A stretch of DNA of 64,000 bases from Bacillota bacterium (GTDB lineage Bacteria > Bacillota > Desulfitobacteriia > Desulfitobacteriales > JAJXUE01): NCBI GenBank assembly GCA_021783135.1, contig JAJXUE010000008.1, positions 1 to 64,000 of the forward strand, given 5' to 3'. Under the pieces are notes generated by a model. That model saw only the letters and a program-made list of their open reading frames with translations, made no database searches and was not told where the DNA came from. Position numbers and translations under genes: made by a program. Of this stretch, positions 1 to 64,000 are shown piece by piece; position 1 is the first letter of the stretch, and every line of letters begins with the position of its first letter.

Positions 1-621
1 CAGGTCTCCGATGCCTTGGATGCACGTCCGGCAGATTGCTAGCATCTGGTCGTCAGATAACTTTTCACCCTTTTCAAATACAGCCACAACGTCACGGCCT
101 ACATACCAAGCCTCAACAGCCGTTTTACGGCAATCTTTGTAAATGTCCTTATAGGCCGAAAACACCAGTTGGCCGATATTGGCGTGATTCCTAACGAGGA
201 ACTTGCCCAGATCGGCTTCGAATTTGTGATGGTAGATACTCCACGGCCTGCCATGAAACAAATGGGGGTACGTTAGAGCATCCACACGATAATGCGTCAT
301 TTTTGCTAAGCAATAACGCACCATAGCAGCATTCTTTTCCGCTTTAAAATCATGGGCATCGGCACATAAACCTTTGAGACGTTCCAGAACGTCACCGTCT
401 GTCCATTTCAATTGCCCAGCAACCTCTTGCAGTTTGTACGAGTGGGCGTGGTGAATCTCAGCATCTTGGGTGATGTTATCTTTGTCGACCAGGTCAGGTA
501 GGTCAGCACCGGTCTTTAGATCTTCTGCCGTGAAACCATCGGCAATAAAAAAAGCCTGAAACGATTCAGGCATTTGTTCGAGGGCTAAAACTGGAGCAAG
601 TTGATGAAATTCTTTATTCAT
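1..621 (-). CDS. Zinc-dependent phospholipase C-like protein (partial, 3' end outside window)
   Basis: Open frame read from the minus strand and absent from the ORF track because it runs off the left edge; 207 codons are visible. The segment 'MTHYRVDALTYPHLFHG' followed by 'HHKFEADLGKFL' resembles the His/Asp/Glu metal-ligand pattern of the zinc-dependent phospholipase C / P1 nuclease fold (Hyx-D...P-H...H..fE), and earlier His residues (HHAHSYK, AHDFK) could add ligands. No signal peptide is seen. The start ATG overlaps the stop of the upstream gene (TAATG), so it belongs to the late operon. A role in lysis, membrane attack or a tail-associated activity is inference only. Confidence 0.6.
   Translation of the reverse strand, partial: MNKEFHQLAPVLALEQMPESFQAFFIADGFTAEDLKTGADLPDLVDKDNITQDAEIHHAHSYKLQEVAGQLKWTDGDVLERLKGLCADAHDFKAEKNAAMVRYCLAKMTHYRVDALTYPHLFHGRPWSIYHHKFEADLGKFLVRNHANIGQLVFSAYKDIYKDCRKTAVEAWYVGRDVVAVFEKGEKLSDDQMLAICRTCIQGIGDL
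547..571 (-). terminator. Intrinsic-terminator-like hairpin inside the phospholipase-like gene
   Basis: Read on the minus strand, a 7-bp stem GCCTGAA/TTCAGGC with a 4-nt loop is followed by seven T residues. It lies only about 50 nt inside the coding frame, where it encodes ordinary residues (PESFQAFF). It could attenuate the gene or be chance; the perfect stem plus T-run makes it notable. Confidence 0.45.
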
Positions 622-1052
622 TAAGCACTAACTCCCTCCAAGAGAATTGTGATCGTGCCGCTGGCTGGAGCAACGCTGCATTGTACTTGAATCGCAAATT
701 GTTGCACTGGTTCGGCAAGGGCTGGGATGTCAGCAGCCGTGATGATGCCACTCGTATTAGCGGCCAAGGTTTTGCTGCCAACGACGATCCCGTTTGTGCC
801 GTTGGAAATATAGGCCACCACGGTCACAGTAATTGCTTGATTAAGGTTGTGAACAACGTGAAGGTATTTCCTTCCGGAATAACCGGACACATCAATAGTA
901 GCAGAGCTGTGAACGGCTGTGTCGGTAATAGACAGGGCATTTTGAAACTGTACCTCGCCAACGAGCTTAGCGTTAGTGGTGGAGTACGTGCCATCACCAT
1001 TATCCCTGATTCGCATATTGAAACCGTTAAGGACAATTTGCTGGTTAGCCAA
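621..1052 (-). CDS. Phage late structural protein, unknown
   Basis: 143 residues, rich in Thr, Ser, Val and Ala with alternating beta-strand character and no membrane segment, as in small tail or capsid decoration proteins. It lies downstream of the tape measure gene and just before the phospholipase-like gene, with TAATG overlap to the latter. A good ribosome site (AAGGAGGC) precedes the ATG. I do not recognise a family. The position suggests a tail-tip or decoration component, but this is inference. Confidence 0.65.
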   Translation of the reverse strand: MANQQIVLNGFNMRIRDNGDGTYSTTNAKLVGEVQFQNALSITDTAVHSSATIDVSGYSGRKYLHVVHNLNQAITVTVVAYISNGTNGIVVGSKTLAANTSGIITAADIPALAEPVQQFAIQVQCSVAPASGTITILLEGVSA

Positions 1053-1103
1053 AGGTGTGTGCCTCCTTTAATACGGTGAACATGCTTTTTGCAACAGGAA
1101 AGA

Positions 1104-1129
1104 AGCCCTGCCAATCGATTGGGAGGGCT
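1104..1129. terminator. 26-nt inverted repeat upstream of structural gene
   Basis: AGCCCTgCCAAT/ATTGGgAGGGCT is a near-perfect palindrome. On the minus strand it is followed by TCTTTCC, a weak U-rich tract, so it may be an imperfect leftward terminator between the tape measure gene and the distal structural gene, or a boundary of the inserted plus-strand gene. Confidence 0.4.
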
Positions 1130-1191
1130 AAATGAAGGAAATCATGTTAAATTGTAGAAACTTAGTTTCGAAGAGAAAGGAGAGATAGAGT

Positions 1192-1464
1192 ATGAATTTT
1201 GGGGGTAACGTACCACCGACCTTTGGAGGAGCACCAATGGGCATAGGCTTTAAACCAGTACTGGGTTTACTGGGTGTAGGACTGCCCATACTACTGCTGT
1301 CGATTGCACTCTTTTTCCTGATGAGTGGCATCCTAATGTGGTTGTGGAATATTACTATTACTCGGATCTTTAATATTAGGGAGATTACCTATTGGGAAGC
1401 ATTCCGCCTATTGATCATAGCGGGAATCCTACTTGGGAAGTTCGGGTTTAACATGAACTTATGA
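1192..1464 (+). CDS. Small membrane protein, moron-like, opposite strand to late operon
   Basis: 90 residues with a clear ribosome site (GAAAGGAGAGAT) before ATG. The N-terminal 20 residues are Gly/Pro-rich (GGNVPPTFGGAPMG). One long hydrophobic segment lies at about residues 22-52 and another near 70-83 (LLIIAGILLG). The pattern LWN...ITYWEAFRLLIIAGILLG recalls small inner-membrane proteins common in many bacteria, but I cannot name the family. It is the only rightward gene within the leftward late block and has its own terminator, the classic layout of a moron gene expressed from the prophage. A holin role is possible but unsupported. Confidence 0.7.
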   Translation: MNFGGNVPPTFGGAPMGIGFKPVLGLLGVGLPILLLSIALFFLMSGILMWLWNITITRIFNIREITYWEAFRLLIIAGILLGKFGFNMNL

Positions 1465-1472
1465 TAATGACG

Positions 1473-1507
1473 ATGGCCCTCAGGCTTGAAACTGGGGGCC
1501 ATTTTTT
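1473..1507 (+). terminator. Intrinsic terminator of the moron-like gene
   Basis: TGGCCC(t)CAG / CTG(g)GGGCCA stem followed by TTTTTT, directly after the 90-residue gene. It protects the antisense side of the late operon from readthrough. Confidence 0.8.
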
Positions 1508-1531
1508 GAGGACATAGGGCAAGTCACTCTA

Positions 1532-4033
1532 TTAGCTGGAAACTACATTCATTTGAAGTCGAATCCTACGAGCAATGTCATCGGCCAGGTCTTTGTCGTT
1601 CTTGCCACGACCATTAATTTGGATTGTAATGTTGTTAACCTGATTCTTACCTTTACCTCCTGTGGCACCTTGAGTCAGCTTGTCCAGATTGAGAATGTCC
1701 GACAGCTTGTTAAGTGGCAATACAGCTTCTGAACCGGACTCGCCAACACCAATCGTTTGCGGACTGTTGAAGATACCGCCTTTGGCGTACCAATCAACGC
1801 CTACTTTCGGCATAGATGGCGGGTTCAAACTAAAGCTGCCACTAATTTTTAAGTGGGGTAATTTGATCGCATTCATCAGCGATTTGATACCATTAGCAAA
1901 ATTGGTCATTAGATTTTTGCCCGCATTAAACAAGTCATCCGCACTACTACCGAAGATGCCGAGAATGTCATTGATGACGTTTGTAACGGCAGTTTTCAAA
2001 TCAGTCCAAATAGCACCCCAGTTGCCATGCAGAATATCACCAAATACTTTAAAGATTCCTTGGATGATAGCAAGTTGAGCACTAATATAACCGCTAATAA
2101 CTTCCCAGATGGCGTTCCCCACAGTTTTAATGCCATTCCAGAAACTATTCCACTCACTGCTTAAACTGGACTTGAAACTATGCCAAGATGTATTAATCCC
2201 TGCCCAAAAGTCATCCCACGTTTTAGAGATGCCTTTGCAAAGGTTGACGATGTCCTGCCACAAACCCTTAAAGCAACCAACGACAGCAAGGATAACAGCG
2301 TTAACGCCGTCTCGGAACGTTTGGGAGTGTTGGTACAACTCATAAAGTGCTACTCCCAGCAGTACTAGACCGGCGATGATGAGAATAATTGGGTTAGCCA
2401 TAAGGAACTCAGTGAACACGCTAAAGGCTTTACCGATGCCACTAATTCCCTTGACTACGATACCGCCTACAGTTTTAAAAGCACCACCGACTTGAGTAAT
2501 TGCACCGCTGATTTTTGACATGCTCTTGAAACCTTCCGCTAAGTTGCCAATATTCTTTAACGCTACACCCATCATTTGCAGGGAAGAAATAAAGGAAGCA
2601 AGCTTACCGATAACAAGCGTGGCAATGCCACCAATCGCTGCGACACGGACTATTAAGGTCTTCGTACTTGGACTTAGCTTATTGAACCAGGCGAGTAGGC
2701 CGGAAGCAGAAGTCATTAATTGTGAGGCGACAGGAATTAGGCCCACGCCAATTTGAGTTTTCAAATTATCGTACTGGTTGCTTAATTTCTGGGCTTGCCC
2801 AGCAGCATTATCCATTTTGCCATTTGCTAAATCCTGTGCTTCACCGTGTTTGGTAATCTGAGCACTCAAGTTCTTAACATCAGTAGAACTGGCATCTACG
2901 ATGGCATTCATACCCGAAAGGGCATACTGACCAAAGATAGTTTTTAACGCTGCTTCCTTTTGAGCGATAGAAAGACCTTTTAACTTGTCAGACAAAATAG
3001 CTTGAATCTCGCCAAAACTTTTGATCTTGCCAGTGGATTGGTCGAACAAAAGACTGTTCTTACCGACCCCAATACCTAAGGTATTCAGTTCCTTAGAAGC
3101 AGCAGCGGTAGGGGCGGTGAGGTTGGTTAACATACGTCTTAAAGTTGTACCTGCTTGGTTAGCCTTGATGCCGTGCTCACCTAACAAAGCAACTGCGGTG
3201 GACACGTCAGTGATGCTCATTCCCATTGCAGAGGCTTGCGGACCGACATATTTAAGTGCTCCTAGGAAGTCGGTCATCGACATCCGGGCATTATGCATAG
3301 CACCTGAGATTGCGTCGGCAACACCGCCCATCTGGTCCTTGACGTTACTGCCAAACTCGTCTTTAAGTTCGCCACCCATTTCATGGATGATGTCGCTGAC
3401 AGTATTTGTTGTAGAACTTAGGTTAGAGTCAGTTGCTTTGGCAAGGTCTTGGATGCTGTTCATAGCACCGCCCATGATGTCTTTGTAGTTGATACCCTGG
3501 CGTGCCAGGACGTACATGCCTTCAGAAAGTTGGTTGGAAGTAAAGTAGCCTTTGTTGGATAAATCCATCGCTTTCTGACCGAGGGCTTCGATTTGCTGCC
3601 CAGAAAGTTTAGCACCGTTAGTGATTTGCGAGTTTAACGTAACCCCAATTTTCTTGACGGTTTGATCGAAGGTCATACCCTGTCCGGTTGCACCTTCGAA
3701 GAAGCTTGTCGCAGCCATACCGGCATTGGTGAAACGAGCACCGATATCCTGCAGGGCGGCAATACCGGCCATGTGCGTGAACTCATCACTTAGACCTCTG
3801 GCTGCACCGGTGCTCGCCTCGGCGACATTTCCAACTTCAGCAATTGCCTCAGACGCACCACGCGTATTGGCCTCAGCACTGATATTACTGATGGTTTCAC
3901 CGAGCGTCCTAGCTTCGGTGTTAGCAGAGCTAAATGCAGACATTATATTACGAGCCAACGCTTCAAAAATGGGGGAAGCCTTGTCATTAGCAGTAATGAC
4001 TAAGCCTAATTGTGCATTAACATTAGCTGCCAA
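1532..4033 (-). CDS. Phage tail tape measure protein (TP901-type)
   Basis: 833 residues, the longest gene of the late block. It sets tail length in siphoviruses and is threaded into the tail tube. The N-terminal half is Ala/Gly-rich with the TP901 core ('GMSITDVSTAVALLGEHGIKAN'-type region near residues 265-300). The middle holds hydrophobic stretches (LMANPIILIIAGLVLLGVALY near 555-575) followed by Trp-rich amphipathic segments. The C-terminus has 'GVGESGSEAVLPLNKL', commonly seen in this family. The ribosome site AGGAGG precedes ATG. It follows the frameshifted chaperone gene, the conserved order in long-tailed phages. Confidence 0.95.
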   Translation of the reverse strand: MAANVNAQLGLVITANDKASPIFEALARNIMSAFSSANTEARTLGETISNISAEANTRGASEAIAEVGNVAEASTGAARGLSDEFTHMAGIAALQDIGARFTNAGMAATSFFEGATGQGMTFDQTVKKIGVTLNSQITNGAKLSGQQIEALGQKAMDLSNKGYFTSNQLSEGMYVLARQGINYKDIMGGAMNSIQDLAKATDSNLSSTTNTVSDIIHEMGGELKDEFGSNVKDQMGGVADAISGAMHNARMSMTDFLGALKYVGPQASAMGMSITDVSTAVALLGEHGIKANQAGTTLRRMLTNLTAPTAAASKELNTLGIGVGKNSLLFDQSTGKIKSFGEIQAILSDKLKGLSIAQKEAALKTIFGQYALSGMNAIVDASSTDVKNLSAQITKHGEAQDLANGKMDNAAGQAQKLSNQYDNLKTQIGVGLIPVASQLMTSASGLLAWFNKLSPSTKTLIVRVAAIGGIATLVIGKLASFISSLQMMGVALKNIGNLAEGFKSMSKISGAITQVGGAFKTVGGIVVKGISGIGKAFSVFTEFLMANPIILIIAGLVLLGVALYELYQHSQTFRDGVNAVILAVVGCFKGLWQDIVNLCKGISKTWDDFWAGINTSWHSFKSSLSSEWNSFWNGIKTVGNAIWEVISGYISAQLAIIQGIFKVFGDILHGNWGAIWTDLKTAVTNVINDILGIFGSSADDLFNAGKNLMTNFANGIKSLMNAIKLPHLKISGSFSLNPPSMPKVGVDWYAKGGIFNSPQTIGVGESGSEAVLPLNKLSDILNLDKLTQGATGGKGKNQVNNITIQINGRGKNDKDLADDIARRIRLQMNVVSS

Positions 4034-4052
4034 TTGGATTTACCTCCTGCCC

Positions 4053-4250
4053 CTAGGTGTCCGTTTCCTTTAACTTCCGTGCGACTCCCTCACGCTGGAG
4101 AAACAAAAAAGCCAACTCGACCTTTTCGGACGGTTGGTTCTCTAGCTCCGTATATGTCCAACCCATTTCCCGGATCAAACAAAACTCGGCGTATTCCAGT
4201 GGCACTTTTTCGGTGTACCCACGCAGAGCGGAGTCAACACGGTTTATGAG
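4053..4250 (-). CDS. -1 frameshift extension of the tail assembly chaperone
   Basis: In the -1 frame relative to the upstream chaperone, 65 codons remain open after the slippery heptamer and end at TAG just before the tape measure ribosome site. The peptide begins LINRVDSALRGYTEKV and contains 'CLIREMGWTYTELENQP', the EMGW..Y.EL..QP signature typical of the long chaperone forms (gpGT analogues). It has no start codon or ribosome site of its own, supporting expression by frameshifting as a roughly 172-residue fusion. Confidence 0.88.
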   Translation of the reverse strand, partial: LINRVDSALRGYTEKVPLEYAEFCLIREMGWTYTELENQPSEKVELAFLFLQREGVARKLKETDT

Positions 4251-4570
4251 TTTTTTCTGTCTGCTTTGGCACCTTTGAGTTCAGCGAATTTCTCAGCTAC
4301 CTTCTCAACAACAACACCGGGAACTTCCTTCACGTTGTCAACGGTAAGAGGAAAAACAAAAGGAACGCCATCTTCGTTGAGGACGTTCCCGTTCTTTACC
4401 AGGGAGATGGCTACATATTCAGCCACGTTCATATGGGCATCCATATCGTTGGCATCAGAGCTTAAGAGCGTGGTAATCTCCTTTTGCACCCCCCACGGTA
4501 GGTAGCGAGGGTCGCGAATCTCGACAAACTGGTTTTCACCAAGTTCAGGTAGCTCAACGCGAATAGCCAT
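4244..4570 (-). CDS. Tail assembly chaperone, short form
   Basis: 108-residue acidic/mixed protein ending KGAKADRKNS, located between the tail tube and tape measure genes. In long-tailed phages this position encodes the chaperone that coats the tape measure before tube polymerisation, made in short and frameshifted long forms. The slippery A AAA AAC at its end and the open -1 extension support the call. The sequence itself is not diagnostic. Confidence 0.88.
   Translation of the reverse strand: MAIRVELPELGENQFVEIRDPRYLPWGVQKEITTLLSSDANDMDAHMNVAEYVAISLVKNGNVLNEDGVPFVFPLTVDNVKEVPGVVVEKVAEKFAELKGAKADRKNS
4250..4256 (-). promoter_or_regulatory. Programmed -1 ribosomal frameshift slippery site A AAA AAC
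   Basis: On the minus strand the heptamer A-AAA-AAC sits in the correct phase (AGA AAA AAC TCA TAA), two codons before the zero-frame stop. It fits the X-XXY-YYZ rule, and the -1 frame downstream is open and conserved in type. Confidence 0.9.
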
Positions 4571-4599
4571 AATGATTTAAACCTCCGTATATTTGCGAA

Positions 4600-5514
4600 T
4601 TAATAACTGGCAACGCTATTTTTCAAAGAGATGGTGGCAATACCAGCGTCTGTGACGTTATATACAGTCGAGAATTCAAGATCAACGCGAACGAACTCTT
4701 GCGATGTGTCGATTGTAGCTTTGTCAATGTGAGCAGCACTGAATGAAAATTCCAGTGAATGGTTGGCATCTTGGCTTAGAATAAAATCAAGGGTTTGTAA
4801 ACCGCTGCCGAGCAGAGCTAACTCAGCTTCGTCCTCGACATCAAACGTAAATTTACCCGTCATATCGATGCGACCACTGGAAAATTTATTGGGCGATTGG
4901 GAATTGTTTGCACCGTAGAGCAGCTTCACTTCACGCTTGATATCAATTTCCCCGCCCACCATGTTGGTATTGGAAGCTCCCCCAATCTTCAGCGAGGAAC
5001 CCCAACCCATGAAGGCATTTATTGGGGAGAAGGAGGGAGTCGTGGTCGCAACCGGAGCACCTTTGATGCCATCAAACTTACCAGTGGCGGTGACAACACT
5101 TTCCGTATCAAACTTCAGGCTTAGTTCACTTAACACAGAACCGGCGTAAGCATGTTCGGCAATACCGTTGAAGTAGGAAAGGGTCAGGGAAGGGGCCAGG
5201 GCGTTTACGACTTGAAACTTGTGAACATATGGGGCTGAACCGGTGACAACGTCTTGACCCATGATTGCTTTTAGCAAGTACCCGATGGCATCCGGGTAGC
5301 AATCGAACTCCACATCGAACGTGCTGGAAGTCACACCGTCATACACGGCGAAGGTCTTGGATAGATTAGCACGTCTACCCTCATCTGCAATTTTCTTAAT
5401 CTCGTCCTGGGGTTTAGCAGAACTAACAGGCAGCCAAAAGCTAGGAACAACAGCGGTTCCATACGCAGTTTCGTAGGCTAGTCCAAGGTGTTGTAAGGCA
5501 GATAGTTTGGACAT
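4600..5514 (-). CDS. Phage tail tube (major tail) protein
   Basis: 304 residues, soluble, beta-rich. It opens 'LSALQHLGLAYETAYGTAV', the common N-terminus of siphovirus/myovirus tail tube proteins that accept a prebuilt tube ring, followed by 'RRANLSKTFAVYDGVTSSTFDVEF'. It is positioned directly upstream of the chaperone and tape measure genes. Its length is within the range for major tail proteins that carry an extra C-terminal domain. No sheath gene is visible, so the tail is probably non-contractile. Start overlaps the stop of the small upstream gene (TAATG). Confidence 0.85.
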   Translation of the reverse strand: MSKLSALQHLGLAYETAYGTAVVPSFWLPVSSAKPQDEIKKIADEGRRANLSKTFAVYDGVTSSTFDVEFDCYPDAIGYLLKAIMGQDVVTGSAPYVHKFQVVNALAPSLTLSYFNGIAEHAYAGSVLSELSLKFDTESVVTATGKFDGIKGAPVATTTPSFSPINAFMGWGSSLKIGGASNTNMVGGEIDIKREVKLLYGANNSQSPNKFSSGRIDMTGKFTFDVEDEAELALLGSGLQTLDFILSQDANHSLEFSFSAAHIDKATIDTSQEFVRVDLEFSTVYNVTDAGIATISLKNSVASY

Positions 5515-5672
5515 TAGTTTTTATCCCCTTTCTTGATCTGCTTGTTGCCAACTAAAATAAAATGGATATTCGCGAAATCATCGGGAACATCCACTTCGTC
5601 ACCTTTATTTACTTTAATGCCGAGTGTTGGCAGGATCTTTTCCTCTTCACCTTCGTAGCGAACCTTCTTCAA
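5514..5672 (-). CDS. Small phage protein upstream of tail tube gene
   Basis: 52 residues, too short for the ORF track. It uses a TTG start preceded by a perfect AGGAGGT site at 7-nt spacing. The highly charged peptide (KKVRYEGEEEKILPTLGIK...) ends with a stop overlapping the tail tube ATG, implying translational coupling. No family recognised; similar small genes often precede tail tube genes. Confidence 0.75.
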   Translation of the reverse strand: MKKVRYEGEEEKILPTLGIKVNKGDEVDVPDDFANIHFILVGNKQIKKGDKN

Positions 5673-5683
5673 ATTAAGACCTC

Positions 5684-6130
5684 CTAAGCCCCTGATATTG
5701 TAACGGTAATATCAAACTTCTTCAGCCCGACCCGAAATATATTTTGACCTTCCACCATCTGGGGAGCAGCGATGTGAGTTTCCAAGTTTTTAATCGCAGA
5801 ACCATCAACAACACCGGCTAGGTTGAAGGCTTGCCTTAATTTAGTGTCGATAGCATCGAGGATACCATCAAAAATAGCTTCGCCAACCTCTGTTTGCGGA
5901 TTAACGTCAATCATGATTACTTCTAACAAGCCAGTAAGCTCAATTCGACGCTTGCCATTTGGGGCAGGGCCGGTTAATTGGGCTTCTTTTACGTCGGGCA
6001 GGTAAATTGTAATCACCGGCGTTTGTGAGTTCGGAGTTAATCTCTGCCTCGCGGTGAAAATAGCCTTTACGTTTGGAACACCTTGGAGGGCCGTTTGCAG
6101 GGCATTCTTTACTTGCTGTCTGGTCATCAT
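5684..6130 (-). CDS. Tail terminator/completion-type protein (by position)
   Basis: 148 residues, no membrane segments, alternating beta/alpha content ('TPVITIYLPDVKEAQLTG'). Gene order capsid-connector-gp10-like-this gene-tail tube matches the slot of the tail terminator in HK97-like phages. It overlaps the preceding gene by four bases (ATGA). Family assignment is positional; the sequence alone is not diagnostic. Confidence 0.6.
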   Translation of the reverse strand: MMTRQQVKNALQTALQGVPNVKAIFTARQRLTPNSQTPVITIYLPDVKEAQLTGPAPNGKRRIELTGLLEVIMIDVNPQTEVGEAIFDGILDAIDTKLRQAFNLAGVVDGSAIKNLETHIAAPQMVEGQNIFRVGLKKFDITVTISGA

Positions 6131-6648
6131 AACATCACCAACTCCTGTAGATACTGTTCCAAATATGTGTCACAGAATGTGTTCAAGTTATCCGCTAACC
6201 ATTGGGCGGTCTTTGCCGAGAAGTGGGTCGGAGCATCCGGGGTGGTGTGACCCATACCGTGAATCGTACTGCTCCAGGTAACTTGTGAATAATCCCCACC
6301 GGCACTACGCAACCCAACAGGGAATGCTCTACCGCTGCTGCGTCGGATGCCTACATTGGCAGGGAAGTTGCCGATATCCATATAGTTGCCATACCAAAGT
6401 CCGCCAAAGGTAACTCTAAAACTTCGTGACCCTACACTGGTGCTATAGGCTAAGCTGTTCGCCAACGCTTCATTACCTTGGTAATAGGCGGATACGTGGG
6501 TCATTGGCTTGATGTGCTCAACTGCTTCTTGACCTAGGCGGTTGGATAGTGCTTGAGCAAAGGTTTGCCAATAAGGTTTGGGGTCGGAAAAGTGCTGCAC
6601 GATCTCATTAGCCTGGGGCGAGAGTGAGATAACCACGGAGGTTGACAT
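6127..6648 (-). CDS. HK97 gp10-like head-tail protein (by position)
   Basis: 173 residues. It has the layout often seen in gp10/minor tail proteins: an N-terminal helical part, then 'FGGLWYGNYMDIGNFPANVG' resembling the 'Y..ve.Gt' loop of that family, and a C-terminal helix. It sits between the large connector-like gene and the tail terminator-like gene, overlapping each by one to four bases. Function in head-tail joining or tail completion is inferred from order. Confidence 0.6.
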   Translation of the reverse strand: MSTSVVISLSPQANEIVQHFSDPKPYWQTFAQALSNRLGQEAVEHIKPMTHVSAYYQGNEALANSLAYSTSVGSRSFRVTFGGLWYGNYMDIGNFPANVGIRRSSGRAFPVGLRSAGGDYSQVTWSSTIHGMGHTTPDAPTHFSAKTAQWLADNLNTFCDTYLEQYLQELVML

Positions 6649-7520
6649 TAGCTAACCACGCCCCGAATGAACGGTCGGAGCATTTCCTTGGCGGTATCAA
6701 TATCCGAGGCATCCTTATAACGACTAATACCTTGCATCGAGGACTCATTCATGGTGATTGATAGAGCACCGCGTTCTTTAATTAGGTAGGCAGCCAACAT
6801 GACACATGCTTGCTTAACGTGGGCTGGGAGGTTGCTAATCGGAATGTTAGCAGCATGATCAAATAAGGTGGGGGTAGATAAAGTGACAACATTACCGGCA
6901 ACGGATTGCACCGTTATTTCTTCGGTAAACTCGTTATCATAGATGGTTAAAAGCTGTCCTTGGGTCAGGCCAACCGGATTAATCACATCGATTGTGCCAG
7001 AGCCAGCAGGGGAGGGGTCCTTGGTTAAGGTGTTTGGGTAGCCGTTAATATAGGTGTATTGTATTGTCAAAGGAATCCTCTGGAGGTCACGGATACGGTA
7101 AGGTGAAAAGTAGGAGAAGGTTGGAAACTGCAATGCCAGAGCCGAGGAAATCGAGAACGTGTTTAAGTTGTAAATCACGAAATATCTGTCCAACGTTTGG
7201 ATGTATTCAAGCGGCAGGTCAATCCACGGTCCTGCCGGAGAAATGCGATATTGAGGCGTGCTCAAAGATAAAATAGGCATCATATCAGGATGAACTCGAA
7301 TCAGACCACTGTTGTTCATGGTGACTTCCTTGGTTTCCGTGTTCTGCGTTGCTTCCAACGTTTTTTGCTTACATATCTCGTCAATCCACGCACTGGCACG
7401 TCTGATGATGTTGAACAATTCTGCATCGCTTTGAGCTTGCGTGCCTCCGGGAATGATATTGCTACAGTCGATCCCTGTGGGTGCGTTTTTGAACTCTTGC
7501 ACTGTCAAATACATGGACAT
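6648..7520 (-). CDS. Head-tail connector (adaptor)-like protein
   Basis: 290 residues. The N-terminus ('MYLTVQEFKNAP...DAELFNIIRRASAWIDEICKQ') looks like the helical adaptor fold of gp6-type connectors, while the C-terminal region ('VKQACVMLAAYLIKERGA') continues the same helical theme. A central beta-rich insert ('EEITVQSVAGNVVTLSTP') makes it longer than classic adaptors of about 100 residues. Late operon position supports a role at the portal-tail interface. Confidence 0.6.
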   Translation of the reverse strand: MSMYLTVQEFKNAPTGIDCSNIIPGGTQAQSDAELFNIIRRASAWIDEICKQKTLEATQNTETKEVTMNNSGLIRVHPDMMPILSLSTPQYRISPAGPWIDLPLEYIQTLDRYFVIYNLNTFSISSALALQFPTFSYFSPYRIRDLQRIPLTIQYTYINGYPNTLTKDPSPAGSGTIDVINPVGLTQGQLLTIYDNEFTEEITVQSVAGNVVTLSTPTLFDHAANIPISNLPAHVKQACVMLAAYLIKERGALSITMNESSMQGISRYKDASDIDTAKEMLRPFIRGVVS

Positions 7521-7537
7521 TTATGGTAGCCACCTCC

Positions 7538-7990
7538 TCACCGCTTTTTGTACTTGTTGATGGTCAACAATGTAGCGTGACTCAAAGGAACGTTCCAACT
7601 ATTAGCCTTGTCATTGTGCATGAGGTCTGAAATCTCTTGAACTGCACTTGCGATAGCGTCAGGGATTTCTTCCGCACCGGCGTAGTATTGCACCCGAACT
7701 TGGGCGTAGGGGATTTGAAAGATTGAAGGAGGTATATCCAAAACTCTGCCCATGCAGCAGATATGTTGGGTGGGAATATCAGTCCATTGTTCAAGCTTCA
7801 TTGCCGGGTATTGCAAGTAGCCTTCAGCTTTGACAACCTCAATGGGTTCAAACCGGAGACGAATCTGATTACCGGTTGATTTGCTAAAGGTGTGAACTTC
7901 AGTGTAGAGAGCTTTAGCAAAGGGGTAGCCAATGAGGCGTTCGAATAAAGACTCTGCTTCGGGATGAGCGTTGCTGATGTAACGACCCAT
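7538..7990 (-). CDS. Phage head/connector-region protein, unknown
   Basis: 150 residues, soluble. It ends 'LLTINKYKKR' and contains a helical stretch 'IASAVQEISDLMHNDK', reminiscent of connector proteins. Its start overlaps the stop of the 73-residue gene (TAATG). I do not recognise a specific family; its location between capsid and connector suggests a head-tail joining role. Confidence 0.55.
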   Translation of the reverse strand: MGRYISNAHPEAESLFERLIGYPFAKALYTEVHTFSKSTGNQIRLRFEPIEVVKAEGYLQYPAMKLEQWTDIPTQHICCMGRVLDIPPSIFQIPYAQVRVQYYAGAEEIPDAIASAVQEISDLMHNDKANSWNVPLSHATLLTINKYKKR

Positions 7991-8211
7991 TACTTAATCA
8001 AACCGAGTTTCTTTAATTCCTTGGCAATTTCGTTGTCCACTTCCGCCACGCCGTTTTGGAACTTAACAACAACGCTGCCTGTGAAAACGGTATGAAGGCC
8101 ATGTTCAACTTGCTTCAATTCAACTTTAATTTTAGCGTCAAGCCTGTTAGTTTCAGCCCGTACCTCGGCTGCAACTTTTTCAGCGTCCTTTTTTATAGCC
8201 ACAGATTGCAA
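7990..8211 (-). CDS. Small charged phage protein downstream of capsid
   Basis: 73 residues, strongly charged with a likely coiled coil ('KKDAEKVAAEVRAETNRLDAKIKVELKQVE'), ending 'EIAKELKKLGLIK'. A GGGAGG site precedes the ATG. Such short genes after the major capsid gene may encode decoration or assembly factors; here no family is recognised. Confidence 0.6.
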   Translation of the reverse strand: MQSVAIKKDAEKVAAEVRAETNRLDAKIKVELKQVEHGLHTVFTGSVVVKFQNGVAEVDNEIAKELKKLGLIK

Positions 8212-8232
8212 CCTCCCTTAATTGAAAGTGCA

Positions 8233-8258
8233 GGAGCGTACCCCGCAAGATACGCTCC
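8233..8258. other. Hairpin after the capsid gene
   Basis: GGAGCGTA/TACGCTCC forms an 8-bp perfect stem with a 10-nt loop, just downstream of the capsid stop. No T-run follows in either direction. It may stabilise capsid mRNA or act as an RNA-processing boundary. Confidence 0.5.
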
Positions 8259-8273
8259 ATACATAAACTTAGA

Positions 8274-9281
8274 TTAGAACTGGATCGCACCCAGAACGTG
8301 AGCATAGGCAGCAGCTTTGACGACCGGAGCACCGAATAGAATGCCGACGTATTGCTCATTTAGGTTAGCCAAGGTTCCGAGTTGGAAAACACGGGGTTCT
8401 TTGCTACCGATATAGTGATACTCAATTAAGTCCTCGCAAACGATGGCGAAGGTGTAGTTGTGCTGATTGGTAGGAGCAGCAGCGAATACGGAAGGGTCAA
8501 CCGGGCAGAAAGGCTCAGGAATAATCGGGAGAGCACCGAGAGCGGTACGGATGCGGTCAACGGTGATGCCAGCCCCAACTTGGTCAGCATCAGACTCGAT
8601 ATAACGCATCAAAGTAGTGCCGTTTTTGGCTTCTTTTTCTAGGGCATCCAGTGCCAGAGGATTGATATACAGGCTGTACTTACGGCCTAACAGATTGTAC
8701 TGGGTAGAGGAAGCTAAGGTAGCACACTGAGTACGGATGGCATCGATCATACTGGCGGTACTGGCAACGGTAATTTTGTTTGAGAGCTGGTTTACCAGAC
8801 CAACGTACTCAGTACCACCATTACCAACTTGGTTACCGGCAACGGTATCAGACCCTTGCCACAATCCTTGAGCGTGGAGTAGCATGATGGACCCAACCAT
8901 GTCCCGCATGTCTTTCGCCTTTAACTCGGCAAACACTCTTTGTTGGGCAATGGTTTCCAGGTCGAACAAGCTGTAGTTGATTTGGGCGTTCAAACCTTTA
9001 ATGGTTACAGACTTTTCCACCCGGGTCGGGTTACCTGGAGTGGGAGTAATAGCTCCACCGGCACTACCGCCGGGAGTAGTAAAGGTAGCAGTTTGGATCG
9101 CCGTTTGCTCGAAGAAACGCGAAGGCGAACCGGTGGCAGGAACCCATTGGACGCGATTGGAAAGAACACCCGAACGGCGAACGATGTCGGTAATTTCTTT
9201 TTGGAACTCAGGAACGATAATACCACCGTTAACCAAGGCATCAGCAGCAGCGTTCAGGTTGACGAATTGTGCTTGACTCAT
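8274..9281 (-). CDS. Major capsid protein
   Basis: 335 residues. The N-terminal region (NAAADALVNGGIIVPEFQKEI) and the following 'VPATGSPSRFFEQ' segment are typical of HK97-fold capsid proteins of the type downstream of a protease/scaffold gene. The C-terminal part includes 'IVCEDLIEYHYIGSKEPRVF' and ends in a hydrophobic strand. Good ribosome site (AAGGAGG). The gene follows a leftward terminator-like hairpin, so it may have its own promoter or be read through by antitermination. Confidence 0.82.
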   Translation of the reverse strand: MSQAQFVNLNAAADALVNGGIIVPEFQKEITDIVRRSGVLSNRVQWVPATGSPSRFFEQTAIQTATFTTPGGSAGGAITPTPGNPTRVEKSVTIKGLNAQINYSLFDLETIAQQRVFAELKAKDMRDMVGSIMLLHAQGLWQGSDTVAGNQVGNGGTEYVGLVNQLSNKITVASTASMIDAIRTQCATLASSTQYNLLGRKYSLYINPLALDALEKEAKNGTTLMRYIESDADQVGAGITVDRIRTALGALPIIPEPFCPVDPSVFAAAPTNQHNYTFAIVCEDLIEYHYIGSKEPRVFQLGTLANLNEQYVGILFGAPVVKAAAYAHVLGAIQF

Positions 9282-9323
9282 TGATTTGTTTCCTCCTTAA
9301 TTTGTGTGGGAATTCGGGGAAAT

Positions 9324-9352
9324 AAAAAAAGACGTGCCATTGGCAACGTCCT
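9324..9352 (-). terminator. Terminator-like hairpin between scaffold and capsid genes
   Basis: On the minus strand GACGT(t)GCC/GGCACGTC is followed by TTTTTTT. It lies in the only sizeable gap of the head gene block, upstream of the capsid gene. It may reduce protease/scaffold-linked readthrough or be bypassed by late antitermination. Confidence 0.65.
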
Positions 9353-9382
9353 TCACGCAGAGCTGATTTTGTTGGTCGCTCT

Positions 9383-10543
9383 TTACTTTTTGAGATGCTT
9401 CTGACGCAGTTCGAATTTGAGGGCCATGCGTTCCTCTGTGCTTAAGCCGTTCATAGCGTCTACCTCAGCGATTTGTGCCTCGTAACTGTCGGCTTCTGCC
9501 TTTAAGTTGTACTTAGCAGCTAAATTCATCGGGTACGCAAACCCCTTGTGGCTATTTTGCTCCTTGGCATCAGCTTCAGCTTTTAGATCCGCTTTTGCTT
9601 GTTCCAAATCAGTTTTCATAGCATCAAGCCGAGCCTGAAGGTCTACTGCCATTGCCTGAAAGTCCACGATTTGTACGTTTTGGCTGGCGTCTTTAACCTC
9701 GCCTTGGGCCTTCGCGGTGAGGTCAGTAGCTGCTTCAACTTGAACTACTTGTTGTTCAGTGGTTTGGTCGCCTTCACCAACACCTTCAACGTTTACATCC
9801 GTCTGTTCACCAGCAACTGTTTCCTCAGATGCAGTTAAGTTGGTTGAACTACTAGCCCCATCAGGGTTGGTCATTGTTTCTTGTAGCCCTTTGGCCTGTA
9901 AGTCATACTTTGCTTCCATAGATGACATGACCGCTGCAATAATTTGGTCGAGTTCCAAGTTAGTTACCTCCTGTTCTTGATCTTGAGACTGGGCTGCCAG
10001 TGACGTGGTAGTGAACGCTGCTTTCTCTGCCAGCAAGATTGCAGCCCCACCGAATACCAACTCGTCACAAACCCTCAGTACGGTTTCACCCTCGTAGAGA
10101 GTGTCCATTACCGGAGTATCGATAGTTTCATAGGAAAAGCCTAAGTCAGCTTGATACTGTTTGATATCTAGTGCTTCATCGGGGAAATCGTAGGCGAAGA
10201 TATGCCCGGAGATAAAAACAGGCAACCCACCGTTGGCTTGGCGGTCACCTACACTAGCGTTTTCGATCATGCCGATTTTGTGTTTAGGCACGTGCTTGTC
10301 CATCAGCAGCGGGTCAAAGTCTACCGCCATACCCTGTAAACTTGCGAGGGCTGGGATGCCATATTCGGCAGGGATGATTACCCGCTTACCGCCAGCACCC
10401 CCTACGGGCTTGTCGGAGGGTACGTCAAAATAGGTGAGCAGACCACTAAACGGCATTTTGTTGGGATGCTCTAACTCGCCCAACTCAATTGAACCGGCTT
10501 GTAGCGAAACTACTTTAAGAATTTGCTTGTCCGTTGTACTCAC
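9383..10543 (-). CDS. Prohead protease / scaffold fusion
   Basis: 386 residues in the slot between portal and capsid. The N-terminal 180 residues form a protease-like domain: 'HVPKHKIGMIENASV' could supply a catalytic His and 'ADLGFSYETID' the Ser, as in assemblin-like prohead proteases. This assignment rests on spacing and order. The C-terminal 200 residues are low-complexity, acidic and coiled-coil (VDLQARLDAMKTDLEQAKAD), as in delta/scaffold domains. It presumably guides capsid assembly and is then degraded. Confidence 0.65.
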   Translation of the reverse strand: MSTTDKQILKVVSLQAGSIELGELEHPNKMPFSGLLTYFDVPSDKPVGGAGGKRVIIPAEYGIPALASLQGMAVDFDPLLMDKHVPKHKIGMIENASVGDRQANGGLPVFISGHIFAYDFPDEALDIKQYQADLGFSYETIDTPVMDTLYEGETVLRVCDELVFGGAAILLAEKAAFTTTSLAAQSQDQEQEVTNLELDQIIAAVMSSMEAKYDLQAKGLQETMTNPDGASSSTNLTASEETVAGEQTDVNVEGVGEGDQTTEQQVVQVEAATDLTAKAQGEVKDASQNVQIVDFQAMAVDLQARLDAMKTDLEQAKADLKAEADAKEQNSHKGFAYPMNLAAKYNLKAEADSYEAQIAEVDAMNGLSTEERMALKFELRQKHLKK

Positions 10544-10549
10544 CCCTCC

Positions 10550-12100
10550 CTAACCTTCATCTGTGTTCAAATCCTTGCCCTGAAAGAGTGAATCATTTTT
10601 CGGAGTGGGGGAACCATGCACTCCGTTTTTCCCCTTTTGGGCATCCGTTTTTTGGTCTTCCGGCAGATCACTTGAAGTGTCTGGTTTATTCGGTGAGTTT
10701 TGCTGACCAAAATCCTGGGCAGTAGGAACTTTACCTACGCCAGCAATTGGCCCAAACTTAGCTTGCATATAGGCACGGTAACCGGTTAGGGTTAGATCTC
10801 CGGGTGACATACCTAATCCAGCATCAACGGGGAGGGGGAGGTAGCCTTGCTCGGCTCTAGCTTCATTAACCGTCAAGGTGTCATCTTGGAGCATGATTTG
10901 TTGCACGACCGCAAGTGCCTTTTTGTCCGTCGCGGAAGTAGTGAACTTAAACTTGAACTCAGCTACCTCGTAGATGCCGTATTGACGCAGGAAGTAATCA
11001 TTAATTGAGTTCTCAATCATAGTGGCAATCGGACGAATCGCGGACTCATCGGTGGTGTCGTCCATTTGATCACCGGTACTTCGATTAACTCCGGTAACTA
11101 CACCGAATTTCTGAACGTCAATGCCAAAGGCATTAGCGATTACTTTAATTAGTTGATCTTGCCACTGGATAAATAAACTTTGGTCGGAATCAGCACCAAG
11201 TTCGATTGATGTCGGGGCTTTCGTACCACCTAAGATTGGGAGAGTGCCACGACCCTCGACTTCATCACGCCAATACATCCGAACTTCCTTGACGAACTCA
11301 GGGTCAGCATCTTCGCCTAGATGCAGCAATTTCTTTGGATGAGCCTGGGAAGCAACGTTCCCGGCATAACCCATCGCTGCGAGCAGGTATTCGATCTCCT
11401 GATTTGCCACAGCCATAGGGGGAAGGCCAAAGGGGTCGGAAGTTCGGGGGTCGTACTTGATTACGAATAGTTCTCCCGGTAAGAAATCAACTCTATCGCC
11501 TTGAAGCGACCACTGGGCGTACTTCCTTTGTTGAGGCGAACCATTCCAATCAAGATAAACTTGGAAGGAAGCTGCATCCGAAGGAAACAACAACATCGGA
11601 TGGTCAGGATGCTCGCTCCAATTTTTGACTACAGTCGTAGACCAACCGCACACAAGCATGTCCTCTACCCAACGCTCAAGCATCGATTTCCAAGTATCCT
11701 CACCGTTAGGGGATTGGAAAACACTGTTGAGTGAATCGATTACTTTCTTTTGCTTCGCGGTAGCTTTCACGCCTTGTTTGACAACAACTCCACATTCCAG
11801 ACGCGATACTTGGGACTTGATATACCGGATAGCACGTCTAGGAATCGGTGTTTCCGACAGCTTCCGCAATCTTTGGTAATTCATTTCCGGTTTATCTTGC
11901 GGCATACCCGCATTAGAAATGAAACCACCCCAGAAGTAGGGGTGAGAGAAACCCTTTTGTGGGGGGATTCGACCAAGCATAGCGTCAGCAGCAGCACGAA
12001 GGCGTTGGGACAAGGTCATTCTTTCCTGACTCAAATACTCGCCCCCTTTTCTATAATCTTGCAATAACACCGTGACCAGACTTCTTGCGATCTGTTTCAA
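10550..12100 (-). CDS. Phage portal protein
   Basis: 516 residues, between the large terminase and the protease/scaffold gene. Features typical of portals: an N-terminal segment with 'PIPRRAIRYIKSQVSRLE', a middle 'FGLPPMAVANQEIEYLLAAMGYAGNVASQ' and 'KVIANAFGIDVQKFGV' helix, then a variable acidic tail. It forms the dodecameric DNA channel at one capsid vertex. The start overlaps the terL end by 50 nt, and the ribosome site lies inside terL. Confidence 0.87.
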   Translation of the reverse strand: MKQIARSLVTVLLQDYRKGGEYLSQERMTLSQRLRAAADAMLGRIPPQKGFSHPYFWGGFISNAGMPQDKPEMNYQRLRKLSETPIPRRAIRYIKSQVSRLECGVVVKQGVKATAKQKKVIDSLNSVFQSPNGEDTWKSMLERWVEDMLVCGWSTTVVKNWSEHPDHPMLLFPSDAASFQVYLDWNGSPQQRKYAQWSLQGDRVDFLPGELFVIKYDPRTSDPFGLPPMAVANQEIEYLLAAMGYAGNVASQAHPKKLLHLGEDADPEFVKEVRMYWRDEVEGRGTLPILGGTKAPTSIELGADSDQSLFIQWQDQLIKVIANAFGIDVQKFGVVTGVNRSTGDQMDDTTDESAIRPIATMIENSINDYFLRQYGIYEVAEFKFKFTTSATDKKALAVVQQIMLQDDTLTVNEARAEQGYLPLPVDAGLGMSPGDLTLTGYRAYMQAKFGPIAGVGKVPTAQDFGQQNSPNKPDTSSDLPEDQKTDAQKGKNGVHGSPTPKNDSLFQGKDLNTDEG

Positions 12101-13706
12101 TAATTTGAGCCAAGCAATCTAAAATGTCGTCATGCTTGACCTTCGGGAAGTAGGTTAATTGCTCAATCAAATCCATCTGGGTGGGGTGGAAACGGACATA
12201 ACCGTTAGTGACCATCGGTTCGAGGGATTTAATTCGGACTTCTTTCTTAACCGTGGATTTGAACTCTTTAACATTCAGGTAGATCCCGGCCATTGCACTT
12301 CGTTTGCGAACTTCATCCGCGAAGAACTGTTGGAACTGAACGGCTTCAATGGCGACCCACTTGAACGTGAAAGACGTAGTTTTACGGAATAAGTCTTCCA
12401 TGATGGCATCGGGAGCACGTTTCTTGTTGTCAACATTCAGGACATAAAAAATACCCGTCTTGCTTTTCCCCACAACGAGGATTGCCGACGGGTCTGAGCG
12501 TTTTGTTTCCTTTAAGCTAGGGTCTACACCACCGAGAATTTCTAGCTCCTCGATATCGAACTCATCAACGTTGTAGAAGGTGTATGACTTAAAGACTTGA
12601 GTTTCAACATCCACAGGATCATTTTGCAACTCGGTACTAAACGCATACGGGTTTGTGGCCCTTTGTTTCATAATTTCAAGCAATGGCATCCGTTCCGGCC
12701 ACAACACTCTAGCACCTGCCTCCATTGCAGCTTCATGTGCTGTGTAGAAGGTTTGTGCTTTATGGCCAGCGATACGTGCTGCATCGGCAGGAGTGTCGCC
12801 TTCATCTCGGCTGTGGTAAATACGCTGCCATTCGTCCCACAGGTGCATGTTGGTCGGATATTCAAGCAGGGCGGGATAAACTTTGGCTTCCCAATCGGGT
12901 CGCTTATTAATCAGTGTTGCTAGTAGGGATTGGTAATGTAGTATGGTTCCGACCATGATGTAGCAGGATCGCTTCGGATCACCCAGGTTCGTTACTGTTT
13001 GGTCAAACCAGGTTAGCGTCTTAGTAATTTGCTCTGGCGTACTAACATTATCCGGGCCTTCAAGGTCATCGCACAACACGTTAGGGCGTTGGGCTAAGTG
13101 ACGTAACCCACGCAAGGCTTCGCCGGAACCGGCAGCTTGCACCTTACAACCATTGGCAGTAACGATTTCTAACTGATTCCACGTCCGAGTCGTAAGGTCG
13201 CCGAAGTCATTTTTGATGCGTTCGTTTTCTTCGAAGGTGTTCTTGACTACGGCAAGTTGTTGGGCTGCGGTAGCTTGTTTATCGCCGAGCAGAATCCAGT
13301 AATACCGCTGGATGTCCTCGATGTAGCAGACAACCCACACTAAAAAGATGTTTGAGGCAAAGGTTGACTTGGAGTGGGAACGAGCAGCAGCGATAGCGGT
13401 TTTGGAGCCCCACTCGTTAACGGCTATATCGCGTAACATTCCTGTCAGTTCCCAGTGGAAGGGAGGGTTTGGGGTATGGTCTTGCAACAAATCTTGTGGG
13501 CCAGAACCGGAGAAGTAGTTCTTAGCGAACGTCATAATATCTTGATAACCAGCTTCAATCCGTTGTAGCTTAGCGTAGTCGGAGAGAGCGGCATGGTATT
13601 TAAGCATGTCATCCCTGCCGAGTGATCCGGCCTGTTCTAGTTGCTCATACAGGCTAACCTTTTGTTCTAGCAGTTGGATCGCTGCTAGACGTTCCGCAGA
13701 TTTCAT
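12051..13706 (-). CDS. terL: Terminase large subunit
   Basis: 551 residues: the ATPase/nuclease packaging motor. An atypical Walker A loop is 'AARSHSKSTFAS' (about residues 109-120), Walker B is 'NVLCDDLEGPD', and the C-terminal RNase H-like nuclease has acidic positions in 'GGVDPSLKE' and 'KHDDILDCLAQ'. It overlaps terS by four bases and the portal gene by 50, as in a tight packaging operon. Confidence 0.93.
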   Translation of the reverse strand: MKSAERLAAIQLLEQKVSLYEQLEQAGSLGRDDMLKYHAALSDYAKLQRIEAGYQDIMTFAKNYFSGSGPQDLLQDHTPNPPFHWELTGMLRDIAVNEWGSKTAIAAARSHSKSTFASNIFLVWVVCYIEDIQRYYWILLGDKQATAAQQLAVVKNTFEENERIKNDFGDLTTRTWNQLEIVTANGCKVQAAGSGEALRGLRHLAQRPNVLCDDLEGPDNVSTPEQITKTLTWFDQTVTNLGDPKRSCYIMVGTILHYQSLLATLINKRPDWEAKVYPALLEYPTNMHLWDEWQRIYHSRDEGDTPADAARIAGHKAQTFYTAHEAAMEAGARVLWPERMPLLEIMKQRATNPYAFSTELQNDPVDVETQVFKSYTFYNVDEFDIEELEILGGVDPSLKETKRSDPSAILVVGKSKTGIFYVLNVDNKKRAPDAIMEDLFRKTTSFTFKWVAIEAVQFQQFFADEVRKRSAMAGIYLNVKEFKSTVKKEVRIKSLEPMVTNGYVRFHPTQMDLIEQLTYFPKVKHDDILDCLAQIIETDRKKSGHGVIARL

Positions 13707-14191
13707 GCATCGTCACTTCGCTTCGTAGTTAACTCAGCATCGATGATTTGTTCTGGCAACGCTTTTGGCGTATCACCAGCCAGTTTGCCAACCTTGCGTT
13801 TTAATTCCAGAATCTCAGCTTTTAAAGCATCTTCAGTCAGCGATTCAGCTTTCGCAGTAACTTCTAAACTGCCACTGACTTCTTTACGGTCAATCAATTT
13901 ACCCCGGTTTTTCAACACTAGCTCTGCAGCACGCGTATTGCCGTTTCTTACTTGTTTTCTCAGGCTTGCGTACAACTCAGGTACGAAGGCATCCTGAGCG
14001 AGTTCGGCATAGTGATTAAGCAGTTCGATGAAGTCGGGATCTGTTTTCCAACGGTACAAAGTGCGTTCGGAACAAGCACATTCCCTGGCGATATCGGCAT
14101 CGCTCAGTCCGTTGGCATCTTTATTAGCAAGCAACTGTGCTGCCAAAACCTTTTCGTCACTGAATCCCTCGGTGCTGAACCTTTCTGCCAT
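13703..14191 (-). CDS. terS: Terminase small subunit
   Basis: 162 residues. The N-terminal helix-turn-helix 'LSDADIARECACSERTLYRWK' recognises the packaging site, and the C-terminal half has a coiled coil ('ALKAEILELKRKVGKLAG') for oligomerisation. Directly upstream of terL with ATGA overlap. Resembles phage terminase small subunits of the phBC6A51 helix-turn-helix type. Confidence 0.87.
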   Translation of the reverse strand: MAERFSTEGFSDEKVLAAQLLANKDANGLSDADIARECACSERTLYRWKTDPDFIELLNHYAELAQDAFVPELYASLRKQVRNGNTRAAELVLKNRGKLIDRKEVSGSLEVTAKAESLTEDALKAEILELKRKVGKLAGDTPKALPEQIIDAELTTKRSDDA

Positions 14192-14226
14192 ATCGCCACC
14201 TCATTTCTGTAGCAGGGAAGTTTTTT

Positions 14227-14409
14227 TTATCTTTCTTTGAAGAAATCTTCTTCGCTACAAACATCCAAGGTTTCTGGAAATATCAATTCACCTTTACAAT
14301 AGTGAAGTATTGCATCATCAATAACTTCAAGTTCGTGATATTTACAAATCATACACCGAGGAAGAATTTCGTTGAATTTGGGAGCGTCCCAATCAATGTT
14401 TTTGTGCAT
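14227..14409 (-). CDS. Small zinc-ribbon-like phage protein
   Basis: 60 residues with four Cys in the order CMICKYHE...YCKGE...DVCSEE, suggesting a small metal-binding knuckle (CxxC plus two more Cys). It lies between the HNH nuclease and terS genes. No family recognised. Confidence 0.55.
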   Translation of the reverse strand: MHKNIDWDAPKFNEILPRCMICKYHELEVIDDAILHYCKGELIFPETLDVCSEEDFFKER

Positions 14410-14424
14410 GGGGAAGTAGTCCTT

Positions 14425-14847
14425 TCAACCATCTTCGTCTACGTCTACGTCTTCTACCGAAAACTTGTGCTTTGGGTGTCCTGACCAATCACCGAATAAC
14501 CCTTGTTTACGAATATCTTCGATGTAGGGCATTAGTGCTGTCCAAGCAGCGAAAGGCATGTCCCGGCGAATTGTATTACAACGAACACAAGCAGGAAGAA
14601 CATTGTCCTTTGTATGGCCCTTGTCATTATCGATACGGTCAAGCGTCATTCTCGATGGGGTTTCATCACCACAATAAATACAACCGGGAGCAATCATTTC
14701 TTTGACAAATTGTTCGTCTAGGTCGTTTATCAAACCTTTTGAAGCGTCAGCAGCACGGCAGTTTCGGATTATCTGTCCTGGTAAATACACAGGATTATTT
14801 CGCCATTCTTTTCGCTGCTCTTTAAGCTGTTCAGCGGTCTTACTCAT
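14425..14847 (-). CDS. HNH endonuclease next to terminase genes
   Basis: 140 residues from the ATG preceded by GGAGGAAAGA; the ORF track's earlier ATG (14907) lacks a ribosome site and overlaps an RNA hairpin. The HNH core is 'CIYCGDETPSRMTLDRIDN' ... 'VLPACVRCN', with two CxxC pairs for zinc and catalytic Asp/His-equivalent residues. HNH proteins encoded beside terminase genes assist DNA cleavage at packaging in many cos phages; a homing role is the alternative. Confidence 0.88.
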   Translation of the reverse strand: MSKTAEQLKEQRKEWRNNPVYLPGQIIRNCRAADASKGLINDLDEQFVKEMIAPGCIYCGDETPSRMTLDRIDNDKGHTKDNVLPACVRCNTIRRDMPFAAWTALMPYIEDIRKQGLFGDWSGHPKHKFSVEDVDVDEDG

Positions 14848-14886
14848 TTCTTTCCTCCAGTTTTGTAGTTCTCCAGAAAAGGACAT

Positions 14887-14962
14887 AAAAAAAAGACCGT
14901 CTAGCATCGGGTCTGGAGAACCCTTAACGTGGAGTAGCTAATTCCACGCTGCTTACGGTCTA
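14887..14962 (-). ncRNA. Structured RNA / terminator with three-way junction, leftward
   Basis: Read on the minus strand: closing stem AGACCGU...ACGGUCU extended by AGCA/UGCU, two inner hairpins (GUGGA...UCCAC and GGGU...ACCC), then eight U residues. This is more elaborate than a simple terminator and ends about 40 nt before the HNH start. It could be a small RNA, a late-operon attenuator, or a packaging-region structure. Not a tRNA: the arms do not fit. Confidence 0.5.
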
Positions 14963-14977
14963 TCTCAAATATTTACC

Positions 14978-15024
14978 CCTCTAACAACATAGGCACTCTA
15001 CAAGCATGTTGGGGGGTAATTTTT
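14978..15024. repeat. Direct repeat copy A (CTCTAACAAyATAGGCA...GGGGGTA)
   Basis: First copy of an imperfect 45-nt repeat: shared blocks are CTCTAACAA-y-ATAGGCA and, about 20 nt on, a GGGGGTA run. The second copy is 318 nt to the right. Together they bracket the ACGTTA palindrome cluster. Confidence 0.55.
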
Positions 15025-15038
15025 AAAATTTATTTTCT

Positions 15039-15288
15039 ACGTTATAATAACGTTACTTACGTTTCTATACGTTATAAACGTTATTACTATTACAGAGACA
15101 TTAAAAGACGAACAGACGAAAATGGGAATGTTTAGGTAACGTTATTAACGCTAAGAATCGTTATTTGTGAGAAAAAAATGCTATCGCATTTCTTCCTCAT
15201 GGTTTTTTAAACCGTTTTAATTGTTTTATTAACGGCTAGGCTTAAACAATCTTATAATCGTTATGGACGTTTTTGACGTTATTAACGT
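15039..15288. promoter_or_regulatory. Cluster of ACGTTA...TAACGT palindromes in the divergent control region
   Basis: Palindromes ACGTTATaATAACGT (15039-15053), ACGTTATTAACGc (15139-15151) and ACGTTATTAACGT (15276-15288), plus half sites ACGTTATAAACGTTAT (15069-15084), ATCGTTAT and GGACGTTT. This lies in the 590-nt gap between the leftward late genes and rightward accessory genes and contains no convincing ORF. Likely repeated operators or an origin-like array; the binding protein is unknown. Confidence 0.6.
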
Positions 15289-15295
15289 TGATGTG

Positions 15296-15340
15296 TCTCT
15301 AACAATATAGGCAAGTTAAAGAACCTAGTGGGGGTAGTTT
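15296..15340. repeat. Direct repeat copy B (CTCTAACAAyATAGGCA...GGGGGTA)
   Basis: Second copy of the imperfect repeat described at 14978-15024, in the same orientation, at the other side of the palindrome cluster. Confidence 0.55.
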
Positions 15341-15498
15341 TACATTTGGTAATTTGAGGAGTCACATGGCTACGTGGCTTATAACGCATTAGTAGGATAA
15401 TGTGCAGTAAGGCAATAAATTTAATTCTCTCCTTTGTCAGAAGGGTATTTATTCCAAGAGGCCGAAGATAAATAAAAAGGAGATGGGGGGCTACTTGT

Positions 15499-15708
15499 AT
15501 GAATCCTATAAGTGTTAATTTTGGGTTGTTTGGTTTGATTTCTATTTTGAATGTTTTGCTCTGGATTTTGGGTTTTATTTGTTTAATTCAGCTTCTACGT
15601 TTTTTAATTAAAGGTATTAAAGCATTGGACATTTACATTGCTAAAAGCAAGTCAGACCTGGAAATGGAAGTAAAAACTACTCGTATTGATTCTGAAAAGC
15701 AAACCTAA
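15499..15708 (+). CDS. Small single-span membrane protein (family member 1)
   Basis: 69 residues: N-terminal hydrophobic span (about 8-35, LFGLISILNVLLWILGFICLIQLL) followed by a charged amphipathic tail (YIAKSKSDLEMEVK). A GGAGATGGGGGG ribosome-site region precedes ATG. Layout matches the two other small proteins at 15869 and 19017, resembling the many short Bacillota membrane proteins with a C-terminal mini coiled coil. Role unknown. A GTAGGATAATG motif lies about 100 nt upstream. Confidence 0.6.
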   Translation: MNPISVNFGLFGLISILNVLLWILGFICLIQLLRFLIKGIKALDIYIAKSKSDLEMEVKTTRIDSEKQT

Positions 15709-15788
15709 TTGTTAATTGCTTACACATTTAGTTTTAAGGAAGTGTACAATAATCCCATTGTCCAAATTGTATCCTGTACATTTTTTCT

Positions 15789-15837
15789 TATACCCGCTAG
15801 TATAAATGCCACCCCAAAAGGGCGGCATTCGTAGGAT
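15789..15837. repeat. 49-bp direct repeat copy 1 with internal hairpin
   Basis: A 49-bp sequence repeated identically at 16059-16107. It contains AATGCC(a)CCC/GGG(c)GGCATT, a hairpin without T-run, then GTAGGAT. It lies just upstream of the 61-residue membrane protein gene and likely carries its expression signals. Confidence 0.85.
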
Positions 15838-15868
15838 TATGCGAAACAAAACTAGGGGAGGGGATTTA

Positions 15869-16054
15869 GTGAATCCAATTGCATTTGACTTTACATTAAT
15901 TGCCCAAGTAATATCTTTTTTAATTGTATCGCTTCTTATTTGCGGAATTATTTATATCTTGGTATTTGTTAGAAGGAAACAAAAACAAGACAAGGAAATT
16001 GTGTCAAAGTTAAACCACATAATTAAACTATTAGAGAATGACAAAAAGATTTAG
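15869..16054 (+). CDS. Small single-span membrane protein (family member 2)
   Basis: 61 residues from a GTG preceded by AGGGGAGGGG; the ORF track start (15806) lies inside the 49-bp repeat and is unlikely. One membrane span (IAQVISFLIVSLLICGIIYILVF), then a basic tail ending 'SKLNHIIKLLENDKK'. This resembles member 3 (NKLDQLLERLTDKK). It sits between the two copies of the 49-bp repeat. Function unknown. Confidence 0.65.
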   Translation: MNPIAFDFTLIAQVISFLIVSLLICGIIYILVFVRRKQKQDKEIVSKLNHIIKLLENDKKI

Positions 16055-16058
16055 TTCA

Positions 16059-16107
16059 TATACCCGCTAGTATAAATGCCACCCCAAAAGGGCGGCATTC
16101 GTAGGAT
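16059..16107. repeat. 49-bp direct repeat copy 2
   Basis: Identical to 15789-15837, beginning a few bases after the stop of the 61-residue gene and about 180 nt upstream of the lipoprotein gene. The gene plus one repeat forms a cassette-like unit. Confidence 0.85.
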
Positions 16108-16285
16108 AATGGGAAGAAATGGTTTATAATGTTAATGAACGTCTTCGCTCGGGAAAAGTCCATTTGAAGGGTAAATTCTCGAAACTTTTTACGGGGTCCA
16201 GTTGTTTAATGAATTTTCCAAGGTTTATATAAACTAAATATTCTCTAAGAGAGGATAAAAATAATATTGAGAGGAGAAAAAGGTA

Positions 16286-16771
16286 ATGAGAAAACAGATT
16301 AAGACTCTAGTGTTAATATTTGGTTTGATAGCACTTGTTACGGGATGTACTAAAGAAACATTAAATGCAAATCAAATAAATCCTATAAACGGGAATGAAA
16401 TCCGTGTTATGACAGTAACAGCTGGTAATTCAAATACAAAAGAAATTACTGACCAAGCCCTTATTAAATCTATTATTAAGAACTTGAATAATATTAAATT
16501 TACAAAACTAAATAAGAATGATGAAGCTAAAGTTATGGATAATGGACAAATATTGATATTAAACTCTACATATACGGTTGAGTTAATGAAGGAAGAACCT
16601 GGAAAGTATCTATCTAACCTAATAGCTATTTCCGAAGACAAGTTGGTGTTAGCTGATTCCAAAACCATGCAGAGCAATGAGAGAACAGTTTCATATCTCA
16701 ATGAAAACGATAAAGCATCATTAAACTCCGTGAAAGAGATTTATTCGTTGCTCAAATTGGCAGAGAAGTAA
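16286..16771 (+). CDS. Prophage lipoprotein, unknown
   Basis: 161 residues. Signal peptide and lipobox 'LIALVTGC' (Cys about 21), then a soluble domain of strands and helices without recognised motif. Ribosome site GAGAGGAGAAAAAGG precedes ATG. AT-rich codon use like its neighbours. Surface-exposed lipoproteins in prophages can act in superinfection exclusion; this is only a possibility. Confidence 0.75.
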   Translation: MRKQIKTLVLIFGLIALVTGCTKETLNANQINPINGNEIRVMTVTAGNSNTKEITDQALIKSIIKNLNNIKFTKLNKNDEAKVMDNGQILILNSTYTVELMKEEPGKYLSNLIAISEDKLVLADSKTMQSNERTVSYLNENDKASLNSVKEIYSLLKLAEK

Positions 16772-16790
16772 GTTTACGTGTTGAAATTAC

Positions 16791-16836
16791 TTGTTAGAAG
16801 AATTTCGCATTGTTCTTATAATCTACCAATTAATGA
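16791..16836 (+). repeat. 46-bp imperfect repeat with TATAAT, copy 1
   Basis: Contains TTGTTA, then TTC..ATTGTTCTTATAATCTACCAA. About three quarters of positions match the second copy at 17572-17617, including the TTG and TA(t/c)AAT blocks at the same distance. Likely a shared promoter region for the following accessory genes. Confidence 0.5.
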
Positions 16837-16927
16837 ACAAAGAGTACATTGTTTTAGAATAGCAATTTCCCGAAAGTTTAAAAAACTTTATTCGGTCGTG
16901 TATCTATTTTATAAGGAGTTACCATTA

Positions 16928-17497
16928 ATGAGCATTGAAAATAAGAATGTATACCCTGACTGTCCAACAATTATCAGAACGATTGAGGTAGGCGGTCTTA
17001 CGAAATTCCAGCTTATCCAAAAGTTGCAACAACACTCCGTTTTGATGAATGAGTCTGCAGAGAGGCTATTCGCTGATAATAAGTTTACCACATCTGATTT
17101 AACATATTTCCTGAAGACCGTAGAACTGACCGTTCGTGACCTTGGCTTTGCCGAGGGAGCTACTACAGCTCAAATCTTTAAAAGAGCGAGCGAGGTTGGT
17201 TTGGATCTATGTCCGCTTGAACTAGGACCTCGCATGAGATTCCAGTATCTGGACCAACCTGAAGGTTATTTGGGAAAACCTTCCCTTCCACATCAAGCTC
17301 CGTACGGGTCTATCACAATAGCATCAGAGGTACTAAGTGAAGATGAAGACTTTCCGAAAGGCTTCTATCTGAGACGAATCGACGGCGTGTTGTGGTTGCG
17401 TGGATATCGTGCTAAGCAGACGTATGTTTGGAAACCTGATGACCATTTAATCTTTTTGTCAAACAAAGAAGAGTCTGCAATAAATCATGGGGAATAG
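16928..17497 (+). CDS. Hypothetical soluble protein
   Basis: 189 residues from the ATG preceded by ATAAGGAGTT; the ORF track start (16778) adds an implausible basic leader with no ribosome site. The N-terminal half is helical (GGLTKFQLIQKLQQHSVLMNESAERLF), the C-terminal half beta-rich with 'GFYLRRIDGVLWLRGYRA'. It looks like a conserved Bacillota hypothetical protein, but I cannot name the family. Possible cargo gene of the prophage. Confidence 0.7.
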   Translation: MSIENKNVYPDCPTIIRTIEVGGLTKFQLIQKLQQHSVLMNESAERLFADNKFTTSDLTYFLKTVELTVRDLGFAEGATTAQIFKRASEVGLDLCPLELGPRMRFQYLDQPEGYLGKPSLPHQAPYGSITIASEVLSEDEDFPKGFYLRRIDGVLWLRGYRAKQTYVWKPDDHLIFLSNKEESAINHGE

Positions 17498-17571
17498 ATT
17501 AAAAGGGATATTGGGCCGTTCTCAGGGTCCTAGTTTAGGACTGCTTTGAAGGTAATTCTTTGTGCAGAAAA

Positions 17572-17617
17572 TTGATAAAATAACTTCCGATTGTTCTTAC
17601 AATGCACCAAATAATGG
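17572..17617 (+). repeat. 46-bp imperfect repeat with TACAAT, copy 2
   Basis: TTGATA...TTC..ATTGTTCTTACAATGCACCAA, matching copy 1 at 16791. It lies about 120 nt before the next membrane-anchored protein gene. Confidence 0.5.
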
Positions 17618-17737
17618 TTGCCGAGATGAAGCTTGCGAAGTACGATAATGTGTACCTTCTAATGATCGGTGATTCAATTTGCAAATCCCAAGCAAAAATA
17701 ATTTCCAGAGATGGAAGCAACGGGAGGGGTTGTGAAA

Positions 17738-18112
17738 TTGCAAAAAGCACAAAAACGAATTGCAATTACAATTATAGCTATCGTGCTTTCGCTAGGTATT
17801 TTAGGTTCTGTATTATTTATGGCGTATTATGTTCATAACCAAACAATATTAAGAGATTTAACTGCCGCGTCGACACCTTCACACAGTGTTATTAATGCCG
17901 CAGAGGTTGCAATATCAGCAAACTCCAAAGTCAATACGAAAGACATTAAGGTAGTTAGTGTGCGGACAATCAAGAGTAGAGACTGGTTTATTTTGTACAA
18001 GATTAAAAACTCAAAAGGCTTTTGGGTCCCCTTAGAGGTAGACGCCAATTACGGAGTAGAAGTGACTGAAACCGTAAGCGGTCAATTCCACTCATATTTC
18101 CATCGGTATTAG
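17738..18112 (+). CDS. Membrane-anchored small protein
   Basis: 124 residues if the TTG at 17738 is used (GGGAGGGG at 8-nt spacing); the ORF track ATG at 17711 has no ribosome site. One membrane span near the N-terminus (ITIIAIVLSLGILGSVLFMAYYV), then an exported domain with 'RTIKSRDWFILYKIKNSKGFWVPLEVD'. No family recognised. Confidence 0.6.
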   Translation: MQKAQKRIAITIIAIVLSLGILGSVLFMAYYVHNQTILRDLTAASTPSHSVINAAEVAISANSKVNTKDIKVVSVRTIKSRDWFILYKIKNSKGFWVPLEVDANYGVEVTETVSGQFHSYFHRY

Positions 18113-18280
18113 AGCCATAAATTTGTCTTTTGAGGCGTTAGTAATAGATGAAATGACTTTCACGAATTCCTATTCCCCACAGTTATCTCCCAAAATGCTA
18201 ACTTCAGAAAATTCTTAAACCGTGACTCAGACCGTTGTAATAACATGGTAACTAGATGCTTGCTGTTGGGGGAAGTGTTA

Positions 18281-18841
18281 ATGTTAAAAGATAAGGCGAG
18301 ATTTCTAATGGTGTTAGTTGTTATTCTACTGTTAATCGGGTTTTACGGATTTGCCGTTTTTACTAATAGTAAATCATACATTGCGAACAAAGATTTAACG
18401 CACGATGAACTAACAAAATGTATTGACCAATACTGGTTTCAGGGTAAACCAATAAACTTTACTATTGAGTTAGAAAAAGATGTTGACAACCTGCATTTAC
18501 TGCTTTTGTCATACCAACCAACTCCGAATTTTCCTCAAGTGACTGGACTAGCAGTGTTTAAACGTCTGCCAAATAATAAATACAAATATGATATTTTCTT
18601 TCAAGGGTCTTCTTTGAGTCAAAGTTCCCAAACGGTAGTGGTTACAAATGAAGGGTCTAATTTAGAGAAACAATATGGCGTTTTTTACGGCATGATTGCC
18701 GATAATCAGCCAACCAGGTATTTATTTACGATTAATGGCGGCAAAGAATTTATTGATACTTTCAAAAAAAATAAGTATTTTATAAACGTATATGATTTAA
18801 ACCATCATAATGGTTTTGCCATGCAACCAATTGATAACTAG
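18281..18841 (+). CDS. Membrane-anchored protein, unknown
   Basis: 186 residues from ATG at 18281 after GGGGGAAG. One N-terminal span (FLMVLVVILLLIGFYGFAVF), then a roughly 155-residue extracytoplasmic domain with alternating strands. No cysteines or catalytic motifs stand out. Third anchored or lipidated protein in this AT-rich accessory block. Confidence 0.65.
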   Translation: MLKDKARFLMVLVVILLLIGFYGFAVFTNSKSYIANKDLTHDELTKCIDQYWFQGKPINFTIELEKDVDNLHLLLLSYQPTPNFPQVTGLAVFKRLPNNKYKYDIFFQGSSLSQSSQTVVVTNEGSNLEKQYGVFYGMIADNQPTRYLFTINGGKEFIDTFKKNKYFINVYDLNHHNGFAMQPIDN

Positions 18842-19016
18842 GCGTAGTTCTATATTTACCTTCACATTGGTAACAGATAACTTCAGGGTATTCATATTGC
18901 CTACCAAATAGTGGATAATAAGTAGGATTATGTGAAATAGAGTTAATTGGAAGAAATTATAGAATGGTGAAATAACCTGAAAGTTATAATTAGTTCTTAA
19001 GTGGGAGGGAAAACAA

Positions 19017-19199
19017 ATGACAGCCTTTGCCCAAATAATTACTATTATTCCAGTTATACTTATACTTTTCTTTCTTATAAGCATCATAGATTTTATGAAA
19101 AAAAAGACCAAGAATGATGAACTTCTTATCAATAAGCTTGACCAGTTACTTGAAAGATTAACAGACAAAAAAAGTAATGAATATCCAAAAGAGCATTGA
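19017..19199 (+). CDS. Small single-span membrane protein (family member 3)
   Basis: 60 residues: span IITIIPVILILFFLISIIDF followed by 'KKKTKNDELLINKLDQLLERL', the same span-plus-mini-coiled-coil plan as the genes at 15499 and 15869. GTGGGAGGG precedes ATG. A GTAGGATTATG motif lies about 90 nt upstream. Confidence 0.65.
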   Translation: MTAFAQIITIIPVILILFFLISIIDFMKKKTKNDELLINKLDQLLERLTDKKSNEYPKEH

Positions 19200-19309
19200 C
19201 CTTTTGCTATACATGCTTCAAAGCAAATTATCCGATGTTAGGTACAAAAAAGCTTAAGCCCAGAAAAATTTCCATGTGCGAAAAGACTGAACGTTAATGT
19301 CATAAACTG

Positions 19310-19409
19310 ACGAAATTTTCCCCTGACCAAGCATATACGGCAAGTAGCATGGTTGTGTTCCTGCTCTAAGCCTTGGGGCTTCGTGCCGTAACACAACGGG
19401 AAAATTCGT
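19310..19409. ncRNA. Candidate structured RNA with pseudoknot
   Basis: In a gene-free stretch: outer stem ACGAA(a)TTTTCCC/GGGAAAATTCGT encloses TACGGCA (19336)/TGCCGTA (19384) and GTTGTGTT (19352)/AACACAAC (19390). These two helices cross, forming an H-type pseudoknot. A hairpin AAGCC-ttgg-GGCTT lies inside. TGACCAA is repeated just inside and just outside the outer stem. The strand is unknown. Such folds occur in phage-borne large RNAs and in omega/HEARO-type RNAs of IscB elements, but no IscB gene is visible here. Confidence 0.5.
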
Positions 19410-20180
19410 TGACCAAACGGGCCGGGACACTCATATTTCGAAAATATATGTATTACTTACGTAGACATACACGATTAGGTACTTCATTGCTTCTAGGGTG
19501 GCATAGGGGAGGTAGAGGGACGGCAAAAGTCGTTTACGGGCGTAAGGGGCGTTTAGCACGGAAATATGCGTTATTGCTCGTCTATCTATTTTACACCAGG
19601 CGTATGCCTTGTGTGTCGTGCCCGTTTCTCGCGGTGGGGTGGCTCAAAAGGTTTATAAAACACAAAGGTTTGTTAAACGTGATATTTAAACAACCTTTAT
19701 TCAACCATTTTATGGTAGGAAGTAACGTTTTTTGACGTGCTGACTACCATTTTTTGTATTGGAAAAATAAAGTAATGCCTACGAACATATGTTTTATGGG
19801 ATGTTTTTGCCCTTATACGTAGAGCCAAAATGTGGCAAATGTTATGATGTTTCCAAACGTTCAAATCGTCCATATATTTCCTTGCACGCAATCAACGAAT
19901 AATAACGTATAACAAACGTTCGTTCCGTATTTGTTCGTTGCAATCTACGTTTATTCGTATTGTAACGTTTATTTGCTGAATGTGATCTTATTTGCTTATA
20001 ACGTTTATTGCTGTAAAGGATCTATTCGCTATATACAACCATTCGCTGCTTATACGTGTATTCGCTATTTATTTTGGCGGGTTAATGAAAGACCGGTTTT
20101 TCAAGTGGTATTTTCTATCCTTATATGGCATGAATTTTAGATACGACTATTTACATAGGCAAAACATTGGTAAAAATTGT
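19410..20180. repeat. Gene-poor region with ACGTTTATT iteron-like repeats
   Basis: No convincing gene; the 120-residue rightward ORF at 19373 overlaps the structured RNA and lacks a ribosome site. The left part is GC-richer and may continue the RNA (a hairpin CATATTT/AAATATATG near 19431-19450). From 19680 to 20090 it becomes AT-rich with ACGTTTATTCG, AACGTTTATTTGCTG and AACGTTTATTGCTG, plus TATTCGCT repeats. An origin or regulator array is possible. Confidence 0.45.
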
Positions 20181-20184
20181 GCAA

Positions 20185-20265
20185 TTGACTAACAAAGTAG
20201 GCGGTGATACCATAAGGCCATGGACAAACACGAACGACAAACAGGAGGTAAACAAAACTGAATAG
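20185..20265 (+). other. Micro-ORF, MTNKV type 1
   Basis: TTG-initiated 26-codon frame beginning TNKVGGDT. Its first bases (TTGACTAACAAAGTAGG) resemble the starts at 20291 and 21055. No ribosome site, so it may be a nucleic acid repeat rather than a peptide. Confidence 0.25.
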
Positions 20266-20290
20266 CGTTATAAATATTTAAAGAAACTAA

Positions 20291-20320
20291 ATGACTAAAC
20301 AGGTGGAGGAAGAAAAATGA
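20291..20320 (+). other. Micro-ORF, MTKQV type 2, overlapping next gene
   Basis: ATG ACT AAA CAG GTG GAG GAA GAA AAA TGA: nine codons ending in TGA that overlaps the ATG of the radical-SAM-like gene. Its GGTGGAGGAAG also provides the ribosome site for that gene. Confidence 0.3.
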
Positions 20321-21045
20321 AAAGCTATACTTTAATTGAATTGCAAGAGATTTCTACACGGGTTGAAGAAGGTAAAAGTTGTGTTTGTTCCAACCAAAAA
20401 ACGTATAAATCTCTGGATTTAACCTCCATTTGTCCTAAGCTACTGGCAGGAGATCCTTGTAAATACTGCTATGTTCAAACTAGTAGGGAAGAAGGGTTTA
20501 ACGCAAAAATCGTATATGGACGTATTACCTACAATGGCGAGATTTCCAGAATGAACCAAGCCACAATAACTAAGTTAAATGAATGTGGCGGTTTGAGAGT
20601 ATTTTCCTTCGCTGATTACTACTCTTGGATGGATGATGATCTTGAAAAAATTGTTGCAGACGCTAAAAAACGTGGTTTAAAGTTAAAGGCTATTACCAAA
20701 CAAGCCCAATTCGTTCATAAATTTTGGAAGGATTTTGATGTGATCCACGTATCAGTTGACAATATTGGCGATGGAATGGCCTGGGAAACAGCGAAAAACT
20801 TACGCGAGATGTATCCAACCGTATTAGTCCGATCTGTCATCACTAAGGACGAAGACATTCAAGCCTTGGCATGGACGGACATTTTAACACTAAATCATGG
20901 AAACAACGGCTTCAAAAATTACTCTAAGAAGAACAACGACCAATTGAGCCAAGTATTTCCGGGTAAAGTATGCTGCTCAACAGGAAAATGCCAAACCTGC
21001 AAAGTAAAATGTGGATTGACAAAAGTTGGTGATAAAAATATTTAA
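20317..21045 (+). CDS. Radical-SAM-like phage protein with C-terminal Cys cluster
   Basis: 242 residues. 'CPKLLAGDPCKYCYV' (about residues 38-52) ends in CxxCY, as in radical SAM cluster motifs, but the first Cys is spaced x8 rather than x3. A TIM-barrel-like alternation follows (LRVFSFADYYSW, LKLKAITKQ, DVIHVSVDN). The C-terminus has six Cys (VCCSTGKCQTCKVKCGL), possibly an auxiliary Fe-S site, and an N-terminal CVC adds more. It resembles phage radical-SAM/DUF5131-type proteins; substrate unknown. It precedes radC in the same direction. Confidence 0.6.
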   Translation: MKSYTLIELQEISTRVEEGKSCVCSNQKTYKSLDLTSICPKLLAGDPCKYCYVQTSREEGFNAKIVYGRITYNGEISRMNQATITKLNECGGLRVFSFADYYSWMDDDLEKIVADAKKRGLKLKAITKQAQFVHKFWKDFDVIHVSVDNIGDGMAWETAKNLREMYPTVLVRSVITKDEDIQALAWTDILTLNHGNNGFKNYSKKNNDQLSQVFPGKVCCSTGKCQTCKVKCGLTKVGDKNI

Positions 21046-21054
21046 CGCAATAAA

Positions 21055-21129
21055 GTGACTAACAAGGTGGAAGAGCTGGCTCGGATTACGGGCTGGCAAA
21101 TCCTCTCAGATTTAATTCACAATCGTTAA
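21055..21129 (+). other. Micro-ORF, VTNKV type 3
   Basis: GTG-initiated 24-codon frame TNKVEELARITGWQILSDLIHNR between the radical-SAM-like gene and radC. The start region GTGACTAACAAGGTGGAAGAG matches the other two micro-ORFs. No clear ribosome site. Confidence 0.3.
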
Positions 21130-21168
21130 AAATGTTGCCATCTATAAATAGCCATAAAAATTGGAGGA

Positions 21169-21615
21169 ATGGAAATGAAAAGAGTAAACATCGTATCAAT
21201 CCAGTTGGTCAAAGAAAAAAGCCTGTCCTATGTAACAAACGTGGTTACCTGTCCTAAAGATGCTTCAGTCATTGCAGAGGACTTTCTAAAAGGAGTTGAC
21301 AGGGAACATTTCGTGGTAATGTGTCTAGATACCAAAAATAAGGTTAATGCGATCAACACAGTTTCAATTGGTGGTTTAAATAGCTGTCCAGTTCATCCGC
21401 GGGAAGTGTTTAAAGCTGCAATACTCTCCAATAGTGCTTCAATTATCCTAGTCCATAATCATCCAACAGGCGACACAACCCCATCCAGAGAGGATAAAGA
21501 AGTAAGCAAACGTCTAGTTGAAGCTGGGGAAATCCTGGGAATTGGAGTTTTCGACCACATTATAGTGGGGGAAAACGGCAAATTCATTAGTTTGAAAGAG
21601 CGGGGGGATATGTAG
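21169..21615 (+). CDS. radC: RadC-family JAB/MPN+ domain protein
   Basis: 148 residues, equal to the C-terminal JAB domain of RadC without the N-terminal helix-hairpin-helix part. The metal-site signature 'HNHPTGDTTPSREDKEVSKR' (HxHx7-D type) is intact, with an upstream Glu in 'VHPREVFKAAI'. Short RadC forms are common on prophages, plasmids and defence islands, where they may be metallo-isopeptidases or nucleases; the role in recombination repair is doubtful. Ribosome site TTGGAGGAATGGAA precedes ATG. Confidence 0.9.
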   Translation: MEMKRVNIVSIQLVKEKSLSYVTNVVTCPKDASVIAEDFLKGVDREHFVVMCLDTKNKVNAINTVSIGGLNSCPVHPREVFKAAILSNSASIILVHNHPTGDTTPSREDKEVSKRLVEAGEILGIGVFDHIIVGENGKFISLKERGDM

Positions 21616-21617
21616 CA

Positions 21618-21794
21618 ATGGTCAAGCACGTTTTTATTAAGGATCTCGCCGGGAACTATCTAACAAAAAAATCAGTTGCTGCTGAGTTCTCGTTCACTAA
21701 TAACAAAGCTTTCGCTTATGTATTTGACACTGAAGAGCAAGCACAAGCCGTAATAAAGCTCTTAGGCCTAGAGGCCAATGTTGCGGAGGGATAA
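21618..21794 (+). CDS. Small protein downstream of radC
   Basis: 58 residues, below the ORF-track cutoff. ATG lies two bases after the radC stop, and the CGGGGGGAT at the end of radC can serve as ribosome site. Peptide MVKHVFIKDLAGNYLTKKS...FDTEEQAQAVIKLLG has a single small alpha/beta fold look. No family recognised; likely translated with radC. Confidence 0.6.
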   Translation: MVKHVFIKDLAGNYLTKKSVAAEFSFTNNKAFAYVFDTEEQAQAVIKLLGLEANVAEG

Positions 21795-21866
21795 ATAGCC
21801 AGAGTAGCGAGTTTGGAGAGTAGTCAAAAATAATTGAAAGTCAAAAATTGAAAGGTAGTGCTATTA

Positions 21867-22331
21867 ATGAAAAAGGTGTTAACAATAATTATTTCTCTGA
21901 TCGTGGTGTTTGGTTTAGTTTCTGGCTGTGGTTCAGCACCTGCTCCAAAAGACCCAACTGTTAAAATGGATGGTCAAATCCAACCGTCTGACGCAGTGGT
22001 TGGTCAACCAGTAGATCTTAGTTTAACGGTTACTAACACTAGTAAGCAAAATATTAAGGATTTGGTACTGATAGTTAATGGTTCATTGATGAAAAACGTG
22101 GTTGTAACCCAAACTTCTCCAAAAGCGTATTTTACAGACAATCAATTTGAGTATGGAGTGTTAAACGCCGGGGAGAAGAAAACATTCGATATTACAATTG
22201 TTGCCAAGACTGCTGGTAACCTTGATTTCGGTATCCTTCCATCAGATTTTAACAATGACAGCTTCAACTTCTTAAAGGACGCACAAGACCAAGACCCGTC
22301 ATTAAACGGAAGCTTGACAGTTACCCCATAA
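21867..22331 (+). CDS. Lipoprotein with adhesion-like beta domain
   Basis: 154 residues from ATG at 21867. Signal peptide and lipobox 'FGLVSGC', then a single immunoglobulin-like beta domain: 'AVVGQPVDLSLTVTNTSKQNIKDLVLIVNGS' and 'LNAGEKKTFDITIVAKTAG' match the CARDB/DUF11-like 'new fold with conjugate strand' style used in cell surface proteins. Probably host-surface altering cargo. The ORF track start (GTG 21858) is possible but too close to AAAGG. Confidence 0.7.
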   Translation: MKKVLTIIISLIVVFGLVSGCGSAPAPKDPTVKMDGQIQPSDAVVGQPVDLSLTVTNTSKQNIKDLVLIVNGSLMKNVVVTQTSPKAYFTDNQFEYGVLNAGEKKTFDITIVAKTAGNLDFGILPSDFNNDSFNFLKDAQDQDPSLNGSLTVTP

Positions 22332-22428
22332 ATTGGAATAGTAGTATTTAACAAAACATATTAACTATCTTGGTAGACTATGATAAAATGCAAAGTGTCA
22401 GAGAACATTAGCTAAAGGGATGAGAACA

Positions 22429-22884
22429 ATGGCATTCACGGGTTCTGCTCCTAGCACAAACATTCTGAACGGTAATGCTGCACTTGGAGCCACGTTCGTT
22501 GGCGGTTCTGCGGCAGTACCAAAAGCTACGACCAAGAAGACAACTAAGAAGACGACAGTGCAGAATCCAGTCTACCATTTGACCCCGACAGATGCCCATA
22601 AATATGATCAATTTAAAACTCCTAGCACGACTCGTGCAGTGCAAGCCAATACACCACTTCTTCCACCTGAGTTAAGCATGAGTAACCAACATTACAATCC
22701 TTGGACAACCATAGGGTTACCGCTTATAATCGCTCTAAGTTTAATCACTTTGTTCATGTGGCTAGGATATAAACTAACAGAAGGACGTGTTCCAGCAGTT
22801 GGATATGCCCACAGGCACAAAAGAGTTGGCGGGCCATCACATAACACGCCGGGAAAAATGCGTCCGCGTATCTTTAAACATTAA
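22429..22884 (+). CDS. Membrane protein with Thr/Lys-rich N-terminal part
   Basis: 151 residues from ATG at 22429 preceded by GGGATGAG. Low-complexity Ala/Gly/Thr/Lys stretch (KATTKKTTKKTTVQN), then one membrane span (IGLPLIIALSLITLFMWLGY) and a basic tail. A promoter-like TATGATAAAAT lies about 50 nt upstream. Function unknown. Confidence 0.6.
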   Translation: MAFTGSAPSTNILNGNAALGATFVGGSAAVPKATTKKTTKKTTVQNPVYHLTPTDAHKYDQFKTPSTTRAVQANTPLLPPELSMSNQHYNPWTTIGLPLIIALSLITLFMWLGYKLTEGRVPAVGYAHRHKRVGGPSHNTPGKMRPRIFKH

Positions 22885-22939
22885 TGATCGTGCAATACAA
22901 CTTTTCTGGGGTGAAAGTCAATTTGGAAAAAGGGAGACA

Positions 22940-23170
22940 ATGAATATGAAAAGATTAAATGAACAGTACTCCAAGCTCGTACTAAACGCGGCTGAAAAGA
23001 ATTGGGACAATAACAAGGACAAAATGCTAAAACGGGGCATTGATAAGAACTCTTACATGCTTGGTTACCTCCATGGATGGGAAGCGTGTTTCAGCACGTA
23101 TGACTTAGACCATGAGGGATTGGAGGATAATCAACATGGTGTTAGAGAAAACGAACCTACAGATCATTGA
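22940..23170 (+). CDS. Small acidic hypothetical protein
   Basis: 76 residues from ATG at 22940 after AAGGGAGA; the longer ORF-track version overlaps the preceding gene. Helical, charged (MKRLNEQYSKLVLNAAEKNW, SYMLGYLHGWEACFS). Its end overlaps the recombinase start region by 35 nt, implying co-translation with the tyrosine recombinase. Confidence 0.6.
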   Translation: MNMKRLNEQYSKLVLNAAEKNWDNNKDKMLKRGIDKNSYMLGYLHGWEACFSTYDLDHEGLEDNQHGVRENEPTDH

Positions 23171-24023
23171 TGATTTTCTCAGCACGAAGAAATCCGAGCA
23201 GACAAAAAAAGTGTATAGAGTGGAGTTACAGAAATTCGCTAACTTTGTGAACAAGTCCTTTGATGAAGTTACGAATTGGGATATTATAGATTTCAATAAA
23301 GTGTTGATGGCTAACAGCAAGTCAGACGCAACACGACAACGCATTTATTCGACCATCCGCTCACTTTATACTTGGCTAGTTAAAATGCACGTTATCTCAG
23401 CCGAGCAAAACCCGACAAATGGCACGATTGAAAAGCTAACGCCACATGTAGACCTGGAAAACAAATTTTTAACTGTGAAGGAAGTTGAAGCCTTTAAAGA
23501 GAAGGCAAAACCGAATGCACGTAATTACGCCATGGTAGCAGTTTTAGCCACTACAGGCTTACGGATTAGTGAAGCTCTAGGAATCAACTGGAATGACATT
23601 GTTTATCTGGAAACACCTGAAGGTTCTGGGTGGTTCGCCAGCGTTACCCGCAAAGGGGGAAAGAAGCAAAACATTTTCCTGCCAGATGGAACGTATGAAG
23701 CACTTATGCGGTTGCGGAGAAACATTCCCATCAACCCGAAAGATGATTCACCGGTATTTACTTCTCTGTTCGCTGGGCAACACAAACGGATTACAGCAAC
23801 CGGAGCAAGAAAAACGTTGGAGCAAATAGCCAAAGCTGCCGGAATTGAAAAGGAGTTCACACCGCATTGGTTTCGCCACACCTTCGTTAGTCAGTGCATT
23901 GCTGCTGGGGCCAATCCGAGGGATGTGCAATGGCAAGCAGGACATAGTTCTTTCCGCACGACTGAGCGTTACCTACATGCAATGAGCAAAGGGGTAGGCA
24001 AGTTCTTTCCGGTGAAATTCTAA
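23136..24023 (+). CDS. Tyrosine recombinase (XerC/D-like)
   Basis: 295 residues from ATG at 23136 (GGAGG seven bases upstream). N-terminal SAM-like core-binding domain (residues 1-100), then catalytic domain with Arg in 'TTGLRISEALGI', Lys in 'VTRKGGKKQ', 'HWFRHTF' (HxxR), 'GHSS' and the nucleophile in 'TERYLHAM'. All catalytic residues are present. With a separate serine integrase at the element edge, this enzyme is more likely a resolvase, dimer-resolution or inversion enzyme, or the integrase of a nested element. Confidence 0.92.
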   Translation: MVLEKTNLQIIDDFLSTKKSEQTKKVYRVELQKFANFVNKSFDEVTNWDIIDFNKVLMANSKSDATRQRIYSTIRSLYTWLVKMHVISAEQNPTNGTIEKLTPHVDLENKFLTVKEVEAFKEKAKPNARNYAMVAVLATTGLRISEALGINWNDIVYLETPEGSGWFASVTRKGGKKQNIFLPDGTYEALMRLRRNIPINPKDDSPVFTSLFAGQHKRITATGARKTLEQIAKAAGIEKEFTPHWFRHTFVSQCIAAGANPRDVQWQAGHSSFRTTERYLHAMSKGVGKFFPVKF

Positions 24024-24041
24024 ATAAGGAGTTTGATGTAG

Positions 24042-24362
24042 ATGGCACGTTTTAAAACTAAGTTTTACGCTCATACCGACAATTCTGAGGAAGCTGCTTT
24101 TAATGGTGTTGGCAAATTGTTTGACTTCCAGGGATATCGATTCTTAGAAGGTACGGATTCCAACGATGAGCCACGCTATATAATAGCCGATTATACTGTT
24201 AATCCTAAATCTCCAGTGTTTTATGAGTTGGAATTGACTGATTTCTACCGGCTAATTGCTTACTATCTCATTGGGCTGCAGCCGGATAAGGCACATGCAA
24301 ATGACACGCTACTAGGTGAATTGGAGCAGATGACTGGGCGGCGAGAGAGTTACTTTAAATAG
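24042..24362 (+). CDS. Hypothetical protein after tyrosine recombinase
   Basis: 106 residues, soluble, starting 19 nt after the recombinase with an AAGGAG site. Segments 'GKLFDFQGYRFLEGTDSNDEPRYIIADYTV' suggest a small beta domain followed by helices. No family recognised; probably same transcript as the recombinase. Confidence 0.6.
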   Translation: MARFKTKFYAHTDNSEEAAFNGVGKLFDFQGYRFLEGTDSNDEPRYIIADYTVNPKSPVFYELELTDFYRLIAYYLIGLQPDKAHANDTLLGELEQMTGRRESYFK

Positions 24363-24435
24363 ACAAAGTCTTTTATTGTGGAGGTTTCACGGCAAGTAAG
24401 CACTAATTGTTAAATTCTAAGTTAATGCATGAGAA

Positions 24436-24474
24436 AAGCCAGGAGGTCGGATAAAACCTTCCTGGCTTGTTTTT
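24436..24474 (+). terminator. Intrinsic terminator after recombinase operon
   Basis: AAGCCAGGA/TCCTGGCTT stem followed by GTTTTT. The remainder of the 350-nt gap to the next gene is AT-rich with two TATAAT-like hexamers (near 24592 and 24629) but no gene. Confidence 0.85.
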
Positions 24475-24714
24475 CGTGGTTATTCTAAATTCTGGACAAC
24501 ATTTGCCAGAAGGGATATTATGAAGGTGGTATTTTCCTATTTAACCTTTTCTTTTTTCGGTAATAATTGGCTTTATGCTCGTTTTTGTAAGATATAATTG
24601 AGGGCAACATCTACGAACTTGATTCGTATAATTACTGTTCTAAGGAGTATTCGCGAAAGCACTTTGTAGATACTAAATAGTTTTGTGACATTGCCGCTTA
24701 TCTATGCATTGTGA

Positions 24715-25269
24715 ATGAAAATTGATTTATTAGGTAGGAAATGTTTTGCGGAGGTTTTATGTGAAATGATTTTCTTGGATTTTTTGATTATTTTTCTTTC
24801 AGGATATCTTTCGAAAACCCGATTAAGCATTTTAAACTATATTTTAATACTAACGCTTCTGCCGTTAGCAAGTATTGCCATTATGATTGCTGACATGAAA
24901 TATGACCGCTATGATTTTTATGGATACATAGTCATAATCTTGCTAACGGGGGTGTCATTTTTAAGCGTTTGGGTTTTTCCAGCATTGTATGGAGAGAACA
25001 AAAAAGTAGAATTGTCGATGTACTTTGTGACCGGATTTGTAGTATTAATCTCTATGGTTCTGTTTGCTATGACAGAAGTGTTGCCAAACGACATAATTGA
25101 GTCTTTCCTTAAACCGTTGATGATCATAAAAGGTAACACTTATGATCTATGGAGCCTACCTCCTTACCAATTAGCGCACTTTAGCATTATGGTGGTATCA
25201 TTTCCCTATATTGCGTCGTTTATTATTAGTAAAACGATATTCAAGTTTAAGAAATATCAAAAGGAATGA
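24715..25269 (+). CDS. Integral membrane protein, about five spans
   Basis: 184 residues, hydrophobic segments near residues 18-30, 40-58, 70-92, 100-120 and 150-172. The start is uncertain: an internal ATG at 24766 (MIFLDFLIIFLSG) has a GGAGG upstream, whereas the first ATG lacks one. AT-rich. No family recognised; possible superinfection-immunity or transport cargo, unsupported. Confidence 0.6.
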   Translation: MKIDLLGRKCFAEVLCEMIFLDFLIIFLSGYLSKTRLSILNYILILTLLPLASIAIMIADMKYDRYDFYGYIVIILLTGVSFLSVWVFPALYGENKKVELSMYFVTGFVVLISMVLFAMTEVLPNDIIESFLKPLMIIKGNTYDLWSLPPYQLAHFSIMVVSFPYIASFIISKTIFKFKKYQKE

Positions 25270-25397
25270 TTATTGCTAAATATAGGGGGGCGGCAACATC
25301 ACATAACAGCGTATTCTTAAAATCTGAGAAAACATGAAAAAGTATGCGGACTTCGGGAATACGCGGGACGTTTAGTGACATCTAATTTTCTATAGAG

Positions 25398-26189
25398 ATG
25401 GTGGCTAAATGTTGGGGGCGGGTTTCGGGGACTGGTAAACGTTGGATGTTTGATAAGGTGGTTATGAATTTGTTGTTTACTATCAGTGTTGAGGATTATA
25501 AAACTGCTCTAACGTGCAAATCGTTGAGCGATTCTCAAAGGAAAATGCTTACGGTGCACTATGAAGCATCACGGCACAATATTACTGCATCCGAATTGGC
25601 AAAAAGAATGTCATTTGTTAACTATAATCTTGCAAATTTGTTCTACGGTAAATTAGGAAGAATTATTGGAGAACGTCTTGAATTGAAAGACATACCAGAA
25701 ACTCTCCCGGAAAAGATATTTGTAAGCATTTTGGCGACCTTTGAGAAACCTTTATTAGAATGGCACTGGATTATGAGACCTGAACTAGCTCGGGCTTTAG
25801 AAGAGTTAGGCTGGGTTAACAATGAAATAACTTCATATTTTCCTGAAGAAATAAATAATACGGGTACTTTTTTCGAGGGTTCTTTAAAAAAGATAACAGT
25901 AAATGCTTATGAAAGGAATCGGGAGGCAAGAGAAAAATGCATAAAGTTTTATGGTTGCATTTGCCAAGTGTGTGGCATTGATTTGTGTAACAATTATGGT
26001 GAAATTGCAAAAGGGTATATTCATATACACCATCTAAAGCCATTGAGCCAAATAGGAGAGGAATATGAAATTAATCCTGATTTAGACTTGATACCCGTTT
26101 GTCCTAATTGTCATGCAGTTATTCATATGAGCTCTCCTCCGTATACAATTGAAGAGATGAGAAAAATAGTAGCTAAGAAATATGAGTAA
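25398..26189 (+). CDS. HNH endonuclease (McrA-type)
   Basis: 263 residues at most; the start is uncertain because no good ribosome site precedes the first ATGs (an internal TTG after AAGGTGG is an alternative). The C-terminal HNH: 'CQVCGIDLCNNYGEIAKGY' then 'IHIHHLKPLSQIG' and 'LIPVCPNCHAVIHM', a zinc-binding His-Me finger as in McrA-like restriction nucleases. The N-terminal 150 residues may recognise DNA. Probably a restriction/defence gene carried by the prophage. Confidence 0.82.
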   Translation: MVAKCWGRVSGTGKRWMFDKVVMNLLFTISVEDYKTALTCKSLSDSQRKMLTVHYEASRHNITASELAKRMSFVNYNLANLFYGKLGRIIGERLELKDIPETLPEKIFVSILATFEKPLLEWHWIMRPELARALEELGWVNNEITSYFPEEINNTGTFFEGSLKKITVNAYERNREAREKCIKFYGCICQVCGIDLCNNYGEIAKGYIHIHHLKPLSQIGEEYEINPDLDLIPVCPNCHAVIHMSSPPYTIEEMRKIVAKKYE

Positions 26190-26319
26190 TTCTATGATTA
26201 GTTTTATTTTTATCATGAACAACTTTCTTCTATTTGATTTGGAAGAAAGATTAACTCGTATGGCGCATTATCTCATAAAAATTCAACCACGGGGAATTAT
26301 AACCCGATGGAGGGGTTTT

Positions 26320-26475
26320 ATGGAACAGCACGAACAGAATTTCCACCCTGTAGAATTTGTATCGTCTTCTGGACACAAAGTAATAATACCGAACGACCCA
26401 TCGCCCCAAGCGTGTGAACGATTTGTCAGAGTTTTGATGGACATAAAAGCTAAGAACGGCATTACGAATAACTAG
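26320..26475 (+). CDS. Small protein upstream of serine recombinase
   Basis: 51 residues from ATG with GGAGGGG site; the ORF track's earlier start has none. Sequence 'NFHPVEFVSSSGHKVIIPNDPSPQACERFV' has no known motif. Its position next to the serine integrase makes a recombination directionality factor conceivable, though such factors vary too much to recognise. Confidence 0.55.
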   Translation: MEQHEQNFHPVEFVSSSGHKVIIPNDPSPQACERFVRVLMDIKAKNGITNN

Positions 26476-26483
26476 TAAGGATT

Positions 26484-26525
26484 GGGCAAGTTGGTATTCC
26501 AGCTTGTCCTTTTCCATGCTATAAT
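26484..26525 (+). terminator. Terminator followed by extended -10 promoter of the integrase
   Basis: GGGCAAGTTGG/CCAGCTTGTCC (11 bp with wobbles) plus TTTT ends the preceding gene. TGCTATAAT at 26517-26525, an extended -10 element, then likely drives the serine recombinase gene 60 nt downstream. Confidence 0.7.
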
Positions 26526-26585
26526 TAGGATACAACAGCATGTGGTGTCTACAAATGATACCGAATACTTATCAGAGGTGAAGAT

Positions 26586-28088
26586 ATGTCTCATGACTAT
26601 GATATAAGGACTGTAGCCTTGTATCTGCGTAAATCACGGGGGCAGAACAATGAGGAAATTGACGATTTAGCACAACACAGGGCAGAACTAATAGCCATGT
26701 GTGAGGAGCGAGGATGGGCATACACCGAATACGCTGAAATAGGTACAGGCGATAAGATAAATGTCCGTCCTAAAATGCTGGAACTGCTGCAGGATGTTGA
26801 GCAACAAATGTATGACGCTGTTGTAGCAGTCCACTTCGACCGACTCAGCCGTGGTGACGAGTCTGACCAAGCTCGAATTAAGAAAACGTTTGCCATGACT
26901 GAAACATTATTTGTCACTATTACCAGGGTGTACGATTACAACAATGACCAAGATATTATGATGGCTGACTTTGAAGGAATGATGGCAAGGTTGGAATATA
27001 AGACCATTGCCAGGCGTTTTCGACAAGGTAAGGCTCGCCGAGCGAAGCAAGGATTTTGGTCGAACGGCACGCCACCCTTTCCCTACGTATTCGACCGTGA
27101 AACAGGTAAGGCCAAACCTGACGAAGCAAATCTGTTGGTTTATAGGCGAATGATCGATCTGTGCTTAAACGGTTACGCTGCTACGGATATAGCTTGGGAA
27201 TTGAATAAGGAAGGTATACCTAGCCCACGGGGTCAGTTGTGGAGTCCAGCGGTTGTAAGGCGGTTATTGATGGATGAAGTACATCTTGGACGCTTAGTAG
27301 TTGGCAAGAAACGCAAGCTGGTCGGAGCGGATGCAATTGTCCGTAAGCCTAAAGATGAGTGGATTGTTTATTATAACTGCCATCAGGCTGTTAAAACTGA
27401 ACAGGAGCACAACAAAATTCTTTTCTTAATACAGCGGCAAAAAGAAACGCCACCAGCAGCTAGAGCAGGTTCTAGCCAATTCAGTGGATTAATCAGATGT
27501 GGTATCTGTGGTCACACAATGCAGATTCAAAAGCGAAGTGACCGCCCGTCGGATCTTTTGAAAAGCTGTACACATCGTGACCATTTCGGCGTGCGTTGCC
27601 CAAACCTCGGGGGAGCCATAATTGACATAGCTATTTCGGTCAAAGAGGCAATCCTAGCCAAGCAAGAGCAATTGGAAGCGGCAATTCGAAGTGGTATTCA
27701 GTTGGAGGATATCCGAGTTATCTTGGAATTGTCAGAGCAGAAATTAGCCGAAATGAAACAGTATGATTCAATGCTTTCCAAGCTGGAAGATGCCTTCTTC
27801 GCTGAAAAGATAAGTGAAGAACGTTATATGTTAAAGAAGGCAGAGTACGAAACAAGAATTCATGCCCTGGAAGAAGAGTACAAAATCATTCAAAAACAAG
27901 CAGACAATACCCAAAATGCTAGAAACGAGGATATGCTGGATTCCGTCAAAAAGGTTCTTGCGGTTATTAATAGTAAAGACATTGAACCCAAAGATATCAA
28001 TCGGGCCTACAAAAGTATCATCCACTCAATTGAGTGGGAACGCGATGATTTTGACGACTGTGGAGCCATGAAGGTAAATTTTCTATAG
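26586..28088 (+). CDS. Large serine recombinase (phage integrase)
   Basis: 500 residues. N-terminal catalytic domain starts 'VALYLRKSRGQNNEE' with the nucleophile Ser in YLRKSRG and the conserved 'HFDRLSRGD'. The recombinase domain ('DLCLNGYAATDIAWELNKEGIPS') and zinc ribbon ('LIRCGICGHTMQI...SCTHRDHFGVRCPN') follow, then a long coiled coil. Its stop lies about 50 nt from the truncated gerW, so it integrates this prophage at gerW. Confidence 0.96.
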   Translation: MSHDYDIRTVALYLRKSRGQNNEEIDDLAQHRAELIAMCEERGWAYTEYAEIGTGDKINVRPKMLELLQDVEQQMYDAVVAVHFDRLSRGDESDQARIKKTFAMTETLFVTITRVYDYNNDQDIMMADFEGMMARLEYKTIARRFRQGKARRAKQGFWSNGTPPFPYVFDRETGKAKPDEANLLVYRRMIDLCLNGYAATDIAWELNKEGIPSPRGQLWSPAVVRRLLMDEVHLGRLVVGKKRKLVGADAIVRKPKDEWIVYYNCHQAVKTEQEHNKILFLIQRQKETPPAARAGSSQFSGLIRCGICGHTMQIQKRSDRPSDLLKSCTHRDHFGVRCPNLGGAIIDIAISVKEAILAKQEQLEAAIRSGIQLEDIRVILELSEQKLAEMKQYDSMLSKLEDAFFAEKISEERYMLKKAEYETRIHALEEEYKIIQKQADNTQNARNEDMLDSVKKVLAVINSKDIEPKDINRAYKSIIHSIEWERDDFDDCGAMKVNFL

Positions 28089-28142
28089 GGGTCTAACACG
28101 TCAAAAGGACTTTAGGAGCCTTGCCGGTCACGGTATCGTTTG
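28089..28142. other. Probable attR: prophage / gerW junction
   Basis: Between the integrase stop and the first gerW-like codons. In the gerW frame the sequence reads a stop codon (TAG, 28113) and then unrelated residues before ETPDGSV. Homology to GerW begins at 28143, so the crossover core is probably within or just left of 28130-28145. attL is outside the window. Confidence 0.65.
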
Positions 28143-28493
28143 GAAACACCGGATGGAAGCGTGATCATCCCGGTTAGCCGCGTGGCGTGTGGCTTCGCAG
28201 CCGGGGGGTCAGAATTTGATACCGGGGCAGCGTCGCCTAAAGACCAAAATGATACCGGTCTTCCCTTTGGCGGGGGGAGCGGGGCCGGTGTGTCAGTGCA
28301 ACCAGTAGGTTTTTTGGTAGTAGGCAATGATCAAGTGCGGTTATTGCCGGTCGACAGCAATGTAGTTTTCGATCGGGTAATCGATGCTGTTCCCGGTATT
28401 ATTGACAAAGTTACGCAGATGCTAAAAAAAGATGGTCATGCCGAAAAGTCTTGTCAAGACAAACCAACGGTCAAATTAGAACCAGAAGATTAG
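28140..28493 (+). pseudogene. gerW: 3' part of gerW (ytfJ), split by prophage
   Basis: Encodes 'ETPDGSVIIPVSRVACGFAAGGSEF' ... 'LPFGGGSGAGVSVQPVGFLVV' ... 'VIDAVPGIIDKV', the conserved GerW/YtfJ core and C-terminus. The first 30 or so residues of the family (ending ...GDPV) are missing, and the upstream sequence belongs to the prophage. The TTG at 28140 has no ribosome site, so no functional product is expected unless the prophage excises. GerW is a forespore protein needed for normal germination in Bacillus. Confidence 0.85.
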
Positions 28494-28519
28494 GAGCGTA
28501 TAAGCGCTCCTAATTTTTT
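28490..28519 (+). terminator. gerW terminator
   Basis: TTAGGAGCG/CGCTCCTAA, a 9-bp stem with a 6-nt loop overlapping the stop codon, followed by TTTTTT. Confidence 0.9.
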
Positions 28520-28619
28520 GTTAGGCTGAGTATCCTTAAATTTACATACACCTCTCGGGTGAGAAGTTACGTATTATATCTAAGATTCGCGTAGGTAACC
28601 CATAGCCGGAGGTTGGAAA

Positions 28620-28946
28620 ATGGAATTGCAACAACGTCTCACGCGGTGTTTGGCACAGTTGAACTTACCGGAAGATGAGCGGGCTTATCTGGCGGCCAAT
28701 CTGCTTACCATTATCGACGCAAGAGTCCAAGCGTTGCAGCAGACCATTGCTAAGGCGCAAGAGAATAGCATGAACTTTGCCAAACAGTACTCTATGGAAT
28801 TTTGTCAGGTTCAACAACCACTCCTAGCTAAAAGCGTGCCGCAAACAGATTTCATCAACTGGTGCTTTTGGGAAAAGGTAATTGCCAATCGCCTGGCGTT
28901 GGTTGCCAGGTATGAGAGACTGCGCCGAACTCATATAGATACTTAA
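28620..28946 (+). CDS. Hypothetical helical protein
   Basis: 108 residues, predominantly helical (RLTRCLAQLNLPEDERAYLAANLLTIIDARVQAL), no membrane span, preceded by CCGGAGG. It lies between gerW and spmA on the same strand. No domain recognised. Confidence 0.6.
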   Translation: MELQQRLTRCLAQLNLPEDERAYLAANLLTIIDARVQALQQTIAKAQENSMNFAKQYSMEFCQVQQPLLAKSVPQTDFINWCFWEKVIANRLALVARYERLRRTHIDT

Positions 28947-29072
28947 GCGAGCCGAGCTACTTGTGGAACCTACCATTGGATATTCATAGATACATTGTGA
29001 TGCTGTACTGTACATAACGTTCTAAGGTTGTCCTTCCCTTCATAGGAATTTAGAAGAGGGGAAGGGATAACC

Positions 29073-29660
29073 TTGGTCAATGCAGTATGGCTTTTTTTGT
29101 TGGTAACCGGAATCATGACCGCGGCCATCAGCGGGCGGATTGATATAGTCACCACCTCAGCGATGGAAGCAGCTAAAATAGGTGTCGAAACAGCCATTGG
29201 TTTAGTCGGTGTGATGAGCCTGTGGTTAGGCTTGATGCGTCTGGCCGAAGCAGCTGGGATGGTCCGAGCGTTAGCCCGCGTTGTACAGCCTTTTACACGC
29301 TGGTTGTTCCCCTCTGTTCCTAAGGAGCATCCAGCTCTGGGAGCAATAATTTTAAACATCAGCGCCAATATACTCGGGCTTGGCAATGCGGCGACCCCTT
29401 TTGGTTTAAAAGCGATGGAGGAACTGCAGAAGCTTAACGCGGGCAAAGATGAGGCGAGTGAAGCCATGTGCACCTTCTTAGCCCTTAACACCTCAGCCAT
29501 TACTTTAATACCTGCTACAATTATTGGAGTTAGAGTTAAGGCTGGGTCTGCTAATCCGTCGGAAATAATCGGCACAACTATCTTTGCCACTAGTTGCGCG
29601 ATGCTTGTCGCCATTACAGCTGATTTCCTCTTCCGACGGGCAGGAGGAACCAGGCGATGA
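29073..29660 (+). CDS. spmA: Spore maturation protein A
   Basis: 195 residues from a TTG start with GAGGGGAAGGG upstream. Multi-span membrane protein of the nucleoside-recognition (Gate) family; 'MSLWLGLMRLAEAAGM' and 'NISANILGLGNAATPFGLKAMEEL' are the SpmA signatures. With SpmB it is needed for full spore core dehydration. Overlaps spmB by four bases. Confidence 0.95.
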   Translation: MVNAVWLFLLVTGIMTAAISGRIDIVTTSAMEAAKIGVETAIGLVGVMSLWLGLMRLAEAAGMVRALARVVQPFTRWLFPSVPKEHPALGAIILNISANILGLGNAATPFGLKAMEELQKLNAGKDEASEAMCTFLALNTSAITLIPATIIGVRVKAGSANPSEIIGTTIFATSCAMLVAITADFLFRRAGGTRR

Positions 29661-30196
29661 AGGTTATAGCGGAAATATCGCGGTGGGCAATTCCGGCTTT
29701 TTTACTTTTAGTACCTGTAATAGCTTATTTGCGTAAAGTAAAGGTATACGAAGTGTTTGTCACCGGGGCTGAGGATGGTTTTTGGACTGCCGTCAAAATA
29801 ATTCCGTATTTGGTTGGAATGTTAGTGGCAATTAAGATCTTCGTGGATTCAGGAGCCATCGAAATTCTCGCTGCCGGGTTAAAACCTCTTTTCAATCTAC
29901 TTGGCTTGAGGCACGACTTAGTGCAAATTATCCCTTTAGCGATTATGCGCCCGCTTTCCGGTTCCGGTGCGCTTGGTGTCGCCACTCAGGTAATAACAGA
30001 GCATGGACCGGATTCCTTCCTGGGTAAATTGGCCTCCACCATGCAAGGGAGCACAGATACCACTTTTTTTGTTTTAACGGTTTATTTTGGCTCGGTCGGA
30101 GTAAAGAAGTACCGCTATGCTTTAAAATTAGGTTTGTTGGCTGATTTGACCGGCTTAATTGCCTCAATTTACATTGTCAGTAAAATTTTTGGCTAA
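29657..30196 (+). CDS. spmB: Spore maturation protein B
   Basis: 179 residues, Gate-domain membrane protein with 'DGFWTAVKIIPYLVGMLVAIKIF', 'IMRPLSGSGALGV' and 'STDTTFFVLTVYFGSVGVKKYRYAL', all characteristic of SpmB. ATGA overlap with spmA indicates coupled translation. Confirms an endospore former. Confidence 0.95.
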   Translation: MKVIAEISRWAIPAFLLLVPVIAYLRKVKVYEVFVTGAEDGFWTAVKIIPYLVGMLVAIKIFVDSGAIEILAAGLKPLFNLLGLRHDLVQIIPLAIMRPLSGSGALGVATQVITEHGPDSFLGKLASTMQGSTDTTFFVLTVYFGSVGVKKYRYALKLGLLADLTGLIASIYIVSKIFG

Positions 30197-30220
30197 TGGT
30201 GAGGTTTTTGCCATAACCTG

Positions 30221-30249
30221 TTGAAATTGATGTTGGATATGGGTATACT
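30221..30249 (+). promoter_or_regulatory. Sigma-A-type promoter of glycosyltransferase cluster
   Basis: TTGAAA-17 bp-TATACT, about 40 nt upstream of the GT2 start. Confidence 0.7.
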
Positions 30250-30290
30250 AGGCAAAGGTTATCTACGTAGGAACACAAGAAGGTGGATTA

Positions 30291-31037
30291 ATGCTTTGTG
30301 TGGTATTGCCTGCTTATAATGAAGAAGCGGCTTTGCGCAAATTACTACCCAGATTAGTTGAAGTCGTAAAAGACTATCCATATAAAATTTTTGTCATTGA
30401 TGATGGTAGCACTGATCAAACGGCCGCTGTCGCCGAATTATTTGCCGGCAACTGCGGAACGGTGTTAGGCCACAAGTGCAATAGGGGTTTAGGTGAGGCC
30501 TTGCGTACGGGTTTGCTCGCGGCTATCGGGCAAACGCAGTATGACGATGTCATTGTTACCTTGGACTCAGACGATACCCATCCGCCGGAAATAATTCCGG
30601 CCATGCTTGAGAAAATCCAGTCCGGCTTAGATTTGGTCGTAGCTTCCCGCTTTACGTCGGGAGGTCAAGAGGTAGGGCTGCATATGCATCGCAAGGTACT
30701 GAGCCACGGCGCCGGGTGGATAATGGGGACGTTTTTTCCGCTCCCGGGTATCCGCGATTACTCTTCCGGTTTCCGCGCTTATCGCGCGGGTTTTTTGGCG
30801 AAGGGTTTTGCTTATTATGGGGCGCAAATGTTTGAAAGCAGTGGCTTCGCCGTGATGGTGGAATTGCTGTTAAAATTGTCAATGTTTAAACCACGTTGCG
30901 GGGAAGTCCCGTTGGTGTTGAGGTATGATCGGAAATTGGGCAAAAGCAAGATGCCGGTTGCACGTACCATCGTGGGGTATTTGAGCTTGATTGTTAAACT
31001 GCGTAAAGTTACGCCGCCGGCTGAGGTGGAAGCATGA
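30291..31037 (+). CDS. GT2 glycosyltransferase (dolichyl/polyprenyl-phosphate sugar synthase-like)
   Basis: 248 residues. 'VVLPAYNEEAALRKLLPRLVE' and 'VIDDGSTDQT' are GT2 nucleotide-sugar motifs, and 'VTLDSDDTHPPE' carries the DxD-like metal site. The lack of C-terminal membrane spans matches DPM1-type enzymes that load a sugar on polyprenyl phosphate at the cytoplasmic face. First gene of a three-gene set with an SMR-like flippase component and a GT39-like transferase. Confidence 0.85.
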   Translation: MLCVVLPAYNEEAALRKLLPRLVEVVKDYPYKIFVIDDGSTDQTAAVAELFAGNCGTVLGHKCNRGLGEALRTGLLAAIGQTQYDDVIVTLDSDDTHPPEIIPAMLEKIQSGLDLVVASRFTSGGQEVGLHMHRKVLSHGAGWIMGTFFPLPGIRDYSSGFRAYRAGFLAKGFAYYGAQMFESSGFAVMVELLLKLSMFKPRCGEVPLVLRYDRKLGKSKMPVARTIVGYLSLIVKLRKVTPPAEVEA

Positions 31038-31393
31038 GACTGTTCCTATTATTATTTTCTGTATTCTTGGGGGCCATCGGTCAGGTTTTGCTTAAAATTG
31101 GCATGCGGCACATCCGTCCGGAACTGTCGTTGCTCGGTCTAATCAAATTAATCGGCCAAGTTTTTACCACCCCGGCTTTGTTATCCGGCTTAGTTTGCTT
31201 TGGGTCCAGCTTTTTGCTGTGGCTGGTAGTTATCAGTCAAGAGGATTTAAGCTATGCCTATCCGATGGTGAGTCTCGGTTATATAGTCGCCTTTCTAGCT
31301 TCATGGCTGCTGTTTAAAGAAAATATCACGCTGCTGCGTGTGGCTGGTTTGCTCTTGATTTGCTGTGGCGTATCGCTTGTGGCGAGGAGTTAG
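31034..31393 (+). CDS. SMR/EamA-type small membrane protein (ArnE/F-like)
   Basis: 119 residues, four predicted spans, 'FLGAIGQVLLKIGM' and 'DLSYAYPMVSLGYIVAFLASWLLFKE' match the ArnE/EmrE-like group. Between a polyprenyl-phosphate sugar synthase and a GT39 protein, its probable job is flipping the lipid-linked sugar across the membrane. Overlaps the GT2 gene by four bases. Confidence 0.8.
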   Translation: MRLFLLLFSVFLGAIGQVLLKIGMRHIRPELSLLGLIKLIGQVFTTPALLSGLVCFGSSFLLWLVVISQEDLSYAYPMVSLGYIVAFLASWLLFKENITLLRVAGLLLICCGVSLVARS

Positions 31394-31397
31394 GTCT

Positions 31398-32783
31398 ATG
31401 TCCAAGAAAACTTGGTTTTGGCTCATTTTGCTGCTCGGCATTGCGATCCGTTGTTATGGCATTACTGCTCCGTTGTTGGACACCCAGGCATGGCGTCAGG
31501 CTGACACTGCATCTATGGCTGCTAACTTTGTGCAACATGGATTTTGGCCGCCCTTCCCTCAGCTTAACTATGACGGTCCGCCCCCTAACTATGTGGAGTT
31601 GGAATTTCCGCTGATCCCTTTACTTACGGCTCTTGTGTGGCAGGTGGTTGGACAGTATGACATCATTGCCCGGGCAATAGTAATCGCCTTTTCCGGCCTG
31701 ACCTTGGGCTTTATCTATCGCTTGGGCAAGGAACTCTATGATGAGACCAGCGGCCTTTTAGCCATGGTCTTTTTTGCACTTAATCCTTTAGCCATCTATT
31801 ATGGACGGGCGGTAATGCCTGATGCCGCTATGCTTTTCTTTATGACTGCCGCTGCCTACTATATGGTGCGTTGGGCTAAGCAGGCCAAAGACCGTGACTT
31901 AATCCTGACTGCAGGAAGCTTTGCGTTGGCTGGCCTGGCAAAACTACCTGCCCTAATGATGGGAGCTCCGTTGCTCGTGCCTTTTATCCGGCGTTATAAG
32001 TTGACGGTGCTCCGGCATAGATCAGTATGGCTATTCCTCGGCATTGGTCTGCTTCCTACTTTTGCCTATTACTATTTGGCCCACCTGCAGGCCGCCCACA
32101 CCGTAAATCAGTTTGTCAGCGGCATCATCACCGGCCAGATGAATACGAGTTTTTTTGACTATACCTATCTACGTAAGACATTAGTGCAGATGATTACCAT
32201 GCCTTTATTGCTTTTGGCTTTAGGAGCTCCCTTGTTACGCAAAACCAGAATCGGTAACGCCTTTGTCTGGGTATGGCTCGCCGTGCTGCTAGCCTATACT
32301 ATCATTGTTTGCAGCCGGATTCAGCTAAATTATTATCTGTTGCCCTTGCTGCCGCTGCTAAGTGTGTTAGCAGGCGCAACCTTAGGACGCTTTTGGGGTG
32401 AGACACCTGGTATCATGAGCAGTGTGCTCATTTTTGGCCTGTGTGCGCACCTTGCGGTGCAAGGGTTGCAATTTTACTATGTGCCGCAGTATGCTTATTT
32501 GCCTCAGGCCAAGCTGATTGAGCACTATACGCAACCGGCCGATTTGCTCATTTTGGACGATGCGCCGCCGATGACGTTTTATTATAGTAATCGAAAAGGT
32601 TGGCGGCTATTACCGGCGCAACAAACGCCTCAAGCCGTAGAAGCGCTGCGTGCGCAAGGGGCCAAGTTATTTGTTGAATTGCCTTATGCTACAGTGCAAC
32701 CTGTCTTACAGAAGTATTTAACAAGGCATTACACTTGGGTCGCGCAAGGTAGTTTTTTTGACTTGAGCCGGCCGAAAAGTTGA
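31398..32783 (+). CDS. GT39/ArnT-like membrane glycosyltransferase
   Basis: 461 residues from ATG at 31398, five bases after the upstream stop, with GAGGAGTTAGG as ribosome site. Many membrane spans. 'DTQAWRQADTASMAANF' early in the first periplasmic loop resembles the catalytic acidic loop of PMT/ArnT-fold (GT-C) transferases, which use polyprenyl-phosphate sugars. Acceptor (protein, glycan or lipid) cannot be told. The ORF-track start overlaps the previous gene. Confidence 0.82.
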   Translation: MSKKTWFWLILLLGIAIRCYGITAPLLDTQAWRQADTASMAANFVQHGFWPPFPQLNYDGPPPNYVELEFPLIPLLTALVWQVVGQYDIIARAIVIAFSGLTLGFIYRLGKELYDETSGLLAMVFFALNPLAIYYGRAVMPDAAMLFFMTAAAYYMVRWAKQAKDRDLILTAGSFALAGLAKLPALMMGAPLLVPFIRRYKLTVLRHRSVWLFLGIGLLPTFAYYYLAHLQAAHTVNQFVSGIITGQMNTSFFDYTYLRKTLVQMITMPLLLLALGAPLLRKTRIGNAFVWVWLAVLLAYTIIVCSRIQLNYYLLPLLPLLSVLAGATLGRFWGETPGIMSSVLIFGLCAHLAVQGLQFYYVPQYAYLPQAKLIEHYTQPADLLILDDAPPMTFYYSNRKGWRLLPAQQTPQAVEALRAQGAKLFVELPYATVQPVLQKYLTRHYTWVAQGSFFDLSRPKS

Positions 32784-32799
32784 GATAAGAGGTGGACCC

Positions 32800-33522
32800 A
32801 TGGAACGGTTACATAAAGTCCTGGCTGCTGCAGGCGTGGCCTCCAGACGTAAGGCCGAGGCATTAATCCTCCAAGGTAAGGTTCGTGTTAACGGACAGGT
32901 TGTGAGTATTCTCGGCACGCAAGTTGACCCAGCGGTGGATAAAATCAGCGTCGAAGGCAAACCTGTCGTTCCAACGGAACGTAAGTCCTATTTCCTCCTG
33001 CATAAGCCGGCAGGCTATGTCACAACCCTAGATGACCCTCAAGGGCGGCCTAAGGTCACAGATTTACTGACCGGGGTGAAACACAGGGTCTATCCAATCG
33101 GTAGGTTGGATTATGCTACGGAAGGCCTATTATTGTTAACCAATGACGGTGATTTGGCGTATCGGCTTACCCATCCCAAGTATGGTGTGGTAAAAACCTA
33201 TCAAGCCCTCGTCTTGGGTATACCCGATGCTACGGCCTTAAATACGCTGCGTAGCGGAGTGCGTCTGGAGGATGGGCTCACGGCTCCGGCAGAAGTGCGT
33301 TTGATTAACAGCAAACAAGGCAGCGCATTACTGGAATTGAAAATCCATGAAGGGCGTAACCGTCAGGTCAGAAGAATGTGCGATGCTATCGGTTATCCGG
33401 TGCAAAGACTGCGGCGCACCGGCTTTGGTGGCTTGACCTTAAACGGAGTGCCGGTGGGGTCGTTTCGCACCCTCAGCCCTGCGGAGGTAGCCGCACTGCG
33501 GGAACAAGGTGGGACGCAATAG
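32800..33522 (+). CDS. rluB: 23S rRNA pseudouridine synthase (RluB family)
   Basis: 240 residues. N-terminal S4 RNA-binding domain (MERLHKVLAAAGVASRRKAEALI), then catalytic domain with 'YPIGRLDYATEGLLLLTNDGDLAYRLTHP', where Asp in GRLD is the nucleophile, and 'IHEGRNRQVRRM'. Matches RsuA/RluB-type synthases; RluB is the usual Bacillota call. Confidence 0.92.
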   Translation: MERLHKVLAAAGVASRRKAEALILQGKVRVNGQVVSILGTQVDPAVDKISVEGKPVVPTERKSYFLLHKPAGYVTTLDDPQGRPKVTDLLTGVKHRVYPIGRLDYATEGLLLLTNDGDLAYRLTHPKYGVVKTYQALVLGIPDATALNTLRSGVRLEDGLTAPAEVRLINSKQGSALLELKIHEGRNRQVRRMCDAIGYPVQRLRRTGFGGLTLNGVPVGSFRTLSPAEVAALREQGGTQ

Positions 33523-33547
33523 CCTACCCAAAGCATCACACGCCAAA

Positions 33548-33593
33548 AAATACCCTCAGAACCGGAGACTTCACTTCCGTTCTGAGGGTATTT
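33548..33593. terminator. Bidirectional terminator between rluB and the kinase gene
   Basis: AAATACCCTCAGAAC/GTTCTGAGGGTATTT, a 15-bp perfect stem flanked by A-run on the left and T-run on the right, serves both convergent genes. Confidence 0.92.
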
Positions 33594-33611
33594 CACTCTA
33601 TTATCCAGCTA

Positions 33612-35369
33612 TTATTCCGTTATATCAACCGCCGGCAAACGTACATAAAACGTTGCCCCATGCCCGGGCATACTGCTTAAAGCAACCTGTCCATGGTACG
33701 CTTGAGTTAGGGTATTGACAATAGCTAAGCCCAGTCCGGTACTGCCTGTCACATTGCGTCCGTTGGTACCGCGCACAAAACGCCCCCAAATGAGAGGCTG
33801 ATCCGCTTCAGGTATACCAGGACCTTGATCTGTGACTGATATCTCGACCCAGGGTGCTTGATACCGTGCACTAAGCTTAATTTCACTTGGGGTAGGGGAA
33901 AATTTTAAAGCATTTTCACACAGGTTCAGCAAGATTTGCTTAAGTCGATCAAAGCCGCAGTCCACCTGGGGCAAATTAGGTTCAATTTCTAAGCGTAGGG
34001 TAACTTGTTTTTGTTGTGCGGAGGGGCTGATCTGCTGGGAGATATTCTCGATAGCTTCTGATACATCCACATTTTCATGAGGGAACTCCAAGGGGCCGCC
34101 GTACTCAATCCGGCTGAGATCGAGGATATCGTTGACCAGACGGCGCAGGCGCAGTGTTTCGTTGAGAATGGTCTGCAAATAACGTCTGCGCTGCTGCTCG
34201 TCTTGTACCACATTGTCCAATAAGGCCTCCGTGTACCCCTGCAAATACGATAAAGGGGTTCGCAGTTCGTGTGATACATTTGCCACAAATTCACGCCTCA
34301 TCTTATCCAAACGACGATCTTTGGTAACGTCATGCCATACTGCAACTAACCCACGTTCCGCTTCCGTGCCTAATAGAGAGATTTCTACGCTGAATATTTG
34401 GTCATTCCAGGCAAATTCACCATTACTGGGAGCGGATTGCGCCAAAGCATGTTCTAACAGGGTACTGAGGTCGGAGGGTAAATCGGCCAAAGTTAATTTT
34501 TCTGCAGTGGGGCTGGGAGCAAACTGCTCCAGTGCAACCCGGTTGGACATGACGATCTGTTTGGCGGGAGATAAAGTCAACACGCCGTCTTCAATGCTGG
34601 ACAAGATGTTAGCGAGTTGGTGGCGTTCACGGGAAATCTGGTCAAAGTAGAGCTTAATCCCTTCAGATAGGGTGTTAACCGATTGCCCCAACGAGGCTAA
34701 TTCTTGAGTTGAATCGAGTGTGATTACGCGTCCGTAGTTGCCCGTTGCAATGTCGCGCACGGCCTTGTCCATCTCCACCACCGGACTGACCAACTTTTTA
34801 GAGAGGAAAATGCCGCCGGGCAGTGCCATGAGAAAGGACAGGGTTAAACCCCACCCAATCGAATGATTGACCGAACTGCTTACCGCGTTTAGGTGTGTAA
34901 AAGGTTCAAACACAAATACAGCGCCGATTATTTTGTGGCTCTTCCAAATGGGTAACGCAACCTTGATGATATGGGGACTGAGATAAGGCACGCTGCCTTC
35001 AAAGGAAATATTATTGCCTTGTTTAATTTGTTGCATGTCTTGCGTTGGCATGGTGAAACCGTGCCAGTTACGTAGCCGTGAGGTGCTTAAAACTACTTTG
35101 CCGCTAGGGTCTGTTGCTACAATGTCGTATTTTAACACGTTGCCCAAAAAATCAAAGTGTCCGAGTGCATTTTGCATATCGGGGAGTGACGCTAGATATG
35201 TTGAGAGACTGGCGGCAGTGTTCGTTAATTCCTCATTTTCCTCAGCTGCGTAGCCATAGTAGAAATCATGGGTTGATTTAGCCAATATGCCACCGAAAAA
35301 GAGCAGGAGTAAAAACATCCACGCAATAATAATTACCCATATTTTGGTGGCAAAACTGCGTGGAATCAT
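33612..35369 (-). CDS. Sensor histidine kinase (PhoR/ResE type)
   Basis: 585 residues. Two spans (about 10-32 and 170-195) flank a roughly 135-residue extracytoplasmic sensor. HAMP (about 195-245), a PAS-like region, then HisKA 'VSHELRTPLSYLQGY' with the phospho-His, N box 'LLNLCENALKFSP', G1 'DQGPGIPE' and G2 'GLGLAIV'. All catalytic boxes present. Overlaps its response regulator by four bases. The architecture fits PhoR, ResE or WalK-like kinases; the signal is not evident. Confidence 0.92.
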   Translation of the reverse strand: MIPRSFATKIWVIIIAWMFLLLLFFGGILAKSTHDFYYGYAAEENEELTNTAASLSTYLASLPDMQNALGHFDFLGNVLKYDIVATDPSGKVVLSTSRLRNWHGFTMPTQDMQQIKQGNNISFEGSVPYLSPHIIKVALPIWKSHKIIGAVFVFEPFTHLNAVSSSVNHSIGWGLTLSFLMALPGGIFLSKKLVSPVVEMDKAVRDIATGNYGRVITLDSTQELASLGQSVNTLSEGIKLYFDQISRERHQLANILSSIEDGVLTLSPAKQIVMSNRVALEQFAPSPTAEKLTLADLPSDLSTLLEHALAQSAPSNGEFAWNDQIFSVEISLLGTEAERGLVAVWHDVTKDRRLDKMRREFVANVSHELRTPLSYLQGYTEALLDNVVQDEQQRRRYLQTILNETLRLRRLVNDILDLSRIEYGGPLEFPHENVDVSEAIENISQQISPSAQQKQVTLRLEIEPNLPQVDCGFDRLKQILLNLCENALKFSPTPSEIKLSARYQAPWVEISVTDQGPGIPEADQPLIWGRFVRGTNGRNVTGSTGLGLAIVNTLTQAYHGQVALSSMPGHGATFYVRLPAVDITE

Positions 35370-36064
35370 GGAATTACCTCAAACTTGTAGCCAACACCGC
35401 GTACGGTCTGCAGATAATTGAATGGAGCAATGATGTTAAATTTTTCACGTAGGTTTTTAATGTGTACATCTACAATGCGTAGCTCAGCAAAGTAGTTTTC
35501 CCCCCAAGCCGAAGACATTATTTGCTCGCGGGTGAACGCGATACGCGGTGTTTTAGCCAAAAGATAGAGTAGACTAAATTCCTTTGGTGTCAAGATGACT
35601 TCCACCCCGTGCCATTCTAAGCGATGGAGGGCCTGGTCGATAGTGAGGCCGGGGAACGACAATGTGCCTTCATTGGAGTTAGAAACTTTAGTGGAGCGAC
35701 GCAGCATCGCTTTGGCTCTGGCGGCCAGCTCGCGTGGACTAAAAGGTTTAACAACGTAATCGTCTGCACCGCATTCAAAACCCAGCAGGCGATCTTCCTC
35801 CTCGCCCTTTGCAGTAAGGAGCATAATCGGCAAACCTTCGTAGAGTATACGTACTTTTCTGCACAAGGTGAGGCCGTCCATTTTAGGCATCATAATATCA
35901 ATGATCAGCAAATCGAACTTGTCTTCGTTGATTAGTCTTTCGGCGTCTAGACCGTCTGCAGCTTCTCTGACTTCAAAACCGTTGTTTTCCAAGTAAACTC
36001 GTAACAGTTCGCGTAACCCGGCTTCATCATCTGCCAGCAGCACCTTAGGCTTTATAATTGTCAT
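35366..36064 (-). CDS. OmpR-family response regulator (PhoP/ResD type)
   Basis: 232 residues. Receiver with acidic DDE, phospho-acceptor Asp in 'LLIIDIMMPKMDG', Thr in 'LLTAKG' and Lys in 'VKPFSPRE'. C-terminal winged helix 'LTPKEFSLLYLLAKTP' ... 'VDVHIKNLREKF' ... 'TVRGVGYKFE'. Pairs with the downstream kinase. Three 11-bp-spaced TTCAT-like repeats occur before its own gene and before the Rieske operon, suggesting direct control of both. Confidence 0.92.
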   Translation of the reverse strand: MTIIKPKVLLADDEAGLRELLRVYLENNGFEVREAADGLDAERLINEDKFDLLIIDIMMPKMDGLTLCRKVRILYEGLPIMLLTAKGEEEDRLLGFECGADDYVVKPFSPRELAARAKAMLRRSTKVSNSNEGTLSFPGLTIDQALHRLEWHGVEVILTPKEFSLLYLLAKTPRIAFTREQIMSSAWGENYFAELRIVDVHIKNLREKFNIIAPFNYLQTVRGVGYKFEVIP

Positions 36065-36120
36065 TCACATCACCTCAGTCTTATTATAAACAAGAATCAA
36101 ATATTATCCTAGTCTAAATC

Positions 36121-36147
36121 TTTACATAATCTTCATATTTTCTTAAT
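36121..36147. promoter_or_regulatory. PhoP-box-like 11-bp direct repeats near regulator gene
   Basis: TTTAC (36121), TTCAT (36132), TTAAT (36143), at exact 11-bp spacing, in the divergent region between the response regulator and the cupredoxin lipoprotein. PhoP/OmpR-type regulators bind tandem repeats of this kind. A TATAAT for the leftward gene lies at about 36083-36088. Confidence 0.55.
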
Positions 36148-36330
36148 CAAAACCACAATTTAGTCTTTTAATATCAAGTAATGTTAGGAGTTTTACATAA
36201 TGCTGGAGCCAAGAACGCAGAAAGGGGGAGCAACTGGCTAAAAAAACAGCTTTAATCAGAAGGCAAAAAGCAAAAACCACTTCTAATTGTAAAATTATAC
36301 AGAAAATGTATTTGGGAGGATAAAAAATTT

Positions 36331-37221
36331 ATGAAGAAACCCTTACTAGTTCTTGCACCTGTCGTGTTGATAGCCCTGTTAGGAGTCACTGCCTGTGGTA
36401 CTTCGAATGCTCCGGCTGCTGCGCCTGCTGCCAGCACACCGGCCGCTACAGCCCCTGCTGCGACAACGCCGGCTACAACTGCAAGCGCCACTCAAACTGC
36501 TAATCCGGTCGGACTAGCCATGACCATCCTGCCGGGAGGCAAGCTTGGTCCGGATGGAAAAATGCACGACATCTTTTCTCCGACAGATTTGACTGTGGTT
36601 CAAGGCCAAGCAACGACTGTAACCGTTTATAACTATGACACCGGAGCACATAGCTTCACATCGAAAGACTTAAACCTGAACGTTATGATTCCTGGCGCTA
36701 AGAAAGACGGCGCGCCTGCTGTGACCACCTTTACCATTAACGCTACTAAAGCTGGTGATTTCCACTGGCTCTGCACTGTAAAATGCGATACAGATGCAAA
36801 TGGTTGGGCCATGGCTAATGACGGCTATATGGCCGGAACAGTGCATGTCCTGGCACAACAACCGGATCATGATACTTTAGCTATGACTATTAAAGACGGC
36901 GCGAAACTCGGTCCGGATGGCAAAATGCATGATGTGTTCACTAATACTGATTTGACGGTTCGAAAAGGCGTTCCGGCACAAGTTACAGTTTATAACTATG
37001 ACACCGGAGATCACAGCTTTACGAGTAAAGATTTAGGCCTTAACGTGCATATCCTCGGTGCCAAGAAGGCAGGGGTGCCCTCGGTTACCACCTTCACCAT
37101 TAATGCTACTAAGACCGGTAGCTTCCATTGGCTGTGCACTATTAAATGTGACTCTGACGCTAATGGTTGGGCTATGGCTAATAATGGCTATATGGCCGGT
37201 ACAGTAACAGTAGTCGACTAA
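36331..37221 (+). CDS. Lipoprotein with two tandem cupredoxin-like domains
   Basis: 296 residues. Lipobox 'LLGVTAC' (Cys 22), then an Ala/Pro/Thr linker, then two near-identical domains (about 60-175 and 180-296). Each carries 'YDTGAHSFTSKDL' or 'YDTGDHSFTSKDL' (His), 'FHWLCTVKCD' or 'FHWLCTIKCD' (His, CxxxC) and 'GYMAGTV' (Met). CxxxC is the spacing of CuA sites, but the CuA His after the second Cys is not seen, so the metal site is unusual. Located before Rieske/cytochrome b, so an electron carrier is likely. Strong internal duplication at DNA level. Confidence 0.82.
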   Translation: MKKPLLVLAPVVLIALLGVTACGTSNAPAAAPAASTPAATAPAATTPATTASATQTANPVGLAMTILPGGKLGPDGKMHDIFSPTDLTVVQGQATTVTVYNYDTGAHSFTSKDLNLNVMIPGAKKDGAPAVTTFTINATKAGDFHWLCTVKCDTDANGWAMANDGYMAGTVHVLAQQPDHDTLAMTIKDGAKLGPDGKMHDVFTNTDLTVRKGVPAQVTVYNYDTGDHSFTSKDLGLNVHILGAKKAGVPSVTTFTINATKTGSFHWLCTIKCDSDANGWAMANNGYMAGTVTVVD

Positions 37222-37244
37222 CTCAGATTAAAAACTTAACTTAT

Positions 37245-37281
37245 GATAAATCGCCCGTAATTAGGGCGATTTATCTTTTTT
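37245..37281 (+). terminator. Terminator after cupredoxin lipoprotein
   Basis: GATAAATCGCCC/GGGCGATTTATC, 12-bp perfect stem, then TTTTTT. Confidence 0.92.
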
Positions 37282-37308
37282 AGCTGATTTTCGCGTACAA
37301 ATAAAAAC

Positions 37309-37363
37309 TTCATCCAATATTCATGCGGTCTTAATTAAAAAAACACAAGAAATTCCTATTATT
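37309..37363 (+). promoter_or_regulatory. Regulator boxes and -10 of the Rieske/cytochrome b operon
   Basis: TTCAT (37309), TTCAT (37320), TTAAT (37331), exactly 11 bp apart, followed by a TATTAT -10 candidate at 37358-37363. The same three-repeat array precedes the response regulator gene, placing this operon in its likely regulon. Confidence 0.55.
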
Positions 37364-37443
37364 AATAGTGAATTTAAGTACAGCCCGTGTGGCTTAACCA
37401 CAATGCTTAAGAAAAATATAAGAATCAAGGAGGTAGGTCCAGC

Positions 37444-37902
37444 ATGCAGGATAAGAAACCGGCTAAGCTATCGCGCAGAAGTTTTTTAAGCCTCGGCGTT
37501 GGTACCATCGGTGCTGTAGTAGGTGTTAGTTACCTTGGCCTTGTCGGCGACTTTTTGAATCCGCCCCCGGCCGGCGCAGCACCATTGCAAGAAGTGGGTA
37601 AAGTAGCGGACTTCGCGGTGAATACGCCAACTTTAGTCAGTTATCAGGGTGATGGTATCGAACAAGGTGTTTATGTAGTTAATCTTGGCAGTGAAGGTTG
37701 GATAGCCATCGATTTTCACTGCACCCATTTGCAATGCGGGATTAACTGGGTCGATTCCGTCGGCAAATTCATGTGTCCCTGTCATGGCGGAGTTTATGAC
37801 ATTAAAGGCAATGTGCTTTCCGGTCCGCCGCCACGTCCCTTACACCGTAGAGTTATTCAAGTGCAAGGCGATTCTGTCCAGGTCGGAGGGCTATCAACAT
37901 GA
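37444..37902 (+). CDS. qcrA: Rieske iron-sulfur protein of a bc-type complex
   Basis: 152 residues. N-terminal twin-arginine signal-anchor 'LSRRSFLSLGVGTIGAVVG', then Rieske boxes 'CTHLQCGINW' and 'CPCHGGVYD' with the 2Cys-2His [2Fe-2S] ligands and the disulfide cysteines. It accepts electrons from quinol oxidised at cytochrome b. Overlaps the next gene by four bases. Ribosome site AAGGAGGTAGG. Confidence 0.95.
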   Translation: MQDKKPAKLSRRSFLSLGVGTIGAVVGVSYLGLVGDFLNPPPAGAAPLQEVGKVADFAVNTPTLVSYQGDGIEQGVYVVNLGSEGWIAIDFHCTHLQCGINWVDSVGKFMCPCHGGVYDIKGNVLSGPPPRPLHRRVIQVQGDSVQVGGLST

Positions 37903-39248
37903 TGAAATGGTTGAATGAACGGCTCAATATCGACGCACTTATGGCATCCATGTTTGAACATCCGGTGCCCAAACGCAGTAATTTTCTCGACTACTTAGGT
38001 TTTGCCACGCTGTTCGTGTTTATCAGCCAAGCTGTTACCGGGATTTTGCTGGCGACAAAATATATTCCATCGGCGGACGGAGCCTGGGCCAGCGTCAAAA
38101 ATATCGACAGTACAGTTATCGGACATTGTGTACGCTCGCTGCATTCGTGGGGCGCCAATTTCATGATCGTCATCGTGGTATTGCACTTATTGAGAGTATT
38201 TTATGAAGGCGCGTATAAGAAACCGCGTGAATTGACTTGGGTAGCCGGAGCGATTCTTCTCCTTGGCACCATCGGACTTTCCTTTACCGGGTATCTTCTC
38301 CCTTGGGATCAAACCGGTTATTGGGCGACCGTTGTGGGAACTGCCTTGACTTCATACATGCCGGGCATAGGCGTATATATTCAAGATATGATGCGTGATG
38401 GCTCCGTAGTTACCGGCGCAACCTTGACCCGTTTTTACTCCGTCCACATGTTGATTCTCCCAGCCATTATTTTACTCGCTTTTGGCCTGCACTTTTTCTT
38501 TGTCTTGCGGCAAGGCATGTCAGCTACCGATGAACTTACCGAAGCTAAACACCGCGGTGAAGACATCGAGAAGCAATCGCTGCCGTTTTGGCCTAATGTA
38601 GCGTGGCGCATGATTCTGACTGTAGCCGTAGTGGCCATAGCGCTTTGGGTGCTGGCGGGAGTTTTCCCGAAGGGCTTGGGCGATGCCGCAGATCCTTTAA
38701 ATAAGGCACACTTTATTCCTCAGCCAGCCTGGTATTTCTTTGGCGTTTACCAAATGCTAAAATACTTCCATGGCAGTATGGACATCGTGGGTATGGTAGT
38801 GCTGCCGCTAGTTTTTGTAGTAGTGATCCTGGCCTTACCTTGGCTAGACCGCAATCCTAGTCGCCTGAAGCGCAAACGGCCGGTGGCCTTGAGCGTAGCA
38901 GCCCTAATCGTGTTAGGCTTGGTTTTCTTGACTTACCAAGGTATGGAATCAGTACCAAAACCATTGCCATCTGGGATAGTTGCTCACCCCAGTTTTGCTG
39001 CTAATATTGAACCAATTTTCCAAAGCAAATGCATTAGTTGCCATGGACCGGGCAGCGTGTATGTACTCGATAATTATAAAGATGTGACCTCTAAGAATAT
39101 CGTGCCCGGTAAGCCGGACTCTTCCAAGTTAATCCTTAAGCTTGAAGGCAAGATTCAACCGCAGATGCCGTTAGGGCAAACGCCGCTTAAGAATGATCAA
39201 ATTCAAACCATCCGCAACTGGATTATCGATGGAGCCAAGAATAACTAA
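37899..39248 (+). CDS. Cytochrome b fused to subunit IV and a c-type heme domain
   Basis: 449 residues. Residues 1-205 are cytochrome b6-like with heme ligands in 'RSLHSWGAN', 'VVLHLLRV', 'YSVHMLIL' and 'FGLHFFF'. Residues 205-345 resemble subunit IV with the quinol motif appearing as 'PAWYFFG' rather than PEWY. The C-terminal 100 residues carry 'CISCHG' with a likely Met ligand in 'QPQMPLG'. This fuses what Bacillus splits into QcrB and QcrC, giving a compact menaquinol:cytochrome c reductase with the Rieske protein. Confidence 0.93.
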   Translation: MMKWLNERLNIDALMASMFEHPVPKRSNFLDYLGFATLFVFISQAVTGILLATKYIPSADGAWASVKNIDSTVIGHCVRSLHSWGANFMIVIVVLHLLRVFYEGAYKKPRELTWVAGAILLLGTIGLSFTGYLLPWDQTGYWATVVGTALTSYMPGIGVYIQDMMRDGSVVTGATLTRFYSVHMLILPAIILLAFGLHFFFVLRQGMSATDELTEAKHRGEDIEKQSLPFWPNVAWRMILTVAVVAIALWVLAGVFPKGLGDAADPLNKAHFIPQPAWYFFGVYQMLKYFHGSMDIVGMVVLPLVFVVVILALPWLDRNPSRLKRKRPVALSVAALIVLGLVFLTYQGMESVPKPLPSGIVAHPSFAANIEPIFQSKCISCHGPGSVYVLDNYKDVTSKNIVPGKPDSSKLILKLEGKIQPQMPLGQTPLKNDQIQTIRNWIIDGAKNN

Positions 39249-39284
39249 TTGGGCTAAAAATTAGGCTAAAAAAATAATACAGTA

Positions 39285-39324
39285 AAAATTAAAACCGGAA
39301 ATCCTCCGGTTTTAATTTTGTTTG
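39285..39324 (+). terminator. Terminator of the bc-complex operon
   Basis: AAAATTAAAACCGGA/TCCGGTTTTAATTTT, a 15-bp perfect stem with short loop, then GTTT. The symmetric A/T flanks could act both ways. Confidence 0.88.
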
Positions 39325-39405
39325 GGCAACAACGACGAAGGACTTTCCTTGAATTTTGTCGAAAGAACCGATATACACTGGCATATGTACAAGGAGTGGA
39401 ATGAC

Positions 39406-41499
39406 TTGAAGCTTAGTATTTGCATGATGGTTAAAGACGAGGAAACTAATTTGCCAAGGTGTTTGGCGAGCCTGCACTCTTTGTTGACTGCAGTACAAGC
39501 GGAACTGATTATCGTAGATACCGGCTCGAGCGATAGTACTGTGGGGATTGCCCAAAGCTATACAGATAAAGTTTATTTTCATCCTTGGGAAAATGATTTC
39601 TCGGGCATGCGTAATATCACGATTTCTTATGCTACAGGTGAGTGGATTTTAATCATTGACGCCGATGAAGAGCTTGAAGACGCAACCGACATAATTAAAA
39701 TGCTGAACTCAACGCCTGACGCATCATTCGGGGCAGCTTCGGTAATGGTTACGAATGTTGTCGCAGAGAATGCCGCGACGCGAGATGTTTTTGTGGGCTC
39801 ACCGCGGCTGTTTAAAAACGATGGATATTTTCACTATGCAGGCACAGTACATAACCAACCGCTGTTTAATGGCAATGTGCAGGAATTACATAGCAAGTTG
39901 CGCCATTACGGTTACGTGTCTTCAGATAAAGCTCTAATGGACCGCAAATTTCGCAGAACCGCGGAGTTACTTAAGTTAGAGTTAGAAAAAAATCCGGAAA
40001 GTTTGTACTACAGATACCAATTGGCAGTTTCCTATAACATGCATCATGATAAGGCAGAAGCTTTCACGGAAATTCTCAAAGCATATGAGATGCTGCAGGC
40101 AAGAGACTGTAATCAACGGCAATATTTGTACATTTATCACGAGATGGTAATCGCGTATCTGGATCGCAAAAATTATCGTGAAGCAGAAACAGTATGCCTA
40201 GAGGCTTTACAGCTAGAACCAAGGCATATTGACTTATACTTCTTTTTAGGCAAAATCTATCTTGGTCTGGATAAGCTGGACGACGCACGCAAGTATTACC
40301 TGAAATTTATCAAAATGTTAGATACTTTTGCGCAATCATCGATTACAAGCGATCTTTCACTTAAATTTGCCACACCTAACCGTAATGAAGAGGCGTATTT
40401 AGACATCTTCAATATTTATATGACCCAAAAAAAGTACGTTTCGGCCCAAAGATATCTGGCCAAGGTCACCCAAAAAGAGTATACCAAGCTTGTCTTCCAG
40501 GCTTATGTGAAGTTATATTTTGCGATGCAAAAGTTGGAAAAGCTCAAGCAATACTATGAACAAACAGTGTTGCAAGAGGAAGATGAGAGTTTGATCGACG
40601 CTTTTTTGCTGGCCTTAGAAGGCTATCGGCAGAGTGCAAGCGCACCGGAGTCAGCGCAATTTGCACAGATATTTGCTAAGGGGACTACAGATTATGCCAG
40701 GTTAAATCAAGTCCGATTGTTGTTAGCGGCTGACGACTCTAAAGCACTTGAGCATGCGGAACAATTGGCAGCAAAAGTTGATTTAAATAAATTGATATAT
40801 ACTGATTTAATCTATTGTTTTTTACATTTTAATAGCCCGCTTGGGGCTATCTTGTCCCGCATTGCGGAAAAAAATATCAATGCCTACTTAGATAATTTAC
40901 TCAAGCTATATCCTGAGGCCCACCAGCTCCTCGTTGATAACATCAATGTCGGAGCTGAAGCGCAGGATTTTGCAACTATTCGCACCAATAAAATTGTGGG
41001 TAGGTTCTTGCTGTTGCGGGAAACGCTGGAGCAAGATTTTTACGCAACAATTCTCCACACCTATATCGACAGCGGCATCCAATACTTGCAAGCGATCTAC
41101 AGCGAAAAAGTAATCATGGAAGAATTAATTTATGATGTTGGCACTGCTGCCGAGGCCGCGCTAATCATGGTTTTACTTGCCCAAACGAAGGGGGCCAGTG
41201 ATGACGCAATGTTTATCAAATATTTGCGCCGTGCAATTCATCTCGATGCACCCTTAGTTAAAGGCTATAAAATTTTACTCGATGCCAAACAACAGCGATT
41301 TAACGAGGTTGCTGCGGCGCAGAACGAATTTGCCCTATATCAAGTCCAAGTCAAACAAGTTATTGCGGACTTGATTGATGCCAGCCGGTTTGATGAAGCC
41401 AGCAATATTATTGCCGAGTACCAGACTATGGTTCAAGACGATCCGGAAATTGTCCAATTGCTGGGTAGAATTGAGACAGCGGGAAATGCCCAGCATTAA
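39406..41499 (+). CDS. GT2 glycosyltransferase with C-terminal TPR array
   Basis: 697 residues from the TTG at 39406 (AAGGAGTGG at 6-nt spacing); the ORF-track start adds an unlikely leader running through the terminator. N-terminal GT2 domain: 'LSICMMVKDEETNLPRCL', 'IIVDTGSSDSTV', 'IIDADEELE' (DxD). The rest is TPR-like helices (EAETVCLEALQLEPRHIDLYFFLGKIYLG). SunS-like enzymes with TPRs glycosylate peptides or cell wall components; substrate unknown here. Confidence 0.85.
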   Translation: MKLSICMMVKDEETNLPRCLASLHSLLTAVQAELIIVDTGSSDSTVGIAQSYTDKVYFHPWENDFSGMRNITISYATGEWILIIDADEELEDATDIIKMLNSTPDASFGAASVMVTNVVAENAATRDVFVGSPRLFKNDGYFHYAGTVHNQPLFNGNVQELHSKLRHYGYVSSDKALMDRKFRRTAELLKLELEKNPESLYYRYQLAVSYNMHHDKAEAFTEILKAYEMLQARDCNQRQYLYIYHEMVIAYLDRKNYREAETVCLEALQLEPRHIDLYFFLGKIYLGLDKLDDARKYYLKFIKMLDTFAQSSITSDLSLKFATPNRNEEAYLDIFNIYMTQKKYVSAQRYLAKVTQKEYTKLVFQAYVKLYFAMQKLEKLKQYYEQTVLQEEDESLIDAFLLALEGYRQSASAPESAQFAQIFAKGTTDYARLNQVRLLLAADDSKALEHAEQLAAKVDLNKLIYTDLIYCFLHFNSPLGAILSRIAEKNINAYLDNLLKLYPEAHQLLVDNINVGAEAQDFATIRTNKIVGRFLLLRETLEQDFYATILHTYIDSGIQYLQAIYSEKVIMEELIYDVGTAAEAALIMVLLAQTKGASDDAMFIKYLRRAIHLDAPLVKGYKILLDAKQQRFNEVAAAQNEFALYQVQVKQVIADLIDASRFDEASNIIAEYQTMVQDDPEIVQLLGRIETAGNAQH

Positions 41500-41612
41500 A
41501 CCATGCTTGAGTACATTAGCAAATTTGCCGGATAAATATGGCAGGATTTCCGGGCGACACAGCGAAATCAAACATATACTATCGGCTAAGTATGTCCGTG
41601 GAGGTAAATATA

Positions 41613-42077
41613 ATGGTGAAAGTTCTCGCAGGGGACGATTTGATTACCAGGCGTTTGAGGGCGAAAGTCCGCTTGGATTATAAGAGTGAAACCAAACCGA
41701 ACAAGTTCTTGTTTGGCGGCAAAAATGTCGAGGATGCAGCAGAAGAAGTAAGAGAACAAAAAGTTTCCTTGCTGCGCAACGTGCCTATCCAAGGAATTGG
41801 CATTGAGGATATTGACATGTCTGTGGAGATATACGTAGTAAAGGATGACATGTCCGGGCATACCGTCGCCTATGCCCCTGTTTTAATCACCGTTAGTGCG
41901 GACTCGATTGAAGACCTCAGCCGCTTCATTATCGCCGACGAATTTCGTAAAATTGAGATTTTGGAACCGGAACAGATTTTTTATGACCGACAGGACCTTG
42001 AAAGGTTTTTGTTTAAAATCAGTCAAGAGATGAGGCAGTATATTGGGCAAATTGAGCGACGTTACACCCAAAAATAG
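41613..42077 (+). CDS. Hypothetical protein
   Basis: 154 residues from ATG at 41613, preceded by GTGGAGG; the ORF-track start lacks a ribosome site. Soluble alpha/beta; segments 'VSLLRNVPIQGIGIEDIDMSVEIYVV' and 'RFLFKISQEMRQYI'. Clostridial conserved protein without known function as far as I can tell. Own terminator follows. Confidence 0.65.
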   Translation: MVKVLAGDDLITRRLRAKVRLDYKSETKPNKFLFGGKNVEDAAEEVREQKVSLLRNVPIQGIGIEDIDMSVEIYVVKDDMSGHTVAYAPVLITVSADSIEDLSRFIIADEFRKIEILEPEQIFYDRQDLERFLFKISQEMRQYIGQIERRYTQK

Positions 42078-42111
42078 CTTTACAATGCCCGCTTTAGCTT
42101 AAGTGAACTCA

Positions 42112-42142
42112 AACTGTAGCAGTAGCAAGCTACAGTTTTTTC
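42112..42142 (+). terminator. Terminator after hypothetical gene
   Basis: AACTGTAGC/GCTACAGTT stem with 8-nt loop, then TTTTT. Confidence 0.88.
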
Positions 42143-42198
42143 ATGTCGTTTTTGCTCTAACTATTGAAATCTTCGCAAAATTGCTTTAATATAAAAAG

Positions 42199-42227
42199 TG
42201 GTCAGACCATAATACGTATGATAATAT
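42199..42227 (+). promoter_or_regulatory. FadR-type GntR operator overlapping glcD promoter
   Basis: TGGTCAGACCA (42199-42209) is the palindrome typical of LldR/GlcC/PdhR-group GntR regulators. Its TGGTCA can serve as -35 with TAATAT at 42222 (17-bp spacer), so a bound repressor would block transcription. The GntR gene at 45189 is the likely ligand. Confidence 0.65.
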
Positions 42228-42279
42228 ACCGGTCGACTAATACTTTTTATATAGGTAGTAGAGCAGGAGGGATTGTCCA

Positions 42280-43668
42280 ATGTTGCCGACGCAGTTAATT
42301 GCGGAATTAAAATCAACGTTAGGTGCCGCAAACGTACTCACCGACAAAGAAGATATGATTACCTATTCCTTTGATGCGACAGCAGGTATGCCTAGTAAAA
42401 ACCCCGATTTGGTGGTTTGTCCGAATTCGACCGAGGATGTAGTGGCCATTGTTAAATTGGCCAACAAGTACAATATTCCGATTTACCCGCGGGGGTCAGG
42501 TACCAATTTAAGTGGGGGGACCATCCCCATTGAAGGCGGAATAGTGCTCTCAATGTTAAATATGAATCAGATTTTGGAAGTCGACCAGGATAATTTGGTT
42601 GCGGTGGTCCAACCGGGCGTTGTCATTCAAAGCTTGAATAATGAAGTTCTCAAATATGGTCTAATCTACCCGCCGGACCCGGGTACTGTAACCACGGCAA
42701 CCATGGGTGGATCTACTATGGAATGTTCCGGTGGTTTGCGGGGGCTGAAATACGGTGTCACTAAGCACTATATCATGGGCATGCAGTTGGTCTTAGCCAG
42801 TGGCGAAGTGATCAAATGGGGCGGCAAAACAGTCAAAAATGTCAGCGGATATGACCTTACAGCGTTGTTTACTGGCTCAGAGGGTACGTTAGGCATTGTG
42901 ACCGAAATTTTGGTTAAGCTCATTCCGACGCCGGAGGCAAGGCAGTCTTTCTTGGCCGTGTTTGATGATGTGGATAAGGCAGGTCGCTGTATTTCAGCCA
43001 TTATCCGCAATAAGATTATCCCAGCAACCTTGGAAATTATGGATAATATGACGATTCGTACCGTGGAAGAGTATGCGAAAATTGGGCTTCCGACGGATGC
43101 GGAAGCTGTGTTGTTAATTGAGGTCGATGGCTACCGGGAAAGTGTTGCGCGCGAAGCGGAACAAGTATTGAAGGTCTGTCGGGAGGAAGGGGCGAGCGAC
43201 GTTCAGGCGGCTAAAGATGATGCCGCAAGGGACAAGTTGTGGGCGGCCCGTCGCGCGGCATTGCCCGCCCTGGCCCGAGTCAGCCCTACTACCGTCTTGG
43301 AAGATGCCACAGTACCCCGCAGTCGAATTCCCGAAATGCTCAAAGCAATTCGTCAGATCGCGTTAAAATATGACTTGAAAATCGGTACGTTTGGCCATGC
43401 CGGTGATGGGAATTTGCACCCTACGATTCTTACGGATAAGCACAATGCCGCTGAGATGCATCGGGTGGAACAAGCTGTCAATGAAATTTTTACTGTTGCC
43501 ATAAGTCTTGGAGGTACGCTGTCAGGGGAACACGGCATTGGCATGGCTAAAGCAGGTTTCTTGAATATGGAGTTTGGACCGGCAGGGGTAGATGTATTAC
43601 GGCGCCTTAAAGAGGCGCTGGACCCTGACTATCGCTTGAACCCCGGCAAGATTGTAAGGAGGGACTAG
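42280..43668 (+). CDS. glcD: FAD-linked glycolate/lactate oxidase subunit
   Basis: 462 residues. FAD-binding 4 domain 'YPRGSGTNLSGGTIP' and 'PGTVTTATMGGSTMECSGGLRG', then the FAD-oxidase C domain with 'GHAGDGNLHPTI' and the C-terminal 'GEHGIGMAKAGF'. Oxidises glycolate or D-lactate and passes electrons to the Fe-S partner two bases downstream. Ribosome site AGCAGGAGGG. Confidence 0.93.
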   Translation: MLPTQLIAELKSTLGAANVLTDKEDMITYSFDATAGMPSKNPDLVVCPNSTEDVVAIVKLANKYNIPIYPRGSGTNLSGGTIPIEGGIVLSMLNMNQILEVDQDNLVAVVQPGVVIQSLNNEVLKYGLIYPPDPGTVTTATMGGSTMECSGGLRGLKYGVTKHYIMGMQLVLASGEVIKWGGKTVKNVSGYDLTALFTGSEGTLGIVTEILVKLIPTPEARQSFLAVFDDVDKAGRCISAIIRNKIIPATLEIMDNMTIRTVEEYAKIGLPTDAEAVLLIEVDGYRESVAREAEQVLKVCREEGASDVQAAKDDAARDKLWAARRAALPALARVSPTTVLEDATVPRSRIPEMLKAIRQIALKYDLKIGTFGHAGDGNLHPTILTDKHNAAEMHRVEQAVNEIFTVAISLGGTLSGEHGIGMAKAGFLNMEFGPAGVDVLRRLKEALDPDYRLNPGKIVRRD

Positions 43669-43670
43669 CT

Positions 43671-44972
43671 ATGTCAGAATTCCAATCTTTGCAGGAAGTT
43701 CAACACGAAGTAAATAAATGCATGAAATGCGGCAATTGCCAAGCGGTTTGTCCTGTTTATCAGGAAACTCGGCAAGAGGTTGGGGAGGCGCGCGGTAAGA
43801 TTAAGCTGGTGGAGGCTTTACTTGAAGGTCAAATTGCTGTCACAGAAGGGCTTGCCGACCGGTTTTTGCTCTGCACAACCTGTGGGGCCTGTACCCAGAT
43901 TTGCCCGTGCGGCGTAAGGTTTGACAAGATTATTATGGGAGCGCGGGCCGAGGCCGTGCGCCATAAAGGCTTAGGTTCCATCAAAAAGTATGCCTTTACC
44001 GCGCTCAAACATCCAAAATTGTTTGACTTCGGGCTCAAGACAGGTGCGCGTTTTCAGTCGCTGGCCTTCAAACGAGTGAGTGACAAAGGCGGCAGAGCGC
44101 GCTTCCCAATCGGGATTGATCGTAAAAAGATTATTCCGGCTCTCGCCAAGGTTCCGCTTAAGGATCAACTGCCGGAGATTGTGCACGTTGCTAAACCAAA
44201 GTTAAAAGCGGCTTTCTTTGTAGGTTGCATGACCAATTACATCTATCCTGACATGGGGCGTGCTTTGGTGGATGTGCTGACGGCTAACAATGTTGAAGTC
44301 ATCATTCCGCACGATCAGCACTGTTGCGGCACCCCGGTCTATGCCAACGGAGAAGTTGCGACCGCGATTGCGATGGCAAAATCTAACTTAGATATCTTTG
44401 ACCGGACGGGCGCCGATGCCATAGTGCTTGATTGCGGCACTTGTACCGATTCCTGGAAGCATAATTATGTTAAACTGTTGGAGCAAGATACTTCTGGGTA
44501 TAAGGAAAAGGCCGAACGATGGGCTGCCAAAACTTACGAGATATCGGACTTTCTGGTTAATGTTATTGGCTTTACTCCAGAGAATTTAGGCCCTGTCAAG
44601 CGTAGAGTTACCTATCATGACCCCTGTCACGTAGCAAGAAGTTTAGGCATTACCAAGGAACCGCGCCTGTTGTTAAACAGCATCCCCGGACTGGAACTGG
44701 TGGAAATGAATGACCCGGGACGCTGTTGTGGGATGGCCGGCTCGTTTAGCTTAACCTTTCCTGATTTATCAGACAAAATTCTTGCCCATAAGGTCAAAAA
44801 TATTGCTGCTACTAATGTGGACGCAGTTGCAACCAGCTGTCCGGCCTGCCGCATGCAACTAGCCGGCGGCGTAGAAAATGCTTCGCTGCAGCATGATGTT
44901 GTGCATGTCGTGCAACTTCTCGCTGCAGCCTATCGAGCCAAAGTGCAACCAAAGGATCAGGCCGCGAAGTAA
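43671..44972 (+). CDS. glcF: Fe-S subunit of glycolate/lactate oxidase
   Basis: 433 residues. Two 4Fe-4S motifs 'CMKCGNCQAVCP' and 'CTTCGACTQICPCG', followed by two CCG (heterodisulfide reductase-type) domains with 'HCCGTPVYANG' and 'GRCCGMAGSFSL'. Transfers electrons from the flavin subunit to quinone or another acceptor. Starts two bases after glcD. Confidence 0.93.
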   Translation: MSEFQSLQEVQHEVNKCMKCGNCQAVCPVYQETRQEVGEARGKIKLVEALLEGQIAVTEGLADRFLLCTTCGACTQICPCGVRFDKIIMGARAEAVRHKGLGSIKKYAFTALKHPKLFDFGLKTGARFQSLAFKRVSDKGGRARFPIGIDRKKIIPALAKVPLKDQLPEIVHVAKPKLKAAFFVGCMTNYIYPDMGRALVDVLTANNVEVIIPHDQHCCGTPVYANGEVATAIAMAKSNLDIFDRTGADAIVLDCGTCTDSWKHNYVKLLEQDTSGYKEKAERWAAKTYEISDFLVNVIGFTPENLGPVKRRVTYHDPCHVARSLGITKEPRLLLNSIPGLELVEMNDPGRCCGMAGSFSLTFPDLSDKILAHKVKNIAATNVDAVATSCPACRMQLAGGVENASLQHDVVHVVQLLAAAYRAKVQPKDQAAK

Positions 44973-44998
44973 TCTTAGCTAACTACATGCAGTAAGGT

Positions 44999-45060
44999 GA
45001 AAAGCATCAAAAGAGTTGTGTCCAGCCTAAGGAGCATTGGCCACGCTTGTTTGATGCTTT
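44999..45060 (+). other. Long inverted repeat after glcF
   Basis: AAAGCATCAAA/TTTGATGCTTT with a loop containing a smaller GTG..CCAC stem. No T-run, but it may end or stabilise the glcDF transcript. Confidence 0.4.
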
Positions 45061-45100
45061 GCTGCATTGCTAGCATAATTCGGACGATTAGGTTCTGAGT

Positions 45101-45129
45101 TTGACATTGTTTCTGTAATAAGATAAAAT
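45101..45129 (+). promoter_or_regulatory. Promoter of the GntR regulator gene
   Basis: TTGACA-17 bp-TAAAAT, 60 nt upstream of the regulator's TTG start. Confidence 0.8.
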
Positions 45130-45188
45130 TTTTCTGTTACATGATAATCTTGCTGCGCAAAAGATCTAAGGCCTGAGGTGTAAATAGT

Positions 45189-45890
45189 TTGGAATTTGAA
45201 CCGATTAAAACTAAAAAAATATACGAACAGATTGTAGAACAGATTCGCGAGTTAATTCAAGGCGGTGACCTCGAACCAGGGGACAAGCTCTTGTCCGAAC
45301 GCGAATTGTCCGAAAAATTGCGGGTTAGCCGCGCCTCAGTTCGCGAAGCGCTCAGTGCGCTCGAGATAATGGGGTTAATTGATGTTAGACCGGGTGGTGG
45401 CACGTTTATTCGGCACACTTCTGTGGATTCTATCATCGGCCCAATGGCTTTGATTCTGTCCATGGAAAAAGACACTGTGCTGGAACTGTTAGAGGTGCGT
45501 AAGGTGCTTGAAGTCGAAGCCGCAGGGTTGGCTGCACAACGGGCTAATCCGAATGAATTGGCTGAGATGTGGGATGCGCTGGAAGAGATGAGGTTGGATC
45601 TGGCCCAAGGTCGCTTGGGCGAGGAAGCAGATCATCAATTTCATTTTGCAGTAGCGAATGCTACGCATAACTCCATCCTGATGCGCCTAATGAATACTAT
45701 TTCTGACACTATGCGTAAGACGCTGCGCTCTAGTCGGCAGAGCTTATATTTACGCAAGGGTACGCCGGAACGGCTCTATGCTGAGCATGAGAAGGTATAT
45801 CAAGCTATCTTCCGGCATGATGTCGCGGTGGCACGTGAGGAAATGTACCGGCATTTGGTCGGTGTGGAAGAGCGTATTGTTCATGAATAG
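45189..45890 (+). CDS. GntR-family (FadR subgroup) transcriptional regulator
   Basis: 233 residues, TTG start. Winged helix 'LEPGDKLLSERELSEKLRVSRASVREALSALEIMGLI', then an all-helical FCD effector domain (HQFHFAVANATHN with metal-ligand His/Asp positions). Probably controls the adjacent glcDF in response to a hydroxy-acid, since a TGGTC-A-GACCA palindrome sits at the glcD promoter. Confidence 0.92.
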   Translation: MEFEPIKTKKIYEQIVEQIRELIQGGDLEPGDKLLSERELSEKLRVSRASVREALSALEIMGLIDVRPGGGTFIRHTSVDSIIGPMALILSMEKDTVLELLEVRKVLEVEAAGLAAQRANPNELAEMWDALEEMRLDLAQGRLGEEADHQFHFAVANATHNSILMRLMNTISDTMRKTLRSSRQSLYLRKGTPERLYAEHEKVYQAIFRHDVAVAREEMYRHLVGVEERIVHE

Positions 45891-45898
45891 GTGCTAAG

Positions 45899-45918
45899 AA
45901 CCCCCGCATGGGGGTTTT
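45899..45918 (+). terminator. Terminator after GntR gene
   Basis: AACCCCC-gcat-GGGGGTT plus TT; short GC-rich stem directly after the stop codon. Confidence 0.85.
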
Positions 45919-45943
45919 CGCTTTTCAAACTGAGGTGTATGGC

Positions 45944-46924
45944 ATGTCTAGTTTACTACCTAAAATCCCCAAATTAACCAAACTGCCTAAATTACCAAGT
46001 TGGGCTCAAGTTATCCAAGCGTTGCGACGACACCGCAAAGCGCTGTTGGAAGCCGGGGTCTGGTTGGTAATAATTGCAGTTGTATTTTTCGTGCCGCAAA
46101 CACGGCTCACCGCGAATCGCCTGATTTATGTTCTCAGTAATCGTAAACCTCCGGCGTGGGTAAGCCTGCCTAAAGGTGCAAAAATTGATGTTGATAGCAC
46201 GGAACGCTATAAACGGCAGGAACTGGCCGAGTTTAATGCCAAAATGACCGGGGTCGGTCGCGACGTGCTGACTGCGCTGGGACTCAAGCGTCCGCTTGTG
46301 ACCGTGACTCTCAAACCCAGTCTCTATGGCTGGCCTAAAGTGCGACAGGATTTGCAGGCGGCAGGCAATACTTTTGTGGAGTTTTGGGGCGTTTCGATCC
46401 TGACCTATCAGGGACAGACTTATATCATGGGTATTGTGGGGGCGACGTCCACGCCAATTAATATGAGCGACAACGTGTTGCGTTGGCAAAAGGATATCGA
46501 GGCTTCCGCCCAAAAATATCACGTTGAAGCGGCCTTGGTTGCGGCCGTGATCGAGACCGAATCCGGCGGCGACCCTGATGCGCTTAGTCCTGTTGGTGCC
46601 ATTGGTCTGATGCAGCTAATGCCGGGTACGGCTGCTTCCCTAGGAGTTAATCCGTACGATCCAGCACAAAATATTGACGGAGGCACACATTACCTGGAAG
46701 TACAGCTACAACATTTCGGCAGCCTAGAAGGAGCTTTAGCAGCTTATAATGCCGGTCCGGGTGAGGTTGCAAGCGGTAATTGGGTGAAGCTGCCGGAAAC
46801 ACTAAACTATGTCCAAAAAGTGCCTATGCTGCAAGAAAAATACGAACGTATTTGGGCACAGCATGCAGCGGCGGACGCGCAAAGGGCCAAGGCGCGTGAA
46901 CAGGCGATGGCCAAGCATAATTAG
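45944..46924 (+). CDS. Membrane-anchored lytic transglycosylase (SLT family)
   Basis: 326 residues from ATG at 45944 after TGAGGTG; the ORF-track start overlaps the terminator. One span (LLEAGVWLVIIAVVFFV), then an unusual 110-residue region and a goose-lysozyme/SLT domain: catalytic Glu in 'IETESGGDPDALSPVGAIGLMQLMPGTA' and 'AYNAGPGEV'. Cleaves peptidoglycan glycan strands at the outer membrane face. Confidence 0.9.
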   Translation: MSSLLPKIPKLTKLPKLPSWAQVIQALRRHRKALLEAGVWLVIIAVVFFVPQTRLTANRLIYVLSNRKPPAWVSLPKGAKIDVDSTERYKRQELAEFNAKMTGVGRDVLTALGLKRPLVTVTLKPSLYGWPKVRQDLQAAGNTFVEFWGVSILTYQGQTYIMGIVGATSTPINMSDNVLRWQKDIEASAQKYHVEAALVAAVIETESGGDPDALSPVGAIGLMQLMPGTAASLGVNPYDPAQNIDGGTHYLEVQLQHFGSLEGALAAYNAGPGEVASGNWVKLPETLNYVQKVPMLQEKYERIWAQHAAADAQRAKAREQAMAKHN

Positions 46925-46939
46925 CATGGTAGGTTTGGA

Positions 46940-48202
46940 GTGAATGGATTGTACGATGTAATTGTGGTCGGCGGGGGAGCCGCAGGCATGATGGCAGCAG
47001 GTCAAGCTGCCATGACCGGTGCGAAGGCTGTACTTCTGGAAAAGACGGACCGGCTTGGCAAAAAGGTGGCCATCTCTGGCAAGGGACGATGCAATATAAC
47101 TAATGCTGCGGATGTGGCGACCATAATCAAGCAATTTCCCGGCAATGGCAATTTTTTATATGGTCCTTTGTACACCTTTGATAATCAAGCTCTGGTTGAA
47201 TTCCTGGCCCAACGTGGTGTTGCCACGAAAGTGGAACGCGGACAGCGCGTTTTTCCCGTATCTGATGACGCTGAACAAATCGTGGATGCTTTTAAGCAAT
47301 TTTTACGGCAAACTGGTGTCGAGATCAGAACGCAGGCGCAAGTTAATAAAATTTTGCGGCAAGAGCAGCAGATCACAGGGGTCCGCCTAACGAGCGGGGA
47401 GATTGTGCCGGGCAAAGCCGTCATAATTTGTACGGGCGGGTTGTCTTATCCGGCAACAGGGTCGACGGGCGACGGCTATCACTGGGCGCAAGAGTTAGGA
47501 CATACAGTTATCCCCACCCGCCCGGCACTTGTTCCGTTGGTCAGTGCGGAAAGTTGGGTTAAGCAGCTCCAAGGGTTAGCCTTGCGCAATGTGCAGCTTA
47601 CAGCGTGGCGGGGCAGCAAGGTGCTCGATACCCAGTTTGGCGAAATGCTGTTTGCGCATTTCGGTATTACCGGCCCGATAGTCCTTTCCATCAGTCGCGC
47701 CGTGGTTGATGAGTTAGCACGTGCCAAACAGCATGTCCTGGTTACGCTGGATTTGAAACCGGCCTTAAGTGGAGAACAACTTGATGCCAGACTGCAGCGC
47801 GATTTTACCGCCTTGGCTCGCAAACAGTTTAAAAATTCACTCCAGGATCTGTTGCCAAAAAACCTGATACCGGTCATTATTGACCTGTCCCAAATTCCAC
47901 CAGAGAAAGAAGTACACCAAATCACGCGGGAAGAGCGACTGCATTTGGGCCGATTGTTGAAGCGACTGCCCATGACAATCATTAAGTCGCTGCCGATTGC
48001 TGCTGCAATAGTCACGGCCGGCGGCGTATCGGTCAAGGAAATAAATCCGAAGACTCTTGAATCAAAGCTTTGTCAGGGCCTGTTTTTTGCCGGCGAAGTG
48101 ATTGACGTGGATGCCTATACGGGCGGTTACAATCTGCAAGCGGCTTTTTCCACCGGATACCTCGCAGGTAAAAGCGCGGCAATAGGTTCTAGCGAGCATT
48201 AG
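46940..48202 (+). CDS. HI0933/BaiN-family flavoprotein
   Basis: 420 residues from GTG. FAD Rossmann motif 'VIVVGGGAAGMMAAGQAA', then 'RLGKKVAISGKGRCNITNA' and C-terminal 'FFAGEVIDVDAYTGGYNLQAAFSTG', both family signatures. NAD(P)/FAD-dependent oxidoreductase of uncertain substrate; BaiN acts on steroids but most homologues are uncharacterised. Starts 15 nt after the transglycosylase gene. Confidence 0.9.
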   Translation: MNGLYDVIVVGGGAAGMMAAGQAAMTGAKAVLLEKTDRLGKKVAISGKGRCNITNAADVATIIKQFPGNGNFLYGPLYTFDNQALVEFLAQRGVATKVERGQRVFPVSDDAEQIVDAFKQFLRQTGVEIRTQAQVNKILRQEQQITGVRLTSGEIVPGKAVIICTGGLSYPATGSTGDGYHWAQELGHTVIPTRPALVPLVSAESWVKQLQGLALRNVQLTAWRGSKVLDTQFGEMLFAHFGITGPIVLSISRAVVDELARAKQHVLVTLDLKPALSGEQLDARLQRDFTALARKQFKNSLQDLLPKNLIPVIIDLSQIPPEKEVHQITREERLHLGRLLKRLPMTIIKSLPIAAAIVTAGGVSVKEINPKTLESKLCQGLFFAGEVIDVDAYTGGYNLQAAFSTGYLAGKSAAIGSSEH

Positions 48203-48240
48203 TCCCGCATAACTTGTCTTGAGGACAAGGAGGGATTGGG

Positions 48241-48708
48241 TTGGCAGACCTTGACCGTAAAGTAATGCGGCTAATGCAAAAAGTAGAGAAGGTTTTAGTG
48301 CGCATGGTAGTGCTCGGTGTTGTCGGTCTGCTGCTAATTCAACTGGTTTTAGCGCGGGCTAAGGACCCGGTTGATTTCTACCTGGCCTTTGCCCAAACGA
48401 TTGAGACAATACCCTTAGAGGGCACGAACGCGCAGTGGGAACCCAATTTGGAACTAACCGCACTCGGTGGGGACGCGTCGCGTTTAAAGGTATTGGTGAA
48501 TGAACGTGAAGTCGGCACGCTCAATAACGGTAAATTAAGCCTTAAAATACAGGCTGGGGATCGCCTTGCGGTGGATGCACGGTTGGTAGCACCGTCTGTG
48601 CGGCTCACCGTTACCGCAATCGGCCAAGACCTTGCCTATCCCAAGCTCAACCAAGTATGGCCGTTGCGCCCCGCACTACTTGATTTAGGTCAGGTCAAGC
48701 ATAAGTAA
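48241..48708 (+). CDS. Hypothetical membrane-anchored protein
   Basis: 155 residues from TTG after AGGAGGGATTGGG. One N-terminal span (VVLGVVGLLLIQLVLA), then a beta-rich exported domain (LELTALGGDASRLKVLVNEREVG). Common beside BaiN-like and cmk-region genes in Peptococcaceae, but no function known to me. Confidence 0.65.
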   Translation: MADLDRKVMRLMQKVEKVLVRMVVLGVVGLLLIQLVLARAKDPVDFYLAFAQTIETIPLEGTNAQWEPNLELTALGGDASRLKVLVNEREVGTLNNGKLSLKIQAGDRLAVDARLVAPSVRLTVTAIGQDLAYPKLNQVWPLRPALLDLGQVKHK

Positions 48709-48714
48709 TTCTGC

Positions 48715-48743
48715 TTGCATCTTGTACTCTTACATACTACAAT
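48715..48743 (+). promoter_or_regulatory. Promoter of the hutP-aroH transcript
   Basis: TTGCAT-17 bp-TACAAT. Transcription would start near 48750 and run through the UAG motif and attenuator. Confidence 0.7.
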
Positions 48744-48756
48744 GACTATAATCAAC

Positions 48757-48858
48757 GGTAGAATGGTAGGATGGAAAGAGCATGATTGTTGCAGGTGGCG
48801 GGGATTACCCTTGCTCACCTGATAATTAGCCTTGAAGCACCCGCCATGGGTGCTTTTT
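48757..48858 (+). promoter_or_regulatory. hutP leader: paired UAG triplets, antiterminator and terminator
   Basis: ggTAGaatggTAGgatgg places two UAG triplets 8 nt apart (48759, 48767). CAGGTG/CACCTG forms an upstream hairpin. The terminator AAGCACCC-gccat-GGGTGCTT (48835-48855) ends in TTTT. TGGCGGG (48796-48802) can pair with CCCGCCA (48840-48846) in the terminator's left arm, so two exclusive folds exist. This is an attenuator, likely autoregulatory. Confidence 0.72.
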
Positions 48859-48885
48859 GAGCTTTAAACTCCGGAGGTTTTAGCT

Positions 48886-49308
48886 ATGAATCTTGGCAGC
48901 AAAAAAGTTGCGATGGTGGCCTTGCGTATGGCCTTAAGTGAATCAAGGGAAGAAGAATCACATTTAAAAGAACATTTTGCCAAAAGCGGGATTAAAACTG
49001 CAGGGGTAGATTATGGGGGTGAATTTGTTCCCTCCGTGCGCAAAATTGTCGAGAGGGCTGTAGTCGCAGCCAAACGTGAGGGAGTAATTCAAGAAACACA
49101 TGGCGGTGAAGGCGCTGTGGCGGGGGCGGCCCGTGAAGCTTTGAGTCAGATCATGCCTAAAGCCGTAGGACTCAATATTGGCGGGAAAATAGGCGTGGCG
49201 CGTTACCAAGAGCATCTCAGTGTGGCTGTATTTGTCGGCATTGGGCTACTGCATTTGGACGAAGTAGCCGTAGGGCTTGGTCACCGCGCCCTAGCTAAGG
49301 AGGGATAG
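48886..49308 (+). CDS. hutP: HutP-family RNA-binding antiterminator
   Basis: 140 residues. '[24 protein letters not shown]', '[12 protein letters not shown]' and 'GKIGVARY...[19 protein letters not shown]' match clostridial HutP. In Bacillus HutP binds UAG-triplet RNA with L-histidine and Mg2+. The histidines I recall as metal ligands there (HALYHAT) align here with '[12 protein letters not shown]', which lacks them, so ligand response may differ. It precedes aroH by one base, not hut genes, and its own leader carries UAG motifs. Confidence 0.85.
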
Positions 49309-49309
49309 G

Positions 49310-49675
49310 ATGTTTGTCAGAGGAATTAGAGGAGCTACTTCGGTAACGGAGAACACCCCTGAGGCCATCAGGATTGCAACCAGGGAGCTGTTGCGTACGA
49401 TCGTGCAGGAAAATGAACTGGACCTCTCGATGCTTGTAAGTGCTATCTTCACGGTTACTAAAGATCTAAACGCCGACTTTCCGGCTTCGACTGCGCGGGA
49501 ATTGGGCTGGAATAGTGTACCCCTGATTTGCGCAACTGAGATCGATGTACCTGGGGCGATGCCTCTGGTGATCAGGGTCTTAATTCACACCAACACCACA
49601 AAGAGTCAAACTGAGATCAAGCATGTTTACCTGGGTGCGGCGGCCGGATTGCGGCGTGATTTAGCTGCACAATAA
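49310..49675 (+). CDS. aroH: Chorismate mutase, AroH class
   Basis: 121 residues, the monofunctional trimeric AroH fold: '[20 protein letters not shown]' (Arg near 7), '[19 protein letters not shown]' and '[13 protein letters not shown]' are its signatures. Converts chorismate to prephenate for Tyr/Phe. One base after hutP, so co-transcribed, and directly before the trp operon as in Bacillus supra-operons. Confidence 0.95.
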
Positions 49676-49712
49676 GAAAAGCGCGCATCTGTTTCCTCTT
49701 TGCGCGCTTTTC
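49676..49712 (+). terminator. Terminator after aroH
   Basis: GAAAAGCGCGC/GCGCGCTTTTC, an 11-bp perfect stem including the T-run. A second GC hairpin (CTCGCC/GGCGAG) lies just after. Separates hutP-aroH from the trp promoter. Confidence 0.9.
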
Positions 49713-49780
49713 CGCGTACTATCTTCCGCTGTCCTCGCCTGGTTGGCGAGGTTATACTTTCTGATAGTATGAAAAAATGG

Positions 49781-49809
49781 TTGACATTTCCCAGTCGCAT
49801 ACATATAAT
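49781..49809 (+). promoter_or_regulatory. Consensus promoter of the trp operon
   Basis: TTGACA-17 bp-TATAAT, a perfect sigma-A promoter. Confidence 0.92.
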
Positions 49810-49821
49810 TTAATATATATT

Positions 49822-49940
49822 TAGAGTAGTCAGAGTGTTAGGCAGTAGTTGAGCTGAGAATTAAGTATGCGATTGAGCTAAGTAAAGTTATGTTGTGTTA
49901 GTTGAGTTAGTTGAGCAAAGTTGAGCTGAGCTGAGATGAG
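49822..49940 (+). promoter_or_regulatory. TRAP-binding leader: (G/U)AG triplets at 5-nt period
   Basis: NAG triplets begin at 49899, 49904, 49908, 49913, 49918, 49923, 49928, 49933, 49938 with GAG/UAG/AAG, plus 49875/49880/49885 and 49846/49851/49856 sets upstream. The 5-nt period (triplet plus two-base spacer) is the TRAP (MtrB) signature. About twenty triplets in total, more than the 11 bound by one TRAP ring. mtrB itself is not in the window. Confidence 0.88.
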
Positions 49941-49974
49941 AATGCTGCGCTGGGAACATAATTGTTCATTACCG

Positions 49975-50005
49975 GACCAGTACTCATTTGAGTACTGGTC
50001 TTTTT
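49975..50005 (+). terminator. trp leader attenuator terminator
   Basis: GACCAGTACTC/GAGTACTGGTC, 11-bp perfect stem, 4-nt loop, then TTTTT. Lies between the TRAP site and trpE, so TRAP binding would favour it. Confidence 0.92.
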
Positions 50006-50030
50006 GCGTCCGAAAAAGGGAGGAACGGCG

Positions 50031-51509
50031 ATGTCAGGTATTTCCTATGAAGACTTTACGGCTTTAGCCAAAGATTATGAGTATATTCCCATGTGGAGTG
50101 ACTTAACAGGGGATTTAGATACGCCGGTGTCGTTAGTGAAGAAACTGGGCGGTTGTGTATACCTGCTAGAAAGTGTCGAACGCGGCGAAAGCCTTGGACG
50201 GCATTCCTTTATCGGTATCGATACAATGCTTACTTTTGCCGTAAATGGTGACTTATGCCGGATCACGGGCAATGGTCGCACTCAAAGCAGCGAAGCCGGC
50301 GACCCGCTGCAACTTTTAGCGGCTACCTTAAGCGACTTAAAAGTTGCTCCGGTGGCGGAATTGCAAGGCTTCTCCGGCGGAGCCGTAGGATACTTAGGTT
50401 ACGACATGGTGCGCAGATTAGAGAACTTACCGCACCTGGCAGAGGATGATTTGGCCTTGCCGGAAAGTAAATTTGTCATCACCAAGGGTGTTATTGCCGT
50501 CGACCACATTTCCCGGCAGATTCGGGTCATCGCCTTGGTGCAACGGGGACAAGATTTGGCGCAAAGTTATGCCCAAGGTCAGAAATATCTGGACGCTATT
50601 GTGCGCAAATTGCAAGGTCCCCTGCCGGCGCAGCCTGTCCCGTGCAGCACAGCAGGTATGGAGGTAAAATCAAATTTAACCCGTGCCAAATATATCACAA
50701 TGGTTGAGAAGGCTAAAGAATATATCAAGGCAGGAGACATTTTTCAGGTGGTGTTGTCGCAACGCTTTACCTCCCCCATCACGGAGGAACCTTTTGAAAT
50801 ATATCGCCGTCTGCGTTCCATCAACCCCTCACCCTATTTGTATTATCTGGATTTTGGACCCACCAAGCTAATTGGTTCATCGCCGGAAATGTTGGTCAGG
50901 GCCGGGGCCAAACGGGTGGAGACCTGTCCCATCGCCGGGACCAGACCTAGAGGCGCAACTGAACAACAGGATCAAGCTTTGGCGGAGGAACTCTTGGCCA
51001 ATGCCAAAGAACGAGCCGAACACATCATGCTGGTGGATCTCAGTCGCAACGATTTAGGGCGGGTGTGCCGCTACGGCAGTGTTAAGGCAGAACAAATGCT
51101 GCAGGTGGAACGTTTTTCCCACGTCATGCATCTGGTTTCCCGGGTTGCCGGAGAATTACGCCCCGAATTTTCGGGTTTTGACGCTTTAAAGGTGTGCTTT
51201 CCGGCAGGAACTCTATCCGGAGCACCGAAAATAAGGGCGATGGAGATAATCGAAGAACTTGAGCCGACCCGACGCGGGCCGTACGGTGGTGCTATCGGCT
51301 ATCTAGGTTTTAATGGCGAATTGGATTCATGTATTACCATCCGTACCATCTTGATTAAAGATCAGACCGCGTATGTTCAGGCTGGAGCGGGTATTGTAGC
51401 TGACTCGGACCCGGAACGCGAATATGAAGAGACTGTAAATAAAGCCGGTGCGCTGTTGCAAGCCATTAATCCGGCCCAGGAGGGGAAATTAATTGTTGTT
51501 AATGATTGA
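50031..51509 (+). CDS. trpE: Anthranilate synthase component I
   Basis: 492 residues from ATG after GGGAGGAACGG; the ORF-track start nine codons earlier has no ribosome site. The N-terminal '[18 protein letters not shown]' and '[12 protein letters not shown]' form the Trp feedback site. C-terminal chorismate-binding motifs '[12 protein letters not shown]', 'IAGTRPRG' and '[16 protein letters not shown]' are complete. Uses ammonia from TrpG to make anthranilate. Confidence 0.96.
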
Positions 51510-52092
51510 TAACTACGACTCCTTCACCTACAACCTAGTCCAATATTTAGGCGAGTTAGGCCAGGATATCCGCGTATATCGCAATGACAAAATCACTTTG
51601 GCGGAAATTGCCGCGCTCCGTCCCGACCACATCGTAATTTCACCCGGACCCTGTACCCCTAATGAAGCAGGAATTTCTTTGGACGTAATCCGGCGCTTCG
51701 CGGGGGAAGTCCCTTTGCTGGGCGTGTGTTTAGGTCACCAGTCCATCGGACAGGTATTTGGCGGTGAGGTTGTGCGGGCTCCGCGCTTGATGCATGGCAA
51801 GACTTCCTCCATCCAGCATGACGGACGCACCATCTTTCGCGGCTTACCCAATCCATTTACTGCCACGCGTTACCATTCCCTGATCGTACGTAAAGAATCA
51901 CTGCCGGACTGTCTGGAAATCAGCGCCACTACTGATCAGGGTGAAATAATGGGCTTACGCCATAAACAACTGGTCGTCGAAGGTGTCCAATTCCATCCGG
52001 AAAGTATTCTGACCGAAGCAGGTAAAGATCTGCTGCGCAATTTTTTGGCTACCACTGAGGCCGTGCGCGAAATTACGCCAACCACAGTGTAA
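51493..52092 (+). CDS. trpG: Anthranilate synthase glutamine amidotransferase
   Basis: 199 residues. Class I amidotransferase: '[14 protein letters not shown]', nucleophile Cys in '[12 protein letters not shown]', His/Glu in 'VQFHPES'. The TTG at 51493 lies seven bases after AGGAGGGG, inside the end of trpE; the ATG at 51502 is an alternative. May also serve folate synthesis (pabA) as in Bacillus. Confidence 0.94.
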
Positions 52093-52139
52093 AACCCAGT
52101 GTAACCCCAGATGAGTAAAGTTGAGAGGAGACGAGCACA

Positions 52140-53195
52140 ATGGAAATACGTCAGGCCATTGCCCAAGTAGCAGGCGGCCAAAGCTTGTCGGAGTTACAAG
52201 CTGAGGCAGTTATGGATCACATTATGCAGGGCGAAGCGACCCCGGCCCAAATCGCAGCCTTATTGGTTGCTTTGCGTATGAAACAAGAAACGGTGGAGGA
52301 GATTGCCGGCTTGGCACGCGGGATGCGCCGTGCCGCCCTGCAAGTAGAGCTGCCCGGTATGGAGTTAATCGACACCTGTGGGACAGGTGGTGACGGAGCC
52401 GGTACCTTTAATATTTCTACCACTGCCGCGTTTGTCGCTGCCGGGGCGGGTTTAAGGGTGGCAAAACACGGCAACCGTTTTGCCTCTAGCCAGTGCGGGA
52501 GTGCCGATGTATTGGAAGCGCTGGGTATTAACGTTAATCTGCCCCCGGCTGAGGTGGCCAAATGCATCGAACAAGTAGGAATTGGATTCCTGTTTGCCTT
52601 GGTGCATCACCTGGCGATGCGACATGTAATTGGTCCGCGGCGTGAAATCGGGATGCGCACCGTGTTTAACCTCTTAGGACCGCTGACCAATCCCGCCACG
52701 GCGTCTTACCAGGTGGTCGGGGTATTTGAGCCTAATCTGACCGAAACTATCGCCGCTGTTTTACACCGGTTGGGTACACGGCGTGCCATGGTAGTACATG
52801 GTGGCGACGGTTTAGATGAAATTTCCATTACGGCTCCGACTAAGGTCAGTGAACTCAAGCACGGAACTATTGCCACATACCAATTAGACCCGCGCGATTA
52901 CGGCATGCAGCTTGTGTCAGGCTCGGAAATCAAGGGCGGCGATGCGCTGACAAATGCTGGGATTACGCGTGCAATATTAACCGGTGAGCAAGGCCCACGC
53001 CGTGACATCGTGGTCTTAAACGCTGCTGCGGCCATCTATACGGGTCGAGGCAACATCAGTTTCAGTGAGGCTATTACTATCGCGACCCAAACACTTGATT
53101 CCGGCGCAGCCTTAGCCAAATTGGAAGCGATGGCTAAGTTGACCACATTATTAGGAGAGAGTAACCATGATCCTAGACAAGATTGTGCAAGTTAA
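52140..53195 (+). CDS. trpD: Anthranilate phosphoribosyltransferase
   Basis: 351 residues. PRPP-binding 'DTCGTGGDGAGTFNIST' and 'AKHGNRFASSQCGSADVLEALG', then 'GPRREIGMRTVFNLLGPL'. Transfers phosphoribosyl to anthranilate. Ends 29 nt inside trpC. Confidence 0.96.
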   Translation: MEIRQAIAQVAGGQSLSELQAEAVMDHIMQGEATPAQIAALLVALRMKQETVEEIAGLARGMRRAALQVELPGMELIDTCGTGGDGAGTFNISTTAAFVAAGAGLRVAKHGNRFASSQCGSADVLEALGINVNLPPAEVAKCIEQVGIGFLFALVHHLAMRHVIGPRREIGMRTVFNLLGPLTNPATASYQVVGVFEPNLTETIAAVLHRLGTRRAMVVHGGDGLDEISITAPTKVSELKHGTIATYQLDPRDYGMQLVSGSEIKGGDALTNAGITRAILTGEQGPRRDIVVLNAAAAIYTGRGNISFSEAITIATQTLDSGAALAKLEAMAKLTTLLGESNHDPRQDCAS

Positions 53196-53952
53196 ATATG
53201 CTGAAGTTGCCGAACGCCAAGTAAAAGTCCCTCAGGTCGAATTATTGGCACGTGTGGCTGGGTTACCGATAACGCGCGACTTTAAGGCCGCAATTGCCGG
53301 CAAGGAGTCCGTAAGTCTGATCGCCGAAGTCAAACAGGCCTCCCCGTCAAAAGGCCTGATTTGCCGGGACTTTGATCCTGTCCGTTTGGCCGGGCAATAC
53401 CACGCCGGCGGCGCCGCGGCGATTTCTGTCCTAACAGATGAACAGTTCTTTCGGGGCTCCTTGGATTTTCTTAGTCTAATTCGCGCCAAGGTCGCCTTGC
53501 CGCTCCTGCGCAAAGACTTTGTTATCGACTCGTACCAGATCGTTGAAGCCCGGGCTGCAGGCGCGGATGCTCTGTTGCTGATTGCGCGTATCCTTGCACC
53601 CAGTCAATTGCAAGAATTCATAAGTCAGGCAGCGGAGCTGGGTTTAGCAGCCTTAGTAGAGGTGCATGATGAACAGGAGTTAGCGCAAAGTATTGCTGCC
53701 GGGGCCACAATTATCGGTATCAACAATCGAGACCTGGCGACGTTTAATACGGATTTGGCAGTTACGCTGCGTCTGGCGCAAGCGGTACCGCTCGGATATG
53801 TGCTGGTCAGCGAGAGCGGCATCCATGCCGCGCAGGATGTTAAACGAATGCAGGCAGCAGGTATAGATGCAGTACTTGTAGGTGAAGCTCTGGCCAAAGC
53901 GGATAATGTGGTCGAGGCTACCGAGCAAATGGTTTTAGGAGGCAAAAGTTAA
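53167..53952 (+). CDS. trpC: Indole-3-glycerol phosphate synthase
   Basis: 261 residues. TIM barrel with 'LIAEVKQASPSKGLI' (catalytic Lys/Glu), 'LRKDFVIDSYQIVEARAAGADA', 'IGINNRDLATF' and 'SESGI'. Overlap with trpD and GGAGAG before ATG indicate coupling. Confidence 0.96.
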   Translation: MILDKIVQVKYAEVAERQVKVPQVELLARVAGLPITRDFKAAIAGKESVSLIAEVKQASPSKGLICRDFDPVRLAGQYHAGGAAAISVLTDEQFFRGSLDFLSLIRAKVALPLLRKDFVIDSYQIVEARAAGADALLLIARILAPSQLQEFISQAAELGLAALVEVHDEQELAQSIAAGATIIGINNRDLATFNTDLAVTLRLAQAVPLGYVLVSESGIHAAQDVKRMQAAGIDAVLVGEALAKADNVVEATEQMVLGGKS

Positions 53953-53956
53953 CGAA

Positions 53957-54583
53957 ATGACGAGAGTTAAGATTTGCGGCATTAGAACATTGGAAGCTGC
54001 TCATACGGCAGTGGAAGCGGGAGCCTACGCGTTAGGTTTTGTCTTCGCTCCCAGTCCGCGGCGCATCAATCCGGAACTGGCGCGCGAGATCATCTTGAGT
54101 TTGCCGCCATTTGTGAGTAAAGTGGGCGTTTTTGTCAATGAACCGCGCTACAGTGTCGAGGAACTGGCTACCTTTTGTAAGCTGGATGTATTGCAATTTC
54201 ACGGCGAGGAAACGCCGGAATACTGTCGCAAGTGGAGCTATCAGATCATCAAGGGTTTTGCAGTTGATCACGCCTGGCAACCGGAAGTATTAGCGCAATA
54301 TGAAGCAGATGCATTTTTACTGGATACCAAGGTAGCGGGTGCCACTGGCGGGACAGGCCAAAGTTTCGATTGGAACTTAGCTTTGCCGGCTAAGGCATAC
54401 GGAAAACCGCTTATTCTGGCCGGGGGCTTAAACCCGGCTAATGTAGCCCGTGCGATTGACCTGGTGCATCCCTATGCAGTGGATGTGAGCAGCGGGGTGG
54501 AGCTAGAAGGCAGTAAGGATAATGCGTTGATTCGTCAATTTATTACTGCAACCAACTTATCACAGCAACAAGGAGGAATTTAG
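53957..54583 (+). CDS. trpF: Phosphoribosylanthranilate isomerase
   Basis: 208 residues. 'VKICGIRTLEAA' with catalytic Cys, 'LQFHGEET', 'FLLDTKVAGATGGTGQSFDW' and 'VDVSSGVE' define TrpF. Four bases after trpC. Confidence 0.95.
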   Translation: MTRVKICGIRTLEAAHTAVEAGAYALGFVFAPSPRRINPELAREIILSLPPFVSKVGVFVNEPRYSVEELATFCKLDVLQFHGEETPEYCRKWSYQIIKGFAVDHAWQPEVLAQYEADAFLLDTKVAGATGGTGQSFDWNLALPAKAYGKPLILAGGLNPANVARAIDLVHPYAVDVSSGVELEGSKDNALIRQFITATNLSQQQGGI

Positions 54584-55771
54584 ATGAGCTTGCCTGATGA
54601 GCGGGGACGCTTTGGTGATTTCGGAGGTATGTATGTGCCGGAAACCCTGATGCCGGCGCTGGAAGAATTAGCGGATGCCTATGCCAAGGCCAAAAACGAT
54701 CCTCTGTTTCAAGCAGAGTACCTCACGTATTTACGCGACTATGTTGGCAGACCATCTCTGCTTTATAATGCGGAACGCTTAACGCAGCACTTAGGCGGCG
54801 CTCAGATTTTTTTAAAACGCGAAGATCTCAACCACACCGGTGCACACAAGATTAATAATACCATCGGTCAGATTCTGTTAGCCAAACGCATGGGCAAAAC
54901 CAGAGTAATTGCGGAAACCGGAGCGGGTCAGCATGGCGTGGCTACGGCAACCGCGTGTGCTCTGTTCGGCCTCAAATGTGAGGTTTATATGGGTGAGGAA
55001 GACATCCGCCGTCAGGAACTTAATGTGTTTCGGATGCGCTTGCTCGGCGCCAAAGTAATCTCGGTTACCTCCGGCAGTAAAACCTTAAAAGATGCCATCA
55101 ATGAGGCATTTCGGGACTGGGTTACTAATGTGGGCGACACCTTTTATTGTTTCGGTACGGCGGCCGGTCCGCATCCCTATCCTGCTATAGTACGTGACTT
55201 CCAATGTATAATTGGGACTGAAACCAAGGAGCAAGCGCTGCAAAGACTGGGCAGACTGCCGGATTGCTTGGTTGCCTGCGTCGGTGGCGGCAGTAACGCC
55301 ATCGGCATGTTTCATCCCTTTATCGCGGATACTCAAGTTCGCTTGATTGGAGTCGAGGCGGGAGGACGCGGCATTGATAGTGGCGCCCACGCCGCAACCT
55401 TAACCGCCGGCAATACCGGGGTGTTGCACGGTTCGCTAAGTTACGTTTTGCAAAACAAAGACGGGCAGATTACGGCGACGCACTCAGTATCTGCCGGTCT
55501 AGATTATCCCGGCGTGGGACCGGAGCATAGTTGGCTTAAAGATAGCGGGCGGGCTGAATATGTAGCGGTTACGGATGAGGAAGCTCTGGACGCTTGTCGT
55601 TTGCTGTCAGAAACCGAAGGAATTATTCCCGCGTTGGAGAGCGCTCACGCTGTCGCCTATGCAGCCAAGCTGGCTCCTTCTTTGCCGTCCACCCAGGTTG
55701 TGGTGGTCAATTTGTCCGGACGTGGCGACAAAGACGTCCAGACCATTGCTCAACTATTGGAGGTGGAGTAA
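54584..55771 (+). CDS. trpB: Tryptophan synthase beta chain
   Basis: 395 residues. PLP Lys in '[18 protein letters not shown]', '[14 protein letters not shown]', phosphate loop '[10 protein letters not shown]' and '[11 protein letters not shown]' are classic TrpB1. Starts directly after the trpF stop with AAGGAGGAATT. Confidence 0.97.
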
Positions 55772-55772
55772 A

Positions 55773-56588
55773 ATGGAGCTTAGGGTCAAAAATAGGATTG
55801 ATAGCATGTTCGGCGCTTTAGCCGCTAAGCACGAAAAGGCCTTGATAACTTATATCATGGCCGGGGATCCGGACTTGCCTACCACGGAAATGTTGGTAAA
55901 AACCCTTGCTGCCGGTGGCGCAGACCTAATTGAGTTGGGCGTACCTTTTTCGGACCCGGTGGCAGACGGCTTAGCCATTCAACGCGCGGGCCAACGTTCG
56001 CTCGAAGCCGGAGCAAGTTTGCAGGCTATCTTGGACTTGGTGCGCAGCCTGCGTCAGGATACTGAGGTTCCTTTGGTCCTTATGAGCTATTACAATCCGA
56101 TTTTACAATATGGTTTGGCTGAATTTGCCGCTCAGGCTGCCCTTGTCGGGGTTGATGGTGTAATTGTGCCGGATCTCCCTCTGGAAGAAAGTGTAACTCT
56201 GGCCGAGTTGCTTGCGGCGCGCGGGGCGTATTTAGTTCCTCTTTTGGCACCAACCAGCACTGCAGCCAAAATTGCTAAAGTTGCCGCGCAAGCCGGTGGT
56301 TTCGTCTACTGTGTTTCTTTGACAGGTGTGACCGGAACCAGAACGGAATTGCCGCTCAATGTGGGTGAATTTTTAGCCCGAGTTCGTGAGAGAGTACCGC
56401 GCCCGCTGGCAGTCGGTTTTGGCATTGCAACCCCGGAACAGGCACGCCAGTTGAGCAGTTACACCGATGGTGTAATTGTCGGCAGCGCTATTGTGAATCT
56501 AATTGAACAATATGGCGCAGACAAGGCGTTATTGCATACAAAAATTAAACAGTTTGTGGCAAACCTAAAAGCAGGGCTTAAAGCTTAA
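55773..56588 (+). CDS. trpA: Tryptophan synthase alpha chain
   Basis: 271 residues from ATG at 55773, with GGAGGTGGAG in the trpB end; the ORF-track start lies deep in trpB and is wrong. 'LIELGVPFSDPVADG' (catalytic Glu/Asp), 'PDLPLEE', 'VYCVSLTGVTG' and 'GFGIATPEQ' identify TrpA. Confidence 0.95.
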   Translation: MELRVKNRIDSMFGALAAKHEKALITYIMAGDPDLPTTEMLVKTLAAGGADLIELGVPFSDPVADGLAIQRAGQRSLEAGASLQAILDLVRSLRQDTEVPLVLMSYYNPILQYGLAEFAAQAALVGVDGVIVPDLPLEESVTLAELLAARGAYLVPLLAPTSTAAKIAKVAAQAGGFVYCVSLTGVTGTRTELPLNVGEFLARVRERVPRPLAVGFGIATPEQARQLSSYTDGVIVGSAIVNLIEQYGADKALLHTKIKQFVANLKAGLKA

Positions 56589-56645
56589 TTGCCCTTGGGT
56601 ACACTATCAACAGCTCAAGCAGCTTGAGATCGAGGAGGGACAGTA

Positions 56646-57461
56646 ATGAAAACATTGAAATACGCAAGACTTGCGGAGCATGACCACACAGTTGTGAGCG
56701 TTGGTTCTGTATTAATCGGCGGTCCTTCCATTCCTGTCATGGCCGGTCCTTGTGCTGTGGAAAGCAGGGAACAGCTGTTATCAGTCGCCATCAGTCTGAA
56801 AGATTTAGGCGCATCGTTGCTGCGCGGCGGTGCGTTCAAACCGCGCACATCACCGTATGCGTTTCGGGGTCTGGCCGAAGAAGGCCTTAAGATGTTGGCG
56901 GAAGCCAGGGAACTTACCGGCTTGCCGATTGTCACCGAAGTGATGGATGCCAGAGACGTAGAACTCGTTGCCCGCTATGCTGATATGCTGCAAATCGGCA
57001 GCCGCAATATGCAGAATTTTACTTTGCTGCAGGCAGTGGGAGATGTCGCTAAGCCTGTTTTACTCAAACGTGGTTTGTCCGCAACGCTCGAAGAATGGCT
57101 AATGGCTGCGGAATATATTTTGGCTACCGGTAATCCGCAAGTGGTATTGTGTGAACGCGGTATTCGCACCTTTGAGACTTGGACGCGAAATACCGTCGAT
57201 ATCACGGCGATTCCGGCAGTGAAGGAACTGTCGCATCTGCCGATTATCCTTGACCCCAGTCACGGCACAGGCCGCTGGAAGATGGTTGCGCCGGTAGCCA
57301 AGGCCGCAATTGCCGCAGGAGCGGATGGTTTACTGATTGAAGTTCACCCTGACCCTGACTGTGCTTTAAGTGATGGTCCGCAATCCTTAACACCGGAGAA
57401 CTTTCACACCCTGATGCAGGAACTAAAACCGTTGGCGAAGGCAGTCGGCCGTATCATCTAG
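56646..57461 (+). CDS. aroF: DAHP synthase, type I-beta, without N-terminal regulatory domain
   Basis: 271 residues. '[14 protein letters not shown]', '[15 protein letters not shown]', '[13 protein letters not shown]', 'LLKRGLS', '[11 protein letters not shown]' are DAHP synthase signatures. Only 25 residues precede the barrel, so the ferredoxin-like feedback domain of its paralogue at 58849 is absent. At the end of the trp operon it probably supplies chorismate under Trp control without Tyr/Phe feedback. Ribosome site CGAGGAGGG. Confidence 0.93.
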
Positions 57462-57485
57462 GTCCGCTTTTTGGTAGCAAAGGGA

Positions 57486-57514
57486 TTGTCAGCCGCATAT
57501 AACTATGGTATTAT
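57486..57514 (+). promoter_or_regulatory. Promoter upstream of hisC leader
   Basis: TTGTCA-17 bp-TATTAT. Starts a transcript that reads through the UAG array. Confidence 0.78.
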
Positions 57515-57530
57515 CTAACTTAATTATTGG

Positions 57531-57655
57531 TAGGTAGGGGCTTGGCCCACGGTAGAATGGTAGTATGGATTTTGGAGTTAAAAACTTATGTAGGATGGTA
57601 GTACGGTAGGGACAGGTGAGATTTTAGGGCGCCCTTATACCGGGGCGTCTTTATT
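57531..57655 (+). promoter_or_regulatory. hisC leader: eight UAG triplets with 8-nt period blocks and terminator
   Basis: UAG at 57531, 57535, 57553, 57561, 57591, 57599, 57607 and 57625; the runs 57553/57561 and 57591/57599/57607 have an exact 8-nt period with ggUAGnaYgg context. The last UAG sits at the foot of a terminator (AGGGCGCCCU / GGGGCGUCUU, 57626-57651), followed by TTATTTAT. It shares its motif with the hutP leader and differs from the 5-nt TRAP array. HutP is the obvious candidate ligand. Confidence 0.72.
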
Positions 57656-57681
57656 TATAGGCAAAAAGAGGAGGAAAGGCT

Positions 57682-58773
57682 GTGCTAAGTAAGGTAAGAC
57701 CGAGTGTCGAGAACCTGGCAGTTTATGTACCGGGCAAACCGATTGAAGAGGTCCAGCGCGAACTTGGTTTGACGCAGGTCATCAAGTTGGCTTCCAATGA
57801 AAACCCGTGGGGCCCGTCACCCCGGGCTTTGCAAGCGATAAGTAAGGCGTTAAGTGAAATCTATCTTTACCCTGATGCCAATGCCCAGGACTTAAAAGAG
57901 TCGCTGGGAAGTGAACTCGCAGTTGATGCCAATCAAATCATTATTGGTAATGGCTCGGAAGAAATTGTGCAAATGATTGCCAAAACCTTCGTCGATCCAG
58001 GCGATGAGGTCGTTATGGCAGCGCCCAGTTTTCCACGCTATCAAACTGTCACCGAGATGATGGCGGGTATATCGCGAGAGGTAATGCTGGTCGATTACCG
58101 CCACGACTTATTGACGATGGCGCAGCAAATCACGTCGCGCACCAAAGTGATTTTTGTTTGCAACCCCAATAATCCGACAGGTACCATTGTAACTGAAACG
58201 GAGCTAGATGAATTTATGCGCCAGGTTCCGGCGGATATTCTCGTAGTATTTGATGAAGCCTACTATGAGTATGTTGCAGATCCAAGCTTCGTCAGCGGGC
58301 TTAAATATCTTAAGGACGGACGGCGCGTTTTGATTCTGCGTACCTTTTCCAAAGCATATGGGCTGGCTGGCCTGCGCTTAGGATATGGCATCGGCGATGC
58401 CGCTGTTATCGACATGTTGAATCGGGTGCGTGAACCATTTAACGGTAATCTGTTGGCTCAAGTTGCCGCTCAGGCTGCTTGGCTGGATAAAGAGCATTTG
58501 CAACAGGTGCTGCAAAACACTGCCGCCGGACTGCAACAGCTGACGCAAGGCCTGGCACGTTTAGGACTGCAGGCGATACCTTCGCATACCAACTTTTTCC
58601 TTGTAGATGTCGGCCAGCCCAGCCCAGAAGTGTTCCAGGCTTTGCTTAGGCAAGGAATCATTATCCGACCGGGACATCTCTTTGGCTATGCTAACGCAAT
58701 TCGGGTTACGGTTGGCACAACAGAGCAAAACCAAGCCTTTTTGCAGGCTTTAACCGGCATTTTGCGACGCTAA
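57682..58773 (+). CDS. hisC: Histidinol-phosphate/aromatic aminotransferase
   Basis: 363 residues, GTG start after AGAGGAGGAAAGG. Fold-type I PLP enzyme: 'LASNENPWGPSP', 'GNGSEEIVQM', 'NPNNPTG', PLP Lys in 'RTFSKAYGLAGLRLGYG'. In this cluster it likely also transaminates phenylpyruvate and hydroxyphenylpyruvate for Phe/Tyr, as in Bacillus, while serving His synthesis. That dual role makes a His- or aromatic-sensing leader plausible. Confidence 0.94.
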   Translation: MLSKVRPSVENLAVYVPGKPIEEVQRELGLTQVIKLASNENPWGPSPRALQAISKALSEIYLYPDANAQDLKESLGSELAVDANQIIIGNGSEEIVQMIAKTFVDPGDEVVMAAPSFPRYQTVTEMMAGISREVMLVDYRHDLLTMAQQITSRTKVIFVCNPNNPTGTIVTETELDEFMRQVPADILVVFDEAYYEYVADPSFVSGLKYLKDGRRVLILRTFSKAYGLAGLRLGYGIGDAAVIDMLNRVREPFNGNLLAQVAAQAAWLDKEHLQQVLQNTAAGLQQLTQGLARLGLQAIPSHTNFFLVDVGQPSPEVFQALLRQGIIIRPGHLFGYANAIRVTVGTTEQNQAFLQALTGILRR

Positions 58774-58848
58774 CCACGGAATTAACTGAAAACCCGATCG
58801 TAAACCTAATTGTAACCTGATCGCAAACCTGATAAGGAGGACAAACTT

Positions 58849-59865
58849 ATGATTATTGTCATGCAGCACGGGGCTACCCCGGAACAAATTGCGGAGGTAA
58901 CCGATCGCTTAGAGCAAGACGGTTTCAAAATTCACCTTTCGGAAGGGGTAGAAAAGACAATTATCGGCGCTGTCGGAGACAAGTCGCGTCTTGACGCTAT
59001 GTCCCTGGAAGCATACCCGGCAGTGGAAAAGGTCATTCCAGTACTCAAGCCATATAAACTGGCGGGACGCGAATTTCACCCGCATGATACTGTAATTAAT
59101 GTAGGAAATTTGACAATTGGCGGGGATACCCTTCAGGTTATGGCAGGCCCGTGTGCAGTTGAGAGTAGAGACCAGATTTTGCAGACCGCCCGGGCGGTAA
59201 AGGCCGCAGGCGCTACAATTTTACGCGGGGGAGCCTTCAAACCACGCACTTCACCTTATGCTTTCCAAGGGCTAGAGGAAGAAGGGCTCAAACTTTTGGC
59301 CGAAGCGCGGGAAGAGACCGGTCTTTTGATCATAACGGAAGTTGTCGATCCCCGCGATGTAACCTTGGTGGCCTCGTATGCAGATATTTTGCAAATTGGT
59401 GCGCGAAATATGCAGAATTTCTTGCTCTTGCGCGAGGTAGCCAAACTCAGTAAGCCTGTAATGCTGAAACGAGGACCTTCCGCCACCTTTGAAGAGTGGA
59501 TTATGGCCGCTGAATATATCATGGCCGGCGGTAACTATGATGTCATGTTCTGTGAGCGCGGTATTCGCACGTTTGAAAACTATACCCGTAATACGCTTGA
59601 TCTAAGTGCAGTGCCTGTCTTAAAAAGCTTGTCACACCTTCCGGTCGTAGTTGACCCGAGTCATGGAACTGGTCGCTGGGATTTGGTGCAACCGATGTCG
59701 CGTGCGGCGGTAGCAGCCGGGGCAGACGCTTTGATCATCGAAGTGCATCCGGAACCGGCCAAAGCTATGTCCGACGGACCCCAATCCCTCACCCCAGATA
59801 ATTTTACGAGCCTCATGGCTGACTTGCGTCAGATTGTCCAAGTCACCGGCCGAAGCTTGGCCTAG
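58849..59865 (+). CDS. aroF: DAHP synthase, type I-beta, with N-terminal regulatory domain
   Basis: 338 residues. Residues 1-70 form the ferredoxin-like regulatory domain of Thermotoga-type enzymes ('[21 protein letters not shown]'), which binds Tyr/Phe for feedback. The barrel follows with '[14 protein letters not shown]', '[14 protein letters not shown]', '[10 protein letters not shown]' and '[11 protein letters not shown]'. Second DAHP synthase in 3 kb. Strong ribosome site AAGGAGGAC. Confidence 0.95.
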
Positions 59866-59875
59866 GGGGTTGCGG

Positions 59876-60961
59876 GTGGAAATCAAGCGTGTAACCATTG
59901 TTGGCTTGGGTTTGATTGGGGGCTCATTAGGCCGGGCGATGGTCAAATTAGGCTATGACGTGACAGCAGTCGATCAAGATCAGGCTGCTTTGGATAAAGG
60001 TGTTGCACTTGGTGCTGCCTGCCGCGGAACTCGGGATTTGGCGGACGGGATCACCAACGCCCAACTAATTTTTCTAGCAGTACCGGTGGGGTCCGCCGTA
60101 GATATTCTACGCCAGATGACCGACTTCTTGCCGCCTGATATCATTGTAACTGACGTCGGCAGTGTAAAATCCGAAATTGTGCATTTAGCCGAGGAACTGG
60201 TCGATGGGCAAGTCAATTTCGTGGGTGGTCACCCTATGGCGGGGACCGAACACAGCGGGATTGATGGAGCGGACCCACTGTTATTTGTTAATGCCTACTA
60301 CGTCTTAACACCCGGTGCCAAATGTTCCGGCTCGGCGGTAGAAGTTGTAGCGGACATTGTCCGCAAGCTGGGGGCGTTTCCGGTCATTATGGATGCCTTA
60401 ATTCACGATCGGGCTGTAGCGACGCTCAGCCACTTGCCGCACTTGTTGGCCGTAGCCTTGGCCCAGACGGCCGGAACTTTGGAGCTTAAACAGCCGGGCA
60501 GTATTAAATTGGCGGCAGGCAGCTTTCGCGACGGCACCAGAGTAGTCGCCAGCAGCCCAGTGATGTGGCAAGATATTTGTGTGGCCAACCAACCAATGAT
60601 TTTGGAAGCGCTGCAAACCTTTCGCCACACACTAGCGGAATTAGAACGGGCCGTTGTGGCTAAGGACGGCGCAGCCATCGCTAACGCATTTATCGCCGCC
60701 GGTAAGGTTAAGCAGACTTCAACCCATAAGTTTGGGGAGGAAATTGCGGAGCTCGCAGTGAGTATTCCTGATGCCCCCGGTGCTTTGGGCCAATTGGCTC
60801 AAGCCTTAGGCTGCGCCGGCATTAATATAGTCGGCATTGAAATTTTGCACAGCCGTGAAGGGTTGCCTGGCAGCGTAGTGTTGAGCTTTCAAGATAAAGA
60901 TACAGCTGATGCGGCCTCGACTGTCATCAACTCCCTTCATATTCCGGTACAAGCTAGGTAA
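59876..60961 (+). CDS. tyrA: Prephenate dehydrogenase with ACT domain
   Basis: 361 residues from GTG at 59876, with GGGGG six bases upstream; the ORF-track start overlaps aroF. NAD motif '[11 protein letters not shown]', then '[10 protein letters not shown]', '[16 protein letters not shown]' and '[12 protein letters not shown]'. A C-terminal ACT domain ('[19 protein letters not shown]') probably binds Tyr. Converts prephenate to hydroxyphenylpyruvate. Confidence 0.95.
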
Positions 60962-60972
60962 AGGAGCAGGTT

Positions 60973-62262
60973 ATGGATATTGTAATCAACCCCGCGGCAA
61001 AACTGTCCGGCCAATTGAGTGTTCCCGGCGATAAGTCAATTTCGCACCGAGCCGTGATGCTGGGCGCTTTAGCCGAAGGAGTTACCGAAATCGAAGGGTT
61101 CTTACCGGGGGCAGACTGTCTGAGTACTGTGGCCTGTGTGCGACAATTGGGCATAACAATTGACAATATCGGCCCGGAACACCTAAGGGTATATGGTCAG
61201 GGGCTACACGGTTTGCAGGAACCGGAGGACGTGCTTAACGTAGGTAATTCAGGTACCACGCTGCGCTTATTGTTAGGCATACTGGCCGGCCAAAATTTCG
61301 TCAGCATGTTAACCGGTGATAGTACAATCCGGCGGCGACCGATGGCTCGGATTACGGTTCCCCTGCAGCAGATGGGAGCGACGATTGTCGGGCGGGAGCG
61401 GGGTAAATTGGCCCCGTTAGCCGTCAACGGCGGCAATTTGCACGCCATCAACTATGTAAGTCCGGTGGCGAGTGCTCAGGTTAAAAGCGGCATCTTGCTC
61501 GCCGGCTTATATGCTGAAGGTGTTACCAGTGTCCAAGAACCCTATGTCTCGCGGGATCATACTGAAAGGATGCTGCGTGCTTTCGGAGCCAATGTCGTAA
61601 GCGAAGCTAATACGGTAAGTGTTTATCCCGGACGAATGCTGAAGGGACAAAAGGTGCAAGTGCCAGGAGATATTTCCTCTGCGGCATTCTTTTTGGTTGC
61701 CGGTTCAATCATCGGGCAAGGTGAAATTTGTGTGCAAAATGTGGGGGTTAATCCAACGCGTGACGGCATTATAACAGCACTCAGGGCTATGGGGGCGGAC
61801 ATCCGGCTTACCAACGAGCGAGAAGTTTCCGGCGAAAAACTGGCCGATTTGGTGGTCACACCAGCTGCATTACGCGGCATTCAAATCGGTGGGGAATTAA
61901 TCCCACGGCTCATTGACGAAATTCCGATTTTAGCTGTCGCGGCAGCCTTGGCGCAGGGGACCACCGAGATTCGCGATGCAGCAGAACTTAAAGTCAAAGA
62001 AACCAACCGGATTGCGGCAGTGGCTAGGGAGTTGGCCAAATTTGGGGTTAACGTTGAGGAACTCCCGGACGGCATGCGGATTCACGGGGGGAGCAAATTG
62101 CACGGAGCAGAGGTCGATACCTATGGGGACCATCGCATGGCCATGGCGATGAGCATCGCCGCCTTAGCTGCGAGTGGAAGCTCACTTATCAAGGCTGCAG
62201 ATGTCGCCGATGTATCCTTTCCCGGGTTTTACCGTTGTCTTGCCGATTTGCAGCAAAACTAA
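60973..62262 (+). CDS. aroA: EPSP synthase
   Basis: 429 residues. '[19 protein letters not shown]' near the N-terminus, '[14 protein letters not shown]', 'RRRPMARI', '[11 protein letters not shown]' and '[15 protein letters not shown]' define the enzyme, with Ala-type class II active-site features likely ('GNSGTT'). Makes 5-enolpyruvylshikimate 3-phosphate. Eleven bases after tyrA. Confidence 0.96.
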
Positions 62263-62274
62263 CACGCTGTATTT

Positions 62275-62298
62275 CCCGCCTCTGAGGCGGGATTTTTC
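62275..62298 (+). terminator. Terminator after aroA
   Basis: CCCGCC-tctga-GGCGGG followed by ATTTTT. Ends the aromatic operon before cmk. Confidence 0.88.
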
Positions 62299-62389
62299 AT
62301 GTACCAAGCAAATTGTCTGCGCTAGCCCTATACTAGCAACACGGAGTTGGTTTGTGCTACAATTAGGTGCAGCAAAGGAGACGAGTCAG

Positions 62390-63061
62390 ATGAATAGGCT
62401 AAACATTGCCATAGACGGACCGGCCGGAGCCGGCAAAAGTACAGTAGCCAAACAAATAGCAGTCAAGCTCGGCCTTATTTATATCGATACCGGAGCTATG
62501 TACCGCGCGCTGACCTGGAAGGCGTTGCAAAATAAAGTTAGCATTACTGATGCAGCAGCGTTGACTAAACTAGCGGCGGCAACAGAAGTCGTTCTTAGCC
62601 GGGCCCTAACCGGACAATTGGTGGTGCGGTGTGATGGGGTTGACGTCAGTGACGCCATACGCACCCCCGAAGTCTCGTCGCATGTCGCAGAGCTAGCCAG
62701 TTGCCCCGGTGTAAGGCGCCGTCTGGTGGAAATGCAGCAGCACATGGCAGCCCAAGGCGGCGTGATTATGGATGGGCGCGACATCGGTTCCACCGTTTTA
62801 CCAAATGCCGCTTACAAATTTTTTTTAACGGCATCGTTGGCGGAGCGGGCGCGGAGGCGCTGGCTGGAGTTGCAAGCTAGTGGTTATCAAATAGAATATC
62901 AAGATTTAGAGGCCGAAATTGCAACCAGAGATCGCCAAGATTCCAATCGAGCCGTTGCACCGCTCCAAATGGCACCGGATGCAATCTGTATTAATAGTGA
63001 TGGTCTTAACCTTGAGCAGGTGATAGATAAGATATTATCGTACATTAGTGCAGAATTTTAA
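62390..63061 (+). CDS. cmk: Cytidylate kinase
   Basis: 223 residues from ATG at 62390 after AAAGGAGACGAG; the ORF-track start lies in aroA. P-loop 'IDGPAGAGKSTVAK', 'YIDTGAMYRALTWKAL', 'DGRDIGSTVLPNA' and the Arg-rich lid 'AERARRRW'. Phosphorylates CMP/dCMP. Confidence 0.95.
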   Translation: MNRLNIAIDGPAGAGKSTVAKQIAVKLGLIYIDTGAMYRALTWKALQNKVSITDAAALTKLAAATEVVLSRALTGQLVVRCDGVDVSDAIRTPEVSSHVAELASCPGVRRRLVEMQQHMAAQGGVIMDGRDIGSTVLPNAAYKFFLTASLAERARRRWLELQASGYQIEYQDLEAEIATRDRQDSNRAVAPLQMAPDAICINSDGLNLEQVIDKILSYISAEF

Positions 63062-63119
63062 TCGATTTAACCGTTTAAGCAGGAATTAGACTTAGCACTA
63101 GCGAAAATAAAATGTTGGT

Positions 63120-63148
63120 TTGACATTTGCATATTCTCCTAGTCTAAT
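63120..63148 (+). promoter_or_regulatory. Promoter upstream of ispH
   Basis: TTGACA-17 bp-TCTAAT, about 30 nt before the TTG start. Confidence 0.8.
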
Positions 63149-63180
63149 ATAAAGACTAAGACTAACTGGGAGGTTAGGCT

Positions 63181-64000
63181 TTGCAAGTAATCTTAGCACG
63201 TAGTGCCGGTTTTTGTTTCGGTGTCAAACGTGCCTTGGATATGGCAGAAAAGACTGCCAATACCGGACAAGCATATACTTACGGACCGTTAATTCATAAC
63301 AGTCAAGTAGTTGAACGCCTAGAACAACAAGGTTTGCGACCGATAAATGACTTGACTGAAGGCCGAGGAACAGTAATAATTCGCTCCCATGGCGTAGCAC
63401 CTGAGGTCTATGCGCAGGGTGAGGAGCTTAAGCTTGAATTGGTGGATGCGACTTGTCCGTTCGTCCAAAAAGCTCAACGCCTGGCTATGCAGTTTCAACA
63501 ACAAGGTCGTCAGGTTATCTTGGTAGGTGACCGGAGCCATCCTGAGGTCCAGGGAATAATCGGCTGGACAGGCAATCAAGGCCTTGTGGTTGAAAATCCT
63601 GCCGAGGCGAAACAACTCCCACCGTTGGGGCCGGTAGCAGTGCTGGCACAGACGACACAGCCAGAACAGAACTTTTCCGCTGTGGTGGAAGAACTTCGAA
63701 CCAAAAGTCCGGATGTTGTGGTGCATAATACCATCTGCAGTGCTACCGGAGAACGCCAGAAGGCGGCTTTGGAATTGGCAAGTCAGGTAGAAATAATGAT
63801 CGTGGTTGGCGGTAAAAACAGCGCCAACACCAGGAAGTTAATGAGCCTGTGCCAAAAAACGGGCACTGTAACTTATCAGGTCGAAACGGCTGAAGAATTA
63901 GAACCTAGCTGGTTTGCGGGAGCGAACAGTGCAGGCTTAACGGCTGGCGCTTCTACACCGGATTGGATTATCGAGGAGGTTTACAAAAAGATGTCAGAAA
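63181..64000 (+). CDS. ispH: HMBPP reductase IspH (partial; runs off right edge)
   Basis: TTG start with GGGAGGTTAGG; 273 codons visible with no stop, and not listed in the ORF track. 'ILARSAGFCFGVKRALDMAEK', 'IIRSHGV', 'LVDATCPFVQKAQ' and 'NTICSATGERQ' carry the three Fe-S Cys, and 'GDRSHPEVQGI' the substrate His. Last step of the MEP isoprenoid pathway. The reductase domain normally ends about here; many Clostridia fuse it to ribosomal protein S1 domains, which could follow outside the window. Confidence 0.94.
   Translation, partial: MQVILARSAGFCFGVKRALDMAEKTANTGQAYTYGPLIHNSQVVERLEQQGLRPINDLTEGRGTVIIRSHGVAPEVYAQGEELKLELVDATCPFVQKAQRLAMQFQQQGRQVILVGDRSHPEVQGIIGWTGNQGLVVENPAEAKQLPPLGPVAVLAQTTQPEQNFSAVVEELRTKSPDVVVHNTICSATGERQKAALELASQVEIMIVVGGKNSANTRKLMSLCQKTGTVTYQVETAEELEPSWFAGANSAGLTAGASTPDWIIEEVYKKMSE

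Follow-up and report, generated by a model that had tools for sequence, protein, structure and literature searches.

The crossing inverted repeats found at positions 19310-19409 of the window (the whole 64,000-nt stretch of DNA analyzed here) may form the left border of a non-coding prophage control region, roughly 750 bp long, that works mainly as DNA, a reading to which we assign about an even chance. It draws on the presence of repeats beyond chance expectation, on a conserved box and conserved, helically phased CGT triplets next to them, and on a second region of this kind near the terminase genes of the prophage. A DNA-binding protein would occupy CGT-centered sites recurring about once per helical turn and, once bound, would form a filament or a wrap, while the inverted repeats and the box TGACCAAACGGGCCGGG would provide binding or processing sites at one end of the region. 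The role of such a region would be that of a replication origin, a partition centromere or a packaging site; here we infer the protein binding itself and, likewise, which of replication, partition or packaging applies. Interpretation of the structure as an RNA is less likely than its interpretation as a DNA control region, and a new RNA is possible but unproven.

The structure comprises the following parts, whose helices were located by script:

19310-19322, plus strand: 5' arm of the outer stem, ACG-A-AATTTTCCC
19324-19330, plus strand: first copy of the direct repeat TGACCAA
19336-19342, plus strand: 5' arm of helix x, TACGGCA (partner TGCCGTA, 19384-19390)
19352-19359, plus strand: 5' arm of helix y, GTTGTGTT (partner AACACAAC, 19390-19397; crosses x)
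19368-19381, plus strand: inner hairpin, AAGCC-TTGG-GGCTT
19384-19397, plus strand: x' and y' as one continuous strand, TGCCGTAACACAAC
19398-19409, plus strand: 3' arm of the outer stem, GGGAAAATTCGT (8 of 12 positions identical in Desulfosporosinus metallidurans, where the 5' arm is absent)

The outer stem was confirmed to enclose both helices. Its 9-bp core, in which AATTTTCCC (19314-19322) pairs with GGGAAAATT (19398-19406), is extended by 3 bp across a bulged A (ACG, 19310-19312, with CGT, 19407-19409). The 5-bp inner hairpin of the original prediction is also present, with AAGCC (19368-19372) pairing with GGCTT (19377-19381) between y and x'. Two perfect crossing helices of 7 and 8 bp had been proposed; their order, x-y-x'-y', is as described, and their combined length is one base too long, since x' and y' both use A19390 and the helices can coexist only as 7+7 or 6+8 bp. 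TGACCAA had been noted at matching places on both sides. It does occur twice, as a direct and not a mirrored repeat, in which both copies closely follow an outer-stem arm on its 3' side, such that the first copy lies inside the outer stem and the second (19410-19416), 86 bp away, outside it. The surrounding stretch, 19200-20316, contains no convincing genes and is located within the prophage, in line with its earlier description as a gene-free prophage stretch. Because the reverse complement carries identical inverted repeats, neither the strand nor an RNA or DNA nature can be read from the repeats themselves.

We looked for relatives of the region by DNA and model searches, covering 82 class and 398 phylum genomes as well as phages, plasmids and viral contigs, and by one pattern scan over 84,980 species. 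Together these yielded one clear relative, contig 40 of D. metallidurans (loci L004, L018 and L022), in collections that may omit close kin of the window. BLASTN against phages and plasmids gave no match, the genome-contig scan returned the same D. metallidurans locus only, and none of the viral pattern matches (L059-L097) was retained upon rescanning with a sequence model. Matches at L005, L006-L007, L009-L010, L012-L016, L020-L021 and L108-L109 were rejected as chance matches in coding DNA. The D. metallidurans relative is non-coding, with indels breaking any reading frame, and it starts at y', without any 5' arm. No homologue in the 82 class genomes, the 398 phylum genomes or the contig scan carries both arms of any helix, and the sole clear relative, having no 5' arms, thus gives no covariation information on the helices. 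Upstream of it, nothing complementary to its own outer 3' arm or x'y' exceeded shuffled expectation. An apparent GTTGTG/CATAAC y helix in this species was dropped because pairing as good arose in 303 of 500 shuffles and because its 5' arm coincides with or adjoins the end of a DUF6431 element. The conserved and phased elements are:

19391-19607, plus strand: stretch homologous to D. metallidurans L018, 8062-8280, minus strand (66% identity over 223 alignment columns)
19410-19426, plus strand: conserved box TGACCAAACGGGCCGGG, which includes the second TGACCAA copy (17 of 17 positions identical in D. metallidurans)
19531-19625, plus strand: seven CGT triplets forming a chain with roughly helical spacing (six conserved in D. 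metallidurans)
19906-19968, plus strand: second CGT/ACGT chain, with six members, adjoining degenerate 35-36 nt repeats at 19963-20035
15039-15288, no strand assigned: second region of phased ACGT/CGT motifs in the prophage, with the HNH gene next to the terminase genes on one side and the rightward genes on the other

The relative is conserved most strongly in the 17-bp box and in the CGT blocks rather than in the helix arms. The conserved CGT triplets fall at positions 19531, 19541, 19550, 19569, 19579 and 19601, with intervening gaps of 10, 9, 19, 10 and 22 bp, or about one or two helical turns. Across 19521-19607, all 18 CGT bases are identical in D. metallidurans, versus 37 of the 69 others (Fisher p = 7e-5). 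Sites at helical spacing are hence conserved between relatives, as in a phased array of DNA sites of the centromere or iteron type, and the fact that the relative is conserved mainly outside the pseudoknot, in the box and the phased triplets, points to DNA. The triplets begin some 120 bp past the 3' end of the pseudoknot and so need not share its function. Within the 64 kb, four of the five longest CGT chains fall in the two gene-free stretches of the prophage (seven members at 19531-19623, six at 19906-19966, five at 15040-15079 and four at 15259-15286); in 50 shuffled windows, the longest chain did not exceed four members except once, when it reached six. The degenerate tandem repeat at 19963-20035, with a 35-36 nt unit, amounts to about two copies. 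A weaker array of decamers resembling that of D. metallidurans was found in another genome of the same genus group (L100). This array is intergenic, at about 1500-1600 (G029:C366), presents ACG approximately every 10 bp and lies upstream of a predicted azoreductase gene. A strict pattern of five ACG sites at exact 10-bp spacing shows no general excess in the 82 genomes, and the arrays are consequently not a class-wide feature.

The left part of the window encodes, on the minus strand, a siphophage module with HNH, terS, terL, portal, tail terminator, minor tail and tape measure genes. The second array, which lies beside terS, terL and portal and separates the HNH gene from the rightward genes, favors a DNA control region. 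In such phages, a cos or packaging site would be expected at this place, and the stretch at 15025-15320, located beside the HNH and terminase genes, is a possible packaging or cos region. It is gene-free, presents ACGT/CGT triplets every 9-11 bp and has a copy of the direct repeat CTCTAACAAYATAGGCA on either side, at about 14980 and 15298. Small proteins with a single membrane span are encoded at 15869-16054 (weakly like DUF4083) and 19017-19199, and a block containing a GCC-rich hairpin (CCGCTAGTATAAATGCCACCCCAAAAGGGCGGCATTCGTAGGAT) is repeated near 15790 and 16060. The gene next to the structure, P0001 (242 aa, 20317-21045), begins about 900 nt past it; its product weakly matches a viperin-like radical-SAM family (E 0.0039, well short of the cut-off) and shares 51% identity with a hypothetical protein from Moorella phage MTATph1. 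This phage was discarded as a relative of the stretch, since it shares the P0001 gene only, and viral searches with the prophage proteins yielded one short terminase contig only. The right arm of the prophage carries a tyrosine integrase (23136-24023), RadC, an HNH protein (25398-26189) and a large serine recombinase related to XisF (26586-28088). The observation that no IscB is visible holds: the neighboring genes include no such family, and the right-arm HNH protein matches PF01844 only, over residues 189-240. No partition, replication or array-binding protein was recognized among the scanned prophage proteins, several of which have no assigned family.

The prophage is cut by the contig end, with its other end off the contig. 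Beside the end of the XisF-like recombinase gene, the frame at 28089-28493 matches Spore_YtfJ (PF09579, E 5.5e-30, model positions 2-81). As this frame adjoins the recombinase gene and has no start of its own, the prophage seems to interrupt the sporulation gene ytfJ/gerW, the left junction being off the contig. Intervening elements are known in sigK, spsM, gerE and yabG (PMC5595907, PMC4191935, PMC10747680); ytfJ is not mentioned in the literature retrieved by a library search on this point.

The original prediction held that chance formation of all these elements within 100 nt was unlikely, and this was assessed by counting arrangements with at most 1 nt between x' and y', a total of 14 pairs or more and an enclosing stem with a minimum length of 7 or 9 bp, under criteria fixed post hoc, after the case had been seen. 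For the 7-bp minimum, the expectation is 0.047 cases on a 64-kb strand; for the 9-bp minimum, no case was seen in either control set, one consisting of 300 Markov sequences of 64 kb (19 Mb) and the other of 1.16 Mb of further bacterial and phage DNA, both strands included. The prediction thus stands on this point, and chance alone is an unlikely source of the crossing repeats. The repeats could still be fortuitous and have been noticed since thousands of possible arrangements were inspected by eye, an explanation to which we give a low probability; it gains from the choice of the exact criteria after the fact and from the abundance of crossing helices with at least 14 pairs when the adjacency rule is lifted (50 per window strand versus about 32 expected), and loses from the empty controls and from the right edge of the structure falling in a stretch conserved in another genus. 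Far less probable still is that the structure is the remnant of a small mobile element, with TGACCAA as a 7-bp target duplication or the inverted repeats as element ends. The spacing of the TGACCAA direct repeat would suit such an origin, as would the setting of the homologous stretch in D. metallidurans, which is flanked by the end of the DUF6431 element, about 30 nt upstream, and by an IS on the other side. The structure is nevertheless single-copy in its own genome and is not repeated elsewhere in the class, and conservation extends 190 bp beyond the second TGACCAA. DUF6431 passes the family cut-off in 24 of the 82 genomes, and its association is deemed incidental, since only the D. metallidurans locus, among those retrieved, has the window stretch.

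The crossing repeats themselves count against a DNA control region, for they are unusual among DNA sites and fit an RNA pseudoknot; in addition, there is one full relative only, the third member (L100) being weak. A genuine structured prophage non-coding RNA, with an H-type pseudoknot in which x and y stack on one continuous strand and the outer stem closes the fold, is possible, if rather doubtful; it might function by itself or make up the 5' domain of a longer transcript, for instance as a regulator of phage or host expression. The absence of any equivalent in the Markov and real-DNA controls speaks for it. So does a pseudoknot energy of about -33 kcal/mol, a rough estimate obtained from a constrained fold by including the stacking of x and applying a textbook pseudoknot penalty, which comes close to the nested Vienna optimum of -35.4 kcal/mol, where part of y is used and x is absent; the pseudoknot is accordingly possible, not favored. 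The minimum-energy fold of 351 nt likewise pairs the strand after the box with about 19610-19625. Nested folding energies are nonetheless ordinary (z -0.89 for 141 nt and -0.42 for 351 nt), which suits a region acting as DNA, no terminator-like site was found and promoter-like sites are at chance level. The geometry also appears atypical, with x' running into y' without a linker and a 9-nt loop that, by our own estimate, would span about 14 bp. The covariance-model check proposed with the original prediction turned out negative: no Rfam family, HEARO, GOLLD and ROOL included, matches at gathering scores across the window, and a loose threshold (E 10, 19170-20316) gave only meaningless miRNA matches, with no HEARO, GOLLD or ROOL. 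Finally, no homologue spans the structure, and the positions conserved downstream in the relative are phased CGT triplets. That the repeats define a new family of pseudoknotted prophage RNAs, transcribed into or beside the phased CGT array, is on balance improbable; such an RNA would perhaps partner an array-binding protein in phage replication, packaging or sporulation-linked excision.

Comparison with known systems bears on both readings. GOLLD and ROOL resemble the region as non-coding phage stretches with potential complex folds and differ from it in the Rfam result; they are far larger RNAs with many covarying helices (Rfam; structures in PMC12286853). The HEARO or OMEGA RNA of IscB, suggested initially, would share a pseudoknotted fold, whereas the structure has no Rfam match and no adjacent IscB, IsrB or TnpB gene. 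Type III toxin-antitoxin RNAs of the ToxI class also contain H-type pseudoknots and have a counterpart of sorts in the degenerate repeat at 19963-20035, yet the pseudoknot unit here is not repeated and no ToxN-like gene follows; instead of a toxin gene directly downstream of tandem pseudoknots, the next gene is the distant P0001. HDV-like ribozymes need a catalytic J4/2 segment, for which the direct passage from x' into y' leaves no room, and were dropped. No reverse transcriptase, as a retron would call for, was found in the scanned flanking prophage genes. In ParR/parC-type plasmid centromeres and iteron origins, direct repeats about 10-11 bp apart load protein on one helical face. Such spacing in non-coding DNA is shared by the region described here, in which no ParR/ParM or Rep gene was recognized, the sites have only CGT in common and their spacing is irregular.

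If the structure acts as an RNA, it would represent a new class of phage RNA in spore-forming sulfate reducers and their kin. If the region is instead a DNA control region, the phased CGT arrays would offer a testable site for a candidate phage DNA-binding protein.
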